Source: Bacteroidia bacterium (GTDB lineage: Bacteria > Bacteroidota > Bacteroidia > Cytophagales > JAAEPT01). Taken from it: 64,000 nucleotides of DNA. The stretch covers positions 1 through 64,000 of the forward strand of contig JAUIJC010000012.1 in NCBI GenBank assembly GCA_030431525.1. The letters run 5' to 3'. Below the pieces are notes generated by a model. That model was not told where the DNA came from, made no database searches, and was given only the letters and a program-made list of their open reading frames with translations. The translations under genes were made by a program, and so were the position numbers. Each line of letters opens with the position of its first letter. Position 1 is the stretch's first letter. Shown piece after piece: positions 1-64,000 of the stretch.

Positions 1-3
1 AGG

Positions 4-116
4 CAATGGCGGTATTTGCGTGGGTGTTCCACCTCTTCCCATCCCGAACAGAGAAGTTAAGCCCCACAGCGCCGATGGTACTGCAGTAACATGTGGGAGA
101 GTAGGACGCCGCCAAC
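4..116 (+). rRNA. rrf: 5S ribosomal RNA
   Basis: The sequence has the conserved 5S core: the GTTCCACCTCTTCCCATCCC block, the CGAACAGAGAAGTTAAGC loop B/C region, and the GCCGATGGTACTG and GGGAGAGTAGGACGC segments. The 5' TGGCGG pairs with the terminal CCGCCA to close helix I, so the molecule looks complete at about 112 nt. The exact 5' end is uncertain by a few bases. It is presumably the last gene of an rrn operon lying to the left of the window, because a terminator follows at once. Confidence 0.93.
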
Positions 117-125
117 CCTAATATA

Positions 126-159
126 ACCCTCTTGGATTAAGTTCCAAGAGGTTTTTTTT
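126..159 (+). terminator. Rho-independent terminator of the rrn operon
   Basis: An ACCCTCTTGGA / TCCAAGAGGTT stem with a short loop is followed by a run of eight T residues, directly downstream of 5S. Confidence 0.88.
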
Positions 160-258
160 GTGGGCTTTTGAATGTCTGCTTTTTGATTTACAGTTTGTTC
201 CAACCAATTCCACGTATTACTTTTGACCTCCTTTTTCACATTTTAACAATCATTTTAG

Positions 259-1614
259 ATGAAAAAACTTTTGACTACTGTTTTCGCTCTTTCCTTGTCT
301 TGGGGCGTTTTTGCACAAATTGTTAATATCCCTGATGCCAATTTTAAGCAGGCGTTGATTGATAAAGGGGTAGATACTAGTGGTGATGGTGAAATTCAAA
401 AAGAAGAGGCTGAGTCAGTTGATGAGTTGAATTTATATAAAAAAGAGATCTCCGATTTGAAGGGGATTGAGTCCTTTAAAAACCTTAAAAGATTTAATTG
501 TAATTACAACTCCCTAACATCAATTGACTTAAGTGGTTTGGAAAATTTAGAGATGTTTTCATGTAATTATAACTCTCTTACATCTCTGAATTTGAATGGC
601 TTGACAAAGCTTACCGAACTCCATTGCAGTAATAATATTTTCTCTTCACTAAATGTAAATGGCTTGATAAATCTTACTGCACTTTACTGCCAAAATAACT
701 TTCTTACATCGCTTGACGTCAGTACTCTGACAAATTTGATCTATTTCAATTGTGATAATAACTCTCTCACATCGCTTGATGTAAGTAGCTTGATAAATTT
801 AAGTCTACTTTGGTGCAGAGAAAATTCTCTAATGTCTCTTGATTTAAAAGGCCTTACTAAGTTGGAGAAATTGGATGTTGCGGGAATGAATTTGCCATTT
901 GAAGTTTGTATTGACAAAGGGAAAGAATTTACTTCCTTTATAGGTAATGAGAATGTGCTCAACGAAAACTGCGGTTGTACACTAACCACCACTACCATTA
1001 GTTCTTCTATTTGTGATGGTGATAGCTATATTTTGGGGACTCAAACCCTGAGTGCTGGAGGTGCTTACACAGAAGTTTTAACAAGTATGGGTGGATGTGA
1101 CTCCACCGTTGAGCTTAGTTTGAATATTCTTCCTGTTTACAATAAGGAAGTAACAGCAACCATCTTTGAGGATGATCTCTCTGGAGTCACTGATTTGGAG
1201 TCAACGCATACGCTGTACCTGACTTCCTCACAGGGTTGTGATTCCACTGTAACACTCACGGTAGTTCGTAGTGAGGCTTATTCTTGCAAAGACACGGTTT
1301 CAGTGACGGTCCATGATACACTTGTCATCAACCAAAAAATCACGGCTACGGAAGAGTCCTTTACTAATGCCATCAAGGTTTATCCTAATCCTTCGGAGGG
1401 AATGTTGTTTATTGATAACGGCAACTATCAATTGATGGATGGGTATAGCATCCGTATCATCAGCACAGAAGGTGTAGAAGTGTTCAGCAGTTATATCGAT
1501 GAGCAATTGTTCTCAGTGAACCTGACTTCTTTCGCGGGTAATGGTCTTTACTTTATAGAGTTGAAGGATACTCAGGGGAATAAGGTTGATACACGAAAAA
1601 TTGTGTTGAAGTAA
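259..1614 (+). CDS. Secreted leucine-rich-repeat protein with T9SS sorting domain
   Basis: A 451-aa exported protein. Residues 1-20 are a signal peptide ending in VFAQ. An N-terminal segment with a short DTSGDGEI acidic loop follows. About seven 21-residue leucine-rich repeats (roughly residues 60-215) have an NLTSLDVSGL core and a recurrent Cys-x-x-N step (CNYN, CSNN, CQNN, CDNN). Residues 235-345 hold two copies of a GGCDSTVELSL-type beta repeat common in Bacteroidota adhesins. The C-terminus from about residue 375 (VYPNPSEG ... KIVLK) is a type A Por secretion sorting domain. The protein is therefore probably moved to the cell surface by the type IX system. LRR proteins of this type usually bind ligands, and the ligand is unknown. 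It is a single gene with its own terminator. Confidence 0.85.
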   Translation: MKKLLTTVFALSLSWGVFAQIVNIPDANFKQALIDKGVDTSGDGEIQKEEAESVDELNLYKKEISDLKGIESFKNLKRFNCNYNSLTSIDLSGLENLEMFSCNYNSLTSLNLNGLTKLTELHCSNNIFSSLNVNGLINLTALYCQNNFLTSLDVSTLTNLIYFNCDNNSLTSLDVSSLINLSLLWCRENSLMSLDLKGLTKLEKLDVAGMNLPFEVCIDKGKEFTSFIGNENVLNENCGCTLTTTTISSSICDGDSYILGTQTLSAGGAYTEVLTSMGGCDSTVELSLNILPVYNKEVTATIFEDDLSGVTDLESTHTLYLTSSQGCDSTVTLTVVRSEAYSCKDTVSVTVHDTLVINQKITATEESFTNAIKVYPNPSEGMLFIDNGNYQLMDGYSIRIISTEGVEVFSSYIDEQLFSVNLTSFAGNGLYFIELKDTQGNKVDTRKIVLK

Positions 1615-1667
1615 TTTGAAGAGAAGGGGTTATAAGTGCAATCTTATATCCCACAACATTAATCCAT

Positions 1668-1705
1668 AAAAAGCCCTCCCTGCATCATGGCAGAGAGGGC
1701 TTTTT
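1668..1705 (+). terminator. Terminator after the LRR gene
   Basis: AAAAAGCCCTC pairs with GAGGGCTTTTT across an inner CTGC/GCAG stem. The symmetric A/T tails could stop transcription from either side. Confidence 0.8.
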
Positions 1706-1861
1706 GGTGTTAAGAGAATCGAATATTTGTGGTATTCAATGCCACAATGTTCTCAAGCTTACTAGTTGCTGATATTAGTTTTTGGGGATAACCATCACAG
1801 GAAAATCATTCCCATAACTAAACGATAGCGGATATTGAGCAGGAAGGTTTTTCAATTAGAC

Positions 1862-2782
1862 CTATATCTTCTTAAAAGCCTCCCAGAACCCAAATTGGAA
1901 TTCCTTGTTTTTGATGACCAACACTGGGATTTCCTCATCAGTTTGAATCAAGCCCTCCGCAGTACTACCCAGTAGCAGGGCCGAAAGGTTGGTTCTACCC
2001 TTGGCGCCAATCACAATAAAGTCGGCTTTGGTGTTTAGCGCTTCTAGAAGGATGTCTTCATAGGGGTGTCTTTCCTTGTTCAAGGTACAAAGTGGACTAA
2101 TGCTTACGTCCTTATGGTCCACGCCTTCCAAGAATCTTCTACATTTCTTCATGGAGTTTCGGCCCATGATTTCGGCAAATTCCTCGTAGGATTTCCCAAT
2201 GGAGGAATAACCCCATGGCACTTCATAAAGGTGGTGTAAAATGATGTTCCCCTGATTTAGCATAGCGATGTAGATGGCCTCTTCCAAAGCGAATTTGGAG
2301 AAGTCCGAGAAGTCGGTGGGGACAAAGATGTTTTTAAAGTTGGCGTGGCAGTTTTCAGGAATAAGCAAAACATGACAAGGTACCTTACGGCATAGGCGTG
2401 TCTGATTCAAGTGGTGTTTTGTCGTCTTTTTGTGCTTGCCGACAATGACAAGGTCGGTATCATCATCAAATGTCTTTTTTACCAACTCCAGTAAGACATC
2501 GCCTTCCAAGACGTGGAATGAAAGCGGTGAACTGCCAAAGGAAAAATCAGCGACACTCTCTTTCATCTGTTGGATGAAACTCTCTGAAAGGTTGGAGTGG
2601 AGTTCTGGAAACTCTTCAGACACGTCCTCTGGAATGGTGATGGGCTGGTGGGTATAGACAAAATCTATTTCGCCAAGCGGAATCACCTTGTTGATTTTCT
2701 CGGCATAGGCGAGGACTTGACGGTCCATCTCCTTGTTTTGACTCAGCCCGATAATCGTCTTGTTTATGATTTCGAATTGCAT
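1862..2782 (-). CDS. Tandem-domain universal stress protein (UspA family)
   Basis: A 306-aa cytoplasmic protein with two Usp domains (about 1-145 and 150-290). The second domain ends in the ATP-binding signature GAKGRTNLSALLLGSTA (G-x2-G-x9-G-S/T), followed by PVLVIKN. The equivalent stretch of the first domain (VGKHKKTTKHHL) is degenerate, so probably only the second half binds nucleotide. Bacteroidota commonly carry such tandem Usps. The role is general stress or energy-starvation response and the specific function is unknown. It lies in the same direction as the thioredoxin gene upstream, but a terminator separates them, so it is probably transcribed alone. Confidence 0.85.
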   Translation of the reverse strand: MQFEIINKTIIGLSQNKEMDRQVLAYAEKINKVIPLGEIDFVYTHQPITIPEDVSEEFPELHSNLSESFIQQMKESVADFSFGSSPLSFHVLEGDVLLELVKKTFDDDTDLVIVGKHKKTTKHHLNQTRLCRKVPCHVLLIPENCHANFKNIFVPTDFSDFSKFALEEAIYIAMLNQGNIILHHLYEVPWGYSSIGKSYEEFAEIMGRNSMKKCRRFLEGVDHKDVSISPLCTLNKERHPYEDILLEALNTKADFIVIGAKGRTNLSALLLGSTAEGLIQTDEEIPVLVIKNKEFQFGFWEAFKKI

Positions 2783-2851
2783 GATGAAGTGTGTCTGAGG
2801 AATGCAGAGACCTTTACCATTAGAACGATGGAAACCTTAGCCGTAGTTCAT

Positions 2852-2879
2852 AAAAAAAGCCATCCTGATGGATGGCTCG
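2852..2879 (-). terminator. Terminator of the thioredoxin gene
   Basis: Read on the minus strand, GAGCCATCC-ATCA-GGATGGC is followed by a run of seven T residues. It lies 24 bases after the stop of the minus-strand thioredoxin gene. Confidence 0.82.
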
Positions 2880-2902
2880 ATAATTCGTTCTTTAAAATGG
2901 GA

Positions 2903-3349
2903 CTATGACGCTTTTTTCAAGGCTCGTTTTCCTTCTCGAATGAGTTGTTTTGCGGTCATCTGGCCAATTACCTCGTGGACAACTTCTCCTTTGCCGTTTA
3001 TCCAGAAGAAAGATGGAAAGCCTTCCACAGGGTATTTTTCTTCAAAGGTTTTTCCCTCAGGAGTTTCGAAGTTCACTTTGTAGTTCACAAAGTTCTTGTT
3101 GTAGAACTTGGCCACATCATCTTGTGGAAACACCTTTTTGCTCATCATTTTACAAGGGCGACACCATGGGGCATATACGTCAACAAAGATGAGTTTTTCT
3201 TGTTGTTGGCTTTTTTCCAACACTTGAGGCCAAGAGCTGTGGTTGAATTCAATGCCAGCCTTGTCCGATGCCAATTCATCTTTTTTGAAGGAGGAAAGTC
3301 CGAGGGCAAATACCCCTAAGAAGAGAAGAAGTGAAAATAGTTTTCTCAC
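2903..3349 (-). CDS. Exported thioredoxin-family protein
   Basis: A thioredoxin-fold protein of about 148 aa with the redox motif WCRPC and a GFPSFFWINGKG strand with the cis-proline equivalent. The N-terminus, LFSLLLFLGVFALGLSS, is a signal or anchor sequence, so it acts outside the cytoplasmic membrane. I prefer the GTG start at 3349, because it puts the hydrophobic segment right behind a basic VRK. A TTG at 3391 in the same frame would add 14 residues. It probably reduces or relays electrons to periplasmic partners, as DUF255/thioredoxin-like proteins do. No dedicated partner gene is nearby. Confidence 0.82.
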   Translation of the reverse strand: MRKLFSLLLFLGVFALGLSSFKKDELASDKAGIEFNHSSWPQVLEKSQQQEKLIFVDVYAPWCRPCKMMSKKVFPQDDVAKFYNKNFVNYKVNFETPEGKTFEEKYPVEGFPSFFWINGKGEVVHEVIGQMTAKQLIREGKRALKKAS

Positions 3350-3475
3350 GTTAAATATTCGATTAAGGTTCGGTTTGGGGACAAAAGTCAAAGACTAAAT
3401 GAGGTTCTGGCCAAAATTGTTCCCCAATGGTTATAAAATGGGCTCAGTCTGCTTTACGGATGCTTGGTGACAAGG

Positions 3476-3982
3476 TTATTTCAGGATTTTCAACAGCACC
3501 TTGCCCACCCAAGTCCTATCCACCTTCATGAGTTTATCCAGTAGGTTGTCGGCTTGGTCGCTAAGTTTAATAATGTCACCCACTACTTTTTGAAACTCTG
3601 CCATCTCAGGGGATTTCTGCTTGTCCGAGAGTTCAGTCATTTGTTCCAGACTTTCTTTGACAGGGTCAAGTTCACGTTTTTTTCTTTCCCGAATTATCCG
3701 CTGGCTGACCTTGTGCATATCCTTTTCGGCCACATAATATTCCTTGCGGTCGCCAGCGATATGCTCTTTGCGAACCAATCCCCAGCTGATGAGCTCGCGC
3801 ACATTCATGCTGGTGTTGCCTCGTGAAATTTTTAGGCGCTCCATCAAATCCTCAGTGCATAAAGGCTCTGGGGAAATCAATAGGAGGGCGTGAATTTGGG
3901 TCATGGTGCGGTTAATGCCCCAGCTGGACCCCAAACCACCCCATGTCTGGATGAATTGCTCTTGGGCTTCGGATAGCGTCAT
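3476..3982 (-). CDS. GbsR/MarR-family transcriptional regulator
   Basis: A 168-aa winged-helix protein. The N-terminus (FIQTWGGLGSSWGINRTMTQIHALL) and HTH (CTEDLMERLKISRGNTSMNVRELISWGLV) match the GbsR-type branch of MarR regulators, including the G-RKEYY wing. The C-terminal half is charged and helical, probably a dimerisation region. The ATG is followed by a well-conserved start. Divergent from a small membrane-protein gene. A 17-bp perfect palindrome lies 50-66 bases upstream and is a natural autoregulatory site. Homologues sense osmolytes or choline, but this one has no glycine-betaine genes nearby. Confidence 0.85.
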   Translation of the reverse strand: MTLSEAQEQFIQTWGGLGSSWGINRTMTQIHALLLISPEPLCTEDLMERLKISRGNTSMNVRELISWGLVRKEHIAGDRKEYYVAEKDMHKVSQRIIRERKKRELDPVKESLEQMTELSDKQKSPEMAEFQKVVGDIIKLSDQADNLLDKLMKVDRTWVGKVLLKILK

Positions 3983-4031
3983 GCCCTAAAATTGGGGGCT
4001 TTTTCTTTAGTTTCAAAATTCAGTGAAACCG

Positions 4032-4048
4032 TTTCCCATTTTGGGAAA
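4032..4048. promoter_or_regulatory. Palindromic operator candidate TTTCCCA-N3-TGGGAAA
   Basis: A perfect 7+3+7 inverted repeat in the divergent gap between the GbsR-like regulator and the small membrane protein. Closely related sites occur at 4893-4907 (before sbcD) and 31442-31454 (before a histidine kinase). The recurrence favours a transcription-factor site. Which factor binds is inference. Confidence 0.5.
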
Positions 4049-4174
4049 AGTCGGTGAGTGGTTCGTCCATGCTGGTCAAAGCCCGTATCTCCAATCACAT
4101 GGAATTACTGACTGTTGGGGAACAAAGTCGGTGTTCTCACTTGTTTATTAACTACCAAACCAACCAGCACTTTG

Positions 4175-4345
4175 ATGATACTTGTACTCTTTATCCTAGC
4201 CATTGCTTTCGTTTACGCTACAGCTTTTACCTCATTCGTATTTTGGGCCATCCGTCGCAATAGGGACGCCATAGCCGAGGAATTTGAAATGACCCAAATG
4301 AGGGAATTGGTCAACCATTCTGAGCCTTTGCAGGCCAGCGCTTAA
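4175..4345 (+). CDS. Small single-span membrane protein
   Basis: A 56-aa product from the ATG at 4175. It has one strongly hydrophobic helix (MILVLFILAIAFVYATAFTSFVFWAI), then RRNRD and a charged cytoplasmic tail. The positive-inside rule places the C-terminus inside the cell. An in-frame TTG at 4115 would add 20 residues but gives a less convincing N-terminus. It is followed by a good terminator and faces the GbsR-like regulator, so it may be its target. I do not recognise the family, and it could be non-coding. Confidence 0.5.
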   Translation: MILVLFILAIAFVYATAFTSFVFWAIRRNRDAIAEEFEMTQMRELVNHSEPLQASA

Positions 4346-4374
4346 AGCCATTTGATAAACCATCAAAATCGAAA

Positions 4375-4399
4375 AAGCCCAGCCAAATTGGCTGGGCTT
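4375..4399. terminator. Bidirectional terminator
   Basis: A 12-bp stem AAGCCCAGCCAA / TTGGCTGGGCTT with a minimal loop and A/T flanks sits between the plus-strand small gene and the minus-strand PKD gene. Confidence 0.8.
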
Positions 4400-4418
4400 C
4401 GTTGTTAGCAAGTATTTT

Positions 4419-4817
4419 TTAATCCTCCTGTTTGGCTTCAGACTTTGCCAGTGTGGGGCTTTTCTTTCTTCGGAACTTTTCGACAAAGCGTTGGACAATG
4501 TTTTCCTTGTCTCGCTTTATATACAACTCCGTGTGCGCCGTGGTTTGGCAGGAGGAGTCCTCGCTGATAAAAGTGACCGTTACATGCATCAGGCCTGAAC
4601 CATTAAAGCTGTGCGAGAGATAGTTGCCGATTTTTTTAGTGCCATCACCAAAGTCCCACACATAATTGCCGATTTGCGCCTCATTAGAATCAGGGAAAGA
4701 GGCCGTGAAAAAATAGTGGTCTTCCTCCCCGAATTTTTCAATAAGTAGTTCACACTGTGCATTCGCGAAAAATGGGATTGCCAAAAATAGAACTGCAATT
4801 ATCCTTTTGATAGTCAT
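4419..4817 (-). CDS. Exported PKD-domain protein
   Basis: A 132-aa protein with the signal peptide MTIKRIIAVLFLAIPFFANA. A single PKD fold carries the canonical YVWDFGDGT and a following HSFNGSGLMHVTV strand. The C-terminal tail is lysine-rich (EKFRRKKSPTLAKSEAK). Two cysteines (ESCQ-type SSCQ and AQCE) may form a disulfide. The open frame extends upstream to 5228, but that part overlaps sbcD, and the ATG at 4817 gives a perfect signal peptide. The function is unknown; PKD domains mediate protein or carbohydrate contacts. Confidence 0.72.
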   Translation of the reverse strand: MTIKRIIAVLFLAIPFFANAQCELLIEKFGEEDHYFFTASFPDSNEAQIGNYVWDFGDGTKKIGNYLSHSFNGSGLMHVTVTFISEDSSCQTTAHTELYIKRDKENIVQRFVEKFRRKKSPTLAKSEAKQED

Positions 4818-4837
4818 AGTGTTAGGGTATTGGTGTG

Positions 4838-4873
4838 TTGTCTCAACAATATAAGGAAGAAACTCTACCTTTG
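4838..4873 (+). promoter_or_regulatory. Candidate promoter of sbcDC
   Basis: TACCTTTG at 4866-4873 matches the Bacteroidota -7 consensus TAnnTTTG. A TTG at 4838-4840 lies 25 bases upstream, slightly far for a -33 element. The sbcD start is about 100 bases downstream. Confidence 0.35.
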
Positions 4874-4892
4874 TAATCTCGTCTTTTAGGAA

Positions 4893-4907
4893 TTCCCAAA
4901 TTGGGAA
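4893..4907. promoter_or_regulatory. Palindrome TTCCCA-N3-TGGGAA upstream of sbcD
   Basis: An inverted repeat of the same type as 4032-4048, located between a candidate -7 box and the sbcD start, where a repressor would block transcription. The function is inferred from recurrence and position only. Confidence 0.42.
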
Positions 4908-4973
4908 AACCATTAAGGGGTTGGAACGTAGGGTTTTGCATTGAAATTTTCTTTCTATAATTCGATGGCAAGT

Positions 4974-6188
4974 ATGAAAGTTCTGCACACCGCAGATTGG
5001 CATTTGGGCAAACGTTTGGGTGATTTTTCTCGGCTGGAAGAACAGCAGGAAGTGTTGGAAGAAATTTGCCAAGTGGCCGAGCAACAGGAGGTCGATGTTG
5101 TGCTGGTGGCAGGGGATATTTTGGATACGCCCAATCCATCCAGCGAAGCGCAGAACCTTTTGTGTCAATGTTTGACCCGTCTGGCCGATGGCGGAAGAAG
5201 GGCGGTGATTGCCATTGCTGGCAACCATGATTCCCCAAACCGCATTGAAGCCAATGAGGATTGGGCCCGCGAATGCGGAATCCTATTGGTGGGTTGGCCC
5301 AATAAAAAAGTACAGCCTTTTAGCCTGCATACGGGTTTGGAAGTGCTCAAAGCAGAGGAGGGTTTTGTGGAAATGAAGCTTCCCAATCATGATTTTCCTT
5401 TACGTTTGTTACTTACGCCATATGCCAGTGAGTTGACTTTGCGCCGTTTCATGGGCACGGATGACCGTGATGAGGAACTCAGAAATGTGTTGGCGGAGCA
5501 TTGGCAGAATTTGGCTGATGAATATTGCGATGAGCAAGGTGTAAACCTCTTGGTTTCCCATCATTTTTTTGTGAGAAAAGGGGAGACTCCTGTGGAGGAG
5601 GAAGATGGCGAGCGACCAATTCTGCATGTTGGCGGGGCGCAAGCCATTTTTTCCGAGAATATTCCATCTCAGATTCAATACACGGCTTTGGGGCATATCC
5701 ACCGTTATTTTTGGGTGGCCAAGTCGCCTTGTCCTGTGGTGTACAGCAGTAGCCCTTTGAGTTATAGTTTCAGTGAGGCGGGCCAAGAGAAACGTTTGGT
5801 GTTGGTGGAGCTTGAGCCAAACAAAGAGCCAATGGTTTCTGCTCATACTTTGACCAAAGGAAGGCCTTTGGAGCGCAAACGTTTTGAGGAATTCGAACAG
5901 GCGATGGAATGGTTGGCCAACAACCAAGAAGCCTATGTCGAGTTGACCTTGGTTTCGGACACCTACATTTCAGCAGAGGAGAAAAAGCAATTATACGATG
6001 CCCATTCGCGCATTGTCTCCATCATTCCAGAGTTGAGGGGAGAGGCAGGGCAGTCCGAGGAAAAGCGGGAAACCATTGATTTGTCTAAAAGCAGGAAGGA
6101 GCTGTTCAAGGATTTTTTTCAGTCAAGAACGGGACAACAAGCCGATGAGGCCTTGCTCTCCTTGTTTGATGAACTGCTCGACGCCTAA
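4974..6188 (+). CDS. sbcD: Exonuclease SbcCD subunit D
   Basis: A 404-aa Mre11-type nuclease subunit. It opens with the phosphoesterase motifs MKVLHTADWHLGKRLG, VLVAGDILD and IAGNHDSPNR, followed by LVSHHFF and LGHIHR, which are the metal-binding Asp/His/Asn residues of Mre11/SbcD. Together with SbcC it cleaves hairpins and processes DNA ends in the cytoplasm. The ATG at 4974 is chosen because the family begins at MK-LHTADWH; 4965 (MAS before MKV) is an alternative. sbcC follows 84 bases later in the same direction. The pair probably limits long palindromes, which is relevant in a genome so rich in hairpin repeats. Confidence 0.96.
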   Translation: MKVLHTADWHLGKRLGDFSRLEEQQEVLEEICQVAEQQEVDVVLVAGDILDTPNPSSEAQNLLCQCLTRLADGGRRAVIAIAGNHDSPNRIEANEDWARECGILLVGWPNKKVQPFSLHTGLEVLKAEEGFVEMKLPNHDFPLRLLLTPYASELTLRRFMGTDDRDEELRNVLAEHWQNLADEYCDEQGVNLLVSHHFFVRKGETPVEEEDGERPILHVGGAQAIFSENIPSQIQYTALGHIHRYFWVAKSPCPVVYSSSPLSYSFSEAGQEKRLVLVELEPNKEPMVSAHTLTKGRPLERKRFEEFEQAMEWLANNQEAYVELTLVSDTYISAEEKKQLYDAHSRIVSIIPELRGEAGQSEEKRETIDLSKSRKELFKDFFQSRTGQQADEALLSLFDELLDA

Positions 6189-6205
6189 ATAATAACCTAT
6201 AGATA

Positions 6206-6260
6206 GACTACGGAAAGAAGTTGCGGTTCGCCTCCCTTTCTCCTTCTCTCCGTGGTTAAA
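6206..6260. repeat. Imperfect ACCACGGAG-family hairpin between sbcD and sbcC
   Basis: The right arm GCCTCCCTTTCTCCTTCTC followed by TCCGTGGTTAAAA matches the arms of the long hairpins at 41562-41675 and 47653-47745. A decayed left arm CTACGGAAAGAAG precedes it. It fills most of the sbcD-sbcC gap. Confidence 0.55.
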
Positions 6261-6272
6261 ATATTCCAAGTC

Positions 6273-9200
6273 ATGTATCCTCAACGACTCTCCATTAAAG
6301 GCCTTTATTCCTATAAAGAAGAACGTCATATTGATTTTGAGACCCTAACCGTTTCGGGTCTATTCGGCATTTTTGGAGGGGTAGGTAGTGGAAAGTCCTC
6401 GATTTTAGAGGCCATCATTTTTGTGTTGTATGGGCAGTCCGAGCGATTGAAGCGCTCAGGTGAGAACCGCTATTATAACATGCTCAACCTCCAGTCGGAT
6501 GTGTTGGCAATCAATTTTGAGTTCAAGGTTGGCCAAGAGGAGTACAAGGCCTATTTCCGAGCTCGGCGCAACAGCAAGAATCCTGAGGATGTCAAGTCTA
6601 CCGACCATACTTTTTATCAGAAGAAGGAGGAAGATTGGTTGCCTTTGGAAGTGACGGACGCCACCAGTTTGCTGGGGATGGATTATGACAATTTTCGCTT
6701 GGCGGTCATCATTCCACAAGGAAAGTTCAAGGCGTTTATTGACAAATCCTCCACCGATCGGACGCGCATGCTCAAGGAGCTGTTTGGTTTAGGGAAATAC
6801 GAGCTTTTCTATCCAGCCAGTCGATTGGCCAGCCAAACCAAGGAAGATTTTGACAAGGTGCAAGGGGCCTTGCAACAACTCGGTGAAGTAGACAAAGAGC
6901 AACTTGCTGAGCATAAAACCCAATTGAAATCCTTTGAGGAAAAGTTGGCCAAAGCCTCCAAAGAAAAGGAGGGATTAGAAAAAGAGGAGCGCACCCTTTC
7001 AGAGCTCAAATCACTGTTTGAGCAATTGGAGCAATCCAAAGTGGCCTTTGAGCAGAAGAATGCCCAAAAGGAGGCTTTTGACCAGCGAAAGCAGGTATTG
7101 GCGCGTTTTGAACAAGCAACCAACCAATTTGGCCATCGACTCAAACAGTTGGAGGAACTGAAAAAGGAAGCGCTGTCAAAGCATCAGGAACATCTTGAAA
7201 TCAATGCTTCTTTGACCAAGGCAACGGCTCAATTGAAAGGAGCGGAAGAGCGATTTGCCCAAGCCCAAAAGAACAGGGAGGCCAATGAGGAACGGTATAA
7301 GCAGATTCTGGAAGACATCGAATTATTGATTTCCCTTAAGGAAGTTGATGAAAAGGCGAATGGTCTGAAAAAGCGGATTGCCAATGGCACCCCGATGATT
7401 GAGCAGAGCAAAGCGGTGCTGGAGCAAAGCCAGAAAGAATTATCAAAAAAGGAGCAGGAGGTATTGAAGCAAAATACCGCTGTTTCCATGGCGGGAACGC
7501 TTCATCAGGTGAATGCGTGGCATCAGGAAAAGGCCCGCTTGATGAAGGAGCAGGAAAAGTTGGGTGCCTTGGTCAAAAATTATCAACAACAGCGGGAGGA
7601 AATCCTCAAGTCCCAGAAGGAGGAGTTAAAGGCTCATTCAGCCTTTGAAAAGGTGAATTCCTTCGAGCATTTTTTCGAGTTGTTGGCCGAGGAGCGCAAG
7701 CAGATTAAGGCTAAGAATAAATCACTGGAGGAAGAAAGGCAGAAACTTTTGGTTCGAGAGCAATTGGGCGGTCACCAATTGGAAGATGGAAAACCATGTC
7801 CATTATGTGGCGCTTTGGAACATCCAAATCCTGCTGAATTGACCGAGGTGAAAGAAGAGCTGAAGGCCCTTGCCCAAAAGCTCAAAAACCTTGAATTGCA
7901 GTCCGAACAATTGGAAGTGTTGGAGGGCAATCAACGAAAGTTGGATACCAGTTATCAACATTTGATTCAGCAGGTTGCCGAAAAGAATACTGAGCTGGAT
8001 GAAAAAGTTGAAGCATTAAAGGCCCATGCCGATCAATTCATTTGGGAAGCTTTTAAGTCGGAAGACCATCAAGTCATCTTGCAGAAATTGCAGGAAATCC
8101 AGCAAGTGCAACAGCAGTTGGAAAGTCTTCAAAAGGAGATTACTGGCCTTAAGGAAGCCATCCAATCCGAGGAAGGGAAGCTGAAGAAAATGGAGTTGGG
8201 CATTCAGCAACTTCAACAGGAACAGTCAGGTGTTTCAGCCGAAAAAGAAACCTTGCTGAAACGCTTGAAATCTTTGGCGTATGAAAAGGAAGGGCAGGAT
8301 TCTTTGGACCGTTTGGCGGAGCGAAGAGACAAAGGGGAAAAGGCGATAAGGGATTTGCTCAAGGCATTTGAGGAGGCGAGTCAAGCCCGTGAAAAATGGT
8401 TGGGGGAGACAACCTTGTTGAAGGGAAAAGCCCAAGGAGCGGAAAAGGCGACCAAGGAAGCCGAACAGCGAAAGGGTAAAGCTCAGGAAGAAATTGGCCG
8501 TTTGGTCGAGGAAAGTGCTTTTGAAACGTTGGAAGAGGTGCAACAAGTTTTGGGCGCACAAATCAATATCGAGCAGGAGCGGGTAGCAGTCGAGGCCTTT
8601 TATAAGGAATTGCACGCCAGTGAACAATCATTGAGTGCTTGGCAAGCCAAAACAAAGGGCAAAACTTATTTGGCTGAAGAGCATCAGGCCTTGTTGGAAA
8701 AACTTCAGGGGATGATAGAGGCCATTTCCAAGGAACAGCAAGAACGGGCTGTTTTGCAGGAACGCGTCGAGCGGATGGAGGATGCTCTGAAAAAACAGCG
8801 TGAGCTCAAAAAGGAATCTAAGCGACTGGAACTTCGATTGGCGAATCTGGAAACGCTGAAAAAGCTGTTCAAGGGCAGTGGTTTTGTGCAGTATGTGTCA
8901 ACGGTTTACCTACAAAACCTTTGTGCGGTGGCTAATACACGTTTCTCAAAACTGACCCAAAACACCCTGAACTTGGAACTGAATGCGGAAAACGAGTTTG
9001 TGGTCAGGGATTATTTGAACGAGGGAAAAGTGCGCTTGCTGAAAACGCTCTCTGGTGGACAACAATTCCAAGCCTCTCTTTGCTTGGCGCTCGCCCTCTC
9101 TGAAAATGTGCGCACCCTCAACCAATCCGACAAAAGCTTCTTCTTCATTGATGAGGGCTTCGGATCCTTGGACAGCAAAAGTCTGGAGGTTGTGTTTGAT

Positions 9201-9344
9201 GCCTTGAATTCCCTTCGAAAGGAAAACCGGATTGTGGGTATCATTTCCCACGTGGAGGAATTGAAGCAGGATATCGACATGTTCCTTGAGGTGGAAAACC
9301 ACAAGGAGAAGGGCAGTGTGTTGAAGGAGAGTTGGGAGGTTTGA
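6273..9344 (+). CDS. sbcC: Exonuclease SbcCD subunit C (Rad50-like ATPase)
   Basis: A 1023-aa SMC-type ATPase. The N-terminal head carries Walker A GGVGSGKSS. About 800 residues of heptad-rich coiled coil follow, broken near residues 509-512 by the zinc hook CPLCG. The C-terminal head carries the LSGGQQFQASL signature and Walker B FFFIDEGFGSLD. The product dimerises through the hook and powers SbcD. The ATG at 6273 (MYPQRLSIKGLYSY) gives the usual start; a GTG at 6252 is possible but falls inside the repeat. It is the second gene of the sbcDC operon. Confidence 0.96.
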   Translation: MYPQRLSIKGLYSYKEERHIDFETLTVSGLFGIFGGVGSGKSSILEAIIFVLYGQSERLKRSGENRYYNMLNLQSDVLAINFEFKVGQEEYKAYFRARRNSKNPEDVKSTDHTFYQKKEEDWLPLEVTDATSLLGMDYDNFRLAVIIPQGKFKAFIDKSSTDRTRMLKELFGLGKYELFYPASRLASQTKEDFDKVQGALQQLGEVDKEQLAEHKTQLKSFEEKLAKASKEKEGLEKEERTLSELKSLFEQLEQSKVAFEQKNAQKEAFDQRKQVLARFEQATNQFGHRLKQLEELKKEALSKHQEHLEINASLTKATAQLKGAEERFAQAQKNREANEERYKQILEDIELLISLKEVDEKANGLKKRIANGTPMIEQSKAVLEQSQKELSKKEQEVLKQNTAVSMAGTLHQVNAWHQEKARLMKEQEKLGALVKNYQQQREEILKSQKEELKAHSAFEKVNSFEHFFELLAEERKQIKAKNKSLEEERQKLLVREQLGGHQLEDGKPCPLCGALEHPNPAELTEVKEELKALAQKLKNLELQSEQLEVLEGNQRKLDTSYQHLIQQVAEKNTELDEKVEALKAHADQFIWEAFKSEDHQVILQKLQEIQQVQQQLESLQKEITGLKEAIQSEEGKLKKMELGIQQLQQEQSGVSAEKETLLKRLKSLAYEKEGQDSLDRLAERRDKGEKAIRDLLKAFEEASQAREKWLGETTLLKGKAQGAEKATKEAEQRKGKAQEEIGRLVEESAFETLEEVQQVLGAQINIEQERVAVEAFYKELHASEQSLSAWQAKTKGKTYLAEEHQALLEKLQGMIEAISKEQQERAVLQERVERMEDALKKQRELKKESKRLELRLANLETLKKLFKGSGFVQYVSTVYLQNLCAVANTRFSKLTQNTLNLELNAENEFVVRDYLNEGKVRLLKTLSGGQQFQASLCLALALSENVRTLNQSDKSFFFIDEGFGSLDSKSLEVVFDALNSLRKENRIVGIISHVEELKQDIDMFLEVENHKEKGSVLKESWEV

Positions 9345-9370
9345 GGTTTTTGAACCTCGAATACGGTAGA

Positions 9371-9477
9371 TGTACCACGGAGTCCACAGAGGAAAGGAGG
9401 GAAGGAGACCGCTTGTTCTAAAGACAGCTCATTTATTCATATTGGGGTCTTTGTGTCCTCTGTTCACTTGTGGTTTT
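9371..9477. repeat. Imperfect inverted repeat of the ACCACGGAG family
   Basis: The left arm starts ACCACGGAGTCCACAGAGGA. The right arm reads GTCCTCTGTTCACTTGTGG, its imperfect complement. It contains the same CCACNGAG / CTCNGTGG ends as the other family members in this window. Confidence 0.5.
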
Positions 9478-9504
9478 GACATCTATTGATGGTCCTAAAT
9501 AAAT

Positions 9505-9541
9505 AGAGGCCTAACCGAGTACTGGACACGGTTAGGCCTCT
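9505..9541. terminator. Bidirectional hairpin between sbcC and the barrel gene
   Basis: A perfect 13-bp stem AGAGGCCTAACCG / CGGTTAGGCCTCT around an 11-base loop sits between convergent genes. The T-run is weak on both sides. Confidence 0.65.
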
Positions 9542-9564
9542 GTTCTTATATCGTAAGTCTGGAA

Positions 9565-10227
9565 TTACAGACCATAGGTTACTGCCATGGTCAGGCCGTA
9601 ATTGATGCTTTTTCGGTTCCAATCCTCATCCGATGATAGGGACATCAGGCCATAGGAGAAGTTAGGTTGAAGCTCCAAGGAAATATTATCCTGCAACTCA
9701 TGGCGGTAACCGACTCCGAGTTTTAAGAACAGGTTCATGCTGTTCATATCATCACCCTTTTCGGTGCTTTTGGATTTGTCGGTGTCTCCGTTGGTGTATG
9801 TTGTTTTTGTGTTGTAGCTGGTGTTAAGGTAAAAAGCTGGGCTTAAGCCTGCATTGAAGAACACACCGTTGGATAGGGAGTAAGTTCCCAAAATTGGGAT
9901 CTCCAAATAGTGCAATCGGGTTCTTGTCCTTGTTTCTTCAACGGTTAGTATTTCTGATATGCTGGAGTTTTCCCCCGTTGTCATATAGTTGAGGCCAACT
10001 CGAACACCAATTTGATCGGTAATTCCATACTCTCCAAAAGCACCAAGTGAGTAGGTTAGGGCAGGGGAAATACCGTCCCTGTAAGGTCCTTCAAGAAGAG
10101 AAGGAAGGTTGTTGAAGCTAAGTTTACTTACCGAAGGAGTGAACTGAAGGCCTACTTTGAGGTTCTGAGCTGAACCAATCGTTGAAAGACCAAGAGATGC
10201 TACAAGGCAAAGAATGGTTTTTTTCAT
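9565..10227 (-). CDS. Outer-membrane beta-barrel protein (PorT-like), copy 1
   Basis: About 220 aa with the signal peptide MKKTILCLVASLGLSTIGSA. Alternating strands follow (VGLQFTPSVSKLSF, YSLGAFGEYGITDQIGVRVGLNYM, FFNAGLSPAFYLNT, LGVGYRHEL) and a terminal aromatic strand LTMAVTYGL, typical of small Bacteroidota outer-membrane barrels. It is clearly a paralogue of the next gene upstream on the same strand (QFTPSVSKL versus QFTPQVSKL; LSSDEDWNRKSINYGL versus ESQEWDRRNLSYGL). A second ATG at 10236 is possible. The function is unknown. Confidence 0.8.
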   Translation of the reverse strand: MKKTILCLVASLGLSTIGSAQNLKVGLQFTPSVSKLSFNNLPSLLEGPYRDGISPALTYSLGAFGEYGITDQIGVRVGLNYMTTGENSSISEILTVEETRTRTRLHYLEIPILGTYSLSNGVFFNAGLSPAFYLNTSYNTKTTYTNGDTDKSKSTEKGDDMNSMNLFLKLGVGYRHELQDNISLELQPNFSYGLMSLSSDEDWNRKSINYGLTMAVTYGL

Positions 10228-10320
10228 AGTTGTCATTTTTAGTGAAGTACAAATTAAGAGGTTTAATAATTCCCCATATAAGTGGACTTTTTAGTCTGAA
10301 TTTGTCAATGGAGTTTCGTT

Positions 10321-10992
10321 TTACAATCCAAAATTTAAGGCCGTGGTCAATCCATAGGACAGGTTCCTGCGGTCCCATTCCTGACTTTCGTAGAGATTGG
10401 TAAGACCATAAACCACATTTGGTTGAATGATGAAACTTAGTGTTTCTCCAATTGGAATGGTAAAGCCGATTCCTCCAGTGATGGCAAGGTTAAGGTCTTC
10501 CACGCCGTCTTCCTTGTCAGAGGTTTTTTGGGTGTCCGTTGAACCGTTTTCGTATTGAGTTTTTACTTTGTTGGAAGAGTTGAGGTAATAGTTGCCCTGT
10601 GTGCCAGCAGTGATGAAGATGTTTTTGTTGAATTGGTATTTGACGGCCAAGGGCAGTTCTACAAAGTGCATTTTGTAGTCAATGGTGGATTTTTCCTTTC
10701 CCTGAAAGTTGTTTTCATAAGTTTCAATAAGCTTTTCGCCAATCTGCCCGTAGCTTGCGCCGATATGGACTGACAGTTTTTTGGAAAGATTGAGCTCCAC
10801 AAAACTCCCCAAGGAATAGGTGAGTCCAGTCTCTGAGGCTTCGCGATAGGCCTCTTCCATTTGCTCGCTGAGATGGGAATAGGTGAGTTTAGATACTTGC
10901 GGGGTGAACTGAATTCCGAGGTTCACATTTTGCGCTTGAGCGCCAAAAACAAAGGCAATTACTGTAATAACACTGAATAAAGGCTTTTTCAT
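10321..10992 (-). CDS. Outer-membrane beta-barrel protein (PorT-like), copy 2
   Basis: A 223-aa paralogue of the neighbouring barrel, with the signal peptide MKKPLFSVITVIAFVFGAQA. It has the same strand order and ends in GLTTALNFGL. The two genes are 84-94 bases apart on the minus strand and probably arose by tandem duplication, possibly co-transcribed. Divergence is highest in the extracellular loops, which hints at different ligands or phage pressure. Confidence 0.8.
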   Translation of the reverse strand: MKKPLFSVITVIAFVFGAQAQNVNLGIQFTPQVSKLTYSHLSEQMEEAYREASETGLTYSLGSFVELNLSKKLSVHIGASYGQIGEKLIETYENNFQGKEKSTIDYKMHFVELPLAVKYQFNKNIFITAGTQGNYYLNSSNKVKTQYENGSTDTQKTSDKEDGVEDLNLAITGGIGFTIPIGETLSFIIQPNVVYGLTNLYESQEWDRRNLSYGLTTALNFGL

Positions 10993-11018
10993 ACATGTAC
11001 TATTTATTGGCTAAATCA

Positions 11019-11051
11019 TTGAAAATGGGCATTTCGTAATTTTTATATTTG
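11019..11051 (+). promoter_or_regulatory. Candidate promoter of the nitrite/sulfite reductase gene
   Basis: TTG at 11019-11021 and TATATTTG at 11044-11051 are spaced 22 bases apart, as in Bacteroidota sigma-A promoters (TTG ... TAnnTTTG). A second box, TAAATTTG, lies at 11115-11122. Confidence 0.42.
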
Positions 11052-11163
11052 TTGTCCCTCTCAAGCAAAAGTTGTGCACAACCTATTTGGACTGTTTTTT
11101 CGCATTTTTTCCGCTAAATTTGTGTTAATGTGATATTTGTCACGGACTGTAGCTGAAATACCA

Positions 11164-13287
11164 ATGGCACAACTCAATATATCTCCCAAGGTGAATGAGC
11201 GTTCCAAAGAGGACATCGTTGACCTGAACAGCAAGATTCAGAGCTTCCTGCTTGGGGGGCAGGACGAAGAGAAATTCCGTTCTTTCCGACTTTCGCGTGG
11301 TGTTTATGGCCAGCGTCAGGAGGGTGTGCAGATGATTCGGATCAAGTTGCCTTTTGGTCGTCTTTCGGCTAAGCAATTGGTGCGCATCGCTGATGTGGCA
11401 GACAAGTATGCCACGGAGAAAATGCACGCTACTACCCGTCAGGATATCCAAATTCACTATGTGAAGTTGACCGATTCCCCACAGCTTTGGGCTGATTTGG
11501 AGGATGCGGGCATCACCTTGAAAGAGGCTTGCGGTAACACAGTTCGTAACGTTACAGCATCTGCCATGGCGGGTATTGACCCTGAGGAGCCGTTCGACGT
11601 GTCTCCTTATGCCCACGGTTTTTATGAGTACTTCTTGCGTAACCCAATCTGTCAAGAGATGGGACGTAAGTTCAAAGTTTCCTTCTCTTCCAGCGATTCG
11701 GACACTGCTTTCTCCTTTATGCATGACCTTGGTTTCATCGCCAAGGAAAAGGATGGAAAGCGTGGTTTCCGCGTGATGGTAGGTGGCGGACTTGGTTCCC
11801 AACCAATGTTGGCCCAAGAAGGTTTCGACTTCCTTCCAGAAGAGGACTTTATTCCTTTCTCCGAAGCGGTGATTCGTGTGTTTGACCGTCATGGTGAGCG
11901 CGCTTCCCGTGGTAAGGCCCGTTTGAAGTTCTTGATCAAAAAGATCGGCTTCGACGCCTTTATCGAATTGGTGAAGGAGGAGATGACAGCTGTTATCAAC
12001 AAAACTTGGAAAGTGGACGAGAGCCGTGCCGAATTGGTTGGCCCATCGGATCGCACTGAGTTTGAAGCTGAGCAACCTGCTGACCAAGCCCTTTTTGAGG
12101 CGTGGAAAAACACTAACGTGATTGCTCAGAAGCAGGATGGTTTCTATGCTGTGACCATCAAATTGTCATTGGGTAACATTTACAATGAGACTGCTCGCAA
12201 GCTGGCGGCCATCATTGAGGAGGGTTTTGCAGCTGACGATATTCGTGTAACCATCAACCAAGGTTTCTTGCTCAAGTTTGTTCGTGAGGACGCTTTGGTA
12301 GGATTGTTCAACCGCTTGAATGAGCTTGGTTTGGCTACTCCTGGTTTTGATAGCACTGCTGACATTACTGCTTGCCCAGGTACAGACACTTGTAACTTGG
12401 GTATTGCCAGTTCCTATGGAGCAGCGACTGAGTTGGAGCGTTTGATTTCTGAGGATTTCTCAGACTTGATCTATAACCACGATATCAAAATCAAGATTTC
12501 TGGTTGTATGAACGCTTGTGGTCAGCACAGTGCTGCAAACGTTGGTTTCCAAGGGATGACCATCAAGAAAGGGCCGTTGGTAATGCCTGCGCTCCAGATT
12601 CTTTTGGGTGGTGGTTTCGACAAAGACCGCAATGCGACTATCGCTGACAAGGTGGTAAAAGTCCCTTCCAAGCGAGTGGGAGAGGCTTTTTCTGCTTTGA
12701 TGGAAGATTTCGCTACTAACTCTTTTGAGGGCGAATATTTCAATAACTACTACCAGCGTCAGAAGGAGGCAGACAAGATGTATTTCTTCACCCTTCTGAA
12801 ACCATTTACTGATGTTTCCGAGATTCCAGACGACTTCTATGTGGACTGGGGTGATGAGGAAAAATATGTGAAGGCAATTGGTGTCGGTGAGTGTGCCGGT
12901 GTTGTTCTTGACTTGGTGGGTACCTTGATTCAGGAAGCTGAGGAAAAATTTGCTTGGGCAACTAAGGCGATGGAGCGTGATACTTGGCAGGATGCCATTT
13001 ATCATTCTTACAATACTTTCGTTGTTGGTGCCAAAGCCCTGTTGCTTGGTGAGGACGTGAAGTGTAACACCCAAATCGGTATCATCAAGGACTTCGATGA
13101 GAAGTTCATCAACGAAGGATTCATGAACTTGGATGGTGTTTCTTTCCAAGATAAAGTACTTCAGTTGAACAAAGTTGAGCCATCACTTGAGTTTGCTAAG
13201 TCCTACTATGCTGAGGCCGAAGCCTTCTTGGCAAAGGTTGCCGAAGCTCGTGCGCTTCAGGTTGAGCGTCAGTCGGTAGAGAGCTAA
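11164..13287 (+). CDS. Siroheme/4Fe-4S nitrite or sulfite reductase with HEPN-like C-terminal extension
   Basis: A 707-aa enzyme. Two ferredoxin-like/siroheme half-domains are evident (RIKLPFGRLSAKQLVRIADVA, ATTRQDIQIHY; second half ITINQGF-like RVTINQGFLLKFV). The cluster-binding motif is C-x5-C (ACPGTDTCNLG) near residue 404 and C-x3-C (CMNACGQH) near residue 448. These coordinate the 4Fe-4S bridged to siroheme, for six-electron reduction of nitrite to ammonia or sulfite to sulfide. From about residue 575 an extra ~130-residue helical segment (VLDLVGTLIQEAEEKF ... DAIYHSYNTFVVGAKALLL) resembles HEPN domains. The start is ATG 11164; a TTG at 11137 is less likely. No sulfate or nitrate genes flank it, so the substrate is uncertain. 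Confidence 0.88.
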   Translation: MAQLNISPKVNERSKEDIVDLNSKIQSFLLGGQDEEKFRSFRLSRGVYGQRQEGVQMIRIKLPFGRLSAKQLVRIADVADKYATEKMHATTRQDIQIHYVKLTDSPQLWADLEDAGITLKEACGNTVRNVTASAMAGIDPEEPFDVSPYAHGFYEYFLRNPICQEMGRKFKVSFSSSDSDTAFSFMHDLGFIAKEKDGKRGFRVMVGGGLGSQPMLAQEGFDFLPEEDFIPFSEAVIRVFDRHGERASRGKARLKFLIKKIGFDAFIELVKEEMTAVINKTWKVDESRAELVGPSDRTEFEAEQPADQALFEAWKNTNVIAQKQDGFYAVTIKLSLGNIYNETARKLAAIIEEGFAADDIRVTINQGFLLKFVREDALVGLFNRLNELGLATPGFDSTADITACPGTDTCNLGIASSYGAATELERLISEDFSDLIYNHDIKIKISGCMNACGQHSAANVGFQGMTIKKGPLVMPALQILLGGGFDKDRNATIADKVVKVPSKRVGEAFSALMEDFATNSFEGEYFNNYYQRQKEADKMYFFTLLKPFTDVSEIPDDFYVDWGDEEKYVKAIGVGECAGVVLDLVGTLIQEAEEKFAWATKAMERDTWQDAIYHSYNTFVVGAKALLLGEDVKCNTQIGIIKDFDEKFINEGFMNLDGVSFQDKVLQLNKVEPSLEFAKSYYAEAEAFLAKVAEARALQVERQSVES

Positions 13288-13311
13288 TAGAGTATTTATT
13301 AATTCAATTAG

Positions 13312-13347
13312 AACCCGTTTCCATTGAGGTGGAGACGGGTTTTATTT
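13312..13347. terminator. Bidirectional terminator
   Basis: AACCCGTTTCCA pairs with TGGAGACGGGTT around a short loop and is followed by TTTATTTTTT. It serves the reductase gene and, in reverse, overlaps the end of the mutase gene. Confidence 0.75.
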
Positions 13348-16011
13348 TTTGGAGAGGTTTTTAATAATCTCAACTCCCGCTTTGGCAATATTCGTCCCCG
13401 GCCCAAAAAACAGGCTTATTCCAAGTTTTTGAAGATAACCGTAATCTTGAGGGGGGATAACCCCGCCAGCAATCAGAAGGAACTCACCTTGAAGCGATTG
13501 ATTTTTCAATTCCTCAGCTAACGCTTCTACCAAAGGCTTATGGGCCCCAGCTTGGGTAGAAATGCCTATGATGTGGACATCATGATCAATGGCCCTTCGA
13601 ATGACGTCTTGGGGCTGTTGGAAAAGTGGGGAAAGGTCAACGTCGAAACCAAGATCAGCCAAAGCCGATGCTACGACACGAGCGCCACGATCGTGTCCAT
13701 CCTGTCCCATTTTCGCGATAAGGATTCGAGGACGTCGCCCATTTTCCTCAAGAAACTTGTCTGAAAGTAAACGTGCTTTTTTGCTGTCTTCGGTTTGCTT
13801 GATTTCGGCGCCATAGATTCCAGTGATGCCTTGTCGTTTTGCCTGATGTCGTCCAAATGCTTCTTCCATGGCCGATGAGATTTCTCCTAATGTGGCTTGT
13901 GCTTCGCTCGCCCTTATTGCAACCTCTAAAATATTCTTATCAGCCGATTGACAAGCTTTTTTTAACTCTTCAAGGGTAGAGTTTACTTGTTCAATGTTTC
14001 TGTTCTCTCGGACTTCTTTCAGTCGTTGTTTCTGCTCCTGAAGGACTTTCTTGTTGTCAATTTCTAAAACCTGAATAGGAGGTTCATTTTCTATTTGGTG
14101 GGTGTTGAGTCCTACAATTTTTGCCTTTCCTGTGTCTATTTGCGCCTGTTTTCGGGTTGCACTCTCTTCAATATGTTGTTGAGGGATGCTTTGCTCAATG
14201 GCTTTTGTCATCCCGCCTGCCTCCTCGATTTCAACAATCAGTTTCCAAGCCGATTGGTAGAGTTGTTCTGTTTTTTGTTCAATAATGGTTGCACCTCCCC
14301 ATGGGTCAATCACCTTACAAAGATTGGCTTCATGTTGAAGAAAAAGCTGGGTATTGCGGGCAATTTGTGCGCTTTTTTCGGTAGGAAGGGCTAAAGCCTC
14401 ATCGTATGAATTGGTGTGTAAAGATTGAGTCCCTCCAAAAATTGCAGACAAAGCTTCGATGGTTGTCCGACACACATTATTCAGTGGATCTTGTGCGGTC
14501 AAACTCCAGCCTGAGGTCTGGCAATGGGTGCGGAGCGCCATAGACTTCGGATTTTTGGGCTTGAACTGTTTCATCAGTTTGGCCCACAGCAACCGTCCCG
14601 CTCTCAGTTTGGCAATTTCAGTGAGGAAGTCCATGCCGATTCCCCAGAAAAATGAAATGCGTGGAGCAAAGTCATCAATGCTCATTCCCGTTTTTAGCCC
14701 TGTCCTCACATACTCCAATCCATCGGCCAGAGTGTATGCCAATTCCAGTTCAGGTGAGGCGCCAGCTTCCAGCATATGGTAGCCACTCACGGAGATGGAA
14801 TTGAACTTCGGCATGTGTCTGCTTGTGTAAGCAAAAATGTCTGAAATGATGCGCAAGGAAGCTTTTGGTGGATAAATGTAGGTGTTGCGCACCATGAACT
14901 CCTTCAAGATGTCGTTCTGGATGGTGCCAGTAAGTTTCTTCGAATTAACTCCTTGTTCTTTAGCGGAAACAATGTAAAAGGCCAGAATCGGAATGACCGC
15001 CCCATTCATGGTCATGGAAACAGACATCTTATCCAAGGGAATTCCCTCAAAGAGTCGTTTCATATCCTTCACAGTATCAATGGCCACGCCAGCCTTGCCT
15101 ACATCATGGACGGCAATCAGATTGTCAGAATCATAACCACGGTGGGTGGGAAGGTCAAAGGCAACGGATAAACCTTTTTGTCCAGCTTCGAGGTTTCTCT
15201 TATAAAAAGCGTTTGATGCCTCAGCCGTGGAAAAGCCAGCATATTGGCGAATGGTCCAAGGGCGCTCGGTGTACATGCTGGGGTAGGGGCCTCTGAGGAA
15301 AGGTGGGGCTCCAGCGCCAAATTTTTCGTGGGGGAAACGGTCTTTGTTTTGTGTCGGACTTGGAGCTTCAAGCCCAGTTTTTTCTGCCAGCCCATTTAAT
15401 AGCTTTTGAGTAAGCCATTCAATAGAATAGGAGCCAGAAGTGGGGTCTACCCAATCAGAAGTGATGGTTTCAAGATTAATGATGTGAGCGATGTTTTGCG
15501 CGTTTCGATTGGCATTAGGACCAAAGTCAATAAAATCACTTCCTCCCAAAAATGCTGAAAGTGCTTGGCTGGTTTGTTCAATCAAATAGTTGTCTGACCC
15601 ATTGCTGTACCGATTTTCATAATGGTGCCAAGAAGAAACAATGGTGAGTTCACCTTTTACGTGTTTCGCCCAGAACAAGCGCAAGGCTCTCAATTTGGCG
15701 ATTTCATGAAAGAATGATTTTTCAATGCTTGACTGGAGAACAAGGCTTTCCAAATTTTTTCCTTCCTGAAAGGCTTTTGCCAGTCGTTCCGTTAGGTCCT
15801 GTTCACTTCCTGATTCCAATATGATGTTGGGTTCTACCTGTTTCTCAAAAAGGACCGTTATTCTTTTTGGAAGGTGAAATGAGCCTGAAATGTCGTCCGC
15901 TGTAAAAAAAGGAGGGAGTTCGGGAGTTTCGGCTTTTTGTTTTAGCAGGGCAATCCATTCTTTTTTGGAAAGAGAAGGAAATTCGTCAAAGGAGAGTTTG
16001 TAAGGAAGCAT
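13342..16011 (-). CDS. mutAB-like: Single-chain methylmalonyl-CoA mutase (partial small-subunit region fused to large subunit)
   Basis: An 889-aa B12-dependent enzyme interconverting methylmalonyl-CoA and succinyl-CoA. Residues from about 225 form a full large subunit: [21 protein letters not shown] (substrate-binding Tyr), [11 protein letters not shown] (catalytic His), and a C-terminal B12 domain with D771-x-H773-x-x-G776 ([11 protein letters not shown]) and [10 protein letters not shown]. Residues 1-210 look like the start and the last third of a small subunit ([18 protein letters not shown] ... [11 protein letters not shown] ... [18 protein letters not shown]), with most of its barrel missing. 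Usually mutA and mutB are separate genes. No epimerase or MeaB gene is adjacent. The fused reading frame is intact, with no stop or shift between the parts. Confidence 0.9.
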
Positions 16012-16302
16012 GAGAAAAACACCGTTATCCCTTGTTATACGGCGTATGGAAGGGTAGAGGTGTGCTTCAATGGTGTTGTAAGTTTTAGATGATAAATTGA
16101 TTGTGTTTTTCGTATAAAAAATTGTGATATACCATTATTTTGCTCGTTCGGGTTCCCTTCGGTGGAAAGTGTTATGCCCAGAAAAAAGTCAAGAGCTACC
16201 CCAAGTTTTTTTCTATCAATTTTTTGGTCAATTTTGCTTTCCACCCTCACCAAAAAACGAGGGGAATTAACTGAATTTGCTTGTTGCAAAGATTTTTGAA
16301 GA
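16012..16302. other. Intergenic region upstream of dnaA
   Basis: 290 bases between divergent mutase and dnaA genes. It is A/T-rich with a short inverted repeat GTTCGGGTTCCCTTCGGTGG near 16148. I see no cluster of TTATCCACA-type DnaA boxes, no B12 riboswitch box, and no clear terminator. It presumably holds both promoters. Confidence 0.5.
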
Positions 16303-17769
16303 ATGCCTAAGGATTGTAAAACGGTTTGGAATAATTGCCTCCAGTACATAGCACAGGAGGTTGGAGGCCAGAGCTTTAAGACTTGGTTCCAACCCATCGT
16401 GCCTATGAAGTTGGTAGGGCAGACCCTTACGGTCCAAGTGCCTAGTCCATTTTTCTATGAGTGGCTTGAGGAGCACTTTGTAGGTGTTTTGCGCAGGGCC
16501 ATCGACCGCGAGCTGGGACCAGCAGGTCGCTTGGAGTATTCCATCGTGGTGGATAAGGGTAAAGCCCCTAAGGGTCCGGGGGTTATGAACCTTCCAACGA
16601 GTAAGGTTCCTGCCCATGGTGCGCAAAAAAATCAGCCCGTTCAAAGAGTTCCAAAGAAGGCTCCAACCCAAGTTCCGAGCGCTGGTGACAAGCAATCCAA
16701 CCCTTTCACTATTGGTCGTCATGACCGACGTTCTTTCGATTCCCAACTGAATCCAAAGTATGTCTTTGAGACTTTTGTGGAAGGAGAGTCTAACCGCTTG
16801 GCGCGTTCAGCGGGATTGAGCATTGCCAAAAACCCGAAGTCTTCTGCCTTTAACCCATTGATGGTTTACGGAGGTGTTGGTTTAGGTAAGACTCACTTGG
16901 TACAGGCGATTGGTAACAAGGTGAAAGAACAGCATCCAGATAAGGTGGTGCTTTATGTTTCTTCTGAGAAGTTTGCCAACCAAGCTGTCGAGGCGTTTAA
17001 GAACCGTTCGGTTCAGGCCTTTGGTCAGTTCTACCTTCAGGTGGATGTGTTGATTGTTGATGATATTCAGTTTTTGGCTGGAAAGGAGAAAACCCAAGAG
17101 GTGTTCTTCCATATCTTCAACCACCTTCATCAGAATGGTAAGCAAATCATCGTGACTTCGGATTGTTCTCCAAAAGAACTTCAGGGAATGCACGAGCGTT
17201 TGGTTTCTCGCTTTAAGTGGGGATTGACCGCTGATTTGCAGGAACCAGACTACAACATGCGCACGAACATTATCGTGAAGAAGTTGCAGGCTGATGGGTT
17301 CTCTTTGGAGCAGACGGTAGTGGATTACGTTGCCAGAACTGTTCAGACAAACATTCGCGAGTTGGAAGGCGTGTTGGTATCATTGATTGCCAATGCTTCC
17401 CTTAACCGTTCCGAGGTTGACTTGAACGTAGCTAAGACGACGCTCCAACACATTGTTAAGAACATCGAGGAGGATATTGATATCTCCTTTATTGAGAAGC
17501 AGATTAGTGACTATTTTGGTGTGCCGTTGGAGGCTATTCACGATAAGACTCGGAAACGAAACGTCGTGATTGCCCGTCAGGTGGCCATGTACCTCACTAA
17601 GGAATACACCCGATTGTCCTTGAAGGCGATTGGCCGACACTTCGGTAATCGTGATCACAGCACAGTTTCACACGCCGTTGGTGCCGTGAACAAGTTGATG
17701 GACAAGGATCCTTCATTCTCCAGAACGGTGGATGAGTTGCAGGCTATGTTCCGTAAGCAGGCAGGTTAA
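16303..17769 (+). CDS. dnaA: Chromosomal replication initiator protein DnaA
   Basis: A 488-aa initiator. Domain I (about 1-90, VWNNCLQYIAQEVGGQSFKTWFQPI) contacts helicase. A basic, proline-rich linker (about 95-150) follows. The AAA+ domain has Walker A GGVGLGKTHL near residue 189 and Walker B VLIVDDIQFL. Domain IV has the DnaA-box binding helix-turn-helix (LSLKAIGRHFGNRDHSTVSHAV). It binds DnaA boxes at oriC and melts DNA. The ATG at 16303 matches family length. The gene is alone; dnaN and gyrase genes are not adjacent, as is common in Bacteroidota, where dnaA is often away from oriC. Confidence 0.97.
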   Translation: MPKDCKTVWNNCLQYIAQEVGGQSFKTWFQPIVPMKLVGQTLTVQVPSPFFYEWLEEHFVGVLRRAIDRELGPAGRLEYSIVVDKGKAPKGPGVMNLPTSKVPAHGAQKNQPVQRVPKKAPTQVPSAGDKQSNPFTIGRHDRRSFDSQLNPKYVFETFVEGESNRLARSAGLSIAKNPKSSAFNPLMVYGGVGLGKTHLVQAIGNKVKEQHPDKVVLYVSSEKFANQAVEAFKNRSVQAFGQFYLQVDVLIVDDIQFLAGKEKTQEVFFHIFNHLHQNGKQIIVTSDCSPKELQGMHERLVSRFKWGLTADLQEPDYNMRTNIIVKKLQADGFSLEQTVVDYVARTVQTNIRELEGVLVSLIANASLNRSEVDLNVAKTTLQHIVKNIEEDIDISFIEKQISDYFGVPLEAIHDKTRKRNVVIARQVAMYLTKEYTRLSLKAIGRHFGNRDHSTVSHAVGAVNKLMDKDPSFSRTVDELQAMFRKQAG

Positions 17770-17792
17770 TACCTGTTGATGATAAATTATTT

Positions 17793-17830
17793 AACCCCTA
17801 ACAAGTGCTGATTTGTTGGGGGTTTTGTTT
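17793..17830 (+). terminator. Terminator of dnaA
   Basis: AACCCCTAACAA pairs with TTGTTGGGGGTT around a short loop, followed by TTGTTTTT. Confidence 0.8.
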
Positions 17831-17848
17831 TTAAAACCTTTTTGAGTG

Positions 17849-18304
17849 ATGAAAAAAGTATTGTCCGTTTTGGCTTTGGTTGGGGGAGTTTTGGGGTTTT
17901 ATGCATGTGAGAAAGTAAATACTGTGGATGACGATTGTGATGGTTATAAAGTAGCACTTACTCCAGCGACACCTGAGGCTGTATTGGAGTTTCAGGATAT
18001 AGATGGAAATCATCTGGACAAAGAGTTATTGGATTCTGTCCTTTTTTATTCATTGGAGGACACCTTATTTACTAAAAGTTATTTTGTAGGTACTAATGGT
18101 TGGGGACTTCGAATGTCTCCTACATTCTTTTCCGATGAGAGGGAATACTATTTCAGCCTTGTAGCTGGAGATATTGACACGCTGAAGATTACCACCGAAA
18201 AAAAGGTATCAAAGTGTTACACAAGTTCGAGTATTACTTCCCTTGGCTATAATGGAGTTGACCTAGAGATGAATAATGATGGTCATTATTTGATTGTCAA
18301 GTGA
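17849..18304 (+). CDS. Small lipoprotein of unknown function
   Basis: A 151-aa protein from the ATG at 17849. Its type II signal peptide ends in a lipobox (GFYAC at about residues 16-20). The mature part is acidic and beta-rich, with a VDDDCDGYK N-terminus and a KCYTSSS motif near the end. Several Asp/Glu pairs suggest a calcium-binding or adhesive surface protein. I recognise no family. It follows dnaA after a terminator and is A/T-richer than its neighbours. Confidence 0.6.
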   Translation: MKKVLSVLALVGGVLGFYACEKVNTVDDDCDGYKVALTPATPEAVLEFQDIDGNHLDKELLDSVLFYSLEDTLFTKSYFVGTNGWGLRMSPTFFSDEREYYFSLVAGDIDTLKITTEKKVSKCYTSSSITSLGYNGVDLEMNNDGHYLIVK

Positions 18305-18428
18305 TTTCGTTTTTTGACTAATTACCAAGTCTTGGAGCTTATTGCTGACCTCCTAATGCAAGAAATGGTTCCAATCCTCCCATAATCGGGCAAAGCTCCT
18401 TATTTTTGAGGGTTACAAGCCTTTTCCC

Positions 18429-19922
18429 ATGGGAATCAAGTCATTCTTTAGCAGGCCGTTCGCCTCATACATCCACAAGAAGGTTCAAAAATGGGCGTCT
18501 CGCCCGCATGAAACTCAACGTGAGGTTTTTCAGGAACTGATTGCGCAAGCCAAGGATACCGCCTTTGGGCGTGATCATCAGTTCTCCGAAATCAAGAGTT
18601 ATGAGGATTTTCGCAAGCAGGTTCCTATCAGGGACTACGAAGGCTTGCGTCCCTATGTGGAGCGCATCATCGCCGGAGAATCGGACGTGTTGTGGAAAGG
18701 CCGTCCCCTTTATTTTTCTAAAACTTCCGGAACGACCTCTGGGATGAAATTTATCCCATTGACCAAGGAGTCCATGCCCTATCATGTGGGGAGCGCCCGC
18801 GATGCGGTGTTGCTTTATGCCCATGAGACTGGCAATACGGCTTTCATGGATAGGAAGATGATTTTCTTGTCGGGAAGTCCGGAGATGGACAAGAAAGGGG
18901 ATATCCACTACGGTCGTTTGTCGGGCATTGTGAACCATCACGTGCCGAACTGGATGCGCACCAATCAGTTGCCGTCCTATGAGACAAACTGCATCGAGGA
19001 GTGGGAAGATAAATTGGACGCCATTATCGACGAGACCATTGACCAACGGATGGGCCTGATTTCAGGGATTCCGCCGTGGGTGCAGATGTATTTCGATAAG
19101 ATTGTGAAAAAGACGGGCAAGCCGATTAAAGAGGTTTTCCCTGAGTTTTCCGTGTTTGTCTATGGTGGGGTGAACTTCGAGCCGTATCGCGCCAAGCTGT
19201 ACGAAACCATTGGCAAGAAGGTCGATTCCATTGAGACCTATCCAGCGTCTGAGGGTTTCATCGCTTATCAGGATACGCAAACAGAAGAAGGTCTTTTGCT
19301 TTTGCTCAAGGCGGGAATCTTCTATGAGTTTATTCCAGCGGACGAGTATTTCGATGAGAACCCAACCCGATTGAGCATTGAGGAGGTGGAATTGGGTGTG
19401 AACTACGCACTTATTCTTAATACCAATGCGGGTCTTTGGGGCTATTCCATCGGTGACACCGTCAAGTTTGTATCCAAGGAGCCATACCGCCTGTTGGTCA
19501 CGGGACGCATCAAGCATTTCATTTCCGCCTTTGGTGAGCACGTGATTGGTGAGGAAGTGGAGAAGGCGATGAATTACGCTTTGTCCCGATTCCCAGAAGT
19601 TGAAATCGTGGAGTTCACGGTAGCGCCGAGTGTCAATCCAGACAAAGGACAGTCGCGTCATGAATGGTTTGTGGCATTTGCCAAGCAACCGAATGACTTG
19701 AACGCCTTCGAGACAGTTTTGGATAAGAAGTTGACCGAGCTGAATACCTATTACGATGACCTGATTACAGGCAACATCCTTCAGCGCCTTAAGGTTTATC
19801 CGCTTAAGTCCGATGCTTTTGTGGAGTATATGAAGTCCATTGGCAAGTTGGGAGGGCAAAACAAAGTGCCTCGCTTGTCCAATGACCGCGATATTGCGGA
19901 TGAGTTACAGAAGATGATTTAA
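18429..19922 (+). CDS. GH3-family acyl-acid amido synthetase
   Basis: A 497-aa protein of the GH3 (auxin-responsive GH3 homologue) adenylating family. Hallmarks are SGTTSGMKFIPLT (ATP-binding loop), IFLSGSP, VYGGVNFEPYR, the YPASEGF motif, GLWGYSIGDTVKF and LVTGRIKHFISAFGEHV. Plant members conjugate amino acids to acyl acids. Bacterial homologues are widespread in Bacteroidota, with unknown substrates. The stop codon at 19920-19922 is followed after one base by a heptad-repeat hairpin that fills the gap to dxr, so the two may be co-transcribed. Confidence 0.88.
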   Translation: MGIKSFFSRPFASYIHKKVQKWASRPHETQREVFQELIAQAKDTAFGRDHQFSEIKSYEDFRKQVPIRDYEGLRPYVERIIAGESDVLWKGRPLYFSKTSGTTSGMKFIPLTKESMPYHVGSARDAVLLYAHETGNTAFMDRKMIFLSGSPEMDKKGDIHYGRLSGIVNHHVPNWMRTNQLPSYETNCIEEWEDKLDAIIDETIDQRMGLISGIPPWVQMYFDKIVKKTGKPIKEVFPEFSVFVYGGVNFEPYRAKLYETIGKKVDSIETYPASEGFIAYQDTQTEEGLLLLLKAGIFYEFIPADEYFDENPTRLSIEEVELGVNYALILNTNAGLWGYSIGDTVKFVSKEPYRLLVTGRIKHFISAFGEHVIGEEVEKAMNYALSRFPEVEIVEFTVAPSVNPDKGQSRHEWFVAFAKQPNDLNAFETVLDKKLTELNTYYDDLITGNILQRLKVYPLKSDAFVEYMKSIGKLGGQNKVPRLSNDRDIADELQKMI

Positions 19923-19923
19923 T

Positions 19924-19997
19924 AGTACGGAGTATTGAGTACGGAGTATTGAGCATCAGGCTGGACTTCGTACTCCATACTCTGTACTCAGTACTTG
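19924..19997 (+). repeat. Heptad-repeat hairpin element (GTAC type), GH3-dxr gap
   Basis: The left arm is four 7-bp units, AGTACGG and AGTATTG alternating. Then comes AGCATCA, a loop containing GGCTGGACTT, and a right arm of CGTACTC, CATACTC, TGTACTC and AGTACTT units complementary to the left arm. It starts two bases after the GH3 stop and ends six bases before dxr. Confidence 0.85.
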
Positions 19998-20003
19998 AAA
20001 AAT

Positions 20004-21155
20004 ATGCAACACAAAACCATAGCCATACTCGGTTCAACGGGGTCCATTGGCACCCAAGCCTTGGATGTCGTTCGCAAGAACCCTTCGCTCTATTCCGTTG
20101 AGGTGTTGACAGCCCAGCGCAATGCTGATTTGTTGATTCAACAGGCCTTGGAGTTCTCTCCAAAGGCGGTGGTCATTGGCGATGAATCGAAGTATGCCGA
20201 AGTTTGTGATGCATTGCAAGACAAGGAAATCGAGGTGATGGCCGGAGGCAAGGCCCTTGCTGAGGTTGTCGTTCGTCCTGCGGTGGATGTGGTGTTGACC
20301 GCTTTGGTGGGATATGCGGGCTTGTTGCCGACCATCAAGGCGATTGAGGCTGGAAAGGATATCGCCTTGGCCAACAAGGAAACTTTGGTGGTTGCTGGCG
20401 AGATCATCATGGATTTGGCCCGCAAACAGGGAGTCAAGATTCTACCTGTAGATTCTGAGCATTCCGCCATTTTCCAATGCTTGGTTGGGGAACCTGAGGA
20501 TGGCATTGAGAAAATCATTTTGACGGCTTCTGGGGGACCGTTCCGTGGGAAGGACAGAGCTTACTTGGAGACGGTGACCAAGGCGCAGGCCTTGAAGCAT
20601 CCTAACTGGGAGATGGGTGCTAAAATCACCATTGACTCCGCGACGATGATGAACAAGGGTTTGGAGGTGATTGAGGCCAAGTGGTTGTTCGGATTGGAGC
20701 CTGACCAAATTGGCGTGGTGGTTCACCCGCAGTCCATCGTCCATTCTTTGGTGCAATTCAAGGATTCTTCCATCAAAGCACAGATGGGCTTGCCAGATAT
20801 GCGTTTGCCGATTCAATACGCCTTGACCTATCCTGAGCGCCAGTTCGCTGATTTCCCGCGCTTCAATTTCATCGATTACCCAACCTTGACCTTCGAGCAA
20901 CCAGACATGGAAACCTTCCAGAATTTGAGGTTTGCTTTTGATGCTATGGAAAAGGGGGGTAATATGCCATGTATCCTCAATGCGGCCAACGAGGTTGCCG
21001 TCGACGCCTTCTTGAAGGAGCAAATCAGCTTCTTGGAGATTTCTGATTTTATCGCCGACTGCATGGCCAAGGTGCCTTTCATTGAGCACCCGACTTATGA
21101 GGATTATGTCGAAACCGACGCAGAAACACGTCTTCAGTTATCAGTTATCGGTTAG
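20004..21155 (+). CDS. dxr: 1-deoxy-D-xylulose 5-phosphate reductoisomerase
   Basis: A 383-aa enzyme converting DXP to MEP with NADPH, the first committed step of the MEP isoprenoid pathway. Motifs are GSTGSIGTQALDVV (NADPH), LANKETLVVAGE, PVDSEHSAIFQCL (metal/substrate), ASGGPFRG, and MGAKITIDSATMMNKGLEVIEAKWLF. The ATG at 20004 follows the heptad element. The last six residues (QLSVIG) and the stop are encoded by three heptad units of the next element, replacing the usual C-terminal tail. The core enzyme appears complete. rseP follows. Confidence 0.95.
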   Translation: MQHKTIAILGSTGSIGTQALDVVRKNPSLYSVEVLTAQRNADLLIQQALEFSPKAVVIGDESKYAEVCDALQDKEIEVMAGGKALAEVVVRPAVDVVLTALVGYAGLLPTIKAIEAGKDIALANKETLVVAGEIIMDLARKQGVKILPVDSEHSAIFQCLVGEPEDGIEKIILTASGGPFRGKDRAYLETVTKAQALKHPNWEMGAKITIDSATMMNKGLEVIEAKWLFGLEPDQIGVVVHPQSIVHSLVQFKDSSIKAQMGLPDMRLPIQYALTYPERQFADFPRFNFIDYPTLTFEQPDMETFQNLRFAFDAMEKGGNMPCILNAANEVAVDAFLKEQISFLEISDFIADCMAKVPFIEHPTYEDYVETDAETRLQLSVIG

Positions 21156-21229
21156 CAGTTATCAACAGCGAATTCTGGGCTGTTGACAACTGAAACCTGA
21201 TAACTAATAACTGTTAACTGATAACTGAA
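21135..21229 (+). repeat. Heptad-repeat hairpin element (GTTA type), dxr-rseP gap
   Basis: Units CAGTTAT, CAGTTAT, CGGTTAG and CAGTTAT run into a loop with GGGCTGTTGAC. Complementary units TAACTAA, TAACTGT, TAACTGA and TAACTGA follow. The left end lies inside the dxr reading frame, and the right end is six bases from the rseP GTG start. Confidence 0.85.
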
Positions 21230-21234
21230 TAAAA

Positions 21235-22548
21235 GTGGATTCATTCGTACAGTGGAGTCAATTGCTCCTCATTTTATCTATTCTAATTATCCTTCACGAG
21301 TTAGGCCATTTTTTGCCTGCCAAGTACTTCAAGTGTCGGGTAGAGAAGTTCTATCTCTTTTTTAACCCTTATTTCTCTCTTTGGAAAAAGAAAATAGGGG
21401 AGACGGTTTATGGCATTGGCTGGCTTCCGCTGGGTGGTTATGTGAAGATTGCGGGGATGATTGACGAGTCTATGGACAGCGAGTCCCTCAATCGTCCTGC
21501 AGAACCGTGGGAGTTTCGTGCCAAGCCAGCGTGGCAACGCCTGATCATCATGCTCGGCGGCGTGTTTGTTAACTTTGTGTTGGCAGGCCTGTTGTTTTGG
21601 GGTGTGACCTACAAGTGGGGGCATGAAACCATCCCGATGGAAAGCCTCAAATATGGGGTGTCGTGCGACTCTACAATGGAATCCTATGGGTTTGTGGATG
21701 GTGATCGAATCATTTCTGCGGATAGTGATACCATTCATGGCTTTGAGGAATTGACCAAAGTTGCGCTGTTAAATGACCCATCATCGTTCACTGTTCTCCG
21801 TGATGGAAAAACCGTGAATGTGAATGTGGATGAGGATTTTGCCCTCAATTTGATTCGCTCCCAAAAAGTTGGTGGAGGCTTTGGTATCCGTTTCCGTAGC
21901 ATTGTTGACTCTGTGCTTGCGGATAGTCCTGCCGACAGCGTAGGATTGATCAAAGGAGATCACATTGTTGCCATCAATGGCAAATCCACAGTTTTCTTTA
22001 GGGACTTAAGAAGACAGCTTAAATCTGAAAAGGGGAATGTAGTTACCCTTAGTGTCCTCAGGAATGGTGATACGGTAACTGTGAAGCCAAAGCTCTCAGC
22101 ACAGGGAACGGTCGGTTTTTATCCGAATGATTCCTCCGCAGTTCAAAAAGCAACCTTGACGTTTGGTTTCTGGGAGGCTTTCCCAGAGGGCATCAAGTCA
22201 GCGGTGGAATCTGTACGCTTGCAGGCCAAAACATTGGTGTATTTGCTTAATCCAAGCACCAAGGTGTATGAGGATATTCACAGCCCAATTGCCTTTGCGA
22301 AGGCCATGGATACCAAATGGAACTGGCGCGTATTCTTCTCCAGCATGGCGTATTTCTCCGCCATTCTCGGTTTTATGAACGTCTTGCCGATTCCAGCCTT
22401 GGACGGTGGCCACGCCATGTTCTTGGTTTATGAAATTATTGTGCGCAGAAAACCTTCCCAACGCTTTATGGAGATTGCCCAAATGACGGGTATGGCCTTG
22501 CTGTTGGGATTGATGTTACTCGCTTTTGGAAATGATATTTTCCGTTAA
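21235..22548 (+). CDS. rseP: RIP metalloprotease RseP (site-2 protease)
   Basis: A 437-aa polytopic membrane protease of family M50. The zinc site HELGH (ILHELGHFLPAKYF) lies in the first helix, and the conserved NVLPIPALDGGHAMFLVYEI lies in a C-terminal helix. In between are PDZ domains (about residues 130-290; VDSVLADSPADSVGLIKGDHIVAINGKS). It cleaves transmembrane anti-sigma factors or signal peptides within the membrane. The GTG start at 21235 directly follows the repeat. Next to dxr, as in many genomes, where rseP sits with isoprenoid and envelope genes. Confidence 0.94.
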   Translation: MDSFVQWSQLLLILSILIILHELGHFLPAKYFKCRVEKFYLFFNPYFSLWKKKIGETVYGIGWLPLGGYVKIAGMIDESMDSESLNRPAEPWEFRAKPAWQRLIIMLGGVFVNFVLAGLLFWGVTYKWGHETIPMESLKYGVSCDSTMESYGFVDGDRIISADSDTIHGFEELTKVALLNDPSSFTVLRDGKTVNVNVDEDFALNLIRSQKVGGGFGIRFRSIVDSVLADSPADSVGLIKGDHIVAINGKSTVFFRDLRRQLKSEKGNVVTLSVLRNGDTVTVKPKLSAQGTVGFYPNDSSAVQKATLTFGFWEAFPEGIKSAVESVRLQAKTLVYLLNPSTKVYEDIHSPIAFAKAMDTKWNWRVFFSSMAYFSAILGFMNVLPIPALDGGHAMFLVYEIIVRRKPSQRFMEIAQMTGMALLLGLMLLAFGNDIFR

Positions 22549-22551
22549 GAA

Positions 22552-24111
22552 ATGATGAAAAAGTTGTACAAATATCTCGTCTTTTCCTTCCTCGGATTGT
22601 TGACTGGTAACCTGTTTGCCATGCCTTTGGATTCCATCGGTGTGGCTAATGTAAATGGCCAGCGACTTATCAAGTATGAGGTTTCCAAAAAGGAAACCCT
22701 GTATCGCATTTCCCGAGATTATGATGTTTCGGTAGATCAGCTCAAGGAGTTGAACCCAGAGCTTGCCGAGGGCTTGAAAGCTGGTCAGGTCATTTTGATT
22801 CCAAGTAGTCAACCCGTTGAACCAGCTCAGGTAGCACCAATCGAGAAACCTGTTGAGGAGGAAACGAACACGGTTCGTTTTGAGACCGCCCAAAGAGAGG
22901 TTACCCATGAAGTGGTAGCAGGAGAAACTTATTATGCGCTATCGCGCAAGTATAATGTTTCGGTGGCACAGCTTCAGGAATGGAACGGTCCCGTGTTGAA
23001 TGCGGGGACAACTGTTGTGGTTGGAAAGGAAGACCTGAAGGTTGAAACCGTTGAGGTGGAGCAACCAAAGACTGAAACTCCTGAGCCAGAACCAAAGGTT
23101 GAGGTTCAAGAGCAGGTAGAAGTTCCTGCTGAAACCCCTAAGGAGCCATCAACGGTGACAGTGACCGAAACTCAGGAAACTGAGGTGCGTCATACACCAA
23201 TCACCGATGCGATTCAGCCAAAAGAAGAGGCTGTGGCTGAAACTCCCAAAGAAGAACCAAAAACTACTCCTAAGGAAGAGCCTGCTCAGGTAGCTGCTAC
23301 TGAACCAAAGGAGGATCCTAAGCCAGAAGTTGAGCCAGAAGCCAGCATCGACGATTGGGAATTTGGCGAGCCATATCCATTTGATGAGTATAGGCAACAG
23401 GTCATTGTCATTCCTTTTGATCCGCACCTTTACTTCTCAGACTGCGACCAAGAAATTGCTAACCAGTCGAAGATTGAGATGCCAGAGGTTCGTCAGGTAT
23501 TCCGTCGTCGTTTGAATGCTTTGCTTGATCCAGAAGGCTATGAAACCATCCATTTGATGGGCGGAAGGTTCCGCGACTCAGATACCTTGGCGGATTTGCA
23601 GAAGGTTTATAAGAACGTTCGCTACAACCTTCAGGAAGTGCTTTACAGTGAGCATTACCTCAAATACAAACAAGAGAAGGAGGAACGTGAGTTGGCTAAT
23701 GATAATTCAATAAAAGGTAGGTTCCGTCGCATGAAAAAGAAGGTGCAACCTACCCAAAGTGAGGATGCTCCTGAGGCCACTTTCACCAGCCGTTACTACG
23801 GTGTTCGTGTGGATAACCCTCGTTTCTTCGAATACTTCCAAGAGAAGTACAGCGCGGACTACTTTATCTTTGTCAGCCAGTTTGAAGTGCAAACCAACTA
23901 CGAGCATTGCTTAGATCGTGCTGCTCAAAACTACGAGCGTACTTTCACGACACACTTTACCATTATGGATAAGAATGGTAACCTCATTGGAGGAAACAAG
24001 TTCCGTGTCCCATACCACTCAAATAACAATAACGTAAAGGCTATTGTTGCTGAGAATATGGGGAAAGTTGCCGAGCGTATTATGTTGGAGTTGCCTCCAG
24101 TAGGAAAGTAA
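22552..24111 (+). CDS. LysM-domain envelope protein
   Basis: A 519-aa exported protein. It has an N-terminal signal segment (YLVFSFLGLLTGNLFA). Two LysM peptidoglycan-binding domains follow (about 40-85, KETLYRISRDYDVSVDQLKELNP, and about 118-160, GETYYALSRKYNVSVAQLQEWN). A 100-residue Glu/Pro/Thr/Val-rich linker leads to a C-terminal domain of about 250 residues that I do not recognise (DVFIP-type VIVIPFDPHLYFSDCDQEI ...). It starts 3 bases after rseP, so it is in the same operon. It probably tethers an activity to the cell wall. Confidence 0.8.
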   Translation: MMKKLYKYLVFSFLGLLTGNLFAMPLDSIGVANVNGQRLIKYEVSKKETLYRISRDYDVSVDQLKELNPELAEGLKAGQVILIPSSQPVEPAQVAPIEKPVEEETNTVRFETAQREVTHEVVAGETYYALSRKYNVSVAQLQEWNGPVLNAGTTVVVGKEDLKVETVEVEQPKTETPEPEPKVEVQEQVEVPAETPKEPSTVTVTETQETEVRHTPITDAIQPKEEAVAETPKEEPKTTPKEEPAQVAATEPKEDPKPEVEPEASIDDWEFGEPYPFDEYRQQVIVIPFDPHLYFSDCDQEIANQSKIEMPEVRQVFRRRLNALLDPEGYETIHLMGGRFRDSDTLADLQKVYKNVRYNLQEVLYSEHYLKYKQEKEERELANDNSIKGRFRRMKKKVQPTQSEDAPEATFTSRYYGVRVDNPRFFEYFQEKYSADYFIFVSQFEVQTNYEHCLDRAAQNYERTFTTHFTIMDKNGNLIGGNKFRVPYHSNNNNVKAIVAENMGKVAERIMLELPPVGK

Positions 24112-24114
24112 TTT

Positions 24115-24205
24115 CAGTTAGCAGTTAGCAGTTAGCAGTTAGCAGTTAGCAGTTAGCAGTTAGCAGTTAGCAGTTAGCAGTTAGCAGTTAGCAGTTAGCA
24201 GTTAA
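24115..24205 (+). repeat. Perfect heptanucleotide tandem array (12 x CAGTTAG plus CAGTTAA)
   Basis: Twelve identical CAGTTAG units run from 24115 to 24198 with a thirteenth, CAGTTAA. They begin three bases after the LysM stop codon. Unlike the other heptad elements it has no complementary arm. The TAG in each unit falls in all three frames. Perfect identity implies recent expansion by slippage. Confidence 0.95.
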
Positions 24206-24208
24206 CGG

Positions 24209-24248
24209 AAAGCCACTGTCAAGCCTTGGGTTTGATAGTGGTTTTTTT
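24209..24248 (+). terminator. Terminator after the LysM gene
   Basis: AAGCCACTGTCAAG pairs imperfectly with TTTGATAGTGGTTTT and is followed by T7. It ends the dxr-rseP-LysM unit. Confidence 0.78.
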
Positions 24249-24295
24249 GTGTCCAATTTTTCGGAAAGGGTTTAGCTTTCTTCGTTAAAGCAATC

Positions 24296-24856
24296 ATGAC
24301 CGAAAAGGAAAAAATGATCGCTGGGCAGTTGTATTTCGCCAATGACCCAGAACTCCTGCGAGAGCGAAATGAAGCCAAATTAATGGCTTACCGACTGAAT
24401 GTTTCGGAGTATGATTTCAATAAAGGTGAGCGCTACAGGAATGTGCTGAATGAACTCTTACCCAATTGTCCATCAGACCTTTTTATAGAACCGCCTTTTT
24501 GGTGTGATTACGGATACAATATCTTTTGTGAGGAGAAGGTGTATTTCAATCACAACTGTTTGATTCTGGATGTTTGTGAGGTTCATATTGGAGCGAACTC
24601 CATGTTTGGTCCGGGTGTGCAGATTTATACGGCGACCCATCCCATTGATGCCGATGAGCGAAGAACGGGGTTGGAGTCAGGGAAGCCGATTACCATTGGC
24701 AGGGATTGTTGGATAGGAGGTGCTGCGATTATCTGTCCTGGTGTGACGATTGGTGACCGCTGTGTTATTGGTGCGGGTAGTGTGGTAACCAAAGATGTGC
24801 CTTCGGATTGTATTGCTGTAGGAAACCCTGCCGTTGTCAAGAAGAAGTTGGCTTAA
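24296..24856 (+). CDS. Maltose/galactoside O-acetyltransferase family enzyme
   Basis: A 186-aa left-handed beta-helix acetyltransferase of the Maa/LacA/NodL family. It shows the MIAGQLYFANDPEL N-terminal domain, then FWCDYGYNIFCEEKVYFNHNC, the catalytic THPIDADER histidine, and hexapeptide turns (IGRDCWIGGAAIICPGVTIGDRCVIGAGSVVTKDVP). It transfers acetyl from acetyl-CoA to a sugar hydroxyl. The substrate is unclear and no sugar operon is adjacent. It is probably monocistronic. Confidence 0.92.
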   Translation: MTEKEKMIAGQLYFANDPELLRERNEAKLMAYRLNVSEYDFNKGERYRNVLNELLPNCPSDLFIEPPFWCDYGYNIFCEEKVYFNHNCLILDVCEVHIGANSMFGPGVQIYTATHPIDADERRTGLESGKPITIGRDCWIGGAAIICPGVTIGDRCVIGAGSVVTKDVPSDCIAVGNPAVVKKKLA

Positions 24857-24904
24857 GCTATTCAACTCAATGTTTTTTACTGAAAGCATGCCTTTTGGTA
24901 AATC

Positions 24905-25471
24905 ATGGTCAAAGACAGACTTTCTATGTATTTTCAAGGAAACGCTTTAAGAATGGAAGGACAAAAGGATATTCTTGGAGGCTCCTCAGATGAGAGGTTT
25001 GAGTCTTATGGTGGCCAAGTATATGCAATGGCAGGAGACTCGGTCAATCATTCTCGAGTGGCTAAAAATATATTGGTAAAAGCAGATGTCTTTTTAGAAA
25101 GAGAAAAAAAGGGTTGTGAGGTGTTTACTTCTGATTTGGCTCTTTACCTCAATGAAGAAAAGACAGAGTGGGTATTTCCCGATGTTTCCATCTATTGTAA
25201 TGACTTACCTGTTGCCGTTTTTGAGGTATTATCCGATTCCACTCGAATAAGAGATAAGGTTGATAAGCTGGAGATTTATAGAAGTTTCCCATCCATAAAA
25301 GATTATGTGATGGTGGAACCGAACTTCAAAGAAATAGCTCATCATTTCCGTACATCAGGAGATACTTGGGAAGTAGAGTATCTTTTAGAAGGCAATCTGA
25401 AGTTGAAAAGTACGGGTCAAGTAATCAGTTTTGAGGAGATTTATAGGAATGTAGGTCTCCGGTTGAAGTAA
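24905..25471 (+). CDS. Uma2-family putative endonuclease (DUF820)
   Basis: A 188-aa protein of the Uma2 PD-(D/E)xK superfamily: FESYGGQVYAMAG near the start, VFTSDLALYLNEEKTEWVFPDVSIYC, then VAVFEVLSDSTRIRDKVDKLEIYRSFPSIKDYVMVEP. The Asp of FPDVS, the Glu of VFEVLS and a following Lys are the expected catalytic triad. Such genes are abundant in cyanobacteria and some Bacteroidota, often mobile, and their role is uncertain. It is A/T-richer than neighbours, consistent with acquisition. Confidence 0.85.
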   Translation: MVKDRLSMYFQGNALRMEGQKDILGGSSDERFESYGGQVYAMAGDSVNHSRVAKNILVKADVFLEREKKGCEVFTSDLALYLNEEKTEWVFPDVSIYCNDLPVAVFEVLSDSTRIRDKVDKLEIYRSFPSIKDYVMVEPNFKEIAHHFRTSGDTWEVEYLLEGNLKLKSTGQVISFEEIYRNVGLRLK

Positions 25472-25491
25472 CAATTGGATTGTATCCAATG

Positions 25492-25537
25492 AAAAAAGCT
25501 ACTACTGTCTCCCTTGGGGGCTAGTAGTAGCTTTTTT
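25492..25537. terminator. Bidirectional terminator
   Basis: A 15-bp stem AAAAAAGCTACTACT / AGTAGTAGCTTTTTT lies between the plus-strand Uma2 gene and the minus-strand ACT-domain gene. Confidence 0.88.
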
Positions 25538-25558
25538 CGTTTTATGGAAGTAATCGAA

Positions 25559-25792
25559 TCAAACGTCTTTTTCCACTTCCAAGATGTCAGTGATACGCAT
25601 CAAGTTTTTGTAGATGCGATCTGCGTCGCTTTCTTCAATCTCCAAGTGGAGGTGGCAAATGCCGAACTCACCGTCGCGCTCGTAGCTCATTTTGTCGATG
25701 CTCATGCCGCGCTTGCGGATAGGCATCAAAATGCGGTCAATCACCTCAGGGGTGTGGTTGCAGCGGATTCTCCAAGAGTTTTGGGTTTTCAT
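25559..25792 (-). CDS. Short ACT-domain acetolactate synthase regulatory subunit
   Basis: A 77-aa protein consisting of a single ACT domain (WRIRCNHTPEVIDRILMPIRKRGMSIDKMSYER ... HLHLEIEESDADRIYKNLMRITDILEVE). It lies 76 bases downstream of ilvB on the same strand, so it is the presumptive regulatory subunit. The size is close to enteric IlvM (about 86 aa), not the roughly 160-180 aa IlvN/IlvH usual in Bacteroidota. The valine-binding Gly loop is not obvious, so feedback sensitivity is uncertain. The intervening gap is occupied by a heptad hairpin. Confidence 0.82.
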   Translation of the reverse strand: MKTQNSWRIRCNHTPEVIDRILMPIRKRGMSIDKMSYERDGEFGICHLHLEIEESDADRIYKNLMRITDILEVEKDV

Positions 25793-25802
25793 AGAGGTAA
25801 AG

Positions 25803-25870
25803 GGTACGAAGTACCAAGTACCAAGTATGGAGTTACAGGCTGTGTACTCCGTACTCTGTACTTTGTACTC
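25803..25870 (-). repeat. Heptad-repeat hairpin element (GTAC type), ilvB-ACT gap
   Basis: Units GGTACGA, AGTACCA, AGTACCA and AGTATGG, then a loop with CAGGCTGTG, then TGTACTC, CGTACTC, TGTACTT and TGTACTC. On the minus strand its first unit shares bases with the ilvB TGA stop (TGAGTAC). Same architecture as 19924-19997. Confidence 0.85.
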
Positions 25871-27578
25871 ATTCAGGATAATAAAGTGTTTCGCTCAAGC
25901 TGGCTCCCGGAGGAACCATTGGGAATACATTGTCTTCTTTAATGACGCGGGCGTGGATGAGGAAAGGTCCATCATGCAATTCCGCCTCGCGAATGGCGAC
26001 TTTCAAGTCCTCAGCGTTTTCGGCTTTAGCCCATTTGATGCCATAGGATTCGCAGAGCATGCCGTAATCTGGATTGAGCATGTCAACGCCGGAGTAGTTG
26101 CGGTCAAAGAACTGCTCTTGCCACTGGCGCACCATGCCCAAGTAGTTGTTGTCCAACAACAGGATTTTGACGTTCCAGCGCTCCTGAACCAAGGTGATCA
26201 TTTCCTGAAGGTTCATTTGGAAGGAGCCATCCCCTGTAATACACCAGACCGTCTTATTGGGCTGTGCGGCTTGGGCACCCATCGCAGCAGGAAGGCCAAA
26301 GCCCATGGAGCCGAGTCCGCCAGAAGTCAAAAACTCGAACGGCCCGAGCTTTCTCAGGTATTGACCTGCCCACATTTGGTGCTGGCCTACATCCGTAGCC
26401 ACAACCACATTGCCTTTGATGCTCTTGTTCAAAATATCGCAGGCGGTGGCGGTTCCGAAAGTCTCGTGATTTCGACGCTTTAAAGGGTAGTGGTTCCGCA
26501 GTTCCTTGAGTTCATCCACCCACACCTGACGGCGGAAATGACTTGAACGGGTCAAGGTCGTTGGGAACTCCATCAGCATCGTCTTGATATCGCTATGGAG
26601 GAAAACCTTGGTCGGAACATTTTTAGAGCCTTCGCTGTCGTCAATGTCCACGTGAATGATATTGGCGTTAGGCGCAAAGTCCTTCAGACGACCTGTGATT
26701 CGGTCGTCAAAACGAATGCCCATGGCCACAATCACATCGGCTTTTTGTACGGCTTCGTTGGCGTATTTCATGCCGTGCATGCCCAACCAAGAGAAGTACA
26801 AAGGGTCATCGGTAGGCAAAATGCCAATGCCGTGAATCGTCGAAATGGTCGGGATATGCTCCTTGTGAACAAAGCGACGGAAATCTTCAACAGCATCTGA
26901 CAACAAAATGCCGTGTCCAGCAATAATCAACGGGCGCTCCGCTTGTGAAAGCAACTGAACAGCCTTGTCGATGGCCTCTGGGTGGGCATTATAGAAACGA
27001 TGATGGAAGGGCTTGATAAAGTTTTCTTCCCAGTCATCAGCCACTTCAAATTCCTGTTCTTGAATATCCTTTGGAACATCAATCAGCACAGGACCAGGAC
27101 GGCCATTGATACTTAACTCATAAGCCTCGCGGAAAATCTCCTCGGCTTTTGACAAGTCTTTCAGGATCCATGTCTTCTTGGTGAAGGGCATGCAGATTCC
27201 CGTAATGTCCGTCTCTTGGAAGGCGTCGCTACCAATCAAATGACTGGGAACCTGTCCTGTAATGGCCACCATGGGCACGGAATCGCCATAAGCGTCAGCA
27301 ATGCCTGTAACCAAATTGGTGGCGCCAGGGCCAGAAGTAGCCAAACAAAAGCCAGGTTTGTGGGCCTGTGTTCTTGCGTATCCTTGGGCAGCGAAGGCTG
27401 CGGCCTGTTCATGGCGCACCAACACACACTTCAGCGAGGTGTTTGCCAAGGCGTCATAAATCGGAAGGATAGCGCCTCCTGGATAGGCAAACAGGTGTCC
27501 CGCCTCCAACTTTTCGAGAATTCGAACGATATAGTCTGCTCCTCTGAGTTTCACGGAGAGAGGGTTTTTTAGGTACAA
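25869..27578 (-). CDS. ilvB: Acetolactate synthase large subunit
   Basis: A 569-aa ThDP enzyme condensing pyruvate (or 2-ketobutyrate), the first step of branched-chain amino-acid synthesis. Motifs are GAILPIYDAL, the catalytic Glu in VRHEQAAAFAAQGYAR, GPGATNLVTGIADAYGDSVPMVAITGQVP, and the ThDP-Mg motif GDGSFQMNLQEMITLVQERWNVKILLLDNNYLG (given in two parts: GDGSFQMNLQEM and the LDNNYLG end). FAD-binding middle domain present. Paired with the ACT gene downstream; divergent from hisC. The remaining ilv/leu genes are not in the window. Confidence 0.95.
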   Translation of the reverse strand: MYLKNPLSVKLRGADYIVRILEKLEAGHLFAYPGGAILPIYDALANTSLKCVLVRHEQAAAFAAQGYARTQAHKPGFCLATSGPGATNLVTGIADAYGDSVPMVAITGQVPSHLIGSDAFQETDITGICMPFTKKTWILKDLSKAEEIFREAYELSINGRPGPVLIDVPKDIQEQEFEVADDWEENFIKPFHHRFYNAHPEAIDKAVQLLSQAERPLIIAGHGILLSDAVEDFRRFVHKEHIPTISTIHGIGILPTDDPLYFSWLGMHGMKYANEAVQKADVIVAMGIRFDDRITGRLKDFAPNANIIHVDIDDSEGSKNVPTKVFLHSDIKTMLMEFPTTLTRSSHFRRQVWVDELKELRNHYPLKRRNHETFGTATACDILNKSIKGNVVVATDVGQHQMWAGQYLRKLGPFEFLTSGGLGSMGFGLPAAMGAQAAQPNKTVWCITGDGSFQMNLQEMITLVQERWNVKILLLDNNYLGMVRQWQEQFFDRNYSGVDMLNPDYGMLCESYGIKWAKAENAEDLKVAIREAELHDGPFLIHARVIKEDNVFPMVPPGASLSETLYYPE

Positions 27579-27630
27579 AATCCCAAGAGCAAGAGGGTGT
27601 TCTCCTCCATTTTCTCAGGTGTTTAATCAT

Positions 27631-27638
27631 CAAAATTA
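27631..27638 (-). promoter_or_regulatory. Candidate -7 box of ilvB
   Basis: On the minus strand TAATTTTG matches TAnnTTTG about 50 bases upstream of the ilvB start. No good -33 TTG is seen, so support is weak. No leader peptide or T-box was recognised. Confidence 0.3.
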
Positions 27639-27846
27639 CCACAAAAAAAGCTTTTGAACCACAGGGGTAGGAAAGTCATAGCTGTTTGTACCATTCTGTT
27701 AATGGTATCTTGTTGATAGTGAGTTGGTCTTGAGTATTAATGGAGGGCTTTTGAAACAATTAGAGGTGTAAGGAAAAGCGCATAAATCGGGAAAAATGTC
27801 CTAACTTGGTAGTTTACAGCACTTATCACAGCCTTTGTGCCTCATT

Positions 27847-28908
27847 ATGTTTGACTTGCAAAGCCTTTTGCGCGAAAATATTCGCACCATCAAACCCTAT
27901 TCTTCTGCCCGTGACGAATACACTGGAGCGGAAGGCATTTTCTTGGACGCCAACGAAAACCCGACTGGGTCGGTGTGCGAAGGGGAGTTCAACCGTTACC
28001 CTGACCCGCTTCAGCGCGAGTTAAAGGTGCGTTTGGGCGAGGTCAAAGGCGTAGTGCCTGAGAAGATTTTCTTGGGCAACGGTAGCGACGAGGGCATCGA
28101 CTTGCTCTTCCGTGCATTCTGCCGTCCAGGGGTGGACAATGTCATCACCATGCCACCAACCTACGGCATGTATCAGGTTTGCGCCGATATCAATGATGTG
28201 GAGGTTCGTACAGTCTCCTTGACCCCAGACTTCCAAATTGATGTGGAAGGTGTGCTTGCCGCTGTGGATCAAAACACCAAAGCCATTTTTGTTTGCTCTC
28301 CGAATAACCCAACGGGCAACAGCTTGGCTGACGCAGATATTGAGCGATTGCTCAAGGAATTCAACGGCATTGTGGTGGTGGATGAAGCCTATATCGACTT
28401 CTCTAATGAAGTGAGCTTTGTACGGCGTTTGGAAGAATTCCCGAACCTATTGGTGCTACAGACTTTCTCCAAGGCATGGGGAATGGCCGCCCTGCGTTTG
28501 GGCATGGCCTTCGGTTCCGAGGAGTTGATCGCCGTTTTCAACCGAATCAAATACCCATATAACGTCAATATCCTCACCCAAGAGAAGGGCTTGGAGGCAT
28601 TGCAAAATGTCCTCAAGAAGGAAATGATGGTGCAGGACATCCTCTTTGAGCGCGAGATGCTCACTGATGCCCTGTCCAAATTGGAGAGCTGTGAGAAGAT
28701 TTACCCGTCGGACGCCAACTTTATCTTGGCCAAGTTCAAGGTCGATGCCACGGCTCTTTATAACCAATTGGTAGAACACAAAATCATTGTCCGCAACCGC
28801 AACAGCGTAACCCTATGCGAAGGTTGTTTGCGGATTACCATCGGAACCGCCGAGGAGAACAAGGCATTGTTGGAGGCGATTAAGGAATTGCAGGCGGTGG
28901 TTGGCTGA
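27847..28908 (+). CDS. hisC: Histidinol-phosphate aminotransferase
   Basis: A 353-aa fold-type I PLP enzyme. It has LRENIRTIKPYSSARDEYTG, LDANENPTG (substrate loop), LGNGSDEGIDLLFRAF, CSPNNPTGN, VVVDEAYIDF, and the PLP lysine in TFSKAWGMAALRLG. It converts imidazole acetol phosphate to histidinol phosphate. Some homologues also act on aromatic amino acids. ATG 27847 is preferred over an upstream GTG. It stands alone, without other his genes. Confidence 0.92.
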   Translation: MFDLQSLLRENIRTIKPYSSARDEYTGAEGIFLDANENPTGSVCEGEFNRYPDPLQRELKVRLGEVKGVVPEKIFLGNGSDEGIDLLFRAFCRPGVDNVITMPPTYGMYQVCADINDVEVRTVSLTPDFQIDVEGVLAAVDQNTKAIFVCSPNNPTGNSLADADIERLLKEFNGIVVVDEAYIDFSNEVSFVRRLEEFPNLLVLQTFSKAWGMAALRLGMAFGSEELIAVFNRIKYPYNVNILTQEKGLEALQNVLKKEMMVQDILFEREMLTDALSKLESCEKIYPSDANFILAKFKVDATALYNQLVEHKIIVRNRNSVTLCEGCLRITIGTAEENKALLEAIKELQAVVG

Positions 28909-28937
28909 ATTTGTAACAATAGAATTTAATACCTAAA

Positions 28938-28985
28938 TGACCTCTCTGAAATATGGTTTAAGCCAGTTTTAGGGAGGTTTTTTTG
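28938..28985 (+). terminator. Terminator after hisC
   Basis: ACCTCTCT pairs with AGGGAGGT over a long loop and is followed by T7. The loop is long, so this is less certain. Confidence 0.5.
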
Positions 28986-28988
28986 CTT

Positions 28989-29672
28989 ATGATGTATCTA
29001 GTCTTCGGCGTAATAATCGCCTTTGGCATTGGTAGTTATCTTTATCAACGAAAGAAGGATCGGGAGCGCACAGAAGCCATGATAAAAGTGGCGAAGACCT
29101 TGGAATTGCCTTTCCAAGAGGAAAACCCAAACCTCGAAAATGCTTGTGAACAGGTGTCCATTTTCAAGAATGATAGAATCAATAAGATTCGGAATATCAT
29201 CCCTATTGAGGGCGAAGGCACAAGGGTAGAATTGTTTGATCTGAGACTGACCCAAGGTTCTGGAAAACATAGCTCCAACCATGACCAGACGGCTTACCGA
29301 TTGACCTTGACCAATTCTGATTACAAATTTCCAGAGTTTCGGATGGAGCCAGAAGGGTTTATGGATACCGTTTCCAAATGGTTTGGTGGACAGGACATCA
29401 ACTTTGAGCGTTACCAAAAGTTTTCAAACGATTACCGCCTACGTGGGGAAAACGAGAAGGCGATTCGCACCCTGTTTAATGATGAGTTATTGGCTACCCT
29501 TCAGAAACGTCGTGATGGTCTTCATGTAGAGGTCAGCAGGAATTCGCTATATATCTATCGTTTTGAGCATCATGCTGATGCGACCACCAAAAAGGTTCAG
29601 GAATATGTAAAGCGCTATCATTCTATTGGCATGGCGTTTAAAAAGGCTTTGGAGGCTGATTTGGTTGTTTGA
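28989..29672 (+). CDS. Membrane-anchored protein of unknown function, copy 1
   Basis: About 227 aa. The N-terminal helix (MYLVFGVIIAFGIGSYLYQ) is followed by a basic RKKDRERT patch, so the rest faces the cytoplasm. The soluble domain has VELFDLRLTQGSGKHSSNHDQTAYRL, a pattern like proteins annotated DUF3137-type (FDY-x-Y-TGSGK...QTV). It continues with FRMEPEGF, YRLRGENEKAIRTLFNDELLATLQKR, and a YHSIGMAFKKALEA end. It is about 45% identical by eye to the next gene. No catalytic motif is obvious. Confidence 0.68.
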   Translation: MMYLVFGVIIAFGIGSYLYQRKKDRERTEAMIKVAKTLELPFQEENPNLENACEQVSIFKNDRINKIRNIIPIEGEGTRVELFDLRLTQGSGKHSSNHDQTAYRLTLTNSDYKFPEFRMEPEGFMDTVSKWFGGQDINFERYQKFSNDYRLRGENEKAIRTLFNDELLATLQKRRDGLHVEVSRNSLYIYRFEHHADATTKKVQEYVKRYHSIGMAFKKALEADLVV

Positions 29673-29687
29673 TAATTAGTGCAAGTA

Positions 29688-30383
29688 ATGGAAGCACTTT
29701 TTCTTTTAATCATCATCGGTATTTTAATTGTAGGCTCATTCCTTCTTTATTTCCATATCAAGAGACAAAAAGAGAGAACAAAAGCCTTTGAATTGGTTGC
29801 CAAGGCATTGGGTTATTCTTTTAGAGAGACTGATGAAAAGTTAAAGACAGCTTTTAAAAAGACTTCAATTTATAGGAGCCGAGGCAGTTCTATCAGGAAT
29901 GTTATTACAGTAAGGGAAGAAGGGGCTAATGCTGATGTTTTTGAGTTCAGATTTAGTCGAGGAACTGAGGAGAGTAGAAGGGTTTATGATCAGACCGTTT
30001 ATAGACTTAGACTAACAGACTCTTCAACCAAGTTTCCAGAATTCCTGTTGGAACCACATGATTTTTTAGATTCCATTGCCAAATGGTTCGGTGGACAAAG
30101 TATAGAGTTTAAGTCCTTCCCTGAGTTTTCAGATAGGTATCGACTGAGAGGTGAGAATGAAAAAATGATTCGATATCTGTTTAATGATGAGTTGGTTAGA
30201 CTTCTTTTAAAAAGGAGAGAAGGACTTTTTTTGGAGGTTGTGGGAGATTCGATGTATATGTACAGAGAAGATCATCAAGCTAAGCCGACGAAGGAATCTG
30301 TTCAGGATTATTTTAGACGTTATCACTCCATCGGCATGGCTTTCAAAAAAGCATTGGAAGAGTCGGTTTCCATTCAGGAGTGA
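29688..30383 (+). CDS. Membrane-anchored protein of unknown function, copy 2
   Basis: About 231 aa from the ATG at 29688 (a GTG at 29679 is possible). It is a tandem paralogue of the preceding gene, with the same N-terminal helix plus HIKRQKERTKAF, ADVFEFRFSRGTEESRRVYDQTVYRLRLTDS, KWFGGQSIEF, YRLRGENEKMIRYLFNDELVRLLLKRREGLFLEV and YHSIGMAFKKALEE (segments listed separately). Much more A/T-rich than copy 1, suggesting different ages or relaxed constraint. 15 bases separate the genes, so they form an operon. Confidence 0.66.
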   Translation: MEALFLLIIIGILIVGSFLLYFHIKRQKERTKAFELVAKALGYSFRETDEKLKTAFKKTSIYRSRGSSIRNVITVREEGANADVFEFRFSRGTEESRRVYDQTVYRLRLTDSSTKFPEFLLEPHDFLDSIAKWFGGQSIEFKSFPEFSDRYRLRGENEKMIRYLFNDELVRLLLKRREGLFLEVVGDSMYMYREDHQAKPTKESVQDYFRRYHSIGMAFKKALEESVSIQE

Positions 30384-30435
30384 TTCAGTGCACGGTATCG
30401 CAGGGCACAAGGCCCTACGTTACTGACAGCGAGTG

Positions 30436-31086
30436 CTACTTTTTTACCTTCAACCGAAATTTTAATTGGCTGAAAAACTCCCGTTGTTTTCGTTCTTCTT
30501 CAGAGGAAGAATTTCCCACTTTCAGGCCAACCCGTTTGTGTGCAGTGATGGGAGAGGGCGTGGTTTTATGAGGAACCAGCTTAACGGCTCCTTCAAAAAT
30601 ATGGCTTCGGTGAATCAGCTGAAGACGTTCCTTTTCAGCATCCGTCCACTTCAAGGATTGACGCCATTCATCGCTTCCCATTTTTAGCCGTTTTCGTCCC
30701 TGTTCCCCGCGGACAATGGTTTTCAGACTGGTGGCTGAACCATCACGGAAATCCAGTTCTCTGATTTGAATGCCTCCATATATGCCGAGTTCGCAGTTTC
30801 CGCAGGTAATGTCGATGCCTGAATAATTTGGAGCTCGCTTGCCGTCATAATGCAAGTAAAAGGTGTCAGCTTTGAGTTGTTCGTCAAAGCGGTGGGTGAA
30901 CGGGTCTTCAAAATGATGGGGGATAAACAGGTAAAGCTCCACGGCGGTAATTCGCCAAGTCTCCCCAAAGGCTTCCAGTTTGTACTCAAAAAAGAGCTTG
31001 TGAGCTACCTGCTGAAACCAATGTTCAATTTCATCAAGTGATTGGAATGTTTGGGCTTGGAAGGTTGGGGGAGGGGGAATTGTCAT
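30436..31086 (-). CDS. Uncharacterised protein, possibly remotely AAG-glycosylase-like
   Basis: A 216-aa soluble protein. The central part reads TAVELYLFIPHHFEDPFTH, KADTFYLHYDG, GIDITCGN and YGGIQIREL. The order V-E-x-Y, D...TH, FYLHY, GG-x-I-R is reminiscent of the alkyladenine glycosylase (Mpg) fold (VETEAY, ASHA, YVYLIYG, AVLIRA), but the match is weak and the length is shorter. The C-terminal 60 residues are charged and basic. The stop is followed by a tract rich in basic codons. I do not assign a function. Confidence 0.55.
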   Translation of the reverse strand: MTIPPPPTFQAQTFQSLDEIEHWFQQVAHKLFFEYKLEAFGETWRITAVELYLFIPHHFEDPFTHRFDEQLKADTFYLHYDGKRAPNYSGIDITCGNCELGIYGGIQIRELDFRDGSATSLKTIVRGEQGRKRLKMGSDEWRQSLKWTDAEKERLQLIHRSHIFEGAVKLVPHKTTPSPITAHKRVGLKVGNSSSEEERKQREFFSQLKFRLKVKK

Positions 31087-31120
31087 GTGGTGAAATTAGG
31101 ATTTAATGGACGTAGTTCAA

Positions 31121-31247
31121 CCCCACCTCTGTCCTCCCCTTATCTAAGGGGAGGAGAATGTTACAGCTAATACATCCCAATAGTGGTTTTCAGACTACAG
31201 ACTGGTGGTATCTCCTCCCCTTGGATAAGGGGAGGACAGAGGTGGGG
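31121..31247. repeat. Long intergenic inverted repeat (37-bp arms)
   Basis: The left arm at 31121-31157 begins CCCCACCTCTGTCCTCCCCT. The right arm at 31211-31247 is its complement with one mismatch. Each arm also contains its own small palindrome (CTCCCCTTATCTAAGGGGAG type). A 53-base loop lies between. It stands between divergent genes and looks like a dispersed repeat, not a terminator. Confidence 0.85.
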
Positions 31248-31441
31248 TCGACCCAGAGTTTTGGGACGGACACACATGCCCCTTCATGTCCCCTTTTTCA
31301 TTAACCCACAGTTTCTTAAACCTTAAGTCCCTATATTTAGAATAACACCCAGCCTGAAATGGTTACCACCAAAGGAGCGCCAGCACTTTTAAAGGATTGG
31401 GAAAATCTTTTAGGGCCGTGAAAAAACAGCCCAAATGCTAA

Positions 31442-31454
31442 TCCCATTTTGGGA
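31442..31454. promoter_or_regulatory. Palindrome TCCCA-N3-TGGGA upstream of the histidine kinase
   Basis: A shorter copy of the TTCCCA-N3-TGGGAA element found at 4032 and 4893, 67 bases before the kinase ATG. The spacer (TTT) equals that of the 4032 site. Confidence 0.4.
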
Positions 31455-31520
31455 AAAGCCCGTATTAGGAAGGGAACTGGGCCATTTTTAGCTTCTGAGG
31501 CCCCACTTACTTTTTTGTCT

Positions 31521-33335
31521 ATGAATCACCATACCAATACATGTCTCTTGTTGTCCCTCGTGCCAGACGATTCCATGAATTATCTGGAAAACTGCCTGCT
31601 GTTCTCCAATCAGCTGATGAGCCACCTCTCCATTGAGGGCTTTTCTCTATGGCCCAAGGGCGGAAAAACGCCCGCCTACGAGTCGGGAAAAGTGCCCGAA
31701 AGTTTAAAGGAGGAAGCCGAGCATTTTGAATTGATGGGGCAGGAATGGATGGAAACCAAGGAGGGAGTTTGGTTTGCACTCAAGGGCGTTGGACAATGTT
31801 TTTTGGTGTCCAAGGATAAAGAGTGGTTGAAGGATTCCGTGCCTGAATTATGGGTCGGCGTGTTTAACCGTTTGGCCAAGGTACTTCGCAAGGCTTCCAA
31901 AGGCGGTGAGTCTTTAGATAAGAAAATGCAACAGCATTTGGACACCATCGTGGTGATGGCTCGCCGTTTGGGCAATAACATCCAAGAGGAGGAAGCCCGC
32001 AGAATGCTGGAATTGATTATCCAGTCGGGCGAGGACCTTATCGGAGAGGTGCAAAGCCAGCATGGCAAACAGGTGGTTCAGCCGGAGCCATTTTCCATCG
32101 GCCAGTTATGCGCTGAGTTGGAAGGGATTTATGGCCCAAAGGCCAGAGAAAAAGGCCTTACGTTCAGTTTGATTTTGTCGGGTGTTCCCGATGGACTGAT
32201 GGGCGACAAGCTATGCATCCGTCAGGCTCTGATGCCTTTGCTGGATAACGCTTTGAAATTTACCCCGAACGGAAAGGTCGCGCTTGAAATCTTCAGCAAG
32301 GAAATCAAGGAAGGTTCCTGCCGTGTGCATTTTAAAATTGAGGACACGGGGGTGGGCATCACCCAAGACCGTCTTGGTCGCATTTTCGAATTCTTCTCGC
32401 CGAGCAATGACCTACTGCCAGATTCTTCTGGGGTGACTGGCTTGGGCTTGGGCATTAGCAAGAAAATCATTGAGGCCATGGACGGAAAGCTCTTGGTGCG
32501 CAGTGAGCCGAAGAAAGGCTCCACGTTCCACTTCGCCTTGGATTTGCCCCTTTCGGGACCGATGGAATCGGAGGGCGATGCGATTGATGCCGATTATACT
32601 AAGCTGAAAGGGGTGAGGGTGTTGGTGGCCGAGGACAATGTGTGCAACCAGTTGCTGTTGCAGAAGATGTTGGAAAATGTGGAGGCGGATTTTGAAATCG
32701 TGGATAACGGTTTGGATGCCGTGGAAGAGCTCAAAAGAAAGGTTTTCGATGTGGTGTTGATGGATGTGCAGATGCCCACCATGGATGGCTTGGAAGCTGT
32801 CCAGCAAATTCGCGGGGTGCTGAACCTTGGGATTCCCGTGGTGGCCATGAGTTCCCGTTCCGCCAATGCCGACCGTCTTCGCTATATGTACGCCGGCATG
32901 GATGAGCTTCTGGCAAAGCCTTTTGACAATGTGGAGCTTTCAACCGTGTTGATTAGCTTATTGCGAAAGCGCGGACAGGACGTCGGAAAGAAATGTTTTT
33001 CTCTGACCCGATTGGAGGAAATGGCTGGCAACGACATCCATTTTATCAAGAACATGATGAATTCCATGGTGCGTGATGTCACCGGTTTGTTGGGAGGAAT
33101 TGCCTGTAGTTGGAAGCGCGGGGATATGGAGCAGGTGATTGATTTAGGGCATCAGCTTCGTGGCACCTGCGACTTTTTTGACGCCAAGATTTTGGTGGAG
33201 GCCATTGACGATATGGAGCAAGGTTTTGAGCAGAGCGTGGGACTGCGGGAGTTTGGGAATTGCGTCAACCAAGTGAAGCTGGCTGGCCATGAATTCCTGA
33301 GCCAGCTCAGGGGGGAGTTGACTTTGATGCGGTGA
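31521..33335 (+). CDS. Hybrid histidine kinase with receiver and Hpt domains, atypical H-box
   Basis: A 604-aa cytoplasmic protein with no membrane helix. The N-terminal ~110 residues look GAF/PAS-like. A helical hairpin near residues 130-170 (MQQHLDTIVVMARRLGNN) stands where HisKA should be but lacks the usual H-E/D-x-x-T/N-P. The ATPase domain is good: N box LLDNALKFTP (~240), G1 EDTGVGI (~273), G2 GLGLGISKKI (~307). The receiver has VLVAEDN, phospho-Asp in VLMDVQMP (~413) and the Lys of LAKPFD. The C-terminal Hpt has LGHQLRGTCDFF (His ~543). The target regulator is not in the window. Confidence 0.85.
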   Translation: MNHHTNTCLLLSLVPDDSMNYLENCLLFSNQLMSHLSIEGFSLWPKGGKTPAYESGKVPESLKEEAEHFELMGQEWMETKEGVWFALKGVGQCFLVSKDKEWLKDSVPELWVGVFNRLAKVLRKASKGGESLDKKMQQHLDTIVVMARRLGNNIQEEEARRMLELIIQSGEDLIGEVQSQHGKQVVQPEPFSIGQLCAELEGIYGPKAREKGLTFSLILSGVPDGLMGDKLCIRQALMPLLDNALKFTPNGKVALEIFSKEIKEGSCRVHFKIEDTGVGITQDRLGRIFEFFSPSNDLLPDSSGVTGLGLGISKKIIEAMDGKLLVRSEPKKGSTFHFALDLPLSGPMESEGDAIDADYTKLKGVRVLVAEDNVCNQLLLQKMLENVEADFEIVDNGLDAVEELKRKVFDVVLMDVQMPTMDGLEAVQQIRGVLNLGIPVVAMSSRSANADRLRYMYAGMDELLAKPFDNVELSTVLISLLRKRGQDVGKKCFSLTRLEEMAGNDIHFIKNMMNSMVRDVTGLLGGIACSWKRGDMEQVIDLGHQLRGTCDFFDAKILVEAIDDMEQGFEQSVGLREFGNCVNQVKLAGHEFLSQLRGELTLMR

Positions 33336-33346
33336 TTGCATGTAGG

Positions 33347-33402
33347 TCATAAAAAATAGCCCTGACAGGTTTCCAAAATCTGTCAGGGCTATTTTTTTAT
33401 GA
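33347..33402 (+). terminator. Terminator built on the CCTGACAGG repeat
   Basis: GTCATAAAAAATAGCCCTGACAG (split: GTCATAAAAAATAGCC, CTGACAG) pairs with CTGTCAGGGCTATTTTTTTATGAC (split similarly), a stem of over 20 bp with A- and T-runs inside. It lies between convergent genes. Same core as 39157-39199 and 63011-63081. Confidence 0.85.
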
Positions 33403-33411
33403 CTTACCTTT

Positions 33412-34134
33412 TCAAAGACTCAATTCAATCCGCTCTTTGCTATTCGCATGCACCGCATAAAAAGTTCCAGGCCACACATAGTTCGTTTCATTTGGCCCAT
33501 GAATAAGCACACCTGTAAGCAGGGCATAGTCAAATGGCTCCTTGTCAGAAACCTCAATTAGACGTTCAAAATCGTCAATCATGATTTCATGTGTGACTTT
33601 TGTGATCGTCTTTAGATCGGGTTTCTCTCCGTACTCCAGTTTTTCAAATATTTTGGACTTCAGCGTGCTTTGTTCAATGTCGTCCAAGTCCATGTGAAAG
33701 TGAACCTTGCCAGATTCAATTTCAGAAACAATGGCGATCAATGCACCGCATGCCGATGAAGGTTTGTCTCTTCCTTCACGCATGACTTTACTCACCTCAC
33801 CATCTTCAGAAATAGCGATATGTGGCATTCCTATAAACACATAGCGCTCTAAACCGTCAATGACTGGTGCGTGGCTGGTCGCCGCTGCAAATCCTGTTTT
33901 TCCCAAGGTCAATGGCCCAGCTAAGCTGGAAAAATTGAATACCTCTCCCCAAACCTTATCAGTTTGCTCCAGAAGAGGCATGGCGATTTCATCCCGACAA
34001 GTGGAGACACAGGCAAAGCTGTTGACATCATTAAAACCATGCTCCGTCAGTTTTGCATAGGTCTGAGCCAAGTAGTCATCCAAGGGGAGGCTACCAGGAA
34101 AGTGTTTATCAAGTGCTGATTGGAAGGTGGACAT
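33412..34134 (-). CDS. LCIB/C-like carbonic-anhydrase-domain protein
   Basis: A 240-aa protein resembling algal limiting-CO2-inducible proteins LCIB/LCIC (theta-type carbonic anhydrases). Diagnostic segments are HFPGSLPLDDYL, SFACVSTCRDEIA, WGEVFNFSSLAGPLTLGKTG, AATSHAPVIDGLERYVFIGM, PHIAISEDGEVSKVMREGR and SSACGALIAI. Candidate zinc ligands are Cys46, His88 and Cys129, with Asp48/Arg47 beside the metal. The start is the ATG at 34134; an in-frame extension to 34191 is unlikely. No carboxysome or bicarbonate transporter is nearby. Catalytic activity in bacteria of this family is documented for some members only. Confidence 0.78.
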   Translation of the reverse strand: MSTFQSALDKHFPGSLPLDDYLAQTYAKLTEHGFNDVNSFACVSTCRDEIAMPLLEQTDKVWGEVFNFSSLAGPLTLGKTGFAAATSHAPVIDGLERYVFIGMPHIAISEDGEVSKVMREGRDKPSSACGALIAIVSEIESGKVHFHMDLDDIEQSTLKSKIFEKLEYGEKPDLKTITKVTHEIMIDDFERLIEVSDKEPFDYALLTGVLIHGPNETNYVWPGTFYAVHANSKERIELSL

Positions 34135-34237
34135 GGTGCGAGTGATTTTTAAAGTATGAAAAAGTGTTAAAGCGTTTTTGGTTGTAGTCAAAGCTAACTA
34201 CTTCTCATGTAATACTTTATTAAAATGTGTTTGGGGC

Positions 34238-34289
34238 ATTCGAAATGTTGATGACAGTTTCGGGTGCATTTCTAAAGTGCTCGAGGAGG
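34238..34289 (-). repeat. Divergent copy of the cassette 3' flank repeat
   Basis: ATTCGAAATGTTGATGACAG and the following CTCGAGGAGG resemble the 96-bp repeats at 35828-35923 and 39264-39359 (about 39 of 52 positions by eye). It overlaps the last codons (PPRAL-stop) of the 34272-34616 gene. Confidence 0.5.
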
Positions 34290-34616
34290 TTTGGTGATTC
34301 TCGAGGCAGCTGCATCCAAGAGTAGGATCTTGGGTCCTCCTTCATCGGTAGGTGTAGAGACTTGATATTCACCTGTTAATCCACCTATAACTTGAGCGCA
34401 GTACACTTCTGCTAAGAATTTCTCATTTTCATAAATGTTTATACCTACTTCTTCAGGATCGTCATCAGAAATAAGAATTTCATAACTCAGCATTGGGTTT
34501 AGTGATTCTAGGCCTGCCAATAAGGTGTTGAGCATGTACCTTTCAATTTTGGAAAGCTTAGGGGCCATCGTTTCTAGTATTTCATTTTTAACATTTATTC
34601 GGTTTTCCATGGTCAA
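34272..34616 (-). CDS. Small protein of unknown function
   Basis: A 114-aa soluble, acidic protein with no signal peptide (MTMENRINVKNEILETMAPKL...). It has a helical N-terminus and a strand-rich middle (YEILISDDDPEEVGINIYEN, FLAEVYCAQVIGGLTGEY). I recognise no family. The last five residues are encoded by a flank repeat shared with neighbouring cassette-like units, which suggests the gene entered the locus with or into that repeat. An inner ATG at 34610 may be used. Confidence 0.55.
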   Translation of the reverse strand: MTMENRINVKNEILETMAPKLSKIERYMLNTLLAGLESLNPMLSYEILISDDDPEEVGINIYENEKFLAEVYCAQVIGGLTGEYQVSTPTDEGGPKILLLDAAASRITKPPRAL

Positions 34617-34733
34617 AAAATTGAATGATAAGGTTGTGAAAAACAGTTGTAATTACACGACTATGACTATTATGATTCCTGATAGATTCACTTGAAAGGT
34701 TTTCTGCTTTATGGATTAATATCCTATTGTTGT

Positions 34734-35822
34734 GACTTTGTTGCACAGACCTGAATCACCTTGAAGTGATTTCCACCTTACCCTAACCTCAGTAAAGTCC
34801 CGTAGCCGTCATTCGGTTGAGAATGCTAACTCCAATGTAGGCTTCGGTGGCCTGTGACTCAATATTTCGTAAATAGAATTTGTTACCAATAATTGTTTTG
34901 TAGCGATACATTGCGACCTCGACAAGACTTCGCTTGTGATATCCCTACTCCTCTTTCCATCGTTTTCTCCCCTTGTGATAGATTTCCTCGATGGCGTGGT
35001 TTCGTTCGGCCACATACGGTTTCATCAGCTCATCGTGGTATCTCGCATTACCGGGTGGTGGAATATGTTGTTTAATACCTCGTTCAAAAAGTGGTTGCCT
35101 ACACCGTTCAAGGGCATCATAAGCACCGTCCCCATATAAATCTTTGATTTTATGGCCTTGTCCTTCAACCTCGTCAATAATGTCGTCAAGTATTTCAGCA
35201 TCATGTATATCATTATGGGTGACCTGAACAGAAAGGATCGCTTGGCTTTCCGCATCCCCCCCCTAGATGTAATTTTCTCCACTTCCTACGCTTGGAAAAC
35301 CCATATTTTCGGGCTTTCCATTCTCCCTCGCCATAGACCTTGATTCCCGTGGAATCCACCAAAAGGCTAACGACATGTTCCGGTATTGGCGAGGAGGCCC
35401 AGATGGTGATGGTTTTTGACCGGCGACAGACCAAGGTGTAGTCTGGAACCTTCAGGGGTAGCCGACACAAACGAAACAGACTTTCCAGTAGGTCTTGGGT
35501 CTGGCGGTAAGAAGTGCTTTGATGGTGAAGAAGAACTCAAAACATATATCGCTATAACGTCGCATACCGCCTTGTAATTGATGACCGGTGAACTGCCAGT
35601 TCCTCAATACCTCCTCGGTTAGCCAGATGTCAAGCGAACATCTCCCTTTTAGGGAATTATTATAGCGGGGCCAATCTCTGGTAGGGGTAATTGCGTTCAT
35701 GACTGTATTGCGAAAAGGCGTGGGCTGAGTCTGTTTGTATCTACATTAACTACTCAGAAACCCACGTCTTTTATTGTGTCAGAACGTCAAAAAAAGGTGA
35801 TTCAGGTCTGTGCAACAAAGTC
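34734..35822. mobile_element. IS5-family insertion sequence (IS903-like), inactive
   Basis: Perfect 29-bp terminal inverted repeats begin GACTTTGTTGCACAGACCTG at 34734-34762 and end at 35794-35822. The flanks share TTGT on both sides (34730-34733 and 35823-35826), a possible 4-bp target duplication. The element is 1089 bp and carries one broken transposase gene. It abuts the cassette flank repeat that starts at 35828. Confidence 0.92.
34789..35700 (-). pseudogene. Disrupted IS5/IS903-type DDE transposase
   Basis: On the minus strand the pieces read MNAITPTRDWPRYNNSLKGR, then (shifted) LPLKVPDYTLVCRRSKTITI, LLVDSTGIKVYGEGEWKARK, then (shifted) VTHND-like NDIHDAEIL, DLYGDGAYDALERC, ERGIKQHIPPPGNARYHDEL, and KRSLVEVAMYRYKTIIGNKF. 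The DDE residues lie in VDSTG, YGDGAYD and VEVAMYRYK. There are three lesions: a frameshift near 35510, a second at a run of eight G (35256-35263 region), and a TAG stop near 34950. Transposition is therefore dead unless a factor is supplied in trans or slippage repairs frames. Confidence 0.88.
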
Positions 35823-35827
35823 TTGTG

Positions 35828-35923
35828 AACTGTCAAAAGCATTTGTAATGCTTTGTGGGATGGTGGGGATATTATAAATATTGTTTACGGTTTCGAACGC
35901 TTTACAAAAACGCCCGAGGAGGG
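35828..35923 (-). repeat. Cassette 3' flank repeat, copy A
   Basis: A 96-bp segment matching 39264-39359 at about 90 positions by eye (AGCATTTGTAATGCTTTGTG core, ending GCCCGAGGAGGG). It lies just downstream of the 35968-36543 gene, in the same relative place as copy B to its gene. It contains a small inverted repeat, GCATTTGTAATGC. Confidence 0.85.
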
Positions 35924-35967
35924 AAGGTGTTTCGAATACTTTACAAAAGCACCTGATAAGGTGTTTT

Positions 35968-36543
35968 TTAATGATTGTAATAAAACACTTTCATTTGAAT
36001 TTTAAGAACCGCCTCTACTTTATTCAATAGTTCCATTGCTTGATTTTCGTGATAGTCTAAATTTACAATCCTGACCTGAAGCTTTGAAAAACCTACGTTT
36101 GGTTTATAATTCAATAGATTCAAGGAGTTTTGTTTACCACAGCAAGGAGTCTCAAAAGTTAGGCTTGAAAAGTCTACCCAAGAAGCTTCTTCCATTTTAG
36201 TTGTCCAATCATCCATTGAAATTTCACTTCCACATAGGTTACAATGAACAGATTCAAAATATCCTCCTGCGTCTACAAAATATGGATTATCAAAATTCGA
36301 TATTTCTATTTCGTTTGATGGATACGTACTTGACAAAGTATCCATTAGTTCTTTTCGTTTTTCAAGACTTATTTCAATGAATGGTTCTTCGGTTATAATT
36401 ACAACATGGTTTCCCGAGTAAACTGCATCCTTTGGTTTATACACCATCTTATCTACTTCCTTACTTTTATCCATTTCCGAAGTCCTCCCTAAGCCACATG
36501 CAAGAAGCATTAAAGATTGCAGTGTGATTATTATATGTCTCAC
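35968..36543 (-). CDS. Putative lipoprotein with zinc-binding cysteines
   Basis: A 191-aa protein. The short N-terminal helix ends in a lipobox-like LLACG. The body has a CNLCG knuckle near residue 103 and a PCCGKQNSLNLLNY motif near residue 140, together a probable four-Cys zinc ribbon. The pattern W..KM...SWVDFSSLTF-PCCG-SLN-L-Y-GF recurs in widespread uncharacterised bacterial proteins. Strongly A/T-rich relative to the housekeeping genes. Flanked on both sides by repeats shared with the 39393-39965 gene, so it is likely a mobile cassette passenger. The function is unknown. Confidence 0.62.
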   Translation of the reverse strand: MRHIIITLQSLMLLACGLGRTSEMDKSKEVDKMVYKPKDAVYSGNHVVIITEEPFIEISLEKRKELMDTLSSTYPSNEIEISNFDNPYFVDAGGYFESVHCNLCGSEISMDDWTTKMEEASWVDFSSLTFETPCCGKQNSLNLLNYKPNVGFSKLQVRIVNLDYHENQAMELLNKVEAVLKIQMKVFYYNH

Positions 36544-36552
36544 TAAAAATGT

Positions 36553-36803
36553 GTGCTAACAGTTGTGTAAACCCAATACTTGAGTTTATCCACCCTTATA
36601 GATGGAGGTTATAATATAGCCTGAATGGTGCTGAGAGCCTATTTTTTTTGATGGACCTGCTTTAAACAGTGATAGGGTTTAACCTACATCAAGAAGCCTT
36701 TTTTGCCTTCATTTTTCTCCCAACACTTATTCGAAGCCCCCTAAAATCATGGATTTCACCTGCCATTTTCGAGTATCACAAAACAAAAAGCTCGAACAAT
36801 GGA
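36553..36803 (-). repeat. Cassette 5' flank repeat, copy A, ending in a truncated creD start
   Basis: This segment fills most of the 310-bp gap before the cellulase gene. 36560-36640 resembles 39971-40058 (shared TAAAC...GTTTA hairpin and CCACCNTTATAGATG). 36720-36803 is identical to 40148-40231 at 82 of 84 positions and carries the creD promoter region and first codons, but no creD follows. GTGCTAAC (36553-36560) marks the edge next to the gene. Confidence 0.85.
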
Positions 36804-36854
36804 GGGTGAAACCCATTTATTAGAAGTTATTCAAAGAGGTCAATGAAAGGTTCA

Positions 36855-38993
36855 TCACCGTTTCACAAACCGGACAGTTTCATCACCGTTTTTGAGGTAA
36901 TAAACACCTGTGGGTAGCGCTTGAATATTGATTTGTTGTCCAGTGCCCGAGGCAACTTCCTCTCCAGTGACATGGTAGAGTGTCCAAGAGAGGTCTTCGG
37001 TACCCTCTATGACCACTTGTGAGTGCGATGGGTTGGGGTAAACATAGAGCTGTTGTGAATCGGTTTGGGGGCTGGTGTTTCCAGTCAGGATTTCGTTGGG
37101 CTCCACAAACTTTGATAACAGCCGGATATAGTTCACTTGGTAATTGCAACTGTTCTCGGTGACTTCCCAAGAATTGATGGGCCACGAGTGGTTAAAGTCC
37201 ATGTATGATTTTTGATCGGGCTGGCCGACAATCACGGAAATGTCAACGGCTTGGCATTTGGCATTGTTGGTTGCACTTCCACAATTGTTTGGGCAACAGT
37301 CGTCCCAATCGTATTTGGGATTAGGTCCTCCCACCAAGAAGGCAGGGGCAGGGCCATAGGTGGACACGCCCACCTCATCCCATAGGGCGCTTCCCTGATG
37401 GAACCATCCATGATAAAACTGGTTCACGGAATTTTCTGCGCCAAAGGCTCCCATGTTAGATAGGTAGGCTTTGGATAATGGGTTCACACCGTGTAAGTAA
37501 TGGATATAGTGTTCGGCGACCTGAAGTGAGGCATCCTTGTTTGATGGGTCCAGCTCGTAGCTGTGCAATCCATAAAACATGAGCCCTTTAACGCATTTCT
37601 TAGAGTTGGATCCCCAAGTATAATCTTTCAGGTAAGCCAGATACGGGTCTTTCACATCTTGCACTGCGCCAAAATTGTGTGGCCCTTGCATGGCCGTCAC
37701 ATAGACCGACTTTATTTCCTCGGCCACTTCATTCGTGTGGTTAGGGACTTGGGTATAGTGGAGCAAGAGTTCCTGTTCACGTCCTTCAAAGGGATAGGCA
37801 AAGTTCCACTTCATCAAGTGGATTTCAGAGTAATTTGCGTCAAAAAAGTCACGGTAGGCTGTTTTTCCAGTCAATTCAAAAAGGTAGAGGGCCAGTCGCA
37901 TTTTGTAAAACAATCGACCATAGTCATCGACCTCCTGCTGTCCGCCTCCGATACCCTTTGAACCGTAGGCTTCATCGTTGTTTTTCCAGATGACATCTGG
38001 GTTGTCGTTCGCCCAATCCCAAGCCTTTTCGGCATTGGCAGTCAGTGCCATTACTTTCGACTCCATTCCAAAGTCCTTCAGCACCAAGGCGCTCTTGGCA
38101 TAAGCCGAACCTACACTCAATGCCGATGAGGTGTTGACATGGCCATAAAGGCTTTGCCCATTGGCTACTGATGGCGGACTGCCTTGGGCCACAGCCACAA
38201 TTGAAATGACTGAGCCGTCGGGTTGTTGGAGGCGTTCTAAATATTCGAGCCCCCAAAGTGCTTCGTCGATGATGTCAGGACGACCATTGCCCGATTCCGG
38301 AATTCCATAATCATCTCCCCATATTTCAGGCCTTTCTTCATAAGCCTTGAACAGGTCAATGACATAGTCTGCCGTCCAACTTGAGTATTTGTTAAAATCG
38401 CCTGCGTCATACCAGCCCCCATGCAGGTCTTTCTCCGTGGTTGCATTGTTTGGGTCATCAAACGAACGGCATTGGGAGTCCTGCAATGGCCCCAAATGAC
38501 TCGCACCATCTGCCCAGCCCTCACCCGCGTAGGGCGCTTCTTTCACAAAACCTGACCGTTGGTAGAAAAATGTGCGAACGGCCTGTTGTAGCACTTGATT
38601 ATAGATCTGTTCGTCAATGGAAAACTCATAGGACCGTAGGTTGTTCGATGGATCCAGCACATAATATCGACCAGCCTCTTCAACCTCGGAGAAGTCAAAC
38701 CACCAAGCTTGGTCGCCAGATGATGCATCCACGGCTCCTCCGTTCCATTCCTGAATGTTCGAAGTGAAGACATGATTGCCATTGGTGGCATCTACGAGGG
38801 CGAAATTGGTACTTGGCGAAAATGACTTTTGGGCATCTGGTCCTTCCTGAGGATTGCGGATAACCGCTATTTTTTCGCCAACAGGTCGATAGCCAAACTG
38901 ATCGACAACAATGAATTCTGTGATGGATTGGGAGAATAATTGCTGTCCCGATAGAAGGAGCAAAAGCAGAAAGGGGGTCGAGATTCGCATCAT
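36855..38993 (-). CDS. Secreted GH9 endoglucanase with T9SS sorting domain
   Basis: A 712-aa exported cellulase. Signal peptide residues 1-22 (LLLLLLSGQQLFSQ). An N-terminal Ig-like CelD_N domain (about 24-115, VVDQFGYRP). The GH9 alpha/alpha barrel spans about 125-605 with catalytic Asp pair in LHGGWYDAGDFNKYSSW and acid Glu in SWPINSWEVTENS, plus the YLSNMGAFGAENSVNQFYHG and GGPNPKYDWDDCCPNNCGSA segments. The C-terminal Por domain (about 640-712, YVYPNPSHSQVVIEG) directs T9SS export. It hydrolyses beta-1,4-glucans. No susCD pair or other CAZymes are adjacent. It lies between two copies of the creD 5' end, suggesting insertion by recombination. Confidence 0.92.
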   Translation of the reverse strand: MMRISTPFLLLLLLSGQQLFSQSITEFIVVDQFGYRPVGEKIAVIRNPQEGPDAQKSFSPSTNFALVDATNGNHVFTSNIQEWNGGAVDASSGDQAWWFDFSEVEEAGRYYVLDPSNNLRSYEFSIDEQIYNQVLQQAVRTFFYQRSGFVKEAPYAGEGWADGASHLGPLQDSQCRSFDDPNNATTEKDLHGGWYDAGDFNKYSSWTADYVIDLFKAYEERPEIWGDDYGIPESGNGRPDIIDEALWGLEYLERLQQPDGSVISIVAVAQGSPPSVANGQSLYGHVNTSSALSVGSAYAKSALVLKDFGMESKVMALTANAEKAWDWANDNPDVIWKNNDEAYGSKGIGGGQQEVDDYGRLFYKMRLALYLFELTGKTAYRDFFDANYSEIHLMKWNFAYPFEGREQELLLHYTQVPNHTNEVAEEIKSVYVTAMQGPHNFGAVQDVKDPYLAYLKDYTWGSNSKKCVKGLMFYGLHSYELDPSNKDASLQVAEHYIHYLHGVNPLSKAYLSNMGAFGAENSVNQFYHGWFHQGSALWDEVGVSTYGPAPAFLVGGPNPKYDWDDCCPNNCGSATNNAKCQAVDISVIVGQPDQKSYMDFNHSWPINSWEVTENSCNYQVNYIRLLSKFVEPNEILTGNTSPQTDSQQLYVYPNPSHSQVVIEGTEDLSWTLYHVTGEEVASGTGQQINIQALPTGVYYLKNGDETVRFVKR

Positions 38994-39156
38994 ACTATAC
39001 TTTTTGGGGAGGAGATAATGAGGCCCATTTGAATGATTGGGCGAAGAGGTACAGAGCGTATAAGTTCGACAGGGAAATTATCGTCTGTAGTCCTAAAAAT
39101 AAGAATTTCAAAATTCTATCCTTGGTATGGATGCGAAACCAAAGGGGAGGGACAGC

Positions 39157-39199
39157 AAAAAGCCCTGACAGGTTATGGGAACTTGTCAGGGCTTTTTTT
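39157..39199. terminator. CCTGACAGG-type terminator hairpin
   Basis: AAAAAGCCCTGACAGGTT pairs with AACTTGTCAGGGCTTTTTTT (one mismatch). Same core as 33347-33402 and 63011-63081. Confidence 0.78.
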
Positions 39200-39263
39200 G
39201 GGTCTTGGTTTTTTGAAGGCTTAACAGCCCAGTGTGCTCGAGCGTGTTTTATAACGCGTTCGA

Positions 39264-39359
39264 AACTGTAAATAGCATTTGTAATGCTTTGTGGGATGGT
39301 GGGGATATTAGAAATATTGTTGACTGTTTCGAACGCTTTACAAAAGCGCCCGAGGAGGG
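39264..39359 (-). repeat. Cassette 3' flank repeat, copy B
   Basis: Matches 35828-35923 over 96 bp with about six differences, and the weaker copy at 34238-34289. It lies downstream of the 39393-39965 gene. GTTAGCAC at 39386-39393 abuts the stop codon of that gene. Confidence 0.85.
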
Positions 39360-39392
39360 CTCGAGGAGGATTGCGCATAGGATTTGTTAGCA

Positions 39393-39965
39393 CTAGTTTT
39401 CTCCTTTTTTTAAGGAGTCAAGTGTTCCATCCTCATTCCAGTAAGTCCAATCGTTCTGTTTCTTGCCATTCACGTATGAGCCATGTCCTTTTATTTGGCC
39501 ACTCTTATAATATTCAGACCATTGCCTCTCTTTTTTTCCATCAAATCGGTCTCCTGTGGCCCTTGGTTGTCCGTTCTCAAAATACCAAGTTGACTCTCCA
39601 TTGAATTTTCCACCTTTTGCCAGTCCTTTAAATCCTAGAAATAATTTTGGACCAAATTCAAATACGTATCCTTCACGTTTACCTTTCTCGAAGTTGATTA
39701 ATGCCCCTACCTCCATATTGTCTCGAAAGTAAATTTGTGTCCCGTTTATTTGTCCATTGGAGTAGGGAATTATTTCTTTTATTCTCCCTATGCTGTCGAG
39801 TTTAAGGTTGTAATAGGTGTTTTTGTTAGTTGTATTTAACACCATTTTTTTAGGTTGTCCGTTGCCCCAAGTGTCTTTTGATACGTGGGCCTTATCGTGT
39901 TTTTCAGAACAGCCACATAGAACGATTGCTGTCAATAGAAGTGTCGATACTTTTTTTATTTTCAT
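39393..39965 (-). CDS. MORN-repeat lipoprotein (YwqK-like)
   Basis: A 190-aa lipoprotein from the ATG at 39965, with signal MKIKKVSTLLLTAIVLCGC and lipobox LCGC. MORN-2 type repeats follow (SNGQINGTQIYF, FEKGKREGYVFEFG, FENGQPRATGDRFDGKKERQW, YKSGQIKGHGSYVNGKKQND). Such YwqK-type proteins are annotated as antitoxin-like but act more often as envelope proteins. It is flanked by repeats shared with the 35968-36543 cassette. The longer frame to 40118 reads through the flank and is not the start. Confidence 0.7.
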   Translation of the reverse strand: MKIKKVSTLLLTAIVLCGCSEKHDKAHVSKDTWGNGQPKKMVLNTTNKNTYYNLKLDSIGRIKEIIPYSNGQINGTQIYFRDNMEVGALINFEKGKREGYVFEFGPKLFLGFKGLAKGGKFNGESTWYFENGQPRATGDRFDGKKERQWSEYYKSGQIKGHGSYVNGKKQNDWTYWNEDGTLDSLKKGEN

Positions 39966-39970
39966 AATTG

Positions 39971-40231
39971 CTGGCAACGGTTTTCTAAACGCCCCACTAT
40001 GGCGTTTAGCCACCTTTATAGATGACCCCGTGAATATAGCCCTAATGGGGTCTGTGAGCAAATTGTGTGTGAAAGGGACCTTTTTCCAACTGGCATTTAT
40101 ACAGAAGTAGTGTTTCAACTTTCACCCCAACACTTATTCACCAACCCCCAACACTTATTCGAAGCCCCCTAAAATCATGGGTTTCACCCGCCATTTTCGA
40201 GTATCACAAAACAAAAAGCTCGAACAATGGA
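39971..40231 (-). repeat. Cassette 5' flank repeat, copy B
   Basis: Contains a 9-bp stem CTAAACGCC / GGCGTTTAG at 39986-40010 region, then CCACCTTTATAGATG as in copy A. 40148-40231 is the 84-bp segment duplicated at 36720-36803, which includes the creD ATG (40227). Here creD continues intact. Confidence 0.85.
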
Positions 40232-41549
40232 AGAACAACAGCGTCCAAACAGACCATCATTTTTCAGTTCCAATCGCCTTAGCATCAAAGGCGCTTTATT
40301 GGTTTTTATGACTTTGCTTCTGCTCATTCCCGCCAAGATTGTGGAGGGGCTGATTGAGGAGCGCTCGCACCGCCAGCAGGAGGCTGTCAATGAGGTGGGG
40401 AAGAAGTGGGGTAATGAACAGACTTTGGTGGGGCCCGTTATTTCGGTGCCTTATTATGATGTGAGTAAACAAGGGCATCGCATCACGAGTTATGCTCATT
40501 TTTTGCCTTCAAAGTTGAAGGTCAACGGCACGGTGGATCCTGAGAAGCGCCGTCGGGGGATTTTTGAGGTGATTGTTTATAAGTCGGACCTGAAGGTGGA
40601 GGGCAGTTTCAAGCATCTCTCCAAAAATGCCAAGGAGTTGGGCATCCCGAATCTTCAGTGGGAGAATGCCTTTTTGCGCATGGGGATTTCTGATTTGCGT
40701 GGCATCAAGGAGGAGTTGTTCTTGAATTGGGACGGGCAGGAGATTCCTTTTGAGGCGGGAAGTCTTTCTAAGGATTTGATGTCCTCGGCGGTGAGTGCTC
40801 CAATTCAATTGCCTTTGGATAGCCTTGACCAGTTGCAGGATGTGGCCCATAATTTTTCATTTTCCTTGGCGCTGAAAGGAGCCAGTTCATTGAGTTTTTG
40901 TCCTGTGGGCAAGGAGAATGCGGTGGAAATCAGCTCGCCGTGGAACAGCCCAAGTTTTCAGGGAAGCTACTTGCCGGAGTATGAGCTGGACAAAAATGGC
41001 TTCAAGGCGAAGTGGAATGTGCTGGCGCTCAACCGTCCGTTTCCGCAAGCTTGGTCTGGAAATACATACTTGCTTGAGCAATCTTCATTTGGCTTTAGCC
41101 TGCATCAGGGTGTGAATAACTACCAAAAATCGTTGCGCTCAGCCAAATACGCCATCCTTTTTATCGGCCTGACGTTCCTCGGGTTCTTCTTTGTGGAAAT
41201 GCTTTACAAGAAGGGGACGCATCCGTTTCAATATGCCTTGGTCGGCTTTGCGCTGTGCCTGTTTTATACCTTGCTGGTGTCCTTTTCGGAACACATTAAT
41301 TTTAATGCGTCGTATTGGATTTCCACGGCTATGACCATTGCTTTGATTTGCTTGTACGCCATGGGGATTTTCAAATCGAAGCGACTTGGGGGCGCCATGG
41401 GCGGGATATTGCTGGGTATTTACAGCTTTATCTTTGTCATTATCCAGTTGGAGGATTTGGCTTTGTTGGCTGGTAGCTTGGGACTGTTCTTTATCCTTGC
41501 GGTGGTGATGTTCTTCTCGAAAAGGATGAATGAGAAGGAGGTAGGATAA
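40227..41549 (+). CDS. creD: Inner-membrane protein CreD
   Basis: A 440-aa membrane protein of the CreD family. The N-terminal helix (IKGALLVFMTLLLLIPAKIVEGLI) and EERSHRQQEAVNEVGKKWG lead to a periplasmic domain of about 250 residues. At least five C-terminal helices follow (FIGLTFLGFFFVEML, FALCLFYTLLVSFSEH, AMTIALICLYAMGIF). Motif HPFQYALVGFALCLFYTLLVS-type is typical. In other bacteria CreD is induced by beta-lactam/envelope stress through CreBC, which is absent here. The start codon and promoter are duplicated at 36720-36803. Confidence 0.9.
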   Translation: MEEQQRPNRPSFFSSNRLSIKGALLVFMTLLLLIPAKIVEGLIEERSHRQQEAVNEVGKKWGNEQTLVGPVISVPYYDVSKQGHRITSYAHFLPSKLKVNGTVDPEKRRRGIFEVIVYKSDLKVEGSFKHLSKNAKELGIPNLQWENAFLRMGISDLRGIKEELFLNWDGQEIPFEAGSLSKDLMSSAVSAPIQLPLDSLDQLQDVAHNFSFSLALKGASSLSFCPVGKENAVEISSPWNSPSFQGSYLPEYELDKNGFKAKWNVLALNRPFPQAWSGNTYLLEQSSFGFSLHQGVNNYQKSLRSAKYAILFIGLTFLGFFFVEMLYKKGTHPFQYALVGFALCLFYTLLVSFSEHINFNASYWISTAMTIALICLYAMGIFKSKRLGGAMGGILLGIYSFIFVIIQLEDLALLAGSLGLFFILAVVMFFSKRMNEKEVG

Positions 41550-41561
41550 GGGAGGGTTTTG

Positions 41562-41675
41562 TTTTTAAACCACGGAGAAAGGGAGGGAAGGAGGCAGGTA
41601 TGTTGGAAAAGGAATTTTAACCTCACTTTTGAATCCTATATGCCTCCCTTTCTCCTTCCCTCCGTGGTTAAAAAG
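41562..41675. repeat. Long ACCACGGAG-family hairpin
   Basis: The left arm 41562-41596 begins TTTTTAAACCACGGAGAAAG. The right arm 41641-41675 begins TGCCTCCCTTTCTCCTTCCC and complements it over about 34 bases with few mismatches. Purine-only versus pyrimidine-only arms of (G/A)-rich sequence. It lies after creD. Confidence 0.85.
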
Positions 41676-41717
41676 TAAATTACCTCCCAGTAAAAAACGA
41701 CCTCATATTAAATGCGT

Positions 41718-41756
41718 AAACCCTAATAGCCACTTCAGGCTGTTAGGGTTTTTTGT
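41718..41756 (+). terminator. Terminator downstream of creD
   Basis: AAACCCTAATAGC pairs with GCTGTTAGGGTTT and is followed by T-rich TTTGTTTT. Confidence 0.72.
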
Positions 41757-41813
41757 TTTGGGAGGAAATCAACGGCGATTTTGGTTAAGAGTGTTTATAA
41801 AAAAGTGTGGTGG

Positions 41814-42980
41814 ATGAAGCTTGTCCTGCTGATTATGGTTGGAATGGCTTTGCCGTGCTTTGCCCAATCATCTAAAAAGGAGGAGCGGAAGGAAAAGAAG
41901 AAAAGCGAAGAGTCCTTGTTCAAGGATACCACGGATGGAAAGTTCGATATCTCCCGCTTTTTAATAGACGCCAAAGGGGTAATTCCTGTACCGAAAATCA
42001 TTACTGAGCCGGCCTTGGGTAATTTTGGTTTGATGTTAACGCCTGTGTTTATCAAACCAAACAAGCCATTAAAGGAAGACTCTCTTAAATATACTCCACC
42101 CGATTTGACCGCAGGATTTGCGGGATATACCCTGAATGGTACATGGGCTGTTGGTGGTATGCATATTGGGTTTTCACCAAAATATCATTTGAAGTACCGT
42201 TTTGGAGGGGGCTATGCGAATGTGAATATGGACTTTTTCCAGACCCTACCTGATGTCGGGGAGCAGAAGTTCAGTTTCAACTTTAAGACGATTCCAGTGT
42301 TTGTCTCCCTGATGAAACGAGTGGCGAAAACCGATCTCTATTTAGGCTTGCAATACACCTTTTTGAATACCCAAGTAAATCCAGAGTTTGATGGCCCGCT
42401 TCCTGAGTTTTTGAGGGAGAATAATTTGGATAGCCGAGTGAGTTCCATCGGTGCCGTTGCCATGTTTGATACCCGCGACAATTTCTTCACGCCAAACAAA
42501 GGCTTGGCGTTGAAAACGGAATATATGGTGAATGCTTCGTGGACGGGCAGTGATTATGATTATCAGAGGATCAATTTTTTTGCGCTGGATTTCATCCCCA
42601 TCAAGAAGAATTGGATTAGCGGATTTCGATTTGAGTACCAACAGGTATTCAATAATCCACCTTTCTATTTGCTCCCAATGATCGCCATGAGAGGGGTGCC
42701 CAAGTCAAAATACCAAGGCAAGTCCACCTTTTTGCTTGAGACAGAACAGCGTGTTGATTTTGTTCCTAGATGGAGTGGTGTAGGTTTCTTGGGAGCAGGA
42801 AAGGCCTTTGGTGGAAACACCAATTTGAGTGAAGACAGTTTTGTGTTTAATGCGGGAATCGGTTTTCGCTATTTGATGGCAAGGCTTTTTGGATTGAGGG
42901 TTGGAGTTGATGTAGCCATTTCCAATGAAGATTGGGGGTATTACATTGTGTTTGGCCAAGCTTGGAATAGTCGGGGTTGA
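41814..42980 (+). CDS. BamA/TamA-family outer-membrane barrel without POTRA domains
   Basis: A 388-aa protein from the ATG at 41814, with signal peptide MKLVLLIMVGMALPCFAQ. A short lysine-rich linker is followed directly by a surface-antigen (D15/Omp85) barrel: FGGGYANVNMDFF, FDTRDNFFTPNKGLALKTEY, MRGVPKSKYQGKSTFLLETEQR (the RG-containing strand), VGFLGAGKAFGG, and AGIGFRYLM. Omp85 proteins insert or translocate other proteins. POTRA-less versions in Bacteroidota are common and functionally undefined. Upstream TTG at 41781 is in frame but less likely. Confidence 0.85.
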   Translation: MKLVLLIMVGMALPCFAQSSKKEERKEKKKSEESLFKDTTDGKFDISRFLIDAKGVIPVPKIITEPALGNFGLMLTPVFIKPNKPLKEDSLKYTPPDLTAGFAGYTLNGTWAVGGMHIGFSPKYHLKYRFGGGYANVNMDFFQTLPDVGEQKFSFNFKTIPVFVSLMKRVAKTDLYLGLQYTFLNTQVNPEFDGPLPEFLRENNLDSRVSSIGAVAMFDTRDNFFTPNKGLALKTEYMVNASWTGSDYDYQRINFFALDFIPIKKNWISGFRFEYQQVFNNPPFYLLPMIAMRGVPKSKYQGKSTFLLETEQRVDFVPRWSGVGFLGAGKAFGGNTNLSEDSFVFNAGIGFRYLMARLFGLRVGVDVAISNEDWGYYIVFGQAWNSRG

Positions 42981-43083
42981 GGCAAGATGGACACAGGTAT
43001 CAAGCTCTGAAGTTATGAAGGGAGGTGATATGAAAATCAGTTCTGCGTAACTTCGGTCAAATCGCAATTTTTATCCTGTCAGA

Positions 43084-44875
43084 ATGCCTAATGAACTCAC
43101 GCCTTTTTATACGTTTTCTCAGTTCTTACAAGAAGATTTAGCCACCTGGGGAAATAAGTTGGTGAAGCATCATGAAAACTGTATGAATGAAGCTCCCAGT
43201 CGGGAGCAAAAAGTTGCATGGAAAAACTGCTTTGAGTTTCTACAAGATGTATTAGCGCCATTTTCTCAGCTGCCAGGAGAAATCATTTTTGAATATGAGC
43301 TTCCTCGAGAAAGGGGAAGGCGACCTGATGTGGTTTTGCTGCTGCAGCATCAGGTATTAATCCTTGAGTTTAAGGATAAGTCCACAGCGAAACAGGCCGA
43401 TTTTGAACAGGCGTTAAATTATAGAAGAGACATTGCCAGCTACCATTCAGCATCGCATGAGCTGGAAATGACTGCGGCATTGGTAGTAACAAAAGGGGCT
43501 GCATCACGTCAAAAGGACAATATTCATATTGTTGGAAAAGAAGGCTTAAGAGACCTGCTCAATGACCTGATTCAAGAATCCATAGTTTCCCCCAAAAAAT
43601 TCTGCAAAGGACTGGATAAATGCGGATTACGAGGCGTTGCCAAGCATTACAGAATCTGCAAGAATTCTATTTCAAGAAGGGACATTTCCTTCTATCAAGA
43701 AGGCCCAAAGTGCAGGTATTCCCCAAACTATTTCACTATTAAAAACCCTGGTTGATACTGCAAAAAGGGAGAACGCTCATTTTTTGGTGTTGATCACAGG
43801 CGTTCCTGGAGCAGGCAAAACATTGGTAGGGCTTCAATTTGTTCATGAAGTTGATGAGGCGATTTACCTTTCAGGGAATGGGCCATTGGTGAATGTTTTG
43901 AGAGATTTATTGGGGCAGCGGTTTGTCCATGATGTGCATGGATTTTTGAAACAGTATGCCAGTAACAATGCGCCACAAGAGCATATTTATGTTTATGATG
44001 AGGCGCAAAGGGCTTGGGACCAACAGAAAGTACAGCAACGAAGGCCTCGTGGTTTTTCTGAGCCAAGTGATTTTATCAGGATAGGAGAGCGGAAAGAATG
44101 GGCAGTGATGTTGGGACTTATTGGCCAAGGGCAGGAAATCCATTTGGGTGAAGAATCGGGCTTGATGCTATGGAAAGAGGCTTTGGAGGGGGGCGCCAAG
44201 GAATGGAAAGTGTTTTGTCCTGAACAACTCAAAGCGCTATTTGGAACGCCTCAAGTGCATGAACAGTTGAATTTAGATGTGTCTCTTCGAACGCATTTAG
44301 CCGATGATTTACAGGCTTGGACAGAAGCATTGTTGCAAGGAGATATTCAAACTTGTCAGGATCTGATTAAAAAGGTGCGTGGTGAAGGCTTTAGTATTCA
44401 CTTAAAACGTGATTTACCTGCGACCAAAGATCACGTCAAGAATCTTTATGCTGGGACTATTGACAAGCATTATGGCCTAATTGCATCCTCCAAAGGGCAA
44501 GTCCTCAGGCAGTTTGGTGTGGATAATAGTTTTGACGCAACCAAGTCTGTAAATCAAGTGCAGTACTATACGGCTTTACCTAAATCACCCAACTCATGTT
44601 GTCAACTCAATCATGTGGTGACAGAATTTGGTTGTCAAGGCTTGGAGTTAGATTACCCTATCGTTTGTTGGGATGATGATCTGATTTTTAAAAATGGGGG
44701 CTGGGTTGATACGTACCCAAATAGAAAAGCACGGGACTCCTTCAAATTAAGGTTAAATGCCTACAGGGTGTTGCTAACGCGGGGTAGAGACGGAATGGTC
44801 ATTTATATTCCTCCATCCGAAAAACTTGATTCAACTTTTGAGCTTATCAAGCAAGCAGTAACTCCTTCAAGCTAA
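43084..44875 (+). pseudogene. Frameshifted nuclease-DUF2075 helicase protein
   Basis: Two overlapping frames make one protein of about 595 aa. The N-terminal half has a PD-(D/E)xK nuclease core (GRRPDVVLLLQHQVLILEFKDKS). The C-terminal half is a DUF2075/Schlafen-3-like NTPase with Walker A GVPGAGKTLVG, Walker B YVYDEAQRAW, and QGLELDYPIVCWDD plus RVLLTRGRDGMVIYIP (motif VI). The shift lies in CCCCCAAAAAA at 43589-43599; deleting one A restores ...SPKNSAKDWINADYEALPS.... Either a pseudogene, a phase-variable gene, or a sequence error. These proteins occur near defence and mobile genes. No partner was seen. Confidence 0.78.
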
Positions 44876-44892
44876 TCTAAATAGGTCAAGTA

Positions 44893-44925
44893 CCACAGAG
44901 AACTCAATCGCCTGAGCTCTCTGTG
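44893..44925. repeat. Short CACAGAGA hairpin
   Basis: CACAGAGAACTCA pairs with TGAGCTCTCTGTG around ATCGCC (one mismatch). Sequence resembles the ends of the ACCACGGAG-family repeats (ACCACAGAGAA). It lies between convergent genes and may act as a terminator without a T-run. Confidence 0.55.
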
Positions 44926-44938
44926 AACTTACTTAGCA

Positions 44939-45337
44939 TTATTGGTTGCTTATTTTTTTAACCGCAGGAATATCAGCTGGTGCCCATTCTAAACCCATAA
45001 GCTTGTGGGGAGGAAGCCACACAAGTTTTGCATGTTCAGCATTTTGGGGAGTTCCTTTTCTAATTTTCGAATGGAAGGTTTGAAGATGTACCCTAAACGC
45101 CCCATAGTCATGAAGGGTGTCTTCAACCATGTTGAAAACATCTATTTCACAATGGAGCTCTTCTTGGATTTCACGCTTAAGCGTTTGTTCAGGTTGCTCA
45201 CCATCTTCCACCTTGCCTCCTGGAAATTCCCAAAGGTTGGGTAGTGACATTTTTTCCGAGCGTAGTGCGCAAAGAATCTCTCCTTGTGCATTGGAAATGA
45301 TCGCCCCAACTACCCGTATTGTTTCTTTATGTGCCAA
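44939..45337 (-). CDS. NUDIX hydrolase, MutT-like
   Basis: A 132-aa protein. The Nudix box GGKVEDGEQPEQTLKREIQE-ELHCEI matches G-x5-E-x7-R-E-U-x-E-E-x-G-U and sits in WEFPGGKVE context, as in 8-oxo-dGTP diphosphatases. The ISNAQGEILCALRSEKMSLP strand is also MutT-like. It cleans oxidised nucleotides from the pool. The spondin-domain gene ends 12 bases upstream on the same strand, so they may be co-transcribed. The gene name is not certain because several MutT-like enzymes look alike. Confidence 0.88.
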   Translation of the reverse strand: MAHKETIRVVGAIISNAQGEILCALRSEKMSLPNLWEFPGGKVEDGEQPEQTLKREIQEELHCEIDVFNMVEDTLHDYGAFRVHLQTFHSKIRKGTPQNAEHAKLVWLPPHKLMGLEWAPADIPAVKKISNQ

Positions 45338-45349
45338 GGGGATGAAGCT

Positions 45350-46027
45350 TTATTTCCTCTTAAAAGTAAACTTCGCCATGCTTGGCGTAACCGCTGAACC
45401 ATTTCCCAAAGGCGCTGAAGTGATTTTTGCGATGTTCTCGGCTGGGTTGGTATCGTCGTTTGGGGAAGTGAAATTAAATCCGCTGTCCGTGCCGGCATCA
45501 TACGCCTCGGTTTCCACGGTGAGGCTATCCAAGAAAGTGCCATTTTCATAGAGGGCCACATTCTCCACGGCAACAAACCAATCTGGGCTTGGGGCAATCA
45601 TGCTCACCACGGTTACCAACGGATATTCTTTGGAGACTTCAATTTCGAAGGTGGTACTGCTGGTGCCAGTTGGCAGTCCGCCAGCTACAAATTCATCTTC
45701 TATTAAATCGGTGTCGTCCTCCAGCTGGTCAATTTCCGCATTAAGAATGTCAGTTCCACCAGTTTCGGCCATGTCTTCCATGCCTTCGCTGGCCAACTCA
45801 CCTTCCTTAAAGAAGGAAACGCCTTCTTTGTGTACCATGCCAATGGCTGGCGAAAAGTGGTCATTATCAGGGAAATCTGTTGGGTGGCTGGTGCTGTCCC
45901 AAGTTCCTGTAAAAGTGACAACATAGGTGACATCATCGTCAATGTTGCTCTCATCATCGTCGTTGTTACAAGAGGCAAATGCCAAGGTGCCAATGCCAAG
46001 TAAAAGGAGTTTTTTGAAAGTGTTCAT
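45350..46027 (-). CDS. Spondin-domain lipoprotein
   Basis: A 225-aa lipoprotein from the ATG at 46027 with lipobox AFASC followed by NNDDDESN. It carries a spondin_N domain: YVVTFTGTWDSTSHPTDFPD, HFSPAIGMVHKEGVSFFKEG, GMEDMAETGGT, PLVTVVSMIAPSPDWFVAVE, and YDAGTDSGFNF. In animals this domain is found in extracellular matrix proteins, with the SPDWFVG and DAGTDSG motifs forming a metal-binding/adhesion surface. In Bacteroidota it is a known but uncharacterised surface lipoprotein family. The frame to 46165 extends upstream but lacks a signal peptide. Confidence 0.85.
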   Translation of the reverse strand: MNTFKKLLLLGIGTLAFASCNNDDDESNIDDDVTYVVTFTGTWDSTSHPTDFPDNDHFSPAIGMVHKEGVSFFKEGELASEGMEDMAETGGTDILNAEIDQLEDDTDLIEDEFVAGGLPTGTSSTTFEIEVSKEYPLVTVVSMIAPSPDWFVAVENVALYENGTFLDSLTVETEAYDAGTDSGFNFTSPNDDTNPAENIAKITSAPLGNGSAVTPSMAKFTFKRK

Positions 46028-46285
46028 GGTCAAAGATTTATGTGCGTAACGTTTCCAATAACGTAATGTTGTGGAAGCTTTCCGAACGAAAATTTCGGCA
46101 TTCCGCTTAGGAATGTTGAATTTGCATGTTCTCGGCTTAGCATTTTGGGTAGTTGTACAAAGCATAATGTATCAAGTACACTGATTGCCCAATGGAACCA
46201 TTCATGGTACAGAATACATTGTACTTGAAACAGCGCTAAGCCTTATCCTTTCCGAGTCGATTCTGGTTCGGAATGACTCCCATAT

Positions 46286-47644
46286 ATGAAGTTTACAGAT
46301 CTTGGGCTCATCGAGCCAATATTGAACGCCCTCCAAGAGGAAGGCTACGAGCAACCGACACCTATCCAAGGCCAGTCCATTCCTTTGATTTTGGAAGGCA
46401 GGGATTTGTTGGGTTGTGCACAAACCGGCACGGGTAAAACTGCCGCATTTTCGATTCCTACCCTTCAAATCTTGCAAGGCAAGGTGACCAAGGGGAAACC
46501 GAAAATTAAAGCCTTGATTTTGACGCCAACTCGTGAGTTGGCCATTCAAATTGGAGAGAGTCTTGAAGCCTATGGGCGATTTTTACCCTTGAGGCATACC
46601 GTCATCTTTGGTGGCGTGACTCAAAAGCGCCAAACCGATGCATTGGCCAAAGGTATTGACGTGTTGGTAGCGACACCGGGACGCTTGTTGGACTTGATGG
46701 GACAGGGTTTTATTGACCTTTCAGCCATCGAGTTTTTCGTGTTGGATGAGGCCGACCGCATGTTGGATATGGGCTTTGTGCATGACGTAAAACGCGTTAT
46801 CAAACAATTGCCTTCCAAGCGTCAGTCCTTGTTCTTCTCGGCTACCATGCCACCGTCGATTGTTGAATTGGCGGGAACAATTTTGACCAATCCAGCCAAG
46901 GTGGAGGTGGCGCCAGTTTCTTCTACGGCGGAAACTATTCAGCAGTCAGTATTCTATGTAGGCAAACGCGACAAGCGCAAACTCTTGGTGCATTTGCTCG
47001 CCAACGAAGACATTGACCGTGTGCTGGTCTTTACCCGAACCAAGCACGGAGCCAACCGTGTGGTGAAGGATTTGGACAAGGCGGGCATCACTGCCGAGGC
47101 GATTCACGGGAACAAATCTCAGAATGCTCGACAGAATGCTCTGAACAATTTCAAGTGCAAGATTACTCGTGTGTTGGTGGCCACTGACATCGCCGCTCGT
47201 GGTATTGATGTGGATGAATTGACATACGTCATCAACTTCGAGTTGCCGAATATTCCAGAAACTTACGTTCACCGTATCGGTCGTTCGGGACGAGCTGGAG
47301 CTGATGGCGTGGCTTATTCCTTCTGTGATTTGGAGGAAAAGCCTTACATGCGGGATATCAATAAACTGATCAAGCAACAGGTTCCTGTGGTGGAGGATCA
47401 CCCATATCCGTTGGACGAAGAGGCTGAAAGGCAACACGCCAAAGAAAATCCTCCACAACAACGAGGAGGAGGTCGTCGTCAAGGTGGCAATCGCCCGAAA
47501 GGTGGCGGTGGCGGTCAACGTCCTAAAGCAAAAGGCCAAGGCAATGGCAATTCACGCGGAGGAAATTCTGGCGGTGCCGGAAATGGCCGAAGTGGTGGTG
47601 GATTTAAGAAAAAAGGAGGGAAACCTCGTTTTAAGCGCGACTAA
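46286..47644 (+). CDS. DEAD-box RNA helicase, RhlE-like
   Basis: A 452-aa helicase. Q motif ([26 protein letters not shown]), motif [29 protein letters not shown] ([13 protein letters not shown]), [25 protein letters not shown] and [10 protein letters not shown] are all present. The C-terminal 65 residues are a basic Gly/Arg-rich tail ([18 protein letters not shown]), a low-complexity RNA-binding region. It unwinds RNA duplexes in ribosome assembly or decay. This tail could undergo slippage. Followed by a long hairpin. Confidence 0.92.
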
Positions 47645-47652
47645 TTTTAGAA

Positions 47653-47745
47653 TTTTAAACCACGGAGAAAGGGAGAAAAGGAGCAGGTTGTCATTCAAAT
47701 TTGAACGATAAGGGTCTCCTTTCCTCCCTTTCTCCGTGGTTTAAA
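47653..47745. repeat. Long ACCACGGAG-family hairpin
   Basis: The left arm TTTTAAACCACGGAGAAAGG and the right arm CCCTTTCTCCGTGGTTTAAA complement each other over about 30 bases, with a central ~30-base loop. Same family as 41562-41675. It begins nine bases after the helicase stop. Confidence 0.85.
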
Positions 47746-47805
47746 AAAGAAATCTCCTGAACCTTTCTTTCAAAAGTGTTCTCTGTGGTTCAATAATTTA
47801 TAGGC

Positions 47806-47813
47806 TAACTTTG
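47806..47813 (+). promoter_or_regulatory. Candidate -7 box of dnaG
   Basis: TAACTTTGCA, the frequent Bacteroidota -7 form TAnnTTTGC, lies 28 bases upstream of the dnaG start. There is no clear -33 TTG at normal spacing. Confidence 0.45.
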
Positions 47814-47841
47814 CATCAGGAAAACCAATCCGTAAAGCGTT

Positions 47842-49833
47842 GTGATTCCAAAGGATACGGTAGATAAGATTTACGACAGCATCGACATCGTGGAGGTGTT
47901 GGGCGACTTTGTGGAACTGAAAAAGAAAGGCCGGAACATGTGGGCCTGCTGTCCGTTCCACAACGAAAAAACGCCTTCCTTCTCGGTTGCGCCCGAAAAG
48001 GGCATCTACAAGTGCTTCGGCTGTGGCGTGGCGGGTGACTCCGTCAAGTTCGTCATGGAGCACGAGGGGATGAGCTATGTCGAGGCGCTTCGTTATCTGG
48101 CAGGAAAGTACAACATCGAGATTGTCGAGGTGGAAGCCTCGCCTGAGCAACAACAGCAGAAGAGCGAGAAGGACAACCTTTACATCGTTCTTGATTACGC
48201 CAAGGCGTACTACCGCAACAATTTGGAGAACAATCCGATGGGTCAGGCCATCGGTAAAAGTTATTTCCGCGAACGCGGATTTACAGAAAATACGATTGAG
48301 GCCTTTGATTTGGGCTATTCCATGGACGAGTGGGATGGTCTGAGCAAAAAGGCCCAGAAGGATCATCACAATATCGAGACCTTGGAAAAGGCTGGTCTCT
48401 TGCGTCGCAAAGAGGACCGTGTCTATGATTATTTCCGTGGTCGCGTCATTTTTCCTATCCACAACCTTTCGGGCAAAGTCATCGCCTTTGGCGCCCGAAT
48501 CCTGACCAACGATAAGAGCCAGCCCAAGTACCTCAACTCACCGGAGACTGAGGTTTATAAAAAGAGCAAGGTTCTTTACGGGATCTACCAAGCCAAGAAC
48601 GCCATTCGCCAACAGGACAACTGTTATTTGGTGGAGGGTTATACCGATGTGATTTCCCTTTATCAGGCAGGTGTTCAAAACGTGGTGGGCTCCTCAGGAA
48701 CCTCCCTCACCGAAGGGCAGGTGCGTTTGGTGAACCGTTTCACCAAAAACATCACCGTTCTTTATGATGGTGACTCGGCCGGACTCAAGGCTTCCATGCG
48801 TGGTGTGGATATCATTCTGTCTGAGGGCATGGATGTGCATGCGGTGTCTTTCCCTGAAGGGGAGGACCCTGACAGCTATGTCCGCAAAATTGGTAGTTCC
48901 GCCTTCCAGAAATATCTGGAGGAAAACCGCCAAGACTTCATTTCCTTTAAGGTCAGCGTCTATTTGGCGGAGGCTGGAAATGACCCTGTGAAAAAGGCGG
49001 AGGCCATTTCCGAGATTGTGGAAAGTATTGCCAAGGTGCCCGATGGCATTCGTCAGGCTGTTTTTATCCAGCAATGCGCGAATCTCTTGGGCGTTTCTGA
49101 GGATGTACTCAACCGTGAGCTGGACAAAAAACTGAATCGGAACATCCAGCAGGAGCGCAAGCGCCAAGAGCGTGAGGCGAGAAGGGCTCAGAACAAACCT
49201 ACTCAGCCTTCCTCGCAGGGGCTACCGCCGGATTTGCCTCCTGAGGATATTTATGTTCCTATTCCAGATGAATATTTGGCGCAGGAGGCAGGCTTGCCAC
49301 CTGTGGTTGATCACGGGAATAAATCCACCCATAAGTCGGAATGGGAAACCATCCGCTTCCTGATTCATTACGGCGCCATCGAACTCGACGACGGGAGTTT
49401 CTTGGGGCAGTTCCTTTTGCAGGAAATTGCAGAAGTGGAATTTAAGGATGCTCGCTTGGCCCAGATTGTTAGCGTCTACCGCGAAAAATTGGAGGAGGGT
49501 GTGATGGCCGAACCAAAGCATTTTCTCCAAAGTCCCGACGAGGAAACCAAGCAAGTCATCGTGGAAATGCTCGCCGATGTCGAGGACCTCAGCGAAGGTT
49601 GGGAACAACGTGAAATCTATGTTTCCGATGAATCCAAGGACCTTTCAAAGGCCCTCGTCAATGGTGTCCTTCGCCTGAAATGGCGCAAGGTCCGCCAAAT
49701 GCTAAAGGATAACCAACCCAAGCTTCTGGAGGCGAAAACGCCGGAGGAAACCATGGAGGCGATTCAGGAATACCAGCAGTTGAAGCAGATGGAAGCCGAG
49801 CTTGCGAAGATGCTGGGGATTGTGGTGGGGTGA
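47842..49833 (+). CDS. dnaG: DNA primase
   Basis: A 663-aa primase. The N-terminal CHC2 zinc ribbon reads CPFHNEKTPSFSVAPEKGIY, then CFGC; the TOPRIM core shows YLVEGYTDVISLYQAG, VVGSSGTSLTEGQ and VLYDGDSAGL (acidic metal ligands). A C-terminal helical domain of about 200 residues binds DnaB. It makes RNA primers for both strands. The GTG start at 47842 gives the standard IPKDTVDKIYDSIDIVEVL N-terminus. The glutamine/arginine-rich hinge (NIQQERKRQEREARRAQ) precedes a proline linker. Confidence 0.95.
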   Translation: MIPKDTVDKIYDSIDIVEVLGDFVELKKKGRNMWACCPFHNEKTPSFSVAPEKGIYKCFGCGVAGDSVKFVMEHEGMSYVEALRYLAGKYNIEIVEVEASPEQQQQKSEKDNLYIVLDYAKAYYRNNLENNPMGQAIGKSYFRERGFTENTIEAFDLGYSMDEWDGLSKKAQKDHHNIETLEKAGLLRRKEDRVYDYFRGRVIFPIHNLSGKVIAFGARILTNDKSQPKYLNSPETEVYKKSKVLYGIYQAKNAIRQQDNCYLVEGYTDVISLYQAGVQNVVGSSGTSLTEGQVRLVNRFTKNITVLYDGDSAGLKASMRGVDIILSEGMDVHAVSFPEGEDPDSYVRKIGSSAFQKYLEENRQDFISFKVSVYLAEAGNDPVKKAEAISEIVESIAKVPDGIRQAVFIQQCANLLGVSEDVLNRELDKKLNRNIQQERKRQEREARRAQNKPTQPSSQGLPPDLPPEDIYVPIPDEYLAQEAGLPPVVDHGNKSTHKSEWETIRFLIHYGAIELDDGSFLGQFLLQEIAEVEFKDARLAQIVSVYREKLEEGVMAEPKHFLQSPDEETKQVIVEMLADVEDLSEGWEQREIYVSDESKDLSKALVNGVLRLKWRKVRQMLKDNQPKLLEAKTPEETMEAIQEYQQLKQMEAELAKMLGIVVG

Positions 49834-49953
49834 TGAAAGCTCATTTTAGTTCGAAATTTTTAGGTTTTTCCACTCAAGAAAACATCCATTATTTCTGCAC
49901 TTACGTTGCTTTTTAGCTTGGAATGGAGGTTTTAAGGTGGGATATTCGAAGCC

Positions 49954-51456
49954 ATGTTTAATAAGCAATTTCTTTTCTCGAAAAGGGAGTGTCCCTGTTT
50001 AGAGGGTTGGAACCGAAATGATTTCAAAGATTATTTCCTTTACACTCATCCTGAGTTGAATTTTTCTCGAGAGGAGAATGAAAGTCTTGAAGTGTTTTTG
50101 GTGGGGGATATACTTGATGCGGAAAACACGAGTCTCACCAATCAAGAAATACTTGGGGATGTCCTAGCAAAAAATGATTCCCCATCAGCCCTATTGGAGG
50201 CATTTGGTCACTATTGTGGTGGGTTTCTCGTCTTTGTTGACGATAGAAGCTCTGATGAACAATTTGTTTTTGGGGATACAGCCGTAACTCGGGAGCTATT
50301 TTATTACCAGGTTGGACCAACGGAAATAATTGCTGGTTCTCAACCTAACATTATAGAGAAAGTACAATCCTTGGAGAAGTACTCAAGCCAGGAGGCAAGA
50401 TCGTTTTATGAATCTCCAATTTTTTCGAGTAAGCAGGTCTATGTGGGGGACCAGACAGAGTATATGGGCGTTCGTAGACTTAAGCCCAATAAGGTCTTAA
50501 ATATTAAGACTGGTAATTTTGATCGATTTTTTCCAAGGAAACCCTTGGAATCTTTAGCCCTTGATGAAACTGTAGAAAAGGCAGCCAAATCTATTCAGGG
50601 CTTTTTAGAGGCTGCTTCCAAAAGGCAGCAACTTGCCATACCTGTAACTGCTGGATGGGAGAGCAGAGTTTTACTGGCTGCCAGTAAACGGATAAAGGAG
50701 CAGGTGTACTATTTTGTGGTTAAACACCCTGGGTATACTGATGATCATCCTGATATAAAAATTCCCCAGAAGTTACTTCAAAGGTTAGGGTTGAAGTTGA
50801 ATGTGTTGGAGTATCCCCAGGATGTTCAATTGACCAATAATGAGAGAGAGGAAATTTTGCAGGATTTTTCAAATCCAAGATTTCGAATTTTCAACTATGT
50901 TCGCCACGCTCTAGCTAATAACTTCACTGGTAAGTTAGTGGTGAATGGCAATGTGAGTGAGGTGGCTAGGATGCAATGGGATGAAATTGACTTTCCATCA
51001 GCTTGGTCCGTCGCTGTGGCTCAGGAATGCTCGAATTCAGAGTATGCCTCAAAGATTTATAAAGATTGGTTCGAGGAGGCTTCTCCAACTTTTGTGGAGA
51101 ATGGATATCGAGTGTCTGACATGTTGTATTGGGAAGAGAATTGCGCAAATGTGGTTGCCAAGACTAATACAGAGTTTGGTTGGAAAACGGAAGTGTTCCA
51201 ACCGTTTAATTCCCGACACTTATTAACAACAATGATGTCGGTGGATAAAAAATACCGACAGAAGCAGAATCCAGAGTTTTATGCCAAAATGGTGAGGTTG
51301 CTTTGGGAAGATTGCCTGACTGAACCGGTTAATCCTGGTTTCAAAAAGCAGGTGATTCGTTGGATGCAGAAATTGGGAGTTTATGGCGTCTACAGGAACG
51401 GTTTATTCAAGCTTCAGATGCTTTTAAGCAGCCAAAAGGGCAAGATAAAGCAGTAG
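49954..51456 (+). CDS. Asparagine-synthase-like protein in a polysaccharide locus
   Basis: A 500-aa protein. The C-terminal half has a PP-loop ATPase core (AIPVTAGWESRVLLAASKRI, the SGGxDS motif replaced by TAGWES), then YYFVVKHPGYTDDHPD and a KLVVNGNVSEVARM turn. The N-terminal half resembles a class II amidotransferase fold (FGHYCGGFLVFVDDRSSDEQ, VFGDTAVTRELFYYQ) but the first residue after Met is Phe, so the nucleophilic Cys1 is missing. It likely forms an amide or related bond with free ammonia in glycan or peptide modification. First gene of a run with methyltransferase, GT and KdsC-like genes. Confidence 0.72.
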   Translation: MFNKQFLFSKRECPCLEGWNRNDFKDYFLYTHPELNFSREENESLEVFLVGDILDAENTSLTNQEILGDVLAKNDSPSALLEAFGHYCGGFLVFVDDRSSDEQFVFGDTAVTRELFYYQVGPTEIIAGSQPNIIEKVQSLEKYSSQEARSFYESPIFSSKQVYVGDQTEYMGVRRLKPNKVLNIKTGNFDRFFPRKPLESLALDETVEKAAKSIQGFLEAASKRQQLAIPVTAGWESRVLLAASKRIKEQVYYFVVKHPGYTDDHPDIKIPQKLLQRLGLKLNVLEYPQDVQLTNNEREEILQDFSNPRFRIFNYVRHALANNFTGKLVVNGNVSEVARMQWDEIDFPSAWSVAVAQECSNSEYASKIYKDWFEEASPTFVENGYRVSDMLYWEENCANVVAKTNTEFGWKTEVFQPFNSRHLLTTMMSVDKKYRQKQNPEFYAKMVRLLWEDCLTEPVNPGFKKQVIRWMQKLGVYGVYRNGLFKLQMLLSSQKGKIKQ

Positions 51457-51486
51457 TAGGGTTGAAAGAGTGAAAAGAAAGTGGTA

Positions 51487-52143
51487 ATGACAAATAAGGA
51501 AGTTTGGTTAGGGCGGTATAGCAAAGCTGCTCTTTCGGAAAAGGATGGTGAAATCCTAAAGCGCTGTGAAGGCAAGCGAGTGCTTGATGTTGGTTGCGTG
51601 GGGCAGGTAAAGTCTTACAAAGGTGATGAGTGGCTGCATGGAAAGATTTCCAAGGTGGCCAACGACCTCGTTGGGGTTGATATAGACAGAGAGGGGGTGT
51701 TAGCCTTGAAGAAGGAGGGACACAACGTTTTTCATTTGGATGACCTAAGCCCTGCCGAGTGGCAGTTTGAGGTTGTGGTGATGGGGGATGTTATCGAGCA
51801 TATTGGTGATGTTCAAGCCTTTCTAAGCTTTTACAAAGAGTTTCTCTCCGACGAAGGAGAGATGATTATTACCACTCCTAACCCATTCAATTTCAGGCAG
51901 CTGATGTCTGTGTTGTTGTTTAAGGAGCCAAGTGTGAACGCCGAACACACCTGTTGGCTTGACCCAATAACCCTTACCGAAGTTTTTGATAGGTCAGGGT
52001 TGAAGATTAAATCATTCCTTTGGTTAAAGGAGTACAGTAATCCCAAAACATTTACTTCCAAGATTACCCATGGCGTGAGTCGGATATTTTACGCAATTAG
52101 GAGGTTCTATTCGCCAAACTTTATGTTTGTGGTGGGGAAATGA
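51487..52143 (+). CDS. Class I SAM-dependent methyltransferase
   Basis: A 218-aa methyltransferase with motif I RVLDVGCVGQVKSY, acidic residue in LVGVDIDREGV, EVVVMGDVIEHIGDV and the LSDEGEMIITTPNPFN strand. The family modifies sugars or small molecules in polysaccharide clusters. ATG 51487 is chosen over a GTG at 51481. Its last four bases overlap the next gene (ATGA), so it is translationally coupled. Confidence 0.85.
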   Translation: MTNKEVWLGRYSKAALSEKDGEILKRCEGKRVLDVGCVGQVKSYKGDEWLHGKISKVANDLVGVDIDREGVLALKKEGHNVFHLDDLSPAEWQFEVVVMGDVIEHIGDVQAFLSFYKEFLSDEGEMIITTPNPFNFRQLMSVLLFKEPSVNAEHTCWLDPITLTEVFDRSGLKIKSFLWLKEYSNPKTFTSKITHGVSRIFYAIRRFYSPNFMFVVGK

Positions 52144-53198
52144 AGAGAGTGTTGATTTGTGTACCCTTTTCCTTGGAGGTGAAACATGCAAGGGTTGCTT
52201 TAGAGGAAAAGATTTTGGTGGAGCAGGGCTGCGAGGTTGACCTATTCTCAGGTAAAGATTCCGTGAGTACCTCATGGTGGGTGAAAGTCTTGAACATCTT
52301 GACCTTAAAGTATTTTGAATGGGGCCATGTTTTTGAGATGGCCAAGAAGGCAAAGGCCTATGATGTGGTTTTGTTTTATAACCTAAAGCTACTGCCCTTA
52401 ACCTTGCTCAATTCAGGAAAGGACAGACGAATGGTTTATCAAACCCTAGATCATAATGTTAGTTACCATTTTTATGAATTGGCAAAGCGGCTTTCTCCTT
52501 TGTCGATTTTCAAGCCTGCAATTGTAAATGTATTCTCCTTTTTTGAACGTCGTTTGAGCCAAAAGGCCGATGCGGTAATGGTCAATTCCTTTCCCTTAGG
52601 AGAATACCTTTCTGGAGCAATTGTTAACTTGTACAGTTCCCCTTTTGAGGGGCTAAGCCTAGGAAGCAATTCTAAAAATCCCTTTGCGCTAATTTACTTT
52701 GGAAAGTTGTCCAAGGAGAAGGGGGCTGAAGAGTCTGTGCATTTGGCGGAAAGCCTAAAGATTCCTTTGTTTTATTTTGGCCGTCTCGGTGATCAGAGCA
52801 CTGAGAAGCTAGTCAAGAACTCTCCATGGGTTAAGTATCAAGGGAATTTTGAGATTGATGCCTTGGGTTTAGAAATTCAAAAGCTTTCTTCCTCATATAA
52901 TCTTCTGGGTGTGAGTTTGATTCACTCCATCCATTTAAGTTATGAGATTCAAGAAGCTAACAAGGATATCGACTACTTGGCTCTCGGAATTCCCATAGTA
53001 GGAAATAGAAGAAGGCCCACCTTTGAAAAAATTGAGATGGGCTGTGGAGTTCTTATGGAGGATGTTGAGCAATTATTTGATTTCCAAGCTTACCGAAAGG
53101 CTAGTAGAAAAGCCTTGAAGCTATATCAGGAAGTCTATGCGCAAGACAACTTTAAAAATCATTTGTTAAAAGCTGTTTTAGGTAAGGGTTCACTATGA
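52140..53198 (+). CDS. Glycosyltransferase, GT4-like
   Basis: A 352-aa predicted glycosyltransferase of the GT-B fold. It has VLICVPFSLEVKHARVALEE, AKAYDVVLFYNLKLLPLTL, NSFPLGEYL, NPFALIYFGKLSKEKGAEE (the sugar-nucleotide strand), and ALGIPIVGNRR. The donor and acceptor are unknown. The first codon overlaps the methyltransferase stop and the end overlaps the KdsC-like gene by four bases, a tight three-gene unit. Confidence 0.75.
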   Translation: MKRVLICVPFSLEVKHARVALEEKILVEQGCEVDLFSGKDSVSTSWWVKVLNILTLKYFEWGHVFEMAKKAKAYDVVLFYNLKLLPLTLLNSGKDRRMVYQTLDHNVSYHFYELAKRLSPLSIFKPAIVNVFSFFERRLSQKADAVMVNSFPLGEYLSGAIVNLYSSPFEGLSLGSNSKNPFALIYFGKLSKEKGAEESVHLAESLKIPLFYFGRLGDQSTEKLVKNSPWVKYQGNFEIDALGLEIQKLSSSYNLLGVSLIHSIHLSYEIQEANKDIDYLALGIPIVGNRRRPTFEKIEMGCGVLMEDVEQLFDFQAYRKASRKALKLYQEVYAQDNFKNHLLKAVLGKGSL

Positions 53199-53713
53199 GA
53201 GAAATAAAGTTATTCATGACTGACGTAGATGGTGTTTGGACCGACGGAGGTATGATATACGATGAAGGGACTGGCAATGAGCTGAAACGGTTTAATGTCA
53301 AGGATGGAGTAGGAGTCATTCTGCTTCGCTCAGCTGATATACCTACCGCAATTTTGACCGGTGAAAACACGGAGATTGTCGCTCGAAGGGCTAGAAAGTT
53401 AAAAATTGACAATTGTTTTCTCGGCGTAAAAAACAAGGTAGCTGTTGCTGAAAAATTGCTGGAACAGTTGGGTATTTCTTGGGAAGAAACGGCCTTTATC
53501 GGGGATGAAATAAATGACATTTCCATCATCAAAAAAGTTGGTTTAAGCGCTTGTCCCTCTGATGCGGCGGGCTATGTAAAGGATATTGTGGATGTGGTCT
53601 TGACAAAAAAAGGTGGAGAAGGCGCTTTTAAGGAGTTTGTTGAATTCTACTTTATGGAGCGTGGTGAGCTTGACCAAGTGGTAGACAAAGTGGTTGAGGA
53701 GATGAATGTTTGA
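53195..53713 (+). CDS. KdsC-like HAD phosphatase
   Basis: A 172-aa HAD enzyme of the KDO/KDN 8-/9-phosphate phosphatase type: motif I FMTDVDGVWTDGGMIYD (nucleophile and acid Asp), LLRSADIPTAILTGENTEI, KNKVAVAEKL (motif III Lys) and FIGDEINDISIIKKVGLSACP (motif IV). It dephosphorylates nonulosonate or KDO phosphates. No KdsA/KdsB or NeuB homologue is in the window, so the sugar acid is unknown. ATGA overlap with the preceding glycosyltransferase. The gene is followed at once by a heptad hairpin. Confidence 0.85.
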   Translation: MREIKLFMTDVDGVWTDGGMIYDEGTGNELKRFNVKDGVGVILLRSADIPTAILTGENTEIVARRARKLKIDNCFLGVKNKVAVAEKLLEQLGISWEETAFIGDEINDISIIKKVGLSACPSDAAGYVKDIVDVVLTKKGGEGAFKEFVEFYFMERGELDQVVDKVVEEMNV

Positions 53714-53809
53714 TTGAGTATTGAGTATTGAGTCCAGAGTACGGAGTCTTCCCATATTGAATGGTTCCTTACTCAAAACTCGCTACTTAGTACTCAGTAC
53801 TTAGTACTG
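53714..53809 (+). repeat. Heptad-repeat hairpin element (GTAC type), KdsC-YfhO gap
   Basis: Units AGTATTG, AGTATTG, AGTCCAG and AGTACGG, a central CCCATATTGAATGG loop, and complementary ACTTAGT/ACTCAGT units. It begins right after the KdsC-like TGA stop and ends three bases before the YfhO ATG. Confidence 0.83.
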
Positions 53810-53812
53810 AAA

Positions 53813-56209
53813 ATGAAAAAAGAAACTTTAATCAAGTCGTTGATTGCCTTGGTCGTTTTTATGGCGGTCACGGCCATATACTTTTATCCACAGGTTTTTG
53901 AAGGCAAGGGTGTAGCTTCACATGATATTGCCATGTGGAAAGGGGCAGCTAAGGAAATTATTGATTTCCGGGAGGAGCATGGAGAAGAGCCATTATGGAC
54001 TAACTCGATGTTCAGCGGTATGCCTGCCTATACAATATCGACTAGATATGATAGTAACTTGATAGGCTACCTTAAAAGGGGCTTAGGGCTTGGGTTGCCA
54101 CATCCTGCATCTACATTTTTTATAGCCTTCCTATCATTCTTTGTGTTAATGAGGTGTTTTAAGGTCAAACCCCTTGTCGGAATGGTTGCGGCTCTTGGGT
54201 TTGGCTTGGCTTCCTTCATGCCCATTAGTATTGCGGCTGGGCATAATTCAAAGGTAATGGCCATTGCCTTAGGACCATTGTTGTTGGCTGGGGTTCATCT
54301 GATTTATGAGAGAAAATATCTCCTAGGTTTTGCTCTAGCAGCATTGGGGATTTCCCTGGAGTTGGTGGCTGGTCACCCACAGATTACCTACTATTATGGG
54401 CTTTTGATTTTAGCCTATGCAATTTTCCGTTTAGTTGATTATTTAAAAGAGAATCTACTCCCAGAATTTTTCAAGGCTTCAGTTATAGCCTTGTTGGCAG
54501 GTGCCTTGGGATTCATGCCGAGTGTTGCGCAGCTGTGGACTACGATGGAATACAGCAAATATTCCACACGAGGAAAGTCTGAATTGCAGCAAACGGTTCA
54601 GGAAGGTGATGCCGAAGATGGTCTTGGCCGTGATTATGTGTTTAAATGGAGTCAAGGATCTTGGGAAAATTTGACTTGGATGATTCCTTATTTTCAGGGA
54701 GGTGCCAGTGTAGATTATGTGAAGAAGGGTTCTGATTCTTATCAATGGTTTCAGCAACGTGGCTATCCTGAGGAGCAGATTCTGCAGCAGCGTCTTCCAT
54801 ATTACTGGGGAACGCAGCCATTCACGGCTGGGCCAATCTATATGGGAGCAGTGATTTGTTTCCTCTTTTTTGTAGGAGCATTCTTTGTCGAGGGACGCAT
54901 CAAGTGGTGGTTGGTCGCTGGAGTTGTGTTGTCACTATTGTTGTCAATGGGTAAGAACTTCCCGTTGTTCAACAATTTGATGTATGATTACTTCCCGATG
55001 TACAACAAGTTCCGAACAGTGGCCATGTCCGTGATGATTGCGCAGGTGAGCTTGGCGATATTGGCAGGACTTGGCCTTCAGGCGATTCTTCATGGGGAGC
55101 TTAGAAAAGATTGGCAGAACCGCCTCTTGATCGCTTTTGGCTGTTCGGGTGGATTGGCAATTCTTGTGCTCCTTTTCGCTCAGGTATTTGCTGACTTTGC
55201 AGGGCAGGGTGATGCAGGGATGATTCAGCAAGCTCCAGGTTTGGTCGAGGCGCTTAGGGCAGATCGAGCGGCAATGTTGACCTCTTCGGCTTTCCGTTCA
55301 TTCTTCTTGATTCTGTTGGCTGCTAGTGCACTTTGGGCTTATTTGAAGTTTAATATGAAGCCTATGGTTGCTTCGGCAATTTTGGCTGCCTTGGTGGTTT
55401 TTGACCTTTGGGGTGTTGATTGGAGCTATCTGAATCAAGATAACTTCAAAGAGAATGCGATTGATAGTCAACTGAATCCTTCGCCGGCGGATCAGGTGAT
55501 TTTGAAAGATGCCAAAGGCAAAGAGGGTACATATCGTGTGTTTAACGCGAACAATCCTTTTAACGAGGCTAATACTTCTTATTATCATCAATCCATAGGA
55601 GGGTATTCTGGCGCTAAGATTCGTCGTTATCAAGAATTGGTGGAGAATCAGCTTTCCACAGGAAACCAGCAGGTGTTGGCCATGCTTAACACCAAATATG
55701 TGGTGACGCCTCAGGGGAGGTTAAGTAAATTCCCTGGCTTGGGGAATGCTTGGTTTGTGAACAAGGTGGAACAAGTCGGTTCGCCTGATGATGAGTTGGA
55801 CTTTTTGGGTACCAAAGATTTCAAGGCTTCCCAAGTAGCAGTAATTGATACTACCAAATTTGATGCGAAGCCTGATTATTCTTTGAATGGTTCTGAAAAC
55901 ATCAAGTTGTTGGATTACCAGCCAAATGCTCTGAAATACCAAACTAAGAATGCTAAGGAAGGCTTGGCTGTATTCTCCGAAATCTACTATCCAGCTGGAT
56001 GGAAGGCAACGATTGATGGTTTACCTGTCGAAATCAAGCGTGTGAACTACGTTTTGCGTGCCTTGGAAATTCCAGAAGGTGATCACACCGTGGAGTTCAA
56101 GTTTGAACCGCGCTCTTACCACCTTGGCAGCACGATTTCCTTAATAGGGTCCATTTTGGTGCTAGGTATCTTTGGTTTGGCTGTGTTTATGGAGGTAAAG
56201 AAGAAATGA
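53813..56209 (+). CDS. YfhO-family membrane protein
   Basis: A 798-aa polytopic protein with about a dozen N-terminal helices (LIALVVFMAVTAIYFYP, FIAFLSFFVLMRCFKV, LGFMPSVAQLWTT etc.) and a large soluble C-terminal domain. It ends in IYYPAGWKATIDGLPVEIKR, VNYVLRALEIPEGDHTVEFK and a final helix. This is the YfhO/GT-C-like architecture, in which lipid-linked sugars are used to glycosylate cell-wall polymers. Preceded and followed by heptad hairpins and sits directly before a flippase. Confidence 0.87.
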   Translation: MKKETLIKSLIALVVFMAVTAIYFYPQVFEGKGVASHDIAMWKGAAKEIIDFREEHGEEPLWTNSMFSGMPAYTISTRYDSNLIGYLKRGLGLGLPHPASTFFIAFLSFFVLMRCFKVKPLVGMVAALGFGLASFMPISIAAGHNSKVMAIALGPLLLAGVHLIYERKYLLGFALAALGISLELVAGHPQITYYYGLLILAYAIFRLVDYLKENLLPEFFKASVIALLAGALGFMPSVAQLWTTMEYSKYSTRGKSELQQTVQEGDAEDGLGRDYVFKWSQGSWENLTWMIPYFQGGASVDYVKKGSDSYQWFQQRGYPEEQILQQRLPYYWGTQPFTAGPIYMGAVICFLFFVGAFFVEGRIKWWLVAGVVLSLLLSMGKNFPLFNNLMYDYFPMYNKFRTVAMSVMIAQVSLAILAGLGLQAILHGELRKDWQNRLLIAFGCSGGLAILVLLFAQVFADFAGQGDAGMIQQAPGLVEALRADRAAMLTSSAFRSFFLILLAASALWAYLKFNMKPMVASAILAALVVFDLWGVDWSYLNQDNFKENAIDSQLNPSPADQVILKDAKGKEGTYRVFNANNPFNEANTSYYHQSIGGYSGAKIRRYQELVENQLSTGNQQVLAMLNTKYVVTPQGRLSKFPGLGNAWFVNKVEQVGSPDDELDFLGTKDFKASQVAVIDTTKFDAKPDYSLNGSENIKLLDYQPNALKYQTKNAKEGLAVFSEIYYPAGWKATIDGLPVEIKRVNYVLRALEIPEGDHTVEFKFEPRSYHLGSTISLIGSILVLGIFGLAVFMEVKKK

Positions 56210-56276
56210 GTACCAAGTATCAAGTAGAGAGTACCAAGCTATGAGCTGGACTTGATACTTGGTACTCTCTACTTGA
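56209..56276 (+). repeat. Heptad-repeat hairpin element (GTAC type), YfhO-flippase gap
   Basis: Units AGTACCA, AGTATCA, AGTAGAG and AGTACCA, a loop with GAGCTGGACTT, then GATACTT, GGTACTC and TCTACTT. The A of the YfhO TGA stop is the first base of the first unit. It ends seven bases before the flippase ATG. Confidence 0.85.
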
Positions 56277-56282
56277 TGCCTA

Positions 56283-57767
56283 ATGGGAATCATCCAACGC
56301 AAAGGATTTGTCACCACATTGGTTATCTACTTGGGCGTCGCCTTGGGATACATCAATGTGGTGATGCTTTTTCCAAAGTATTTTACGCCCGAGGATCTTG
56401 GGCTCCGTTCCACTTTGGTTGATTTCGCTACTTTGGTGAGTCAGTTAGCCATGTTTGGGTTTACTGGGGTCTTGCTGAAGTTTTTCCCTCATTTTCGGGA
56501 TAAGGAAACGAAGGAGAGAAGTGCCTTTGTGTGGATTGGTCTCCTGATTCCTTTGTTGGCTTTTTCGGTTTTGGCTGTCTTGATATTTTTCTTTCAAGAC
56601 CTCATCAAGGGAGAGTATATTGAGAAGGCTCCAGCCTTTGTAGAGTACTTCTACTTGGTTTTTCCTTTGATTCTGTTCATAACGTTCAACACCCTTTTGG
56701 ATGCACATTGTCGGAATTTGATGCATACAGTCTATTCCAATTTCTTGAGGGAAGTAGTCTTGCGCATCAACTTCTTCTTGCTGATTGTGTTGGTAGCAGT
56801 GGATGTGCTGACCAAACATCAGTTTTGGTTGGGATTAGTGGCTACTTATGGATTGAATACTATGTTGCTTTTAGGGTTTGTGATGTGGAAGGAGCGGATG
56901 TTTGTCCGCCCCAACTTTTCTGTTGTAGGCCCAATGCTTAAGACGGATATCCTTTCCTTTGCTCTATTCACTCTTGTCAGCGGTACTGCAACAGTTCTTG
57001 TTTTCAAGATTGATTCCCTGATGATTTCAGGGATTGTGGACCTTGAGGGAAATGGGATATATACCATGGCCTTATTTATTGCAACCTTGGTAGAGATTCC
57101 TCGCAGGGCTTTGATTCAGGTTGCATCTCCTATGCTTAGTGCGGCATTTCAGGAAGAGGATATGGATAAGGTAGAGGAGATTTATAAAAAAATGTCTATT
57201 AACCTGTTGCTGGCAGGTGGTTTTGTGATGGGGGGTATCTGCTTGAGCTTGGAAGATATTTATTCCTTGATACCAAATGGGGAACGCTTCGCTTCTGGCT
57301 TTTGGGTGGCTGTGCTTATTAGCGGTGCCAAGTTGTTGGATATGCTTTTTAGCACCAACAATGAGTTGATTGTCTATTCAAAATACTATAAGTATAATCT
57401 TTATTTCCTATTGTTTTTAATGGTGTGTGCCATTGGCTCCAATTACCTGTTCATTTCAGCCCTAGGTATCACTGGTGCGGCAGGCGCAACATTGCTGTCC
57501 TTTCTGCTGTTCAACCTGGTAAAGTGGTATTTTATCAAGAATCGAATGGGGTTTTCCCCTTTTGGAAAATCAACTATAAAGGCTTTTGCAGTGCTTGGCT
57601 TATCGGCAATTACGGCCTATTATCTACCTGCCCAAGGATTCCCTCTGTTAGATATCCTGATGAGATCTGTTGTTTTTACCCTGATTTTGGGTGTCCTAAT
57701 CTATTTTGGAAATGTTTCTGAAGATGTCAATCAGCTTGTTTCCAAGTTTTTCAGGAAAAGTAAATAA
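56283..57767 (+). CDS. Polysaccharide flippase (Wzx/MATE-like)
   Basis: A 494-aa membrane protein with about 12-14 helices of the polysaccharide-biosynthesis/MVF superfamily: LGVALGYINVVMLFPKYFTPEDLGL, FVSGTATVLVFKIDSLMIS-type central helices, and GITGAAGATLLSFLLFNLVKW (typical of Wzx). It moves undecaprenyl-linked oligosaccharides across the inner membrane. It follows YfhO and precedes a convergent glycosyltransferase gene. Confidence 0.88.
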   Translation: MGIIQRKGFVTTLVIYLGVALGYINVVMLFPKYFTPEDLGLRSTLVDFATLVSQLAMFGFTGVLLKFFPHFRDKETKERSAFVWIGLLIPLLAFSVLAVLIFFFQDLIKGEYIEKAPAFVEYFYLVFPLILFITFNTLLDAHCRNLMHTVYSNFLREVVLRINFFLLIVLVAVDVLTKHQFWLGLVATYGLNTMLLLGFVMWKERMFVRPNFSVVGPMLKTDILSFALFTLVSGTATVLVFKIDSLMISGIVDLEGNGIYTMALFIATLVEIPRRALIQVASPMLSAAFQEEDMDKVEEIYKKMSINLLLAGGFVMGGICLSLEDIYSLIPNGERFASGFWVAVLISGAKLLDMLFSTNNELIVYSKYYKYNLYFLLFLMVCAIGSNYLFISALGITGAAGATLLSFLLFNLVKWYFIKNRMGFSPFGKSTIKAFAVLGLSAITAYYLPAQGFPLLDILMRSVVFTLILGVLIYFGNVSEDVNQLVSKFFRKSK

Positions 57768-57777
57768 GGCTTTTGCG

Positions 57778-59079
57778 CTAGCAAAGCTTATCCAGGATCT
57801 CAGCTAATTTGCCTGTTAGCGTTTTTCGGTTGTACTCTTGGTACCGAGAGTTTTCTAGTTGAAGGTTTCCTTCTTTGAAATCAGCGTAGTAGCCCCTGAG
57901 TATTTTTTTCAAACCATCAAGATCTTCGAAGTTGACAACCTTTCCTGCTTCTGCTTTTTGAATGACTTTGGCAGCATCGCCATCAGTCGGGCCAACGCAA
58001 AGAATAGGGCGTTGTGCAGCGAGATACTCAAAGATTTTCCCTGTTAAAATTCCTTTTGCGTTCGGAGTATTGTTAATGGGCAAGTAGAGGATTGGTGCTT
58101 TTTGCTGTTCTGCGTGGATTTCAGAATGAGGAACATAAGGCACTTTTTCGCAGAACTTTTCCAGTCCATGGGCTTTTGCATCCTCAAAGACGGTCTGGTC
58201 GGCCTTGCCAATGAACTTCAATACCAAATCATTGGCTAAGCTTGGAATTTCATCCATCAATTCTTCAAGGGCCTTCCAGAAGATTTTATGATTTCGGTCC
58301 TTGTTGATCATTCCGATATGGACAATTCCAAAACACGGATCGGGTTTTTTTAGTGTCAATGGGAGATCCGTTTCGTCATAGCCGTTGTGCAAAACGGTGA
58401 CGGGAGTTTGGGTTAAAGCTTCAAACTCCTCTTTCATTGTATTACCAATGACTAAAACTTCTGAGGAGCTGTCCAGTACTTCCTTTTCCAAGCGGTGATG
58501 TTTTCTATCCGCCCACTTACTAAGTTTTAGCTGGTCGTAGAAATCAATATTGGTCCAGGGATCTCTAAAATCACTTACCCATGGAAGGTTGAGTCGTTTT
58601 TTGAGACCAAGCCCAATCATATGAGCACTATGTGGTGGGCCAGAGGTAAATATGGCTTCCACAGGATTATCCTTTAGGAATTGGGCTAGATACTTGACAG
58701 AGGGCTTGATCCAGAATTTCCGTGCGTCAGGAATGAAAAAATTTCCGCGTACCCAAACAGAAAAATCCTCTATCAGATTTTTCTGTTTTTTTCCTTCTTG
58801 CTTTAGGAATCCTGGATTGATTTTTTCCTCTTGTTTTTGGCCAATAAGGCGTTTGTAAAGAGAGAATGGTTCCCAAATCGGTTGTCTGATTACTTTGACA
58901 TCTTTAGGAATCTCTTTTTCGAGAGAAGGGTCATGAATGGGATACTCACCATTACTTACTGTATAAACTATTGGTTCCCAGCCGAAATCCCTTAGGTATT
59001 TGACGAATTTTAGGGTTCGCTGGACACCAGGGCCGCCAGCAGGAGGCCAATAGTAAGTAATGACAAGGACTTTTTTCAT
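57778..59079 (-). CDS. Glycosyltransferase family 4 protein
   Basis: A 433-aa GT-B enzyme that starts MKKVLVITYYWPPAGGPGVQ, the typical N-terminus of Bacteroidota WbuB-like glycosyltransferases. It continues with IFTSGPPHSAHMIG, VSDFRDPW, PVTVLHNGYDETDLP and the ADQTVF...VPYVPHSEI donor region, and ends with a KIFEYLAAQRPILCVGP nucleotide-sugar loop. The donor is unknown. It lies convergent with the flippase and belongs to the same surface-glycan region. Confidence 0.87.
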   Translation of the reverse strand: MKKVLVITYYWPPAGGPGVQRTLKFVKYLRDFGWEPIVYTVSNGEYPIHDPSLEKEIPKDVKVIRQPIWEPFSLYKRLIGQKQEEKINPGFLKQEGKKQKNLIEDFSVWVRGNFFIPDARKFWIKPSVKYLAQFLKDNPVEAIFTSGPPHSAHMIGLGLKKRLNLPWVSDFRDPWTNIDFYDQLKLSKWADRKHHRLEKEVLDSSSEVLVIGNTMKEEFEALTQTPVTVLHNGYDETDLPLTLKKPDPCFGIVHIGMINKDRNHKIFWKALEELMDEIPSLANDLVLKFIGKADQTVFEDAKAHGLEKFCEKVPYVPHSEIHAEQQKAPILYLPINNTPNAKGILTGKIFEYLAAQRPILCVGPTDGDAAKVIQKAEAGKVVNFEDLDGLKKILRGYYADFKEGNLQLENSRYQEYNRKTLTGKLAEILDKLC

Positions 59080-59181
59080 GGGGTGAATTTATGAAAGAAA
59101 AGCCCAGTGTGAAAGCTTAGAGGATTAGATAGGGGCAGCTTAACCTTTGCAAGCCATGAGGTAGGTATTCAACTTTAAGTA

Positions 59182-59220
59182 AAACAAAAAGGGCCAGATT
59201 AGATCTGGCCCTTTTTGTTT
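59182..59220. terminator. Bidirectional terminator with perfect 18-bp arms
   Basis: AAACAAAAAGGGCCAGAT, loop TAG, then ATCTGGCCCTTTTTGTTT. It lies downstream of the DNRLRE gene. Confidence 0.9.
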
Positions 59221-59241
59221 GTTCCTAAGATAGGAGCGAAA

Positions 59242-60738
59242 CTATTTCCTAAGTACAACCTTTTGGGTTTTAGTTGATCCATCCTGATTTCGGAGGACTA
59301 ACATATAGGTTCCAGAGGGAAGGATTGAAATGTCAATCTGAGAATCTGGCTTTTCAATCGTCAGAAGTTTTTCTCCATACAATGAAAGGACCTCGATTTG
59401 GCTTGTCTCATGATCACTTTCAGTGTTGATGATTCCGTGGCTAGGATTTGGATAGAGAACAAGTTCTTCTTCAGATACAAAATCGCTTGTTGAGGTAATC
59501 TTTCTGAATTCGTAACAAACTTCCAGCTTAGGCCTTAGTTCGGGAATAATATTGTTGCTAGAGGCAATTACTAGGGAACGATAAGGAGCATTAGTTTGCA
59601 TCTCAATTTGAAACCCATGTCCATCAGCTGGATTATCAACCATGTCTTGTACCAATTGGACAACATCTAGGTTAAAGTTCTGGTTTGAACTGTCTGTCTT
59701 TGGTACAAAAACTTGATGCTCTTTACTGATATTGGGCTGGTTTTGCCAAGTCACGGAATCTTCATTCCATGCAGTGGAAATTTTAGAAACAATAAACGAA
59801 TTGTCCCCTGAGTGCCCACCTTCATTAGAAGTACTGTCGTAAAAAAGACTCAAGGTTGCTTTAGAAATTGCAGCTCCTTCAGGAATACTGCTGAGGTCAA
59901 AGTCGATGAAGGCTTTTTCTGATCCTTGCGAACCCTCAAAAGTCCATTCGTAAACAAACAATGAAGGGTGATTTCCAAAATTTTTAGAGCTCTTGTCTGG
60001 ATAGGATCCTGATGGGTCAACATACCATACAAAAGCATCTTTTCCCTCTAAAGAGTCTGGTTGTAGGGACAAGCAGCCTGATTCTGGAAGTTCATAGGTG
60101 AGCGTTAGGCTTGGCCTTAGTTCTGCATTAGGGTGGTTGCTCGAGGCAAGAACCAATGACCTATAAGGTTGGTTGGTTTGCATTTCAAGAATAAACCCAT
60201 GGCTATTTTCCGGATCGTCTATCATGTCCTGCACTAGTTGAAGGACATCTAGGTCATAATCTTGGGTAGAAGAACTTGCCTTGGGAATAAAGCTTTGGTT
60301 TTCACTGGTGAATTCAGGTTGGTTTTGCCAATTGACCAAGTCTTCATCCCAAGAGGATGTAATTCTGGAAATAGTGAAGGCATTATCTCCGGAGTGTCCA
60401 CCCTCGCTTGTGTTAGGGTTGTGCTTGAGTTGTAGGCTAGCCTCTGTAATTATTACACCAGCTGGTATTTCACCTAAATCAAAATCAATCAGAACTCTTT
60501 CCGAGCCTTTTGAGCCTTGAAAAGTCCATTCAAAGAGAAATAGGGAAGAGTGGTCGCCATAATTGTTTGTGCTTTTGTCTGGGTAAGAACCTGAGGGATC
60601 AACATACCATACAAATGCATCCTTACCTGTGTTCGCATCAGGTTGGATTTTCACTGTTTTGGTTTTTGGAGCCTCAGAAGAAATTCCAGTAACACCAAAA
60701 GAGAGTAAAAGGATGGGGACTAAAAATCTTTTAAACAT
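59242..60738 (-). CDS. DNRLRE-repeat secreted protein with T9SS sorting domain
   Basis: A 498-aa exported protein. Signal peptide MFKRFLVPILLLSFGVTGIS. Two copies of a ~180-residue beta-rich domain (about 25-205 and 206-400), each beginning QPDxxxGKDAFVWYVDPSGSYPD and containing IDFDLGEIPAGVIITEASL, the W-NQPEF pattern and ending ASSN-x(5)-ELRPxLxLxYE. This is the DNRLRE (disaggregatase-related) fold. The C-terminus (LYPNPSHGIINTES...KVVLRK) is a T9SS sorting domain. The two domains are about 70% identical by eye, a recent internal duplication. Probably a cell-surface adhesin. Confidence 0.85.
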   Translation of the reverse strand: MFKRFLVPILLLSFGVTGISSEAPKTKTVKIQPDANTGKDAFVWYVDPSGSYPDKSTNNYGDHSSLFLFEWTFQGSKGSERVLIDFDLGEIPAGVIITEASLQLKHNPNTSEGGHSGDNAFTISRITSSWDEDLVNWQNQPEFTSENQSFIPKASSSTQDYDLDVLQLVQDMIDDPENSHGFILEMQTNQPYRSLVLASSNHPNAELRPSLTLTYELPESGCLSLQPDSLEGKDAFVWYVDPSGSYPDKSSKNFGNHPSLFVYEWTFEGSQGSEKAFIDFDLSSIPEGAAISKATLSLFYDSTSNEGGHSGDNSFIVSKISTAWNEDSVTWQNQPNISKEHQVFVPKTDSSNQNFNLDVVQLVQDMVDNPADGHGFQIEMQTNAPYRSLVIASSNNIIPELRPKLEVCYEFRKITSTSDFVSEEELVLYPNPSHGIINTESDHETSQIEVLSLYGEKLLTIEKPDSQIDISILPSGTYMLVLRNQDGSTKTQKVVLRK

Positions 60739-60795
60739 AAAAGCTAAAGTTTTATTAAATGAACTAAGCAAAGTTAAGATAACACCTGCTTTTTA

Positions 60796-61833
60796 TTAAA
60801 AGTGGGTGAAAATTTTTTGGGCAATCGAAATGGCAGCAGTGCCATCTCCGTAAATGTTTGGAGTATACTGTCCAGGTTCTTTTCTAATCGAAGGAGCCAA
60901 TTGAGAAAGGTCATCAAAAATCAACTGGTTCCATCCATTTTCTAACGTTTCTACCCATTCAGTTTCCGATCGAATTGTGACGCACTGTTTTTCGAGAATA
61001 TAGGCTTCCTTTTGCATCCCTCCAGAGTCCGTGACAAGACATGAGCAGTTTGCTAATAATTCGATCGTATCAAAGTAGGACTGGGGGGTAAGGACCTCAA
61101 TATTTTGAAAGTCTTCCATTGATATGCCAAAAGTGGCAAGGAGGTTTTTCGTTCTTGGATGCATTGGGAACTTAACAGGCGTACCTAATGCATTTAGTTG
61201 AGTGAGTATTTCTGTTATTCTTACCTTATCGTCAGTATTGTAAGGTCGGTGAATAGTAACCAAAATGTAAGGTGATGAGCTTTGGTTTTTAACCCTTTCT
61301 TTGGCGATTAATGCCATATCACACATTACATCCCCAGATTTATAGACATTTTCGGTGATGCCTTCATCCTCGAGATTTGCAACAGCATGATTTGTTGGAG
61401 CAAAAAGTAAGTTGGAAACATGGTCGGTTAGGACCCTGTTAAGTTCTTCAGGCATTTTTTTATTGAAGCTTCTTAGCCCTGCTTCAATGTGAATGACTGG
61501 AATATGCAGTTTTGACGCACAAAGTGCCCCTGCCAAAGTGGAATTGGTGTCACCATAGACTAAAACGGCATCTGGTTTCTCATCTAATAGGATCTTATCA
61601 ATCTCCGCCATCATTTTGCCAGTTTGGACCCCATGGGTGGCACTGCCAACATTTAACTGATATTTCGGAGGAGTCATTTTGAGCTCATCGAAAAAAATTT
61701 GGCTCATTCGTTCATCGTAGTGCTGGCCCGTATGAATGGTGACAAGTTGAGCTTTGTCTTTCATTGCCAATTCGATAGGGGCATGTTTAATGAATTGAGG
61801 GCGAGCACCTATAATAGCCAAGATTTTCTTCAT
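60796..61833 (-). CDS. wecB: UDP-N-acetylglucosamine 2-epimerase (non-hydrolysing)
   Basis: A 345-aa enzyme interconverting UDP-GlcNAc and UDP-ManNAc. Conserved segments are IIGARPQFIKHAPIE, HTGQHYDERMSQIFFDEL, VLVYGDTNSTLAGAL, HIEAGLRSFNKKMPEELNR (split: HIEAGLRSFNKK, PEELNRVLTDHVS), and VTDSGGMQKEAYIL. UDP-ManNAc feeds surface-polysaccharide or ManNAc-containing sugar synthesis. It ends 57 bases before the DNRLRE gene, and the gap shows no terminator, so the two could share a transcript. Confidence 0.93.
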   Translation of the reverse strand: MKKILAIIGARPQFIKHAPIELAMKDKAQLVTIHTGQHYDERMSQIFFDELKMTPPKYQLNVGSATHGVQTGKMMAEIDKILLDEKPDAVLVYGDTNSTLAGALCASKLHIPVIHIEAGLRSFNKKMPEELNRVLTDHVSNLLFAPTNHAVANLEDEGITENVYKSGDVMCDMALIAKERVKNQSSSPYILVTIHRPYNTDDKVRITEILTQLNALGTPVKFPMHPRTKNLLATFGISMEDFQNIEVLTPQSYFDTIELLANCSCLVTDSGGMQKEAYILEKQCVTIRSETEWVETLENGWNQLIFDDLSQLAPSIRKEPGQYTPNIYGDGTAAISIAQKIFTHF

Positions 61834-62017
61834 TACTATTTGAGTATTTTTGGGTAGTGGACAATATTAGTAAAAGCCTTTGAATCCACGCAATTTTTGG
61901 CAAAATTCGCAGTCTAATTGCCAAAGGAATCGCCGAGGCAGTTTTTGGGCGACGTGTGGAGGCAGCTTGTGGGGGAGAGATGTCCATTTCAGATAGACTT
62001 CGAAGAAGAAAAACCAT

Positions 62018-62998
62018 ATGAAGAAGATAGCCGTTTTGACTTCTGGAGGTGACGCTCCAGGAATGAATGCCTGTGTACGTGCCGTGGTTCGAGCTGGTAT
62101 CCACTATGGCATGGAGGTGATGGGAGTAGTGAAGGGTTATGACGGTATGATCAATGGGTCATTCACTCCAATGACTCGTCGTTCTGTCAGCAACATCATT
62201 CAAAAGGGTGGTACGATTTTGAAGTCCGCTCGTAGTGACGAGTTCCGTACTGTAGAAGGCCGCGCCAAGGCTTTCAAGCAGTTGAAGGAAAACGGTATTG
62301 AGGGATTGATTACTGTAGGTGGTAACGGTACGTTCACTGGTGCTAAGCTTTTCTATGAGGAGCATGGCTTCCCTGTGATTGGTGTTCCTGGAACCATCGA
62401 CAACGACCTGTTCGGTTCTGACTTCACTATTGGATACGATACTGCTGTTAATACTGCGCTTGACGCCATCGACAAAATCCGTGACACTGCAGATGCACAC
62501 GAGCGTGTGTTCTTTGTTGAGGTGATGGGTCGTGACACAGGTTATATCGCTGTTCGTTCTGCCATCGGTGGTGGTGCTGAAATGGCGATCATCCCTGAGA
62601 AGTTGACGACAGCCGATGAGGTTATCGCCAAATTGGGTCAAGGTGCTGCTGCTACTCGTGGTTCACACCTTATCGTCGTTGCCGAGGGCCAAAAGCCTGG
62701 TAACGCTCACGAATTGGCTCAGCAAGTAAAAGACGCTATTCCTGATTTGGACACCAAGGTTTCTACTTTGGGTCACATTCAGCGTGGTGGTGCTCCAACT
62801 GCTGCTGACCGTGTGTTGGCCAGCCGTTTGGGTGTAGGCGCTGTTGAGGGATTGCGTAATGGCTTGTCAGCAAAAATGGCTGGTGTGATCAACCACGAGT
62901 TGGTTTACACTACTTTGGATGACGCTATTAACAAGCGCAAGCCTGTGAACCCTGAGTTGGTTCGCATGATTGAGATTTTGAACGGAAGGATTTATTAA
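62018..62998 (+). CDS. pfkA: ATP-dependent 6-phosphofructokinase
   Basis: A 326-aa glycolytic enzyme phosphorylating fructose 6-phosphate. Motifs are TSGGDAPGMNACVRAVVRAG (ATP loop), ITVGGNGTFTGA, GVPGTIDNDLFGSDFTIGYDTAV (catalytic Asp in TIDND), EVMGRDTGYIA and LGHIQRGGAPTAADRVLAS. Bacterial length and the GGDAPG loop indicate ATP use. It is preceded by a 180-bp gap with no terminator and followed by a very long palindrome. Confidence 0.95.
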   Translation: MKKIAVLTSGGDAPGMNACVRAVVRAGIHYGMEVMGVVKGYDGMINGSFTPMTRRSVSNIIQKGGTILKSARSDEFRTVEGRAKAFKQLKENGIEGLITVGGNGTFTGAKLFYEEHGFPVIGVPGTIDNDLFGSDFTIGYDTAVNTALDAIDKIRDTADAHERVFFVEVMGRDTGYIAVRSAIGGGAEMAIIPEKLTTADEVIAKLGQGAAATRGSHLIVVAEGQKPGNAHELAQQVKDAIPDLDTKVSTLGHIQRGGAPTAADRVLASRLGVGAVEGLRNGLSAKMAGVINHELVYTTLDDAINKRKPVNPELVRMIEILNGRIY

Positions 62999-63010
62999 TC
63001 TTCCTTTATC

Positions 63011-63081
63011 ATAGCACTGGCATAAAAAAACACCTGACAGGTTTTCGAAACCTGTCAGGTGTTTTTTTATGCCAGTGCTAT
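63011..63081. terminator. 71-bp perfect palindrome/terminator between convergent genes
   Basis: The 34-base left arm (beginning ATAGCACTGGCATAAAAAAA) and right arm (ending ATGCCAGTGCTAT) are exactly complementary around TCG. It has the CACCTGACAGG core and A7/T7 runs, so it can terminate in both directions. The right end includes the stop codon of the peptidase gene. Confidence 0.93.
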
Positions 63082-64000
63082 TTCAAGTAAACCACTCCAA
63101 TTTTCACCTCCATAAAAAATCCATCTTCAACCTTAAAATCATAGGGATTAGTCAAGGTGACCTTGATTTCTTGGGGTGTGGTCATTGGACGAAGTGATAT
63201 GCTTTCCTCACTACCTAAAAATACTTTAATGGGCATCCGAAAGCTTTTGACCTCAGTGTCCCATGAATAGTAGAGTGTAGTGATTCCATTTTTTACTACA
63301 AACTGAGCTTTCAGAACAGGGAGCTTTGCCTGTTTAACATACTGTGCGAAAAACCAAGAATAGTCTTGGTTCATATGCCGATTGAAATGAGTGACCAGTT
63401 TTTCATAGTTAATGGATTGATGTCTGTAGTCAAGGCATAAGGATTTGATCCAACCAAACCAGAGGCTGTCATTGTCTACCACATTTCTCAGCGTATGGAG
63501 CATTAAGGTGCCTTTGGCATACATGTCTGGATCACCCTCGCGAGCTACTCCTGAAGGCCCCTGAATGGGCGATTGGTTATTGACCTTTTGGCGTTCCCCA
63601 AAGAGGTATTCTTCAGCTTTTTCTCTTCCGAAGTGATATTCCACATACAAGGCCTCATCATAGCTGGCAAAGGCTTCCTGAATCCAGAGGTCTGCCAAAT
63701 CATCTGCCGAAAGGCTGTTTCCAAACCATTCGTGGGCGCCCTCGTGGATGATGATGAAATCAAAGTCTAAACCTTGCTTTGAGCTTGCTCGACCCAAATA
63801 GCCATCCTGAAATTCATTGCCATAAGCGATGGCGCTCTGGTGTTCCATGCCCAAATAGGGAGCCTCCACCATTTTAAACCCATCTTCAGGGAATGGATAA
63901 GGCCCAAAGTAATGCTCGAAGGCCTCAAGCATTAGTTGCGTTTGCTTGAATTGCTCTTTGGCGGATTCCAAGTGCTCAGGAAGCACGTAATAGTCCAAGC
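63078..64000 (-). CDS. M1-family aminopeptidase, C-terminal part (partial, runs off the window)
   Basis: At least 307 aa; the gene begins beyond base 64000, so the N-terminal domain is missing here. Zinc site HEGAHEWFGN (HExxH) with the second Glu in WIQEAFASYDE 18-19 residues later, preceded by PYLGMEHQSAIAYGNEF (the GAMEN-like substrate loop here reads GMEHQ). The catalytic Tyr-containing segment follows. It hydrolyses N-terminal residues of peptides, probably in the periplasm. The last residues VYLK end inside the palindrome at 63011-63081. Confidence 0.9.
   Translation of the reverse strand, partial: LDYYVLPEHLESAKEQFKQTQLMLEAFEHYFGPYPFPEDGFKMVEAPYLGMEHQSAIAYGNEFQDGYLGRASSKQGLDFDFIIIHEGAHEWFGNSLSADDLADLWIQEAFASYDEALYVEYHFGREKAEEYLFGERQKVNNQSPIQGPSGVAREGDPDMYAKGTLMLHTLRNVVDNDSLWFGWIKSLCLDYRHQSINYEKLVTHFNRHMNQDYSWFFAQYVKQAKLPVLKAQFVVKNGITTLYYSWDTEVKSFRMPIKVFLGSEESISLRPMTTPQEIKVTLTNPYDFKVEDGFFMEVKIGVVYLK

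Follow-up and report, generated by a model that had tools for sequence, protein, structure and literature searches.

A one-sided CAGTTAG heptanucleotide array between a stop codon and a terminator-like hairpin in a Bacteroidia genome, probably grown by replication slippage

Heptanucleotides have been described as the most frequent class of long repeats in bacteria, and slippage at a polymerase contacting seven bases has been proposed as their possible origin (Mrazek 2007, as cited in PMC4679880 and PMC4692102). The TAACTGA repeats of Beggiatoaceae, Cyanobacteria and five Bacteroidetes are intergenic, reach up to 43 copies and have no predicted secondary structure; in the main genome of that study the sets lie mostly just ahead of start codons, and one set in Flexibacter litoralis directly follows a stop codon (MacGregor 2015, PMC4679880). 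The GGGNATC heptamers of Xanthomonas and Nostoc are likewise intergenic, lie on the sense strand at most 50 bp from a stop codon and sometimes overlap it. Convergent pairs of them form inverted repeats, their lengths differ at orthologous loci, and no link to mobile elements was seen (Rehm 2015, PMC4692102). The STRR heptanucleotides of Calothrix and other cyanobacteria are tandem repeats located between genes (as cited in PMC4692102). A search of the literature on relatives of Cytophaga for tandem 7-bp repeats accompanied by hairpins returned nothing.

The window, by which we mean the whole stretch of 64,000 nucleotides that was analysed, contains twelve perfect copies of CAGTTAG (24115-24198, forward strand) and a last variant unit, CAGTTAA (24199-24205). 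They are separated by three bases, TTT (24112-24114), from the TAA stop (24109-24111) of a forward-strand gene (22552-24111) encoding a 519-residue protein with two LysM domains (PF01476, E 3e-19 in a domain search). TRF reports 12.9 copies at 100% match with a score of 180, by far the top score in the window, and together with the sequence itself bears out the composition and position given in the preliminary description. An intrinsic-terminator-like hairpin with a T run (CGGAAAGCCACTGTCAAGCC-TTG-GGTTTGATAGTGGTTTTTTT, -25.3 kcal/mol), which a simple consensus scan missed, lies directly 3' of the array (24206-24250, forward strand), and the array fills the spacer from stop to terminator almost exactly. 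The next start codon is 90 nt downstream and belongs to a gene in the same direction (24296-24856, forward strand) for a 186-residue hexapeptide-repeat acetyltransferase of the Maa/Mac type. A scan of 23900-24500 found no promoter-like sites. The array is a direct repeat and has no GGG. NTAACTG heptads form no run in the stretch from the array to the next gene (24296) or farther 3' within the window, and a concealed return arm downstream was therefore rejected. The claim that the complementary arm is missing thus holds for the DNA, where there is no NTAACTG run, but not for the RNA, which is predicted to fold on itself.

We suggest that the array is probably a one-sided heptanucleotide simple-sequence repeat that slippage has grown in the tolerant 3' untranslated spacer behind the LysM gene. 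The source genome already has heptads of the CAGTTAN family at many gene ends, and a short seed of this kind would recently have been extended and made uniform as strands slipped during replication. The product would be tolerated because nothing else depends on the spacer, with coding sequence as its left boundary and the terminator as its right. Slippage products forming perfect DNA palindromes, as CAGTTAA does, would be lost. The following observations support this reading: the perfect identity of the twelve copies, the dominance of period 7, the whole-unit differences between orthologous arrays, the start of arrays at stop codons in one orientation, the terminator-like hairpins behind some of these arrays, the lack of (CAGTTAA)4 in the order and the absence of heptads after most LysM homologues. 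Nine of the ten homologues in the order have no heptads past the stop; the tenth (L040, G003:C1) has degenerate CAGTCGG heptads with an apparent return arm right past its stop, a different flavour. Inheritance of the array along with the LysM gene was rejected on these grounds.

Copy number was compared at orthologous loci in other species, where it differs by whole units: 6, 5 and 6 in Psychrobacter, 9 in Marinifilum breve as against 12 in a relative, 7 and 5 in Gillisia, 9 and 12 in Christiangramia, and 7 and 10 in Mesonia. The flanks of orthologous arrays in close species are up to 91-97% identical. The earlier proposal of slippage and length variation is made plausible by these loci, and the constant copy number in relatives that had been named as its refutation was not seen. 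Growth by replication slippage in the stop-terminator spacer is, from the sequence, the most likely history of the array. The sequence, the position, the orientation rule, the copy-number differences in other species and the absence of the palindromic unit variant are observed; slippage as the process, its recency and the lack of a dedicated function are what we infer.

The surrounding genome (4.24 Mb in 75 contigs) is rich in related repeats. In a sample of 845 kb, taken in stretches and amounting to a fifth of the genome, we found 83 seven-periodic runs and at most nine for each of the other periods from 5 to 15, leaving aside 14. None of the 83 falls within an ORF as called by a simple longest-ORF script, in agreement with the mostly intergenic location of long simple sequence repeats (LSSRs). 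These are defined as tandem units of 5-11 bases longer than chance, a description that the array fits through its perfect match over 12.9 copies and through the period-7 excess. Allowing up to three mismatches, (CAGTTAG)3 has 144 matches in the source genome and its reversed control none; the array is far beyond chance. Most of the seven-periodic runs are degenerate (CAGTTAN, GAGTACN, TTAGACN and AAGTATC-like heptads) and are laid out as two complementary arms, left and right, around a loop, the whole spanning the gap between two genes. The window holds one such element of the array's own family (CAGTTAN arm, loop, NTAACTG arm; 21127-21232, forward strand) and one of another flavour (GAGTACN/NGTACTC; 19924-19998, forward strand). 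Further two-armed elements occur in the window at 25795-25874, 53705-53814 and 56209-56285. Each of the window's two-armed elements, whether CAGTTAN, GAGTACN or AAGTATC-like, spans a gene-gene gap with its outer ends at gene boundaries. CAGTTAN and TTAGACN arms stand in left-right order in all 28 pairs of the sampled genome and in right-left order in none. The arms within CAGTTAN elements match no better (0.863) than arms shuffled between elements (0.872), and the free seventh base is therefore not kept complementary; the idea that the two arms are copies of each other was rejected on the same figures.

The sample has six perfect CAGTTAG-type arrays, of about 13, 5, 11 (CAGGTAG), 4, 5 and 13 units; all six are sense-oriented, with starts from -3 to +3 nt relative to a stop codon. 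Two of them sit in two-armed elements in which a single arm is expanded: at 64.7 kb of contig C17 a right arm of 13 CTAACTG units faces degenerate left arms, and at 29.4 kb of C29 a left arm of about 10-11 CAGGTAG units faces a degenerate right arm. The suggestion that the window array is a freshly expanded left arm agrees with these elements, and on that reading the array is a left arm that has expanded but has no partner. The companion suggestion, that it is an ancestor of the two-armed elements, finds no support, the one-sided form being the usual one elsewhere: when arrays with and without a return arm are counted in other genomes, one of 65 has such an arm within 600 nt and 64 do not.

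The same elements bear on the view that the array belongs to a small mobile or REP-like family, normally seen as two-armed heptad hairpins, of which it would be a lone survivor or a one-sided member. The strict order of CAGTTAN-loop-NTAACTG elements (28 of 28), the several heptad flavours and the position and orientation of the window array, which are those of a left arm, would all suit such a family. We nevertheless consider it quite improbable, since the array has no remnant of a return arm, one-sidedness is the rule elsewhere, the three Y1 transposase genes of the source genome have no heptads nearby, 2.9 million viral contigs gave no matches, and the seventh base varies independently between the arms, unlike in copies of one mobile unit. 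A link to Y1/RAYT transposases was rejected on the absence of heptads near the Y1_Tnp genes, and spread by phages on the absence of any exact four-copy CAGTTAG array from the viral contigs. Longer REP-like palindromes (AACCGCCCTTACAGGGC...GCCCTGTAAGGGCGGTT) lie between both heptad arms, as if inserted in the loop, at two loci (L077 17520-17842 on C29; L079 10364-10628 on C46). At C17:33711-34853 (L062 13711-14853) two small ORFs of unknown kind (165 and 110 residues) are enclosed between a left arm, which follows the stop of one gene, and a right arm about 1.1 kb away, which precedes the next conserved gene.

A scan of one genome per species with five exact units, which biases the set towards arrays of at least five copies, gave at least 114 stretches, 80 of them listed. 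Among the matches listed, exact CAGTTAG arrays span about ten phyla as assigned from the record titles, several records being MAGs: Bacteroidota, Balneolota, Gammaproteobacteria, Planctomycetota, Cyanobacteria, Chloroflexota, Myxococcota, Spirochaetota, Actinomycetota and a Doudnabacteria MAG. Removal of contig edges and related loci from the matches listed left 65 arrays with genes on both sides, as called by the longest-ORF script, whose placement was compared with uniform placement within the same gap. Where a stop codon lies on the 5' side (CAGTTAG strand), 32 of 44 arrays start at most 12 nt from it (5.9 expected), compared with two of 37 where a stop codon lies on the 3' (antisense) side. 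The 5' side is the nearer in 18 of 19 gaps between convergent genes (p = 7.6e-5), in 23 of 25 between two forward genes and in 11 of 18, which is not significant, where both genes are on the other strand. Perfect arrays near the CAGTTAG arrays in these genomes are 154 of period 7 vs three of period 8 and one of period 4; of the 154, 119 are the search bait and 35 are other heptamers, which are also intergenic and several of which start at stop codons. Some of these (GGAAAGT, GAAAGGT, GGTAGTT, AGATTTC) share or adjoin the gaps of CAGTTAG arrays (L123, L125, L127, L163, L129, L175, L192), several starting at the facing gene's stop codon. In three flavobacterial-type genomes the same gene is followed at its end by CAGTTAG arrays of 7, at least 17 and 8 units (L086, L129 and L160); their flanks are just 72-79% identical, which suggests that the arrays either have persisted for long or arose more than once at this site.

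The stop codons themselves suggest another function, in which the unit, giving a TAG in every frame each 21 nt, would catch read-through or frameshifted ribosomes. TAG precedes 26 of the 32 stop-adjacent arrays (baseline TAG use, 32%), and in 18 of the 32 the gene's stop is the repeat unit's own TAG. The gene in the window has a separate TAA, however, the CAGTTAT unit is placed alike yet has no stop in the sense frames, and genes that end on the unit's TAG may simply have had their old stop overrun by the array; we judge this function very improbable. That the array is an artefact of assembly is scarcely credible: the source genome is a draft in 75 contigs and other arrays are often at contig ends, but 91 bp is shorter than ordinary reads, and similar arrays lie inside long contigs of many independent genomes.

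The transcribed array (24115-24205, forward strand) is predicted to form a self-hairpin in which GUUAGC blocks pair with each other (G-C, U-G, U-A, A-U, G-U, C-G), with two G-U wobbles per block and one A-A mismatch per unit. The calculated energies are -34 kcal/mol for the RNA, about -4 for the DNA and -11.5 for the antisense RNA; the RNA has a z of -9.85, and none of 200 shuffles is equally stable. The hairpin could, as a side effect of slippage growth, slow 3'-to-5' decay, and on this prediction a role of the array in stabilising mRNA is possible. A stronger version would make the array a functional 3'UTR RNA element, in which the (CAGUUAG)n self-fold and the terminator hairpin protect the 3' end of the mRNA or reinforce termination and copy number tunes the effect. 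The fold of the sense RNA, which the DNA and the antisense RNA approach only weakly, would be expected of such an element, as would the sense orientation past stops and the position sometimes ahead of terminators. We think it unlikely. Any self-complementary unit scores a good z when repeated, and the reversed unit GATTGAC folds too, yet arrays of GATTGAC were not found. Terminator-like hairpins follow five (strict) or seven (relaxed) of the 32 stop-adjacent arrays (0.2 in shuffles) and none of the 21 arrays with a start codon on their 5' side; 25 of the 32 thus have no detected terminator, and a universal terminator 3' of the arrays was rejected.

The unit variant CAGTTAT also speaks against the 3'UTR element. 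CAGTTAT arrays are common in the order and have no predicted fold, but at eight of 20 loci they start 1-7 nt past a stop in the orientation of CAGTTAG, and at six of 20 they precede, by 2-8 nt, the start codon of a gene on the opposite strand. Because these non-folding arrays obey the same rule, the RNA fold does not explain position or orientation, and self-folding was rejected as the general cause of orientation; several other heptamer arrays that abut stops have no fold either. Expansion driven by G-skew or R-loops was dropped, as G does not outnumber C in CAGTTAT. The core of CAGTTAA, GTTAAC, is a true palindrome, and twelve such units fold as DNA (-22 and -27 on the two strands). (CAGTTAA)4 occurs in none of 390 genomes of the order and (CAGTTAG)4 in seven, an absence that fits the loss of long DNA palindromes. 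One could go further and regard post-stop CAGTTAG arrays across phyla as hairpins of the RNA only: the unit is palindromic just with G-U pairs, and the direct repeat would escape loss as a DNA cruciform while offering a 3'-end stem of tunable length that adjusts the stability of the upstream mRNA. We regard this wider proposal, which builds on predicted folds, as rather unlikely.

We therefore return to slippage in the spacer, noting that slippage alone gives no account of the 7-base unit, of the recurrence of the word in unrelated phyla or of the one-way starts at stops. Taken alone, the array is an ordinary heptamer repeat, and its interest lies in a wider rule, of which it is an example. 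In many phyla one and the same 7-base word starts at stops, runs outward from the gene and lacks a return arm; its copy number shifts between close species, and its sole true DNA-palindrome variant is absent. If the rule is confirmed with proper annotation, the long-noted excess of 7-base repeats in bacteria becomes testable, with some mutational or selective process required to work at the ends of genes in one fixed direction.

Compared with known systems, the array differs from REP/BIME elements (dispersed single imperfect palindromes of about 20-40 nt with a RAYT gene) in being a direct repeat without a stable DNA hairpin. It differs from contingency loci, whose repeats lie in a reading frame or promoter, in its location between a stop codon and a terminator-like hairpin with no promoter-like site. 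The Mrazek survey is general and, as cited in PMC4679880 and PMC4692102, has no stop-codon rule or CAGTTAG unit; the STRR repeats of Calothrix, as cited, are tandem intergenic heptads like the array with other unit sequences. The array shares with GGGNATC the sense strand and the proximity to the stop (three bases, within the 50 bp reported), whereas GGGNATC is G-rich and capable of forming G-quadruplexes and CAGTTAG has no G tracts, let alone the four or more tracts of at least three G that Rehm's criterion demands. TAACTGA is of the same heptad family as CAGTTAG, being the complement of CAGTTAT with a shifted start; the window unit read on that strand is CTAACTG, one base different. TAACTGA sets lie mostly before starts in MacGregor's main genome and the window array after a stop, but the post-stop set of Flexibacter litoralis shares the orientation of the window array. 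The array belongs to this already known class of heptamer repeats (MacGregor 2015; Rehm 2015).

What the first reader, a model, noticed from the sequence alone, without database searches (positions are those of the whole stretch)
33412..34134. LCIB/C-type carbonic anhydrase in a heterotrophic Bacteroidota
The protein retains the CRDE, SHAPVIDG and CGAL motifs with three probable zinc ligands of algal CO2-concentrating proteins. There is no carboxysome or transporter next to it. It sits at the edge of an accessory island. It may serve pH or CO2 supply to carboxylases, or have been acquired laterally.
Basis: partly seen in the sequence, partly recalled or inferred. Interest (0 to 1): 0.55.

Follow-up and report, generated by a model that had tools for sequence, protein, structure and literature searches.

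The report
Algal-type LCIB carbonic anhydrase in bacterium
A bacterium in which no RuBisCO gene was found carries a close relative of LCIB, a protein green algae use to trap carbon dioxide, of a different type from the related enzymes seen in its bacterial relatives.

Summary
Confirmed: window 33412-34134 (minus strand) encodes a 240-aa LCIB_C_CA protein (PF18599, 186 bits). Zn ligands C46/H88/C129, the D48-R119 pair and H105 are intact; the model matches solved LCIB-family structures (Z 26-29). The family is not rare here: PF18599 in 31 of 390 genomes of the order. The subtype is unusual: the protein groups with Chlamydomonas LCIB/LCIC (41% and 38% identity; support 100/99) and shares R47 and A128 with them. 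The 50 other bacterial members in the tree lie elsewhere (grouping with them: p-AU 0.003), and no second bacterial LCIB-subtype was seen in samples of order, phylum and class. The genome has no PF00016 RuBisCO match but has a beta-CA, a gamma-like protein, a bestrophin and a DabA/DabB pair. Most likely: a cytosolic zinc carbonic anhydrase gained laterally; activity and donor are inferred. Side result: in 13 of 68 theta-like loci examined a bestrophin gene lies beside the enzyme gene on the same strand; bestrophin-like proteins are reported to interact with LCIB/LCIC in Chlamydomonas (PMC6708349, passages).

The parts
33412..34134 (-). LCIB/LCIC-subtype LCIB_C_CA carbonic anhydrase gene, 240 aa; Zn ligands C46, H88, C129; pair D48-R119; H105; R47
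33342..33407 (.). Strong hairpin with A/T flanks, probably a two-way terminator between the convergent kinase gene and the LCIB gene
   Evidence: -35.9 kcal/mol, z -9.2; the simple scan (loops of 3-8 only) did not list it
31449..33335 (+). Hybrid histidine kinase gene (HATPase and receiver domains, weak Hpt), convergent with the LCIB gene
34272..34616 (-). 114-aa ORF without Pfam or NCBIfam match, same strand, ends 137 bp before the LCIB start codon; GC 0.40
34734..35822 (.). Insertion sequence bounded by perfect 29-bp inverted repeats; transposase (DDE_Tnp_1_5 match) broken into pieces
35968..36543 (-). 191-aa ORF, GC 0.335, no Pfam or NCBIfam match
36855..38993 (-). GH9 glycosidase gene with CelD_N and Por_Secre_tail domains, beyond the IS

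Best explanation
The gene encodes a soluble cytosolic zinc carbonic anhydrase of the LCIB/LCIC subtype. Zinc held by C46, H88 and C129, with the D48-R119 pair orienting the zinc-bound water, interconverts CO2 and bicarbonate. It works without an LCIC-like partner (none found in the genome), beside a beta-CA and a DabA/DabB pair, in a cell without a PF00016 RuBisCO match, so its likely use is the bicarbonate/CO2 supply of ordinary carboxylations and pH balance rather than carbon fixation. The lineage acquired it laterally from outside the theta-like pool of its phylum, long enough ago for composition to adapt. Shown: family, subtype, intact site, predicted fold, single copy, other CA genes. Inferred: catalytic activity, residue roles, location, physiological use, donor.
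For: PF18599 186 bits. Best solved relatives CrLCIB 1.9e-39 and CrLCIC 2.1e-34, against 8.1e-17 or weaker for the other six sequences. CrLCIB alone as query scores 139.6 bits on the window protein, 69.9 on 9vzj and 62.8 on the next bacterial protein. Tree: window+CrLCIB+CrLCIC 100/99, 100/100 in a second tree; grouping with the 50 other bacteria p-AU 0.003. R47 and A128 are shared only with CrLCIB and CrLCIC among 56 rows; C46, D48, H88, H105, R119, C129 are identical in all 56. AF2 model pLDDT 92.5; VIA Z 28.6 to PtLCIB4, 28.0 to CrLCIB at 2.0 A, 26.4 to CrLCIC; classical beta-CAs 12.0 and below. CrLCIB is reported to act as a CA in yeast and Arabidopsis CA mutants (Kasili et al. 2023: title in the reference lists of PMC10473226 and PMC13389267, cited in passages of PMC13275658). 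No PF00194 alpha-CA and no PF00016 RuBisCO in the genome.
Against: Three purified LCIB homologues (by the residue numbers, my inference, including CrLCIB and CrLCIC) were reported without CA activity, put down to a widened cleft and disordered H162/161 and R194/193 (passage of PMC5876011); a 2023 review still calls the LCIB/LCIC activity unconfirmed (passage of PMC10096703). The window protein has R47 as the algal ones do, where the diatom enzyme has S; a PtLCIB4 S47R structure exists (5b60) and I could not read what that change did. A beta-CA is already present. The window row has a long end branch (1.71), which the tree tool warns about, and the AU test was run after the tree was seen. No eukaryote genome and no other bacterial phylum could be searched by profile, so the donor is unknown.
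Confidence: 0.65

Rival explanations
1. It keeps the zinc site but is catalytically poor on its own, acting as a regulated, structural or CO2/bicarbonate-sensing protein, or needing an unknown partner, as proposed for purified algal LCIB/LCIC.
For: Same subtype and same R47 as the algal proteins; purified LCIB homologues reported inactive; a beta-CA already present.
Against: All ligands and the Asp-Arg pair kept over a long branch, which suggests selection for the site; CrLCIB reported active in CA-deficient hosts; no second PF18599 copy in this genome to form the algal hetero-complex.
Confidence: 0.22
2. Vertical relic (a rival on origin, not on function): the LCIB subtype is an old bacterial form, lost in most of the phylum and kept here, and green algae took theirs from bacteria.
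For: Long branches on both sides (1.71 window, 1.41 algal stem) and unremarkable composition mean that the split is old; other phyla could not be sampled.
Against: No other LCIB-subtype seen in the order, phylum and class samples or in the one other genome held of its family (G016, 84% complete); many parallel losses would be needed.
Confidence: 0.25
3. Assembly contamination by algal DNA.
For: The nearest relatives found are algal.
Against: Single uninterrupted ORF inside a 110-kb contig of bacterial genes; genome 99.97% complete and 0.23% contaminated; an IS and a terminator-like hairpin beside it; codon usage within about one sd of the window's; only 41% identity to CrLCIB.
Confidence: 0.02

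Closest known systems
Chlamydomonas LCIB (PDB 5k5w) and LCIC (5b5x)
   Same: Nearest relatives found, 41% and 38% identity over the aligned stretches; same zinc ligands, R47, A128, ERYVF..PHIAI stretch; model superposes at Z 28.0 and 26.4
   Different: No N-terminal extension, no second paralogue found, no PF00016 RuBisCO match in the genome; a bacterial gene with no recognised partner gene beside it
Diatom PtLCIB4 (5b5y) and the PtLCIB4-like PDB sequences 6kfs and 9vzj (source organism not shown by the tools)
   Same: Same family and zinc site; PtLCIB4 and 6kfs also same fold at Z 28
   Different: About 20-26% identity; S or C at position 47, C at 128, shorter loop after H88; separate branch
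Theta-like LCIB_C_CA proteins of the same phylum (for example L002, L013, L036)
   Same: Same Pfam family and invariant active-site residues
   Different: 20-29% identity; S/A at 47, C/S/N at 128, Q/M at 122; 13 of 68 loci examined have a bestrophin gene beside them, the window gene has none
Classical beta-CA (PF00484)
   Same: Related fold (Z 12.0 and below) and, from established knowledge, a Cys-His-Cys zinc site with an Asp-Arg pair
   Different: No PF00484 match for the window protein; the genome has a separate PF00484 gene

Membership tests
LCIB_C_CA (PF18599) | Whole-protein score above the curated cut-off | tested here: met
   186.2 bits against 25, profile positions 2-222 of 223
LCIB_C_CA (PF18599) | Cys-His-Cys zinc ligands and Asp-Arg pair | tested here: met
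   C46, H88, C129, D48, R119 identical in 56 rows; their roles are inferred from the PDB mutant name H88A, the H162/R194 passage and beta-CA knowledge
LCIB_C_CA (PF18599) | LCIB fold | tested here: met
   AF2 pLDDT 92.5; Z 26.4-28.6 to the six LCIB-family PDB entries listed, 12.0 or less to the other 44 rows
LCIB_C_CA (PF18599) | Carbonic anhydrase activity | not testable with these tools
   Needs an assay
Green-algal LCIB/LCIC subtype | Monophyly with CrLCIB and CrLCIC | tested here: met
   100/99, 100/100; rival grouping p-AU 0.003; only two algal LCIB-type sequences were available
Green-algal LCIB/LCIC subtype | R47, A128 and the ERYVF/PHIAI stretch | tested here: met
   the choice of these marks is mine, from the alignment
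LCIB-LCIC heteromeric complex of the pyrenoid CCM | Second paralogue and RuBisCO in the same organism | tested here: not met
   One PF18599 gene; no PF00016 match. So not filed as part of that system
PtLCIB4-like (diatom theta) subtype | Groups with PtLCIB4, 6kfs, 9vzj to the exclusion of CrLCIB/LCIC | tested here: not met
Classical beta-CA (PF00484) | PF00484 match | tested here: not met
   No match up to E 1

The most novel reading that the evidence does not exclude
Bacteria of this phylum without RuBisCO run an inorganic-carbon module built from the same kinds of parts as the algal CO2-concentrating mechanism (LCIB-family carbonic anhydrase plus bestrophin bicarbonate channel, with DAB in this genome) to feed anaplerotic carboxylation. 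The window gene would be a bacterial branch of the LCIB/LCIC subtype itself, from an alga-bacterium exchange, active without LCIC.
Probability: 0.2. Interest if true: 0.75.

Novelty: new member of a known kind. Interest (0 to 1): 0.5.

Why it matters
Whether LCIB alone is a real carbonic anhydrase has been argued over because purified LCIB homologues were reported inactive. A compact, single-copy bacterial member of the same subtype, with no LCIC partner found, is a direct test object. The bestrophin-enzyme gene pairs in relatives give an independent, evolutionary hint that LCIB-family proteins and bestrophins work together, which in Chlamydomonas is reported from an interactome study (passages of PMC6708349).

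Tried and rejected
Bestrophin-LCIB fusion: a 573-aa frame in L154 looked like one; translation showed an out-of-frame read-through over two separate adjacent genes. Rejected.

Sole carbonic anhydrase: rejected, since a beta-CA and a gamma-like protein are present. LCIB_C_CA does not stand in for beta-CA in general: beta-CA is in 25 of 31 LCIB_C_CA-positive and 23 of 31 negative genomes of the order that I compared (the negatives are those printed in earlier lists, not a random draw).

Recent transfer by composition: not supported. Synteny through the kinase gene: matches in 5 genomes are 22-46% identical stretches of many kinases, so uninformative.

Close relatives elsewhere: genome-contig scans with P0001 and with A1 gave no relative (narrow exact peptide patterns, so weak negatives; the same scans also missed the theta-like members that other calls found); no match in plasmids or phages at 1e-5; viral contigs none for A1, 7 theta-like loci for A2. 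Rfam: nothing above gathering score in window 30000-40000. Promoter scan no better than shuffles (4 found, 3.6 expected).

The first translation script ignored locus strand and gave wrong frames for minus-strand loci; corrected.

Full report
Observation. The minus strand of 33412-34134 encodes one 240-aa protein; frame 1 of the plus strand has six stops. It matches one Pfam family, PF18599 LCIB_C_CA, at 186 bits over nearly the whole profile, and one copy was found in the genome (G000, 4.24 Mb in 75 contigs, 99.97% complete). No NCBIfam model matches.

Which kind of LCIB. In the PDB the best relatives are Chlamydomonas LCIB (1.9e-39) and LCIC (2.1e-34); PtLCIB4 forms, 6kfs and 9vzj/9w05 score 8.1e-17 or weaker. 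Identity to the aligned stretches of CrLCIB and CrLCIC is 41% and 38%; to 50 other bacterial members 20-29%. With CrLCIB as query, the window protein scores 139.6 bits, 9vzj 69.9 and the next bacterial protein 62.8. A maximum-likelihood tree of 56 sequences puts window, CrLCIB and CrLCIC on one branch (100/99), PtLCIB4, 6kfs and 9vzj next to them (98/92), and 50 bacterial ones on the other side (eight near-copy or broken members were left out: L003, L004, L006, L007, L024, L027, L048, L055). I call those 50 'theta-like' for their motifs; in the tree they are not inside the diatom branch. Forcing the window protein with the other bacteria costs 49 log units (p-AU 0.003); the test was made after the tree was seen and the window branch is long. 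A second tree of 72 rows agrees (100/100) but warns that long branches meet. R47 and A128 occur only in the window protein and the two algal ones among the 56 rows. With only two LCIB-type algal sequences at hand, the tree shows the subtype, not the donor.

How common. PF18599 occurs in 31 of 390 genomes of the order. A profile of the window protein with the two algal ones (A1), which is narrower, matched 36 of 395 genomes of the phylum and 17 of 395 of the class. All three counts include G000 and the samples overlap. Beside G000 (365.5 bits, inflated because it is part of the model) the best A1 score was 75.4. The one other genome held of its family has none (84% complete). Of the order's other members, 29 were aligned and two more (the second copy of G154, and G228) entered the tree; a 63-position fragment in G064 was not examined. 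No other LCIB-subtype bacterium was seen. Other phyla and eukaryotes could not be searched by profile.

Active site and fold. C46, D48, H88, H105, R119, C129 are identical in all 56 rows. H88 lines up with the His mutated in PDB 5b5z (PtLCIB4 H88A), and H88 and R119 with the H162 and R194 of CrLCIB named in PMC5876011 (passage; the numbering offsets are my own count). The AlphaFold2 model from 51 window and locus sequences has pLDDT 92.5 and pTM 0.89; it superposes on PtLCIB4 (Z 28.6), 6kfs (28.1), CrLCIB (28.0, 2.0 A, 34% identity) and CrLCIC (26.4), then the list drops to 12.0 and below for classical beta-CAs. So a working zinc site is likely. Against that, three purified LCIB homologues were reported inactive (PMC5876011 passage) and a 2023 review calls the activity unconfirmed (PMC10096703 passage); for it, LCIB is reported to act as a CA in yeast and Arabidopsis CA mutants (Kasili et al. 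2023, title in reference lists and cited in passages of PMC13275658). The 2016 PNAS structure paper was not held.

Genome setting. The genome has one beta-CA match (C12), one gamma-CA-like hexapeptide protein (37% identity to E. coli YrdA; a second, weak match is the window's own acetyltransferase-like ORF near 24.7 kb), no PF00194 alpha-CA, no PF00016 RuBisCO, one bestrophin match (C68) and a full-length DabA with a proton-antiporter-type (DabB-like) gene and a divergent LysR gene beside it. All of these lie on contigs other than the LCIB gene's. The LCIB gene converges with a hybrid histidine kinase gene, with a strong hairpin between, and is preceded by a 114-aa ORF without family match and an insertion sequence with perfect 29-bp ends and a broken transposase. 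Its composition is within about one sd of the window's genes. 'Heterotroph' rests here on the missing PF00016 match only; other fixation pathways were not tested.

Relatives and bestrophins. Of 79 other genomes with a family match in the three scans, I fetched about 5 kb either side in 68 (29 of 30 from the order scan, 25 of 34 from the phylum scan, 14 of 15 from the class scan). In 12 of 68 a bestrophin-profile match lies within 200 nt on the same strand, and in one more (G826) the upstream neighbour at 257 nt is 53% identical to the G334 bestrophin; one of the 13 is a 162-aa piece (G973). Among 64 neighbour proteins scanned (63 same-strand neighbours within 250 nt and of 90 aa or more, after dropping the second half of the broken G215 gene itself, plus the G826 one) Bestrophin_2 is the commonest family with 13 members, against 5 for the next. 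The 13 genomes belong to five families (f11, f13, f82, f84, f93). In G213 the order of the two genes is the reverse of that in its genus mate G323. Those in the tree (12 rows; G360 left out as a near-copy) all lie in one 21-row clade (97/91) and need five changes of state, so this is best read as one old association with losses or re-formations. Beta-CA matches lie within 400 nt of a listed bestrophin in 3 of 79 listed matches (the bestrophin list was cut, so a lower bound). In Chlamydomonas LCIB/LCIC is reported to interact with bestrophin-like proteins (passages of PMC6708349). Two paper searches for such bacterial pairs listed no title or abstract about them; the library is partial. The window gene is outside that clade and has no bestrophin beside it, so this bears on the family, not on this gene directly.

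Verdict. The best reading is a cytosolic zinc carbonic anhydrase of the LCIB/LCIC subtype, laterally acquired, in a cell without a PF00016 RuBisCO match. Family and subtype are well supported; activity and donor are inferences. That LCIB homologues occur in bacteria is already known (recalled from the 2016 PNAS abstract, not read here; the PNAS work is cited for a cyanobacterium in PMC5876011). A bacterial member of the LCIB/LCIC subtype I did not meet in the listings and passages seen.

Noticed in passing
L099, L100, L102, L104, L107, L108, L109, L112, L154, L155, L168, L169, L174: Bestrophin (PF25539) gene beside a theta-like LCIB_C_CA gene on the same strand in 13 of 68 loci examined, five families, one 21-row clade; gene order reversed in L112 (G213)..
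   Followed up: partly
L073-L079 (IMG/VR contigs, up to 217 kb): Seven viral-collection contigs encode theta-like LCIB_C_CA relatives (25-28% identity to the window protein; L073 and L074 give the same protein), with N-terminal extensions; either virus-borne carbonic anhydrases or mis-sorted contigs.
   Followed up: no
G004 and G104 (fetched as L164, L165, L166): Classical beta-CA matches lie within 400 nt of a bestrophin match on the same strand, so bestrophins pair with another CA class too.
   Followed up: no
L162 5308-9443 (G000 contig C2): DabA and DabB-like genes with a divergent LysR regulator in a genome without a PF00016 RuBisCO match.
   Followed up: partly
L152 / L082 (G853); L101 (G215): PEP carboxylase gene 195 nt downstream of a theta-like gene in G853; in G215 the theta-like gene has an internal TAA.
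   Followed up: no
window 34734-35822: Insertion sequence with perfect 29-bp inverted repeats and decayed transposase.
   Followed up: partly
window 43084-44875: Two overlapping ORFs that by eye may be one gene with a frameshift; not checked beyond an empty NCBIfam scan of the first.
   Followed up: no
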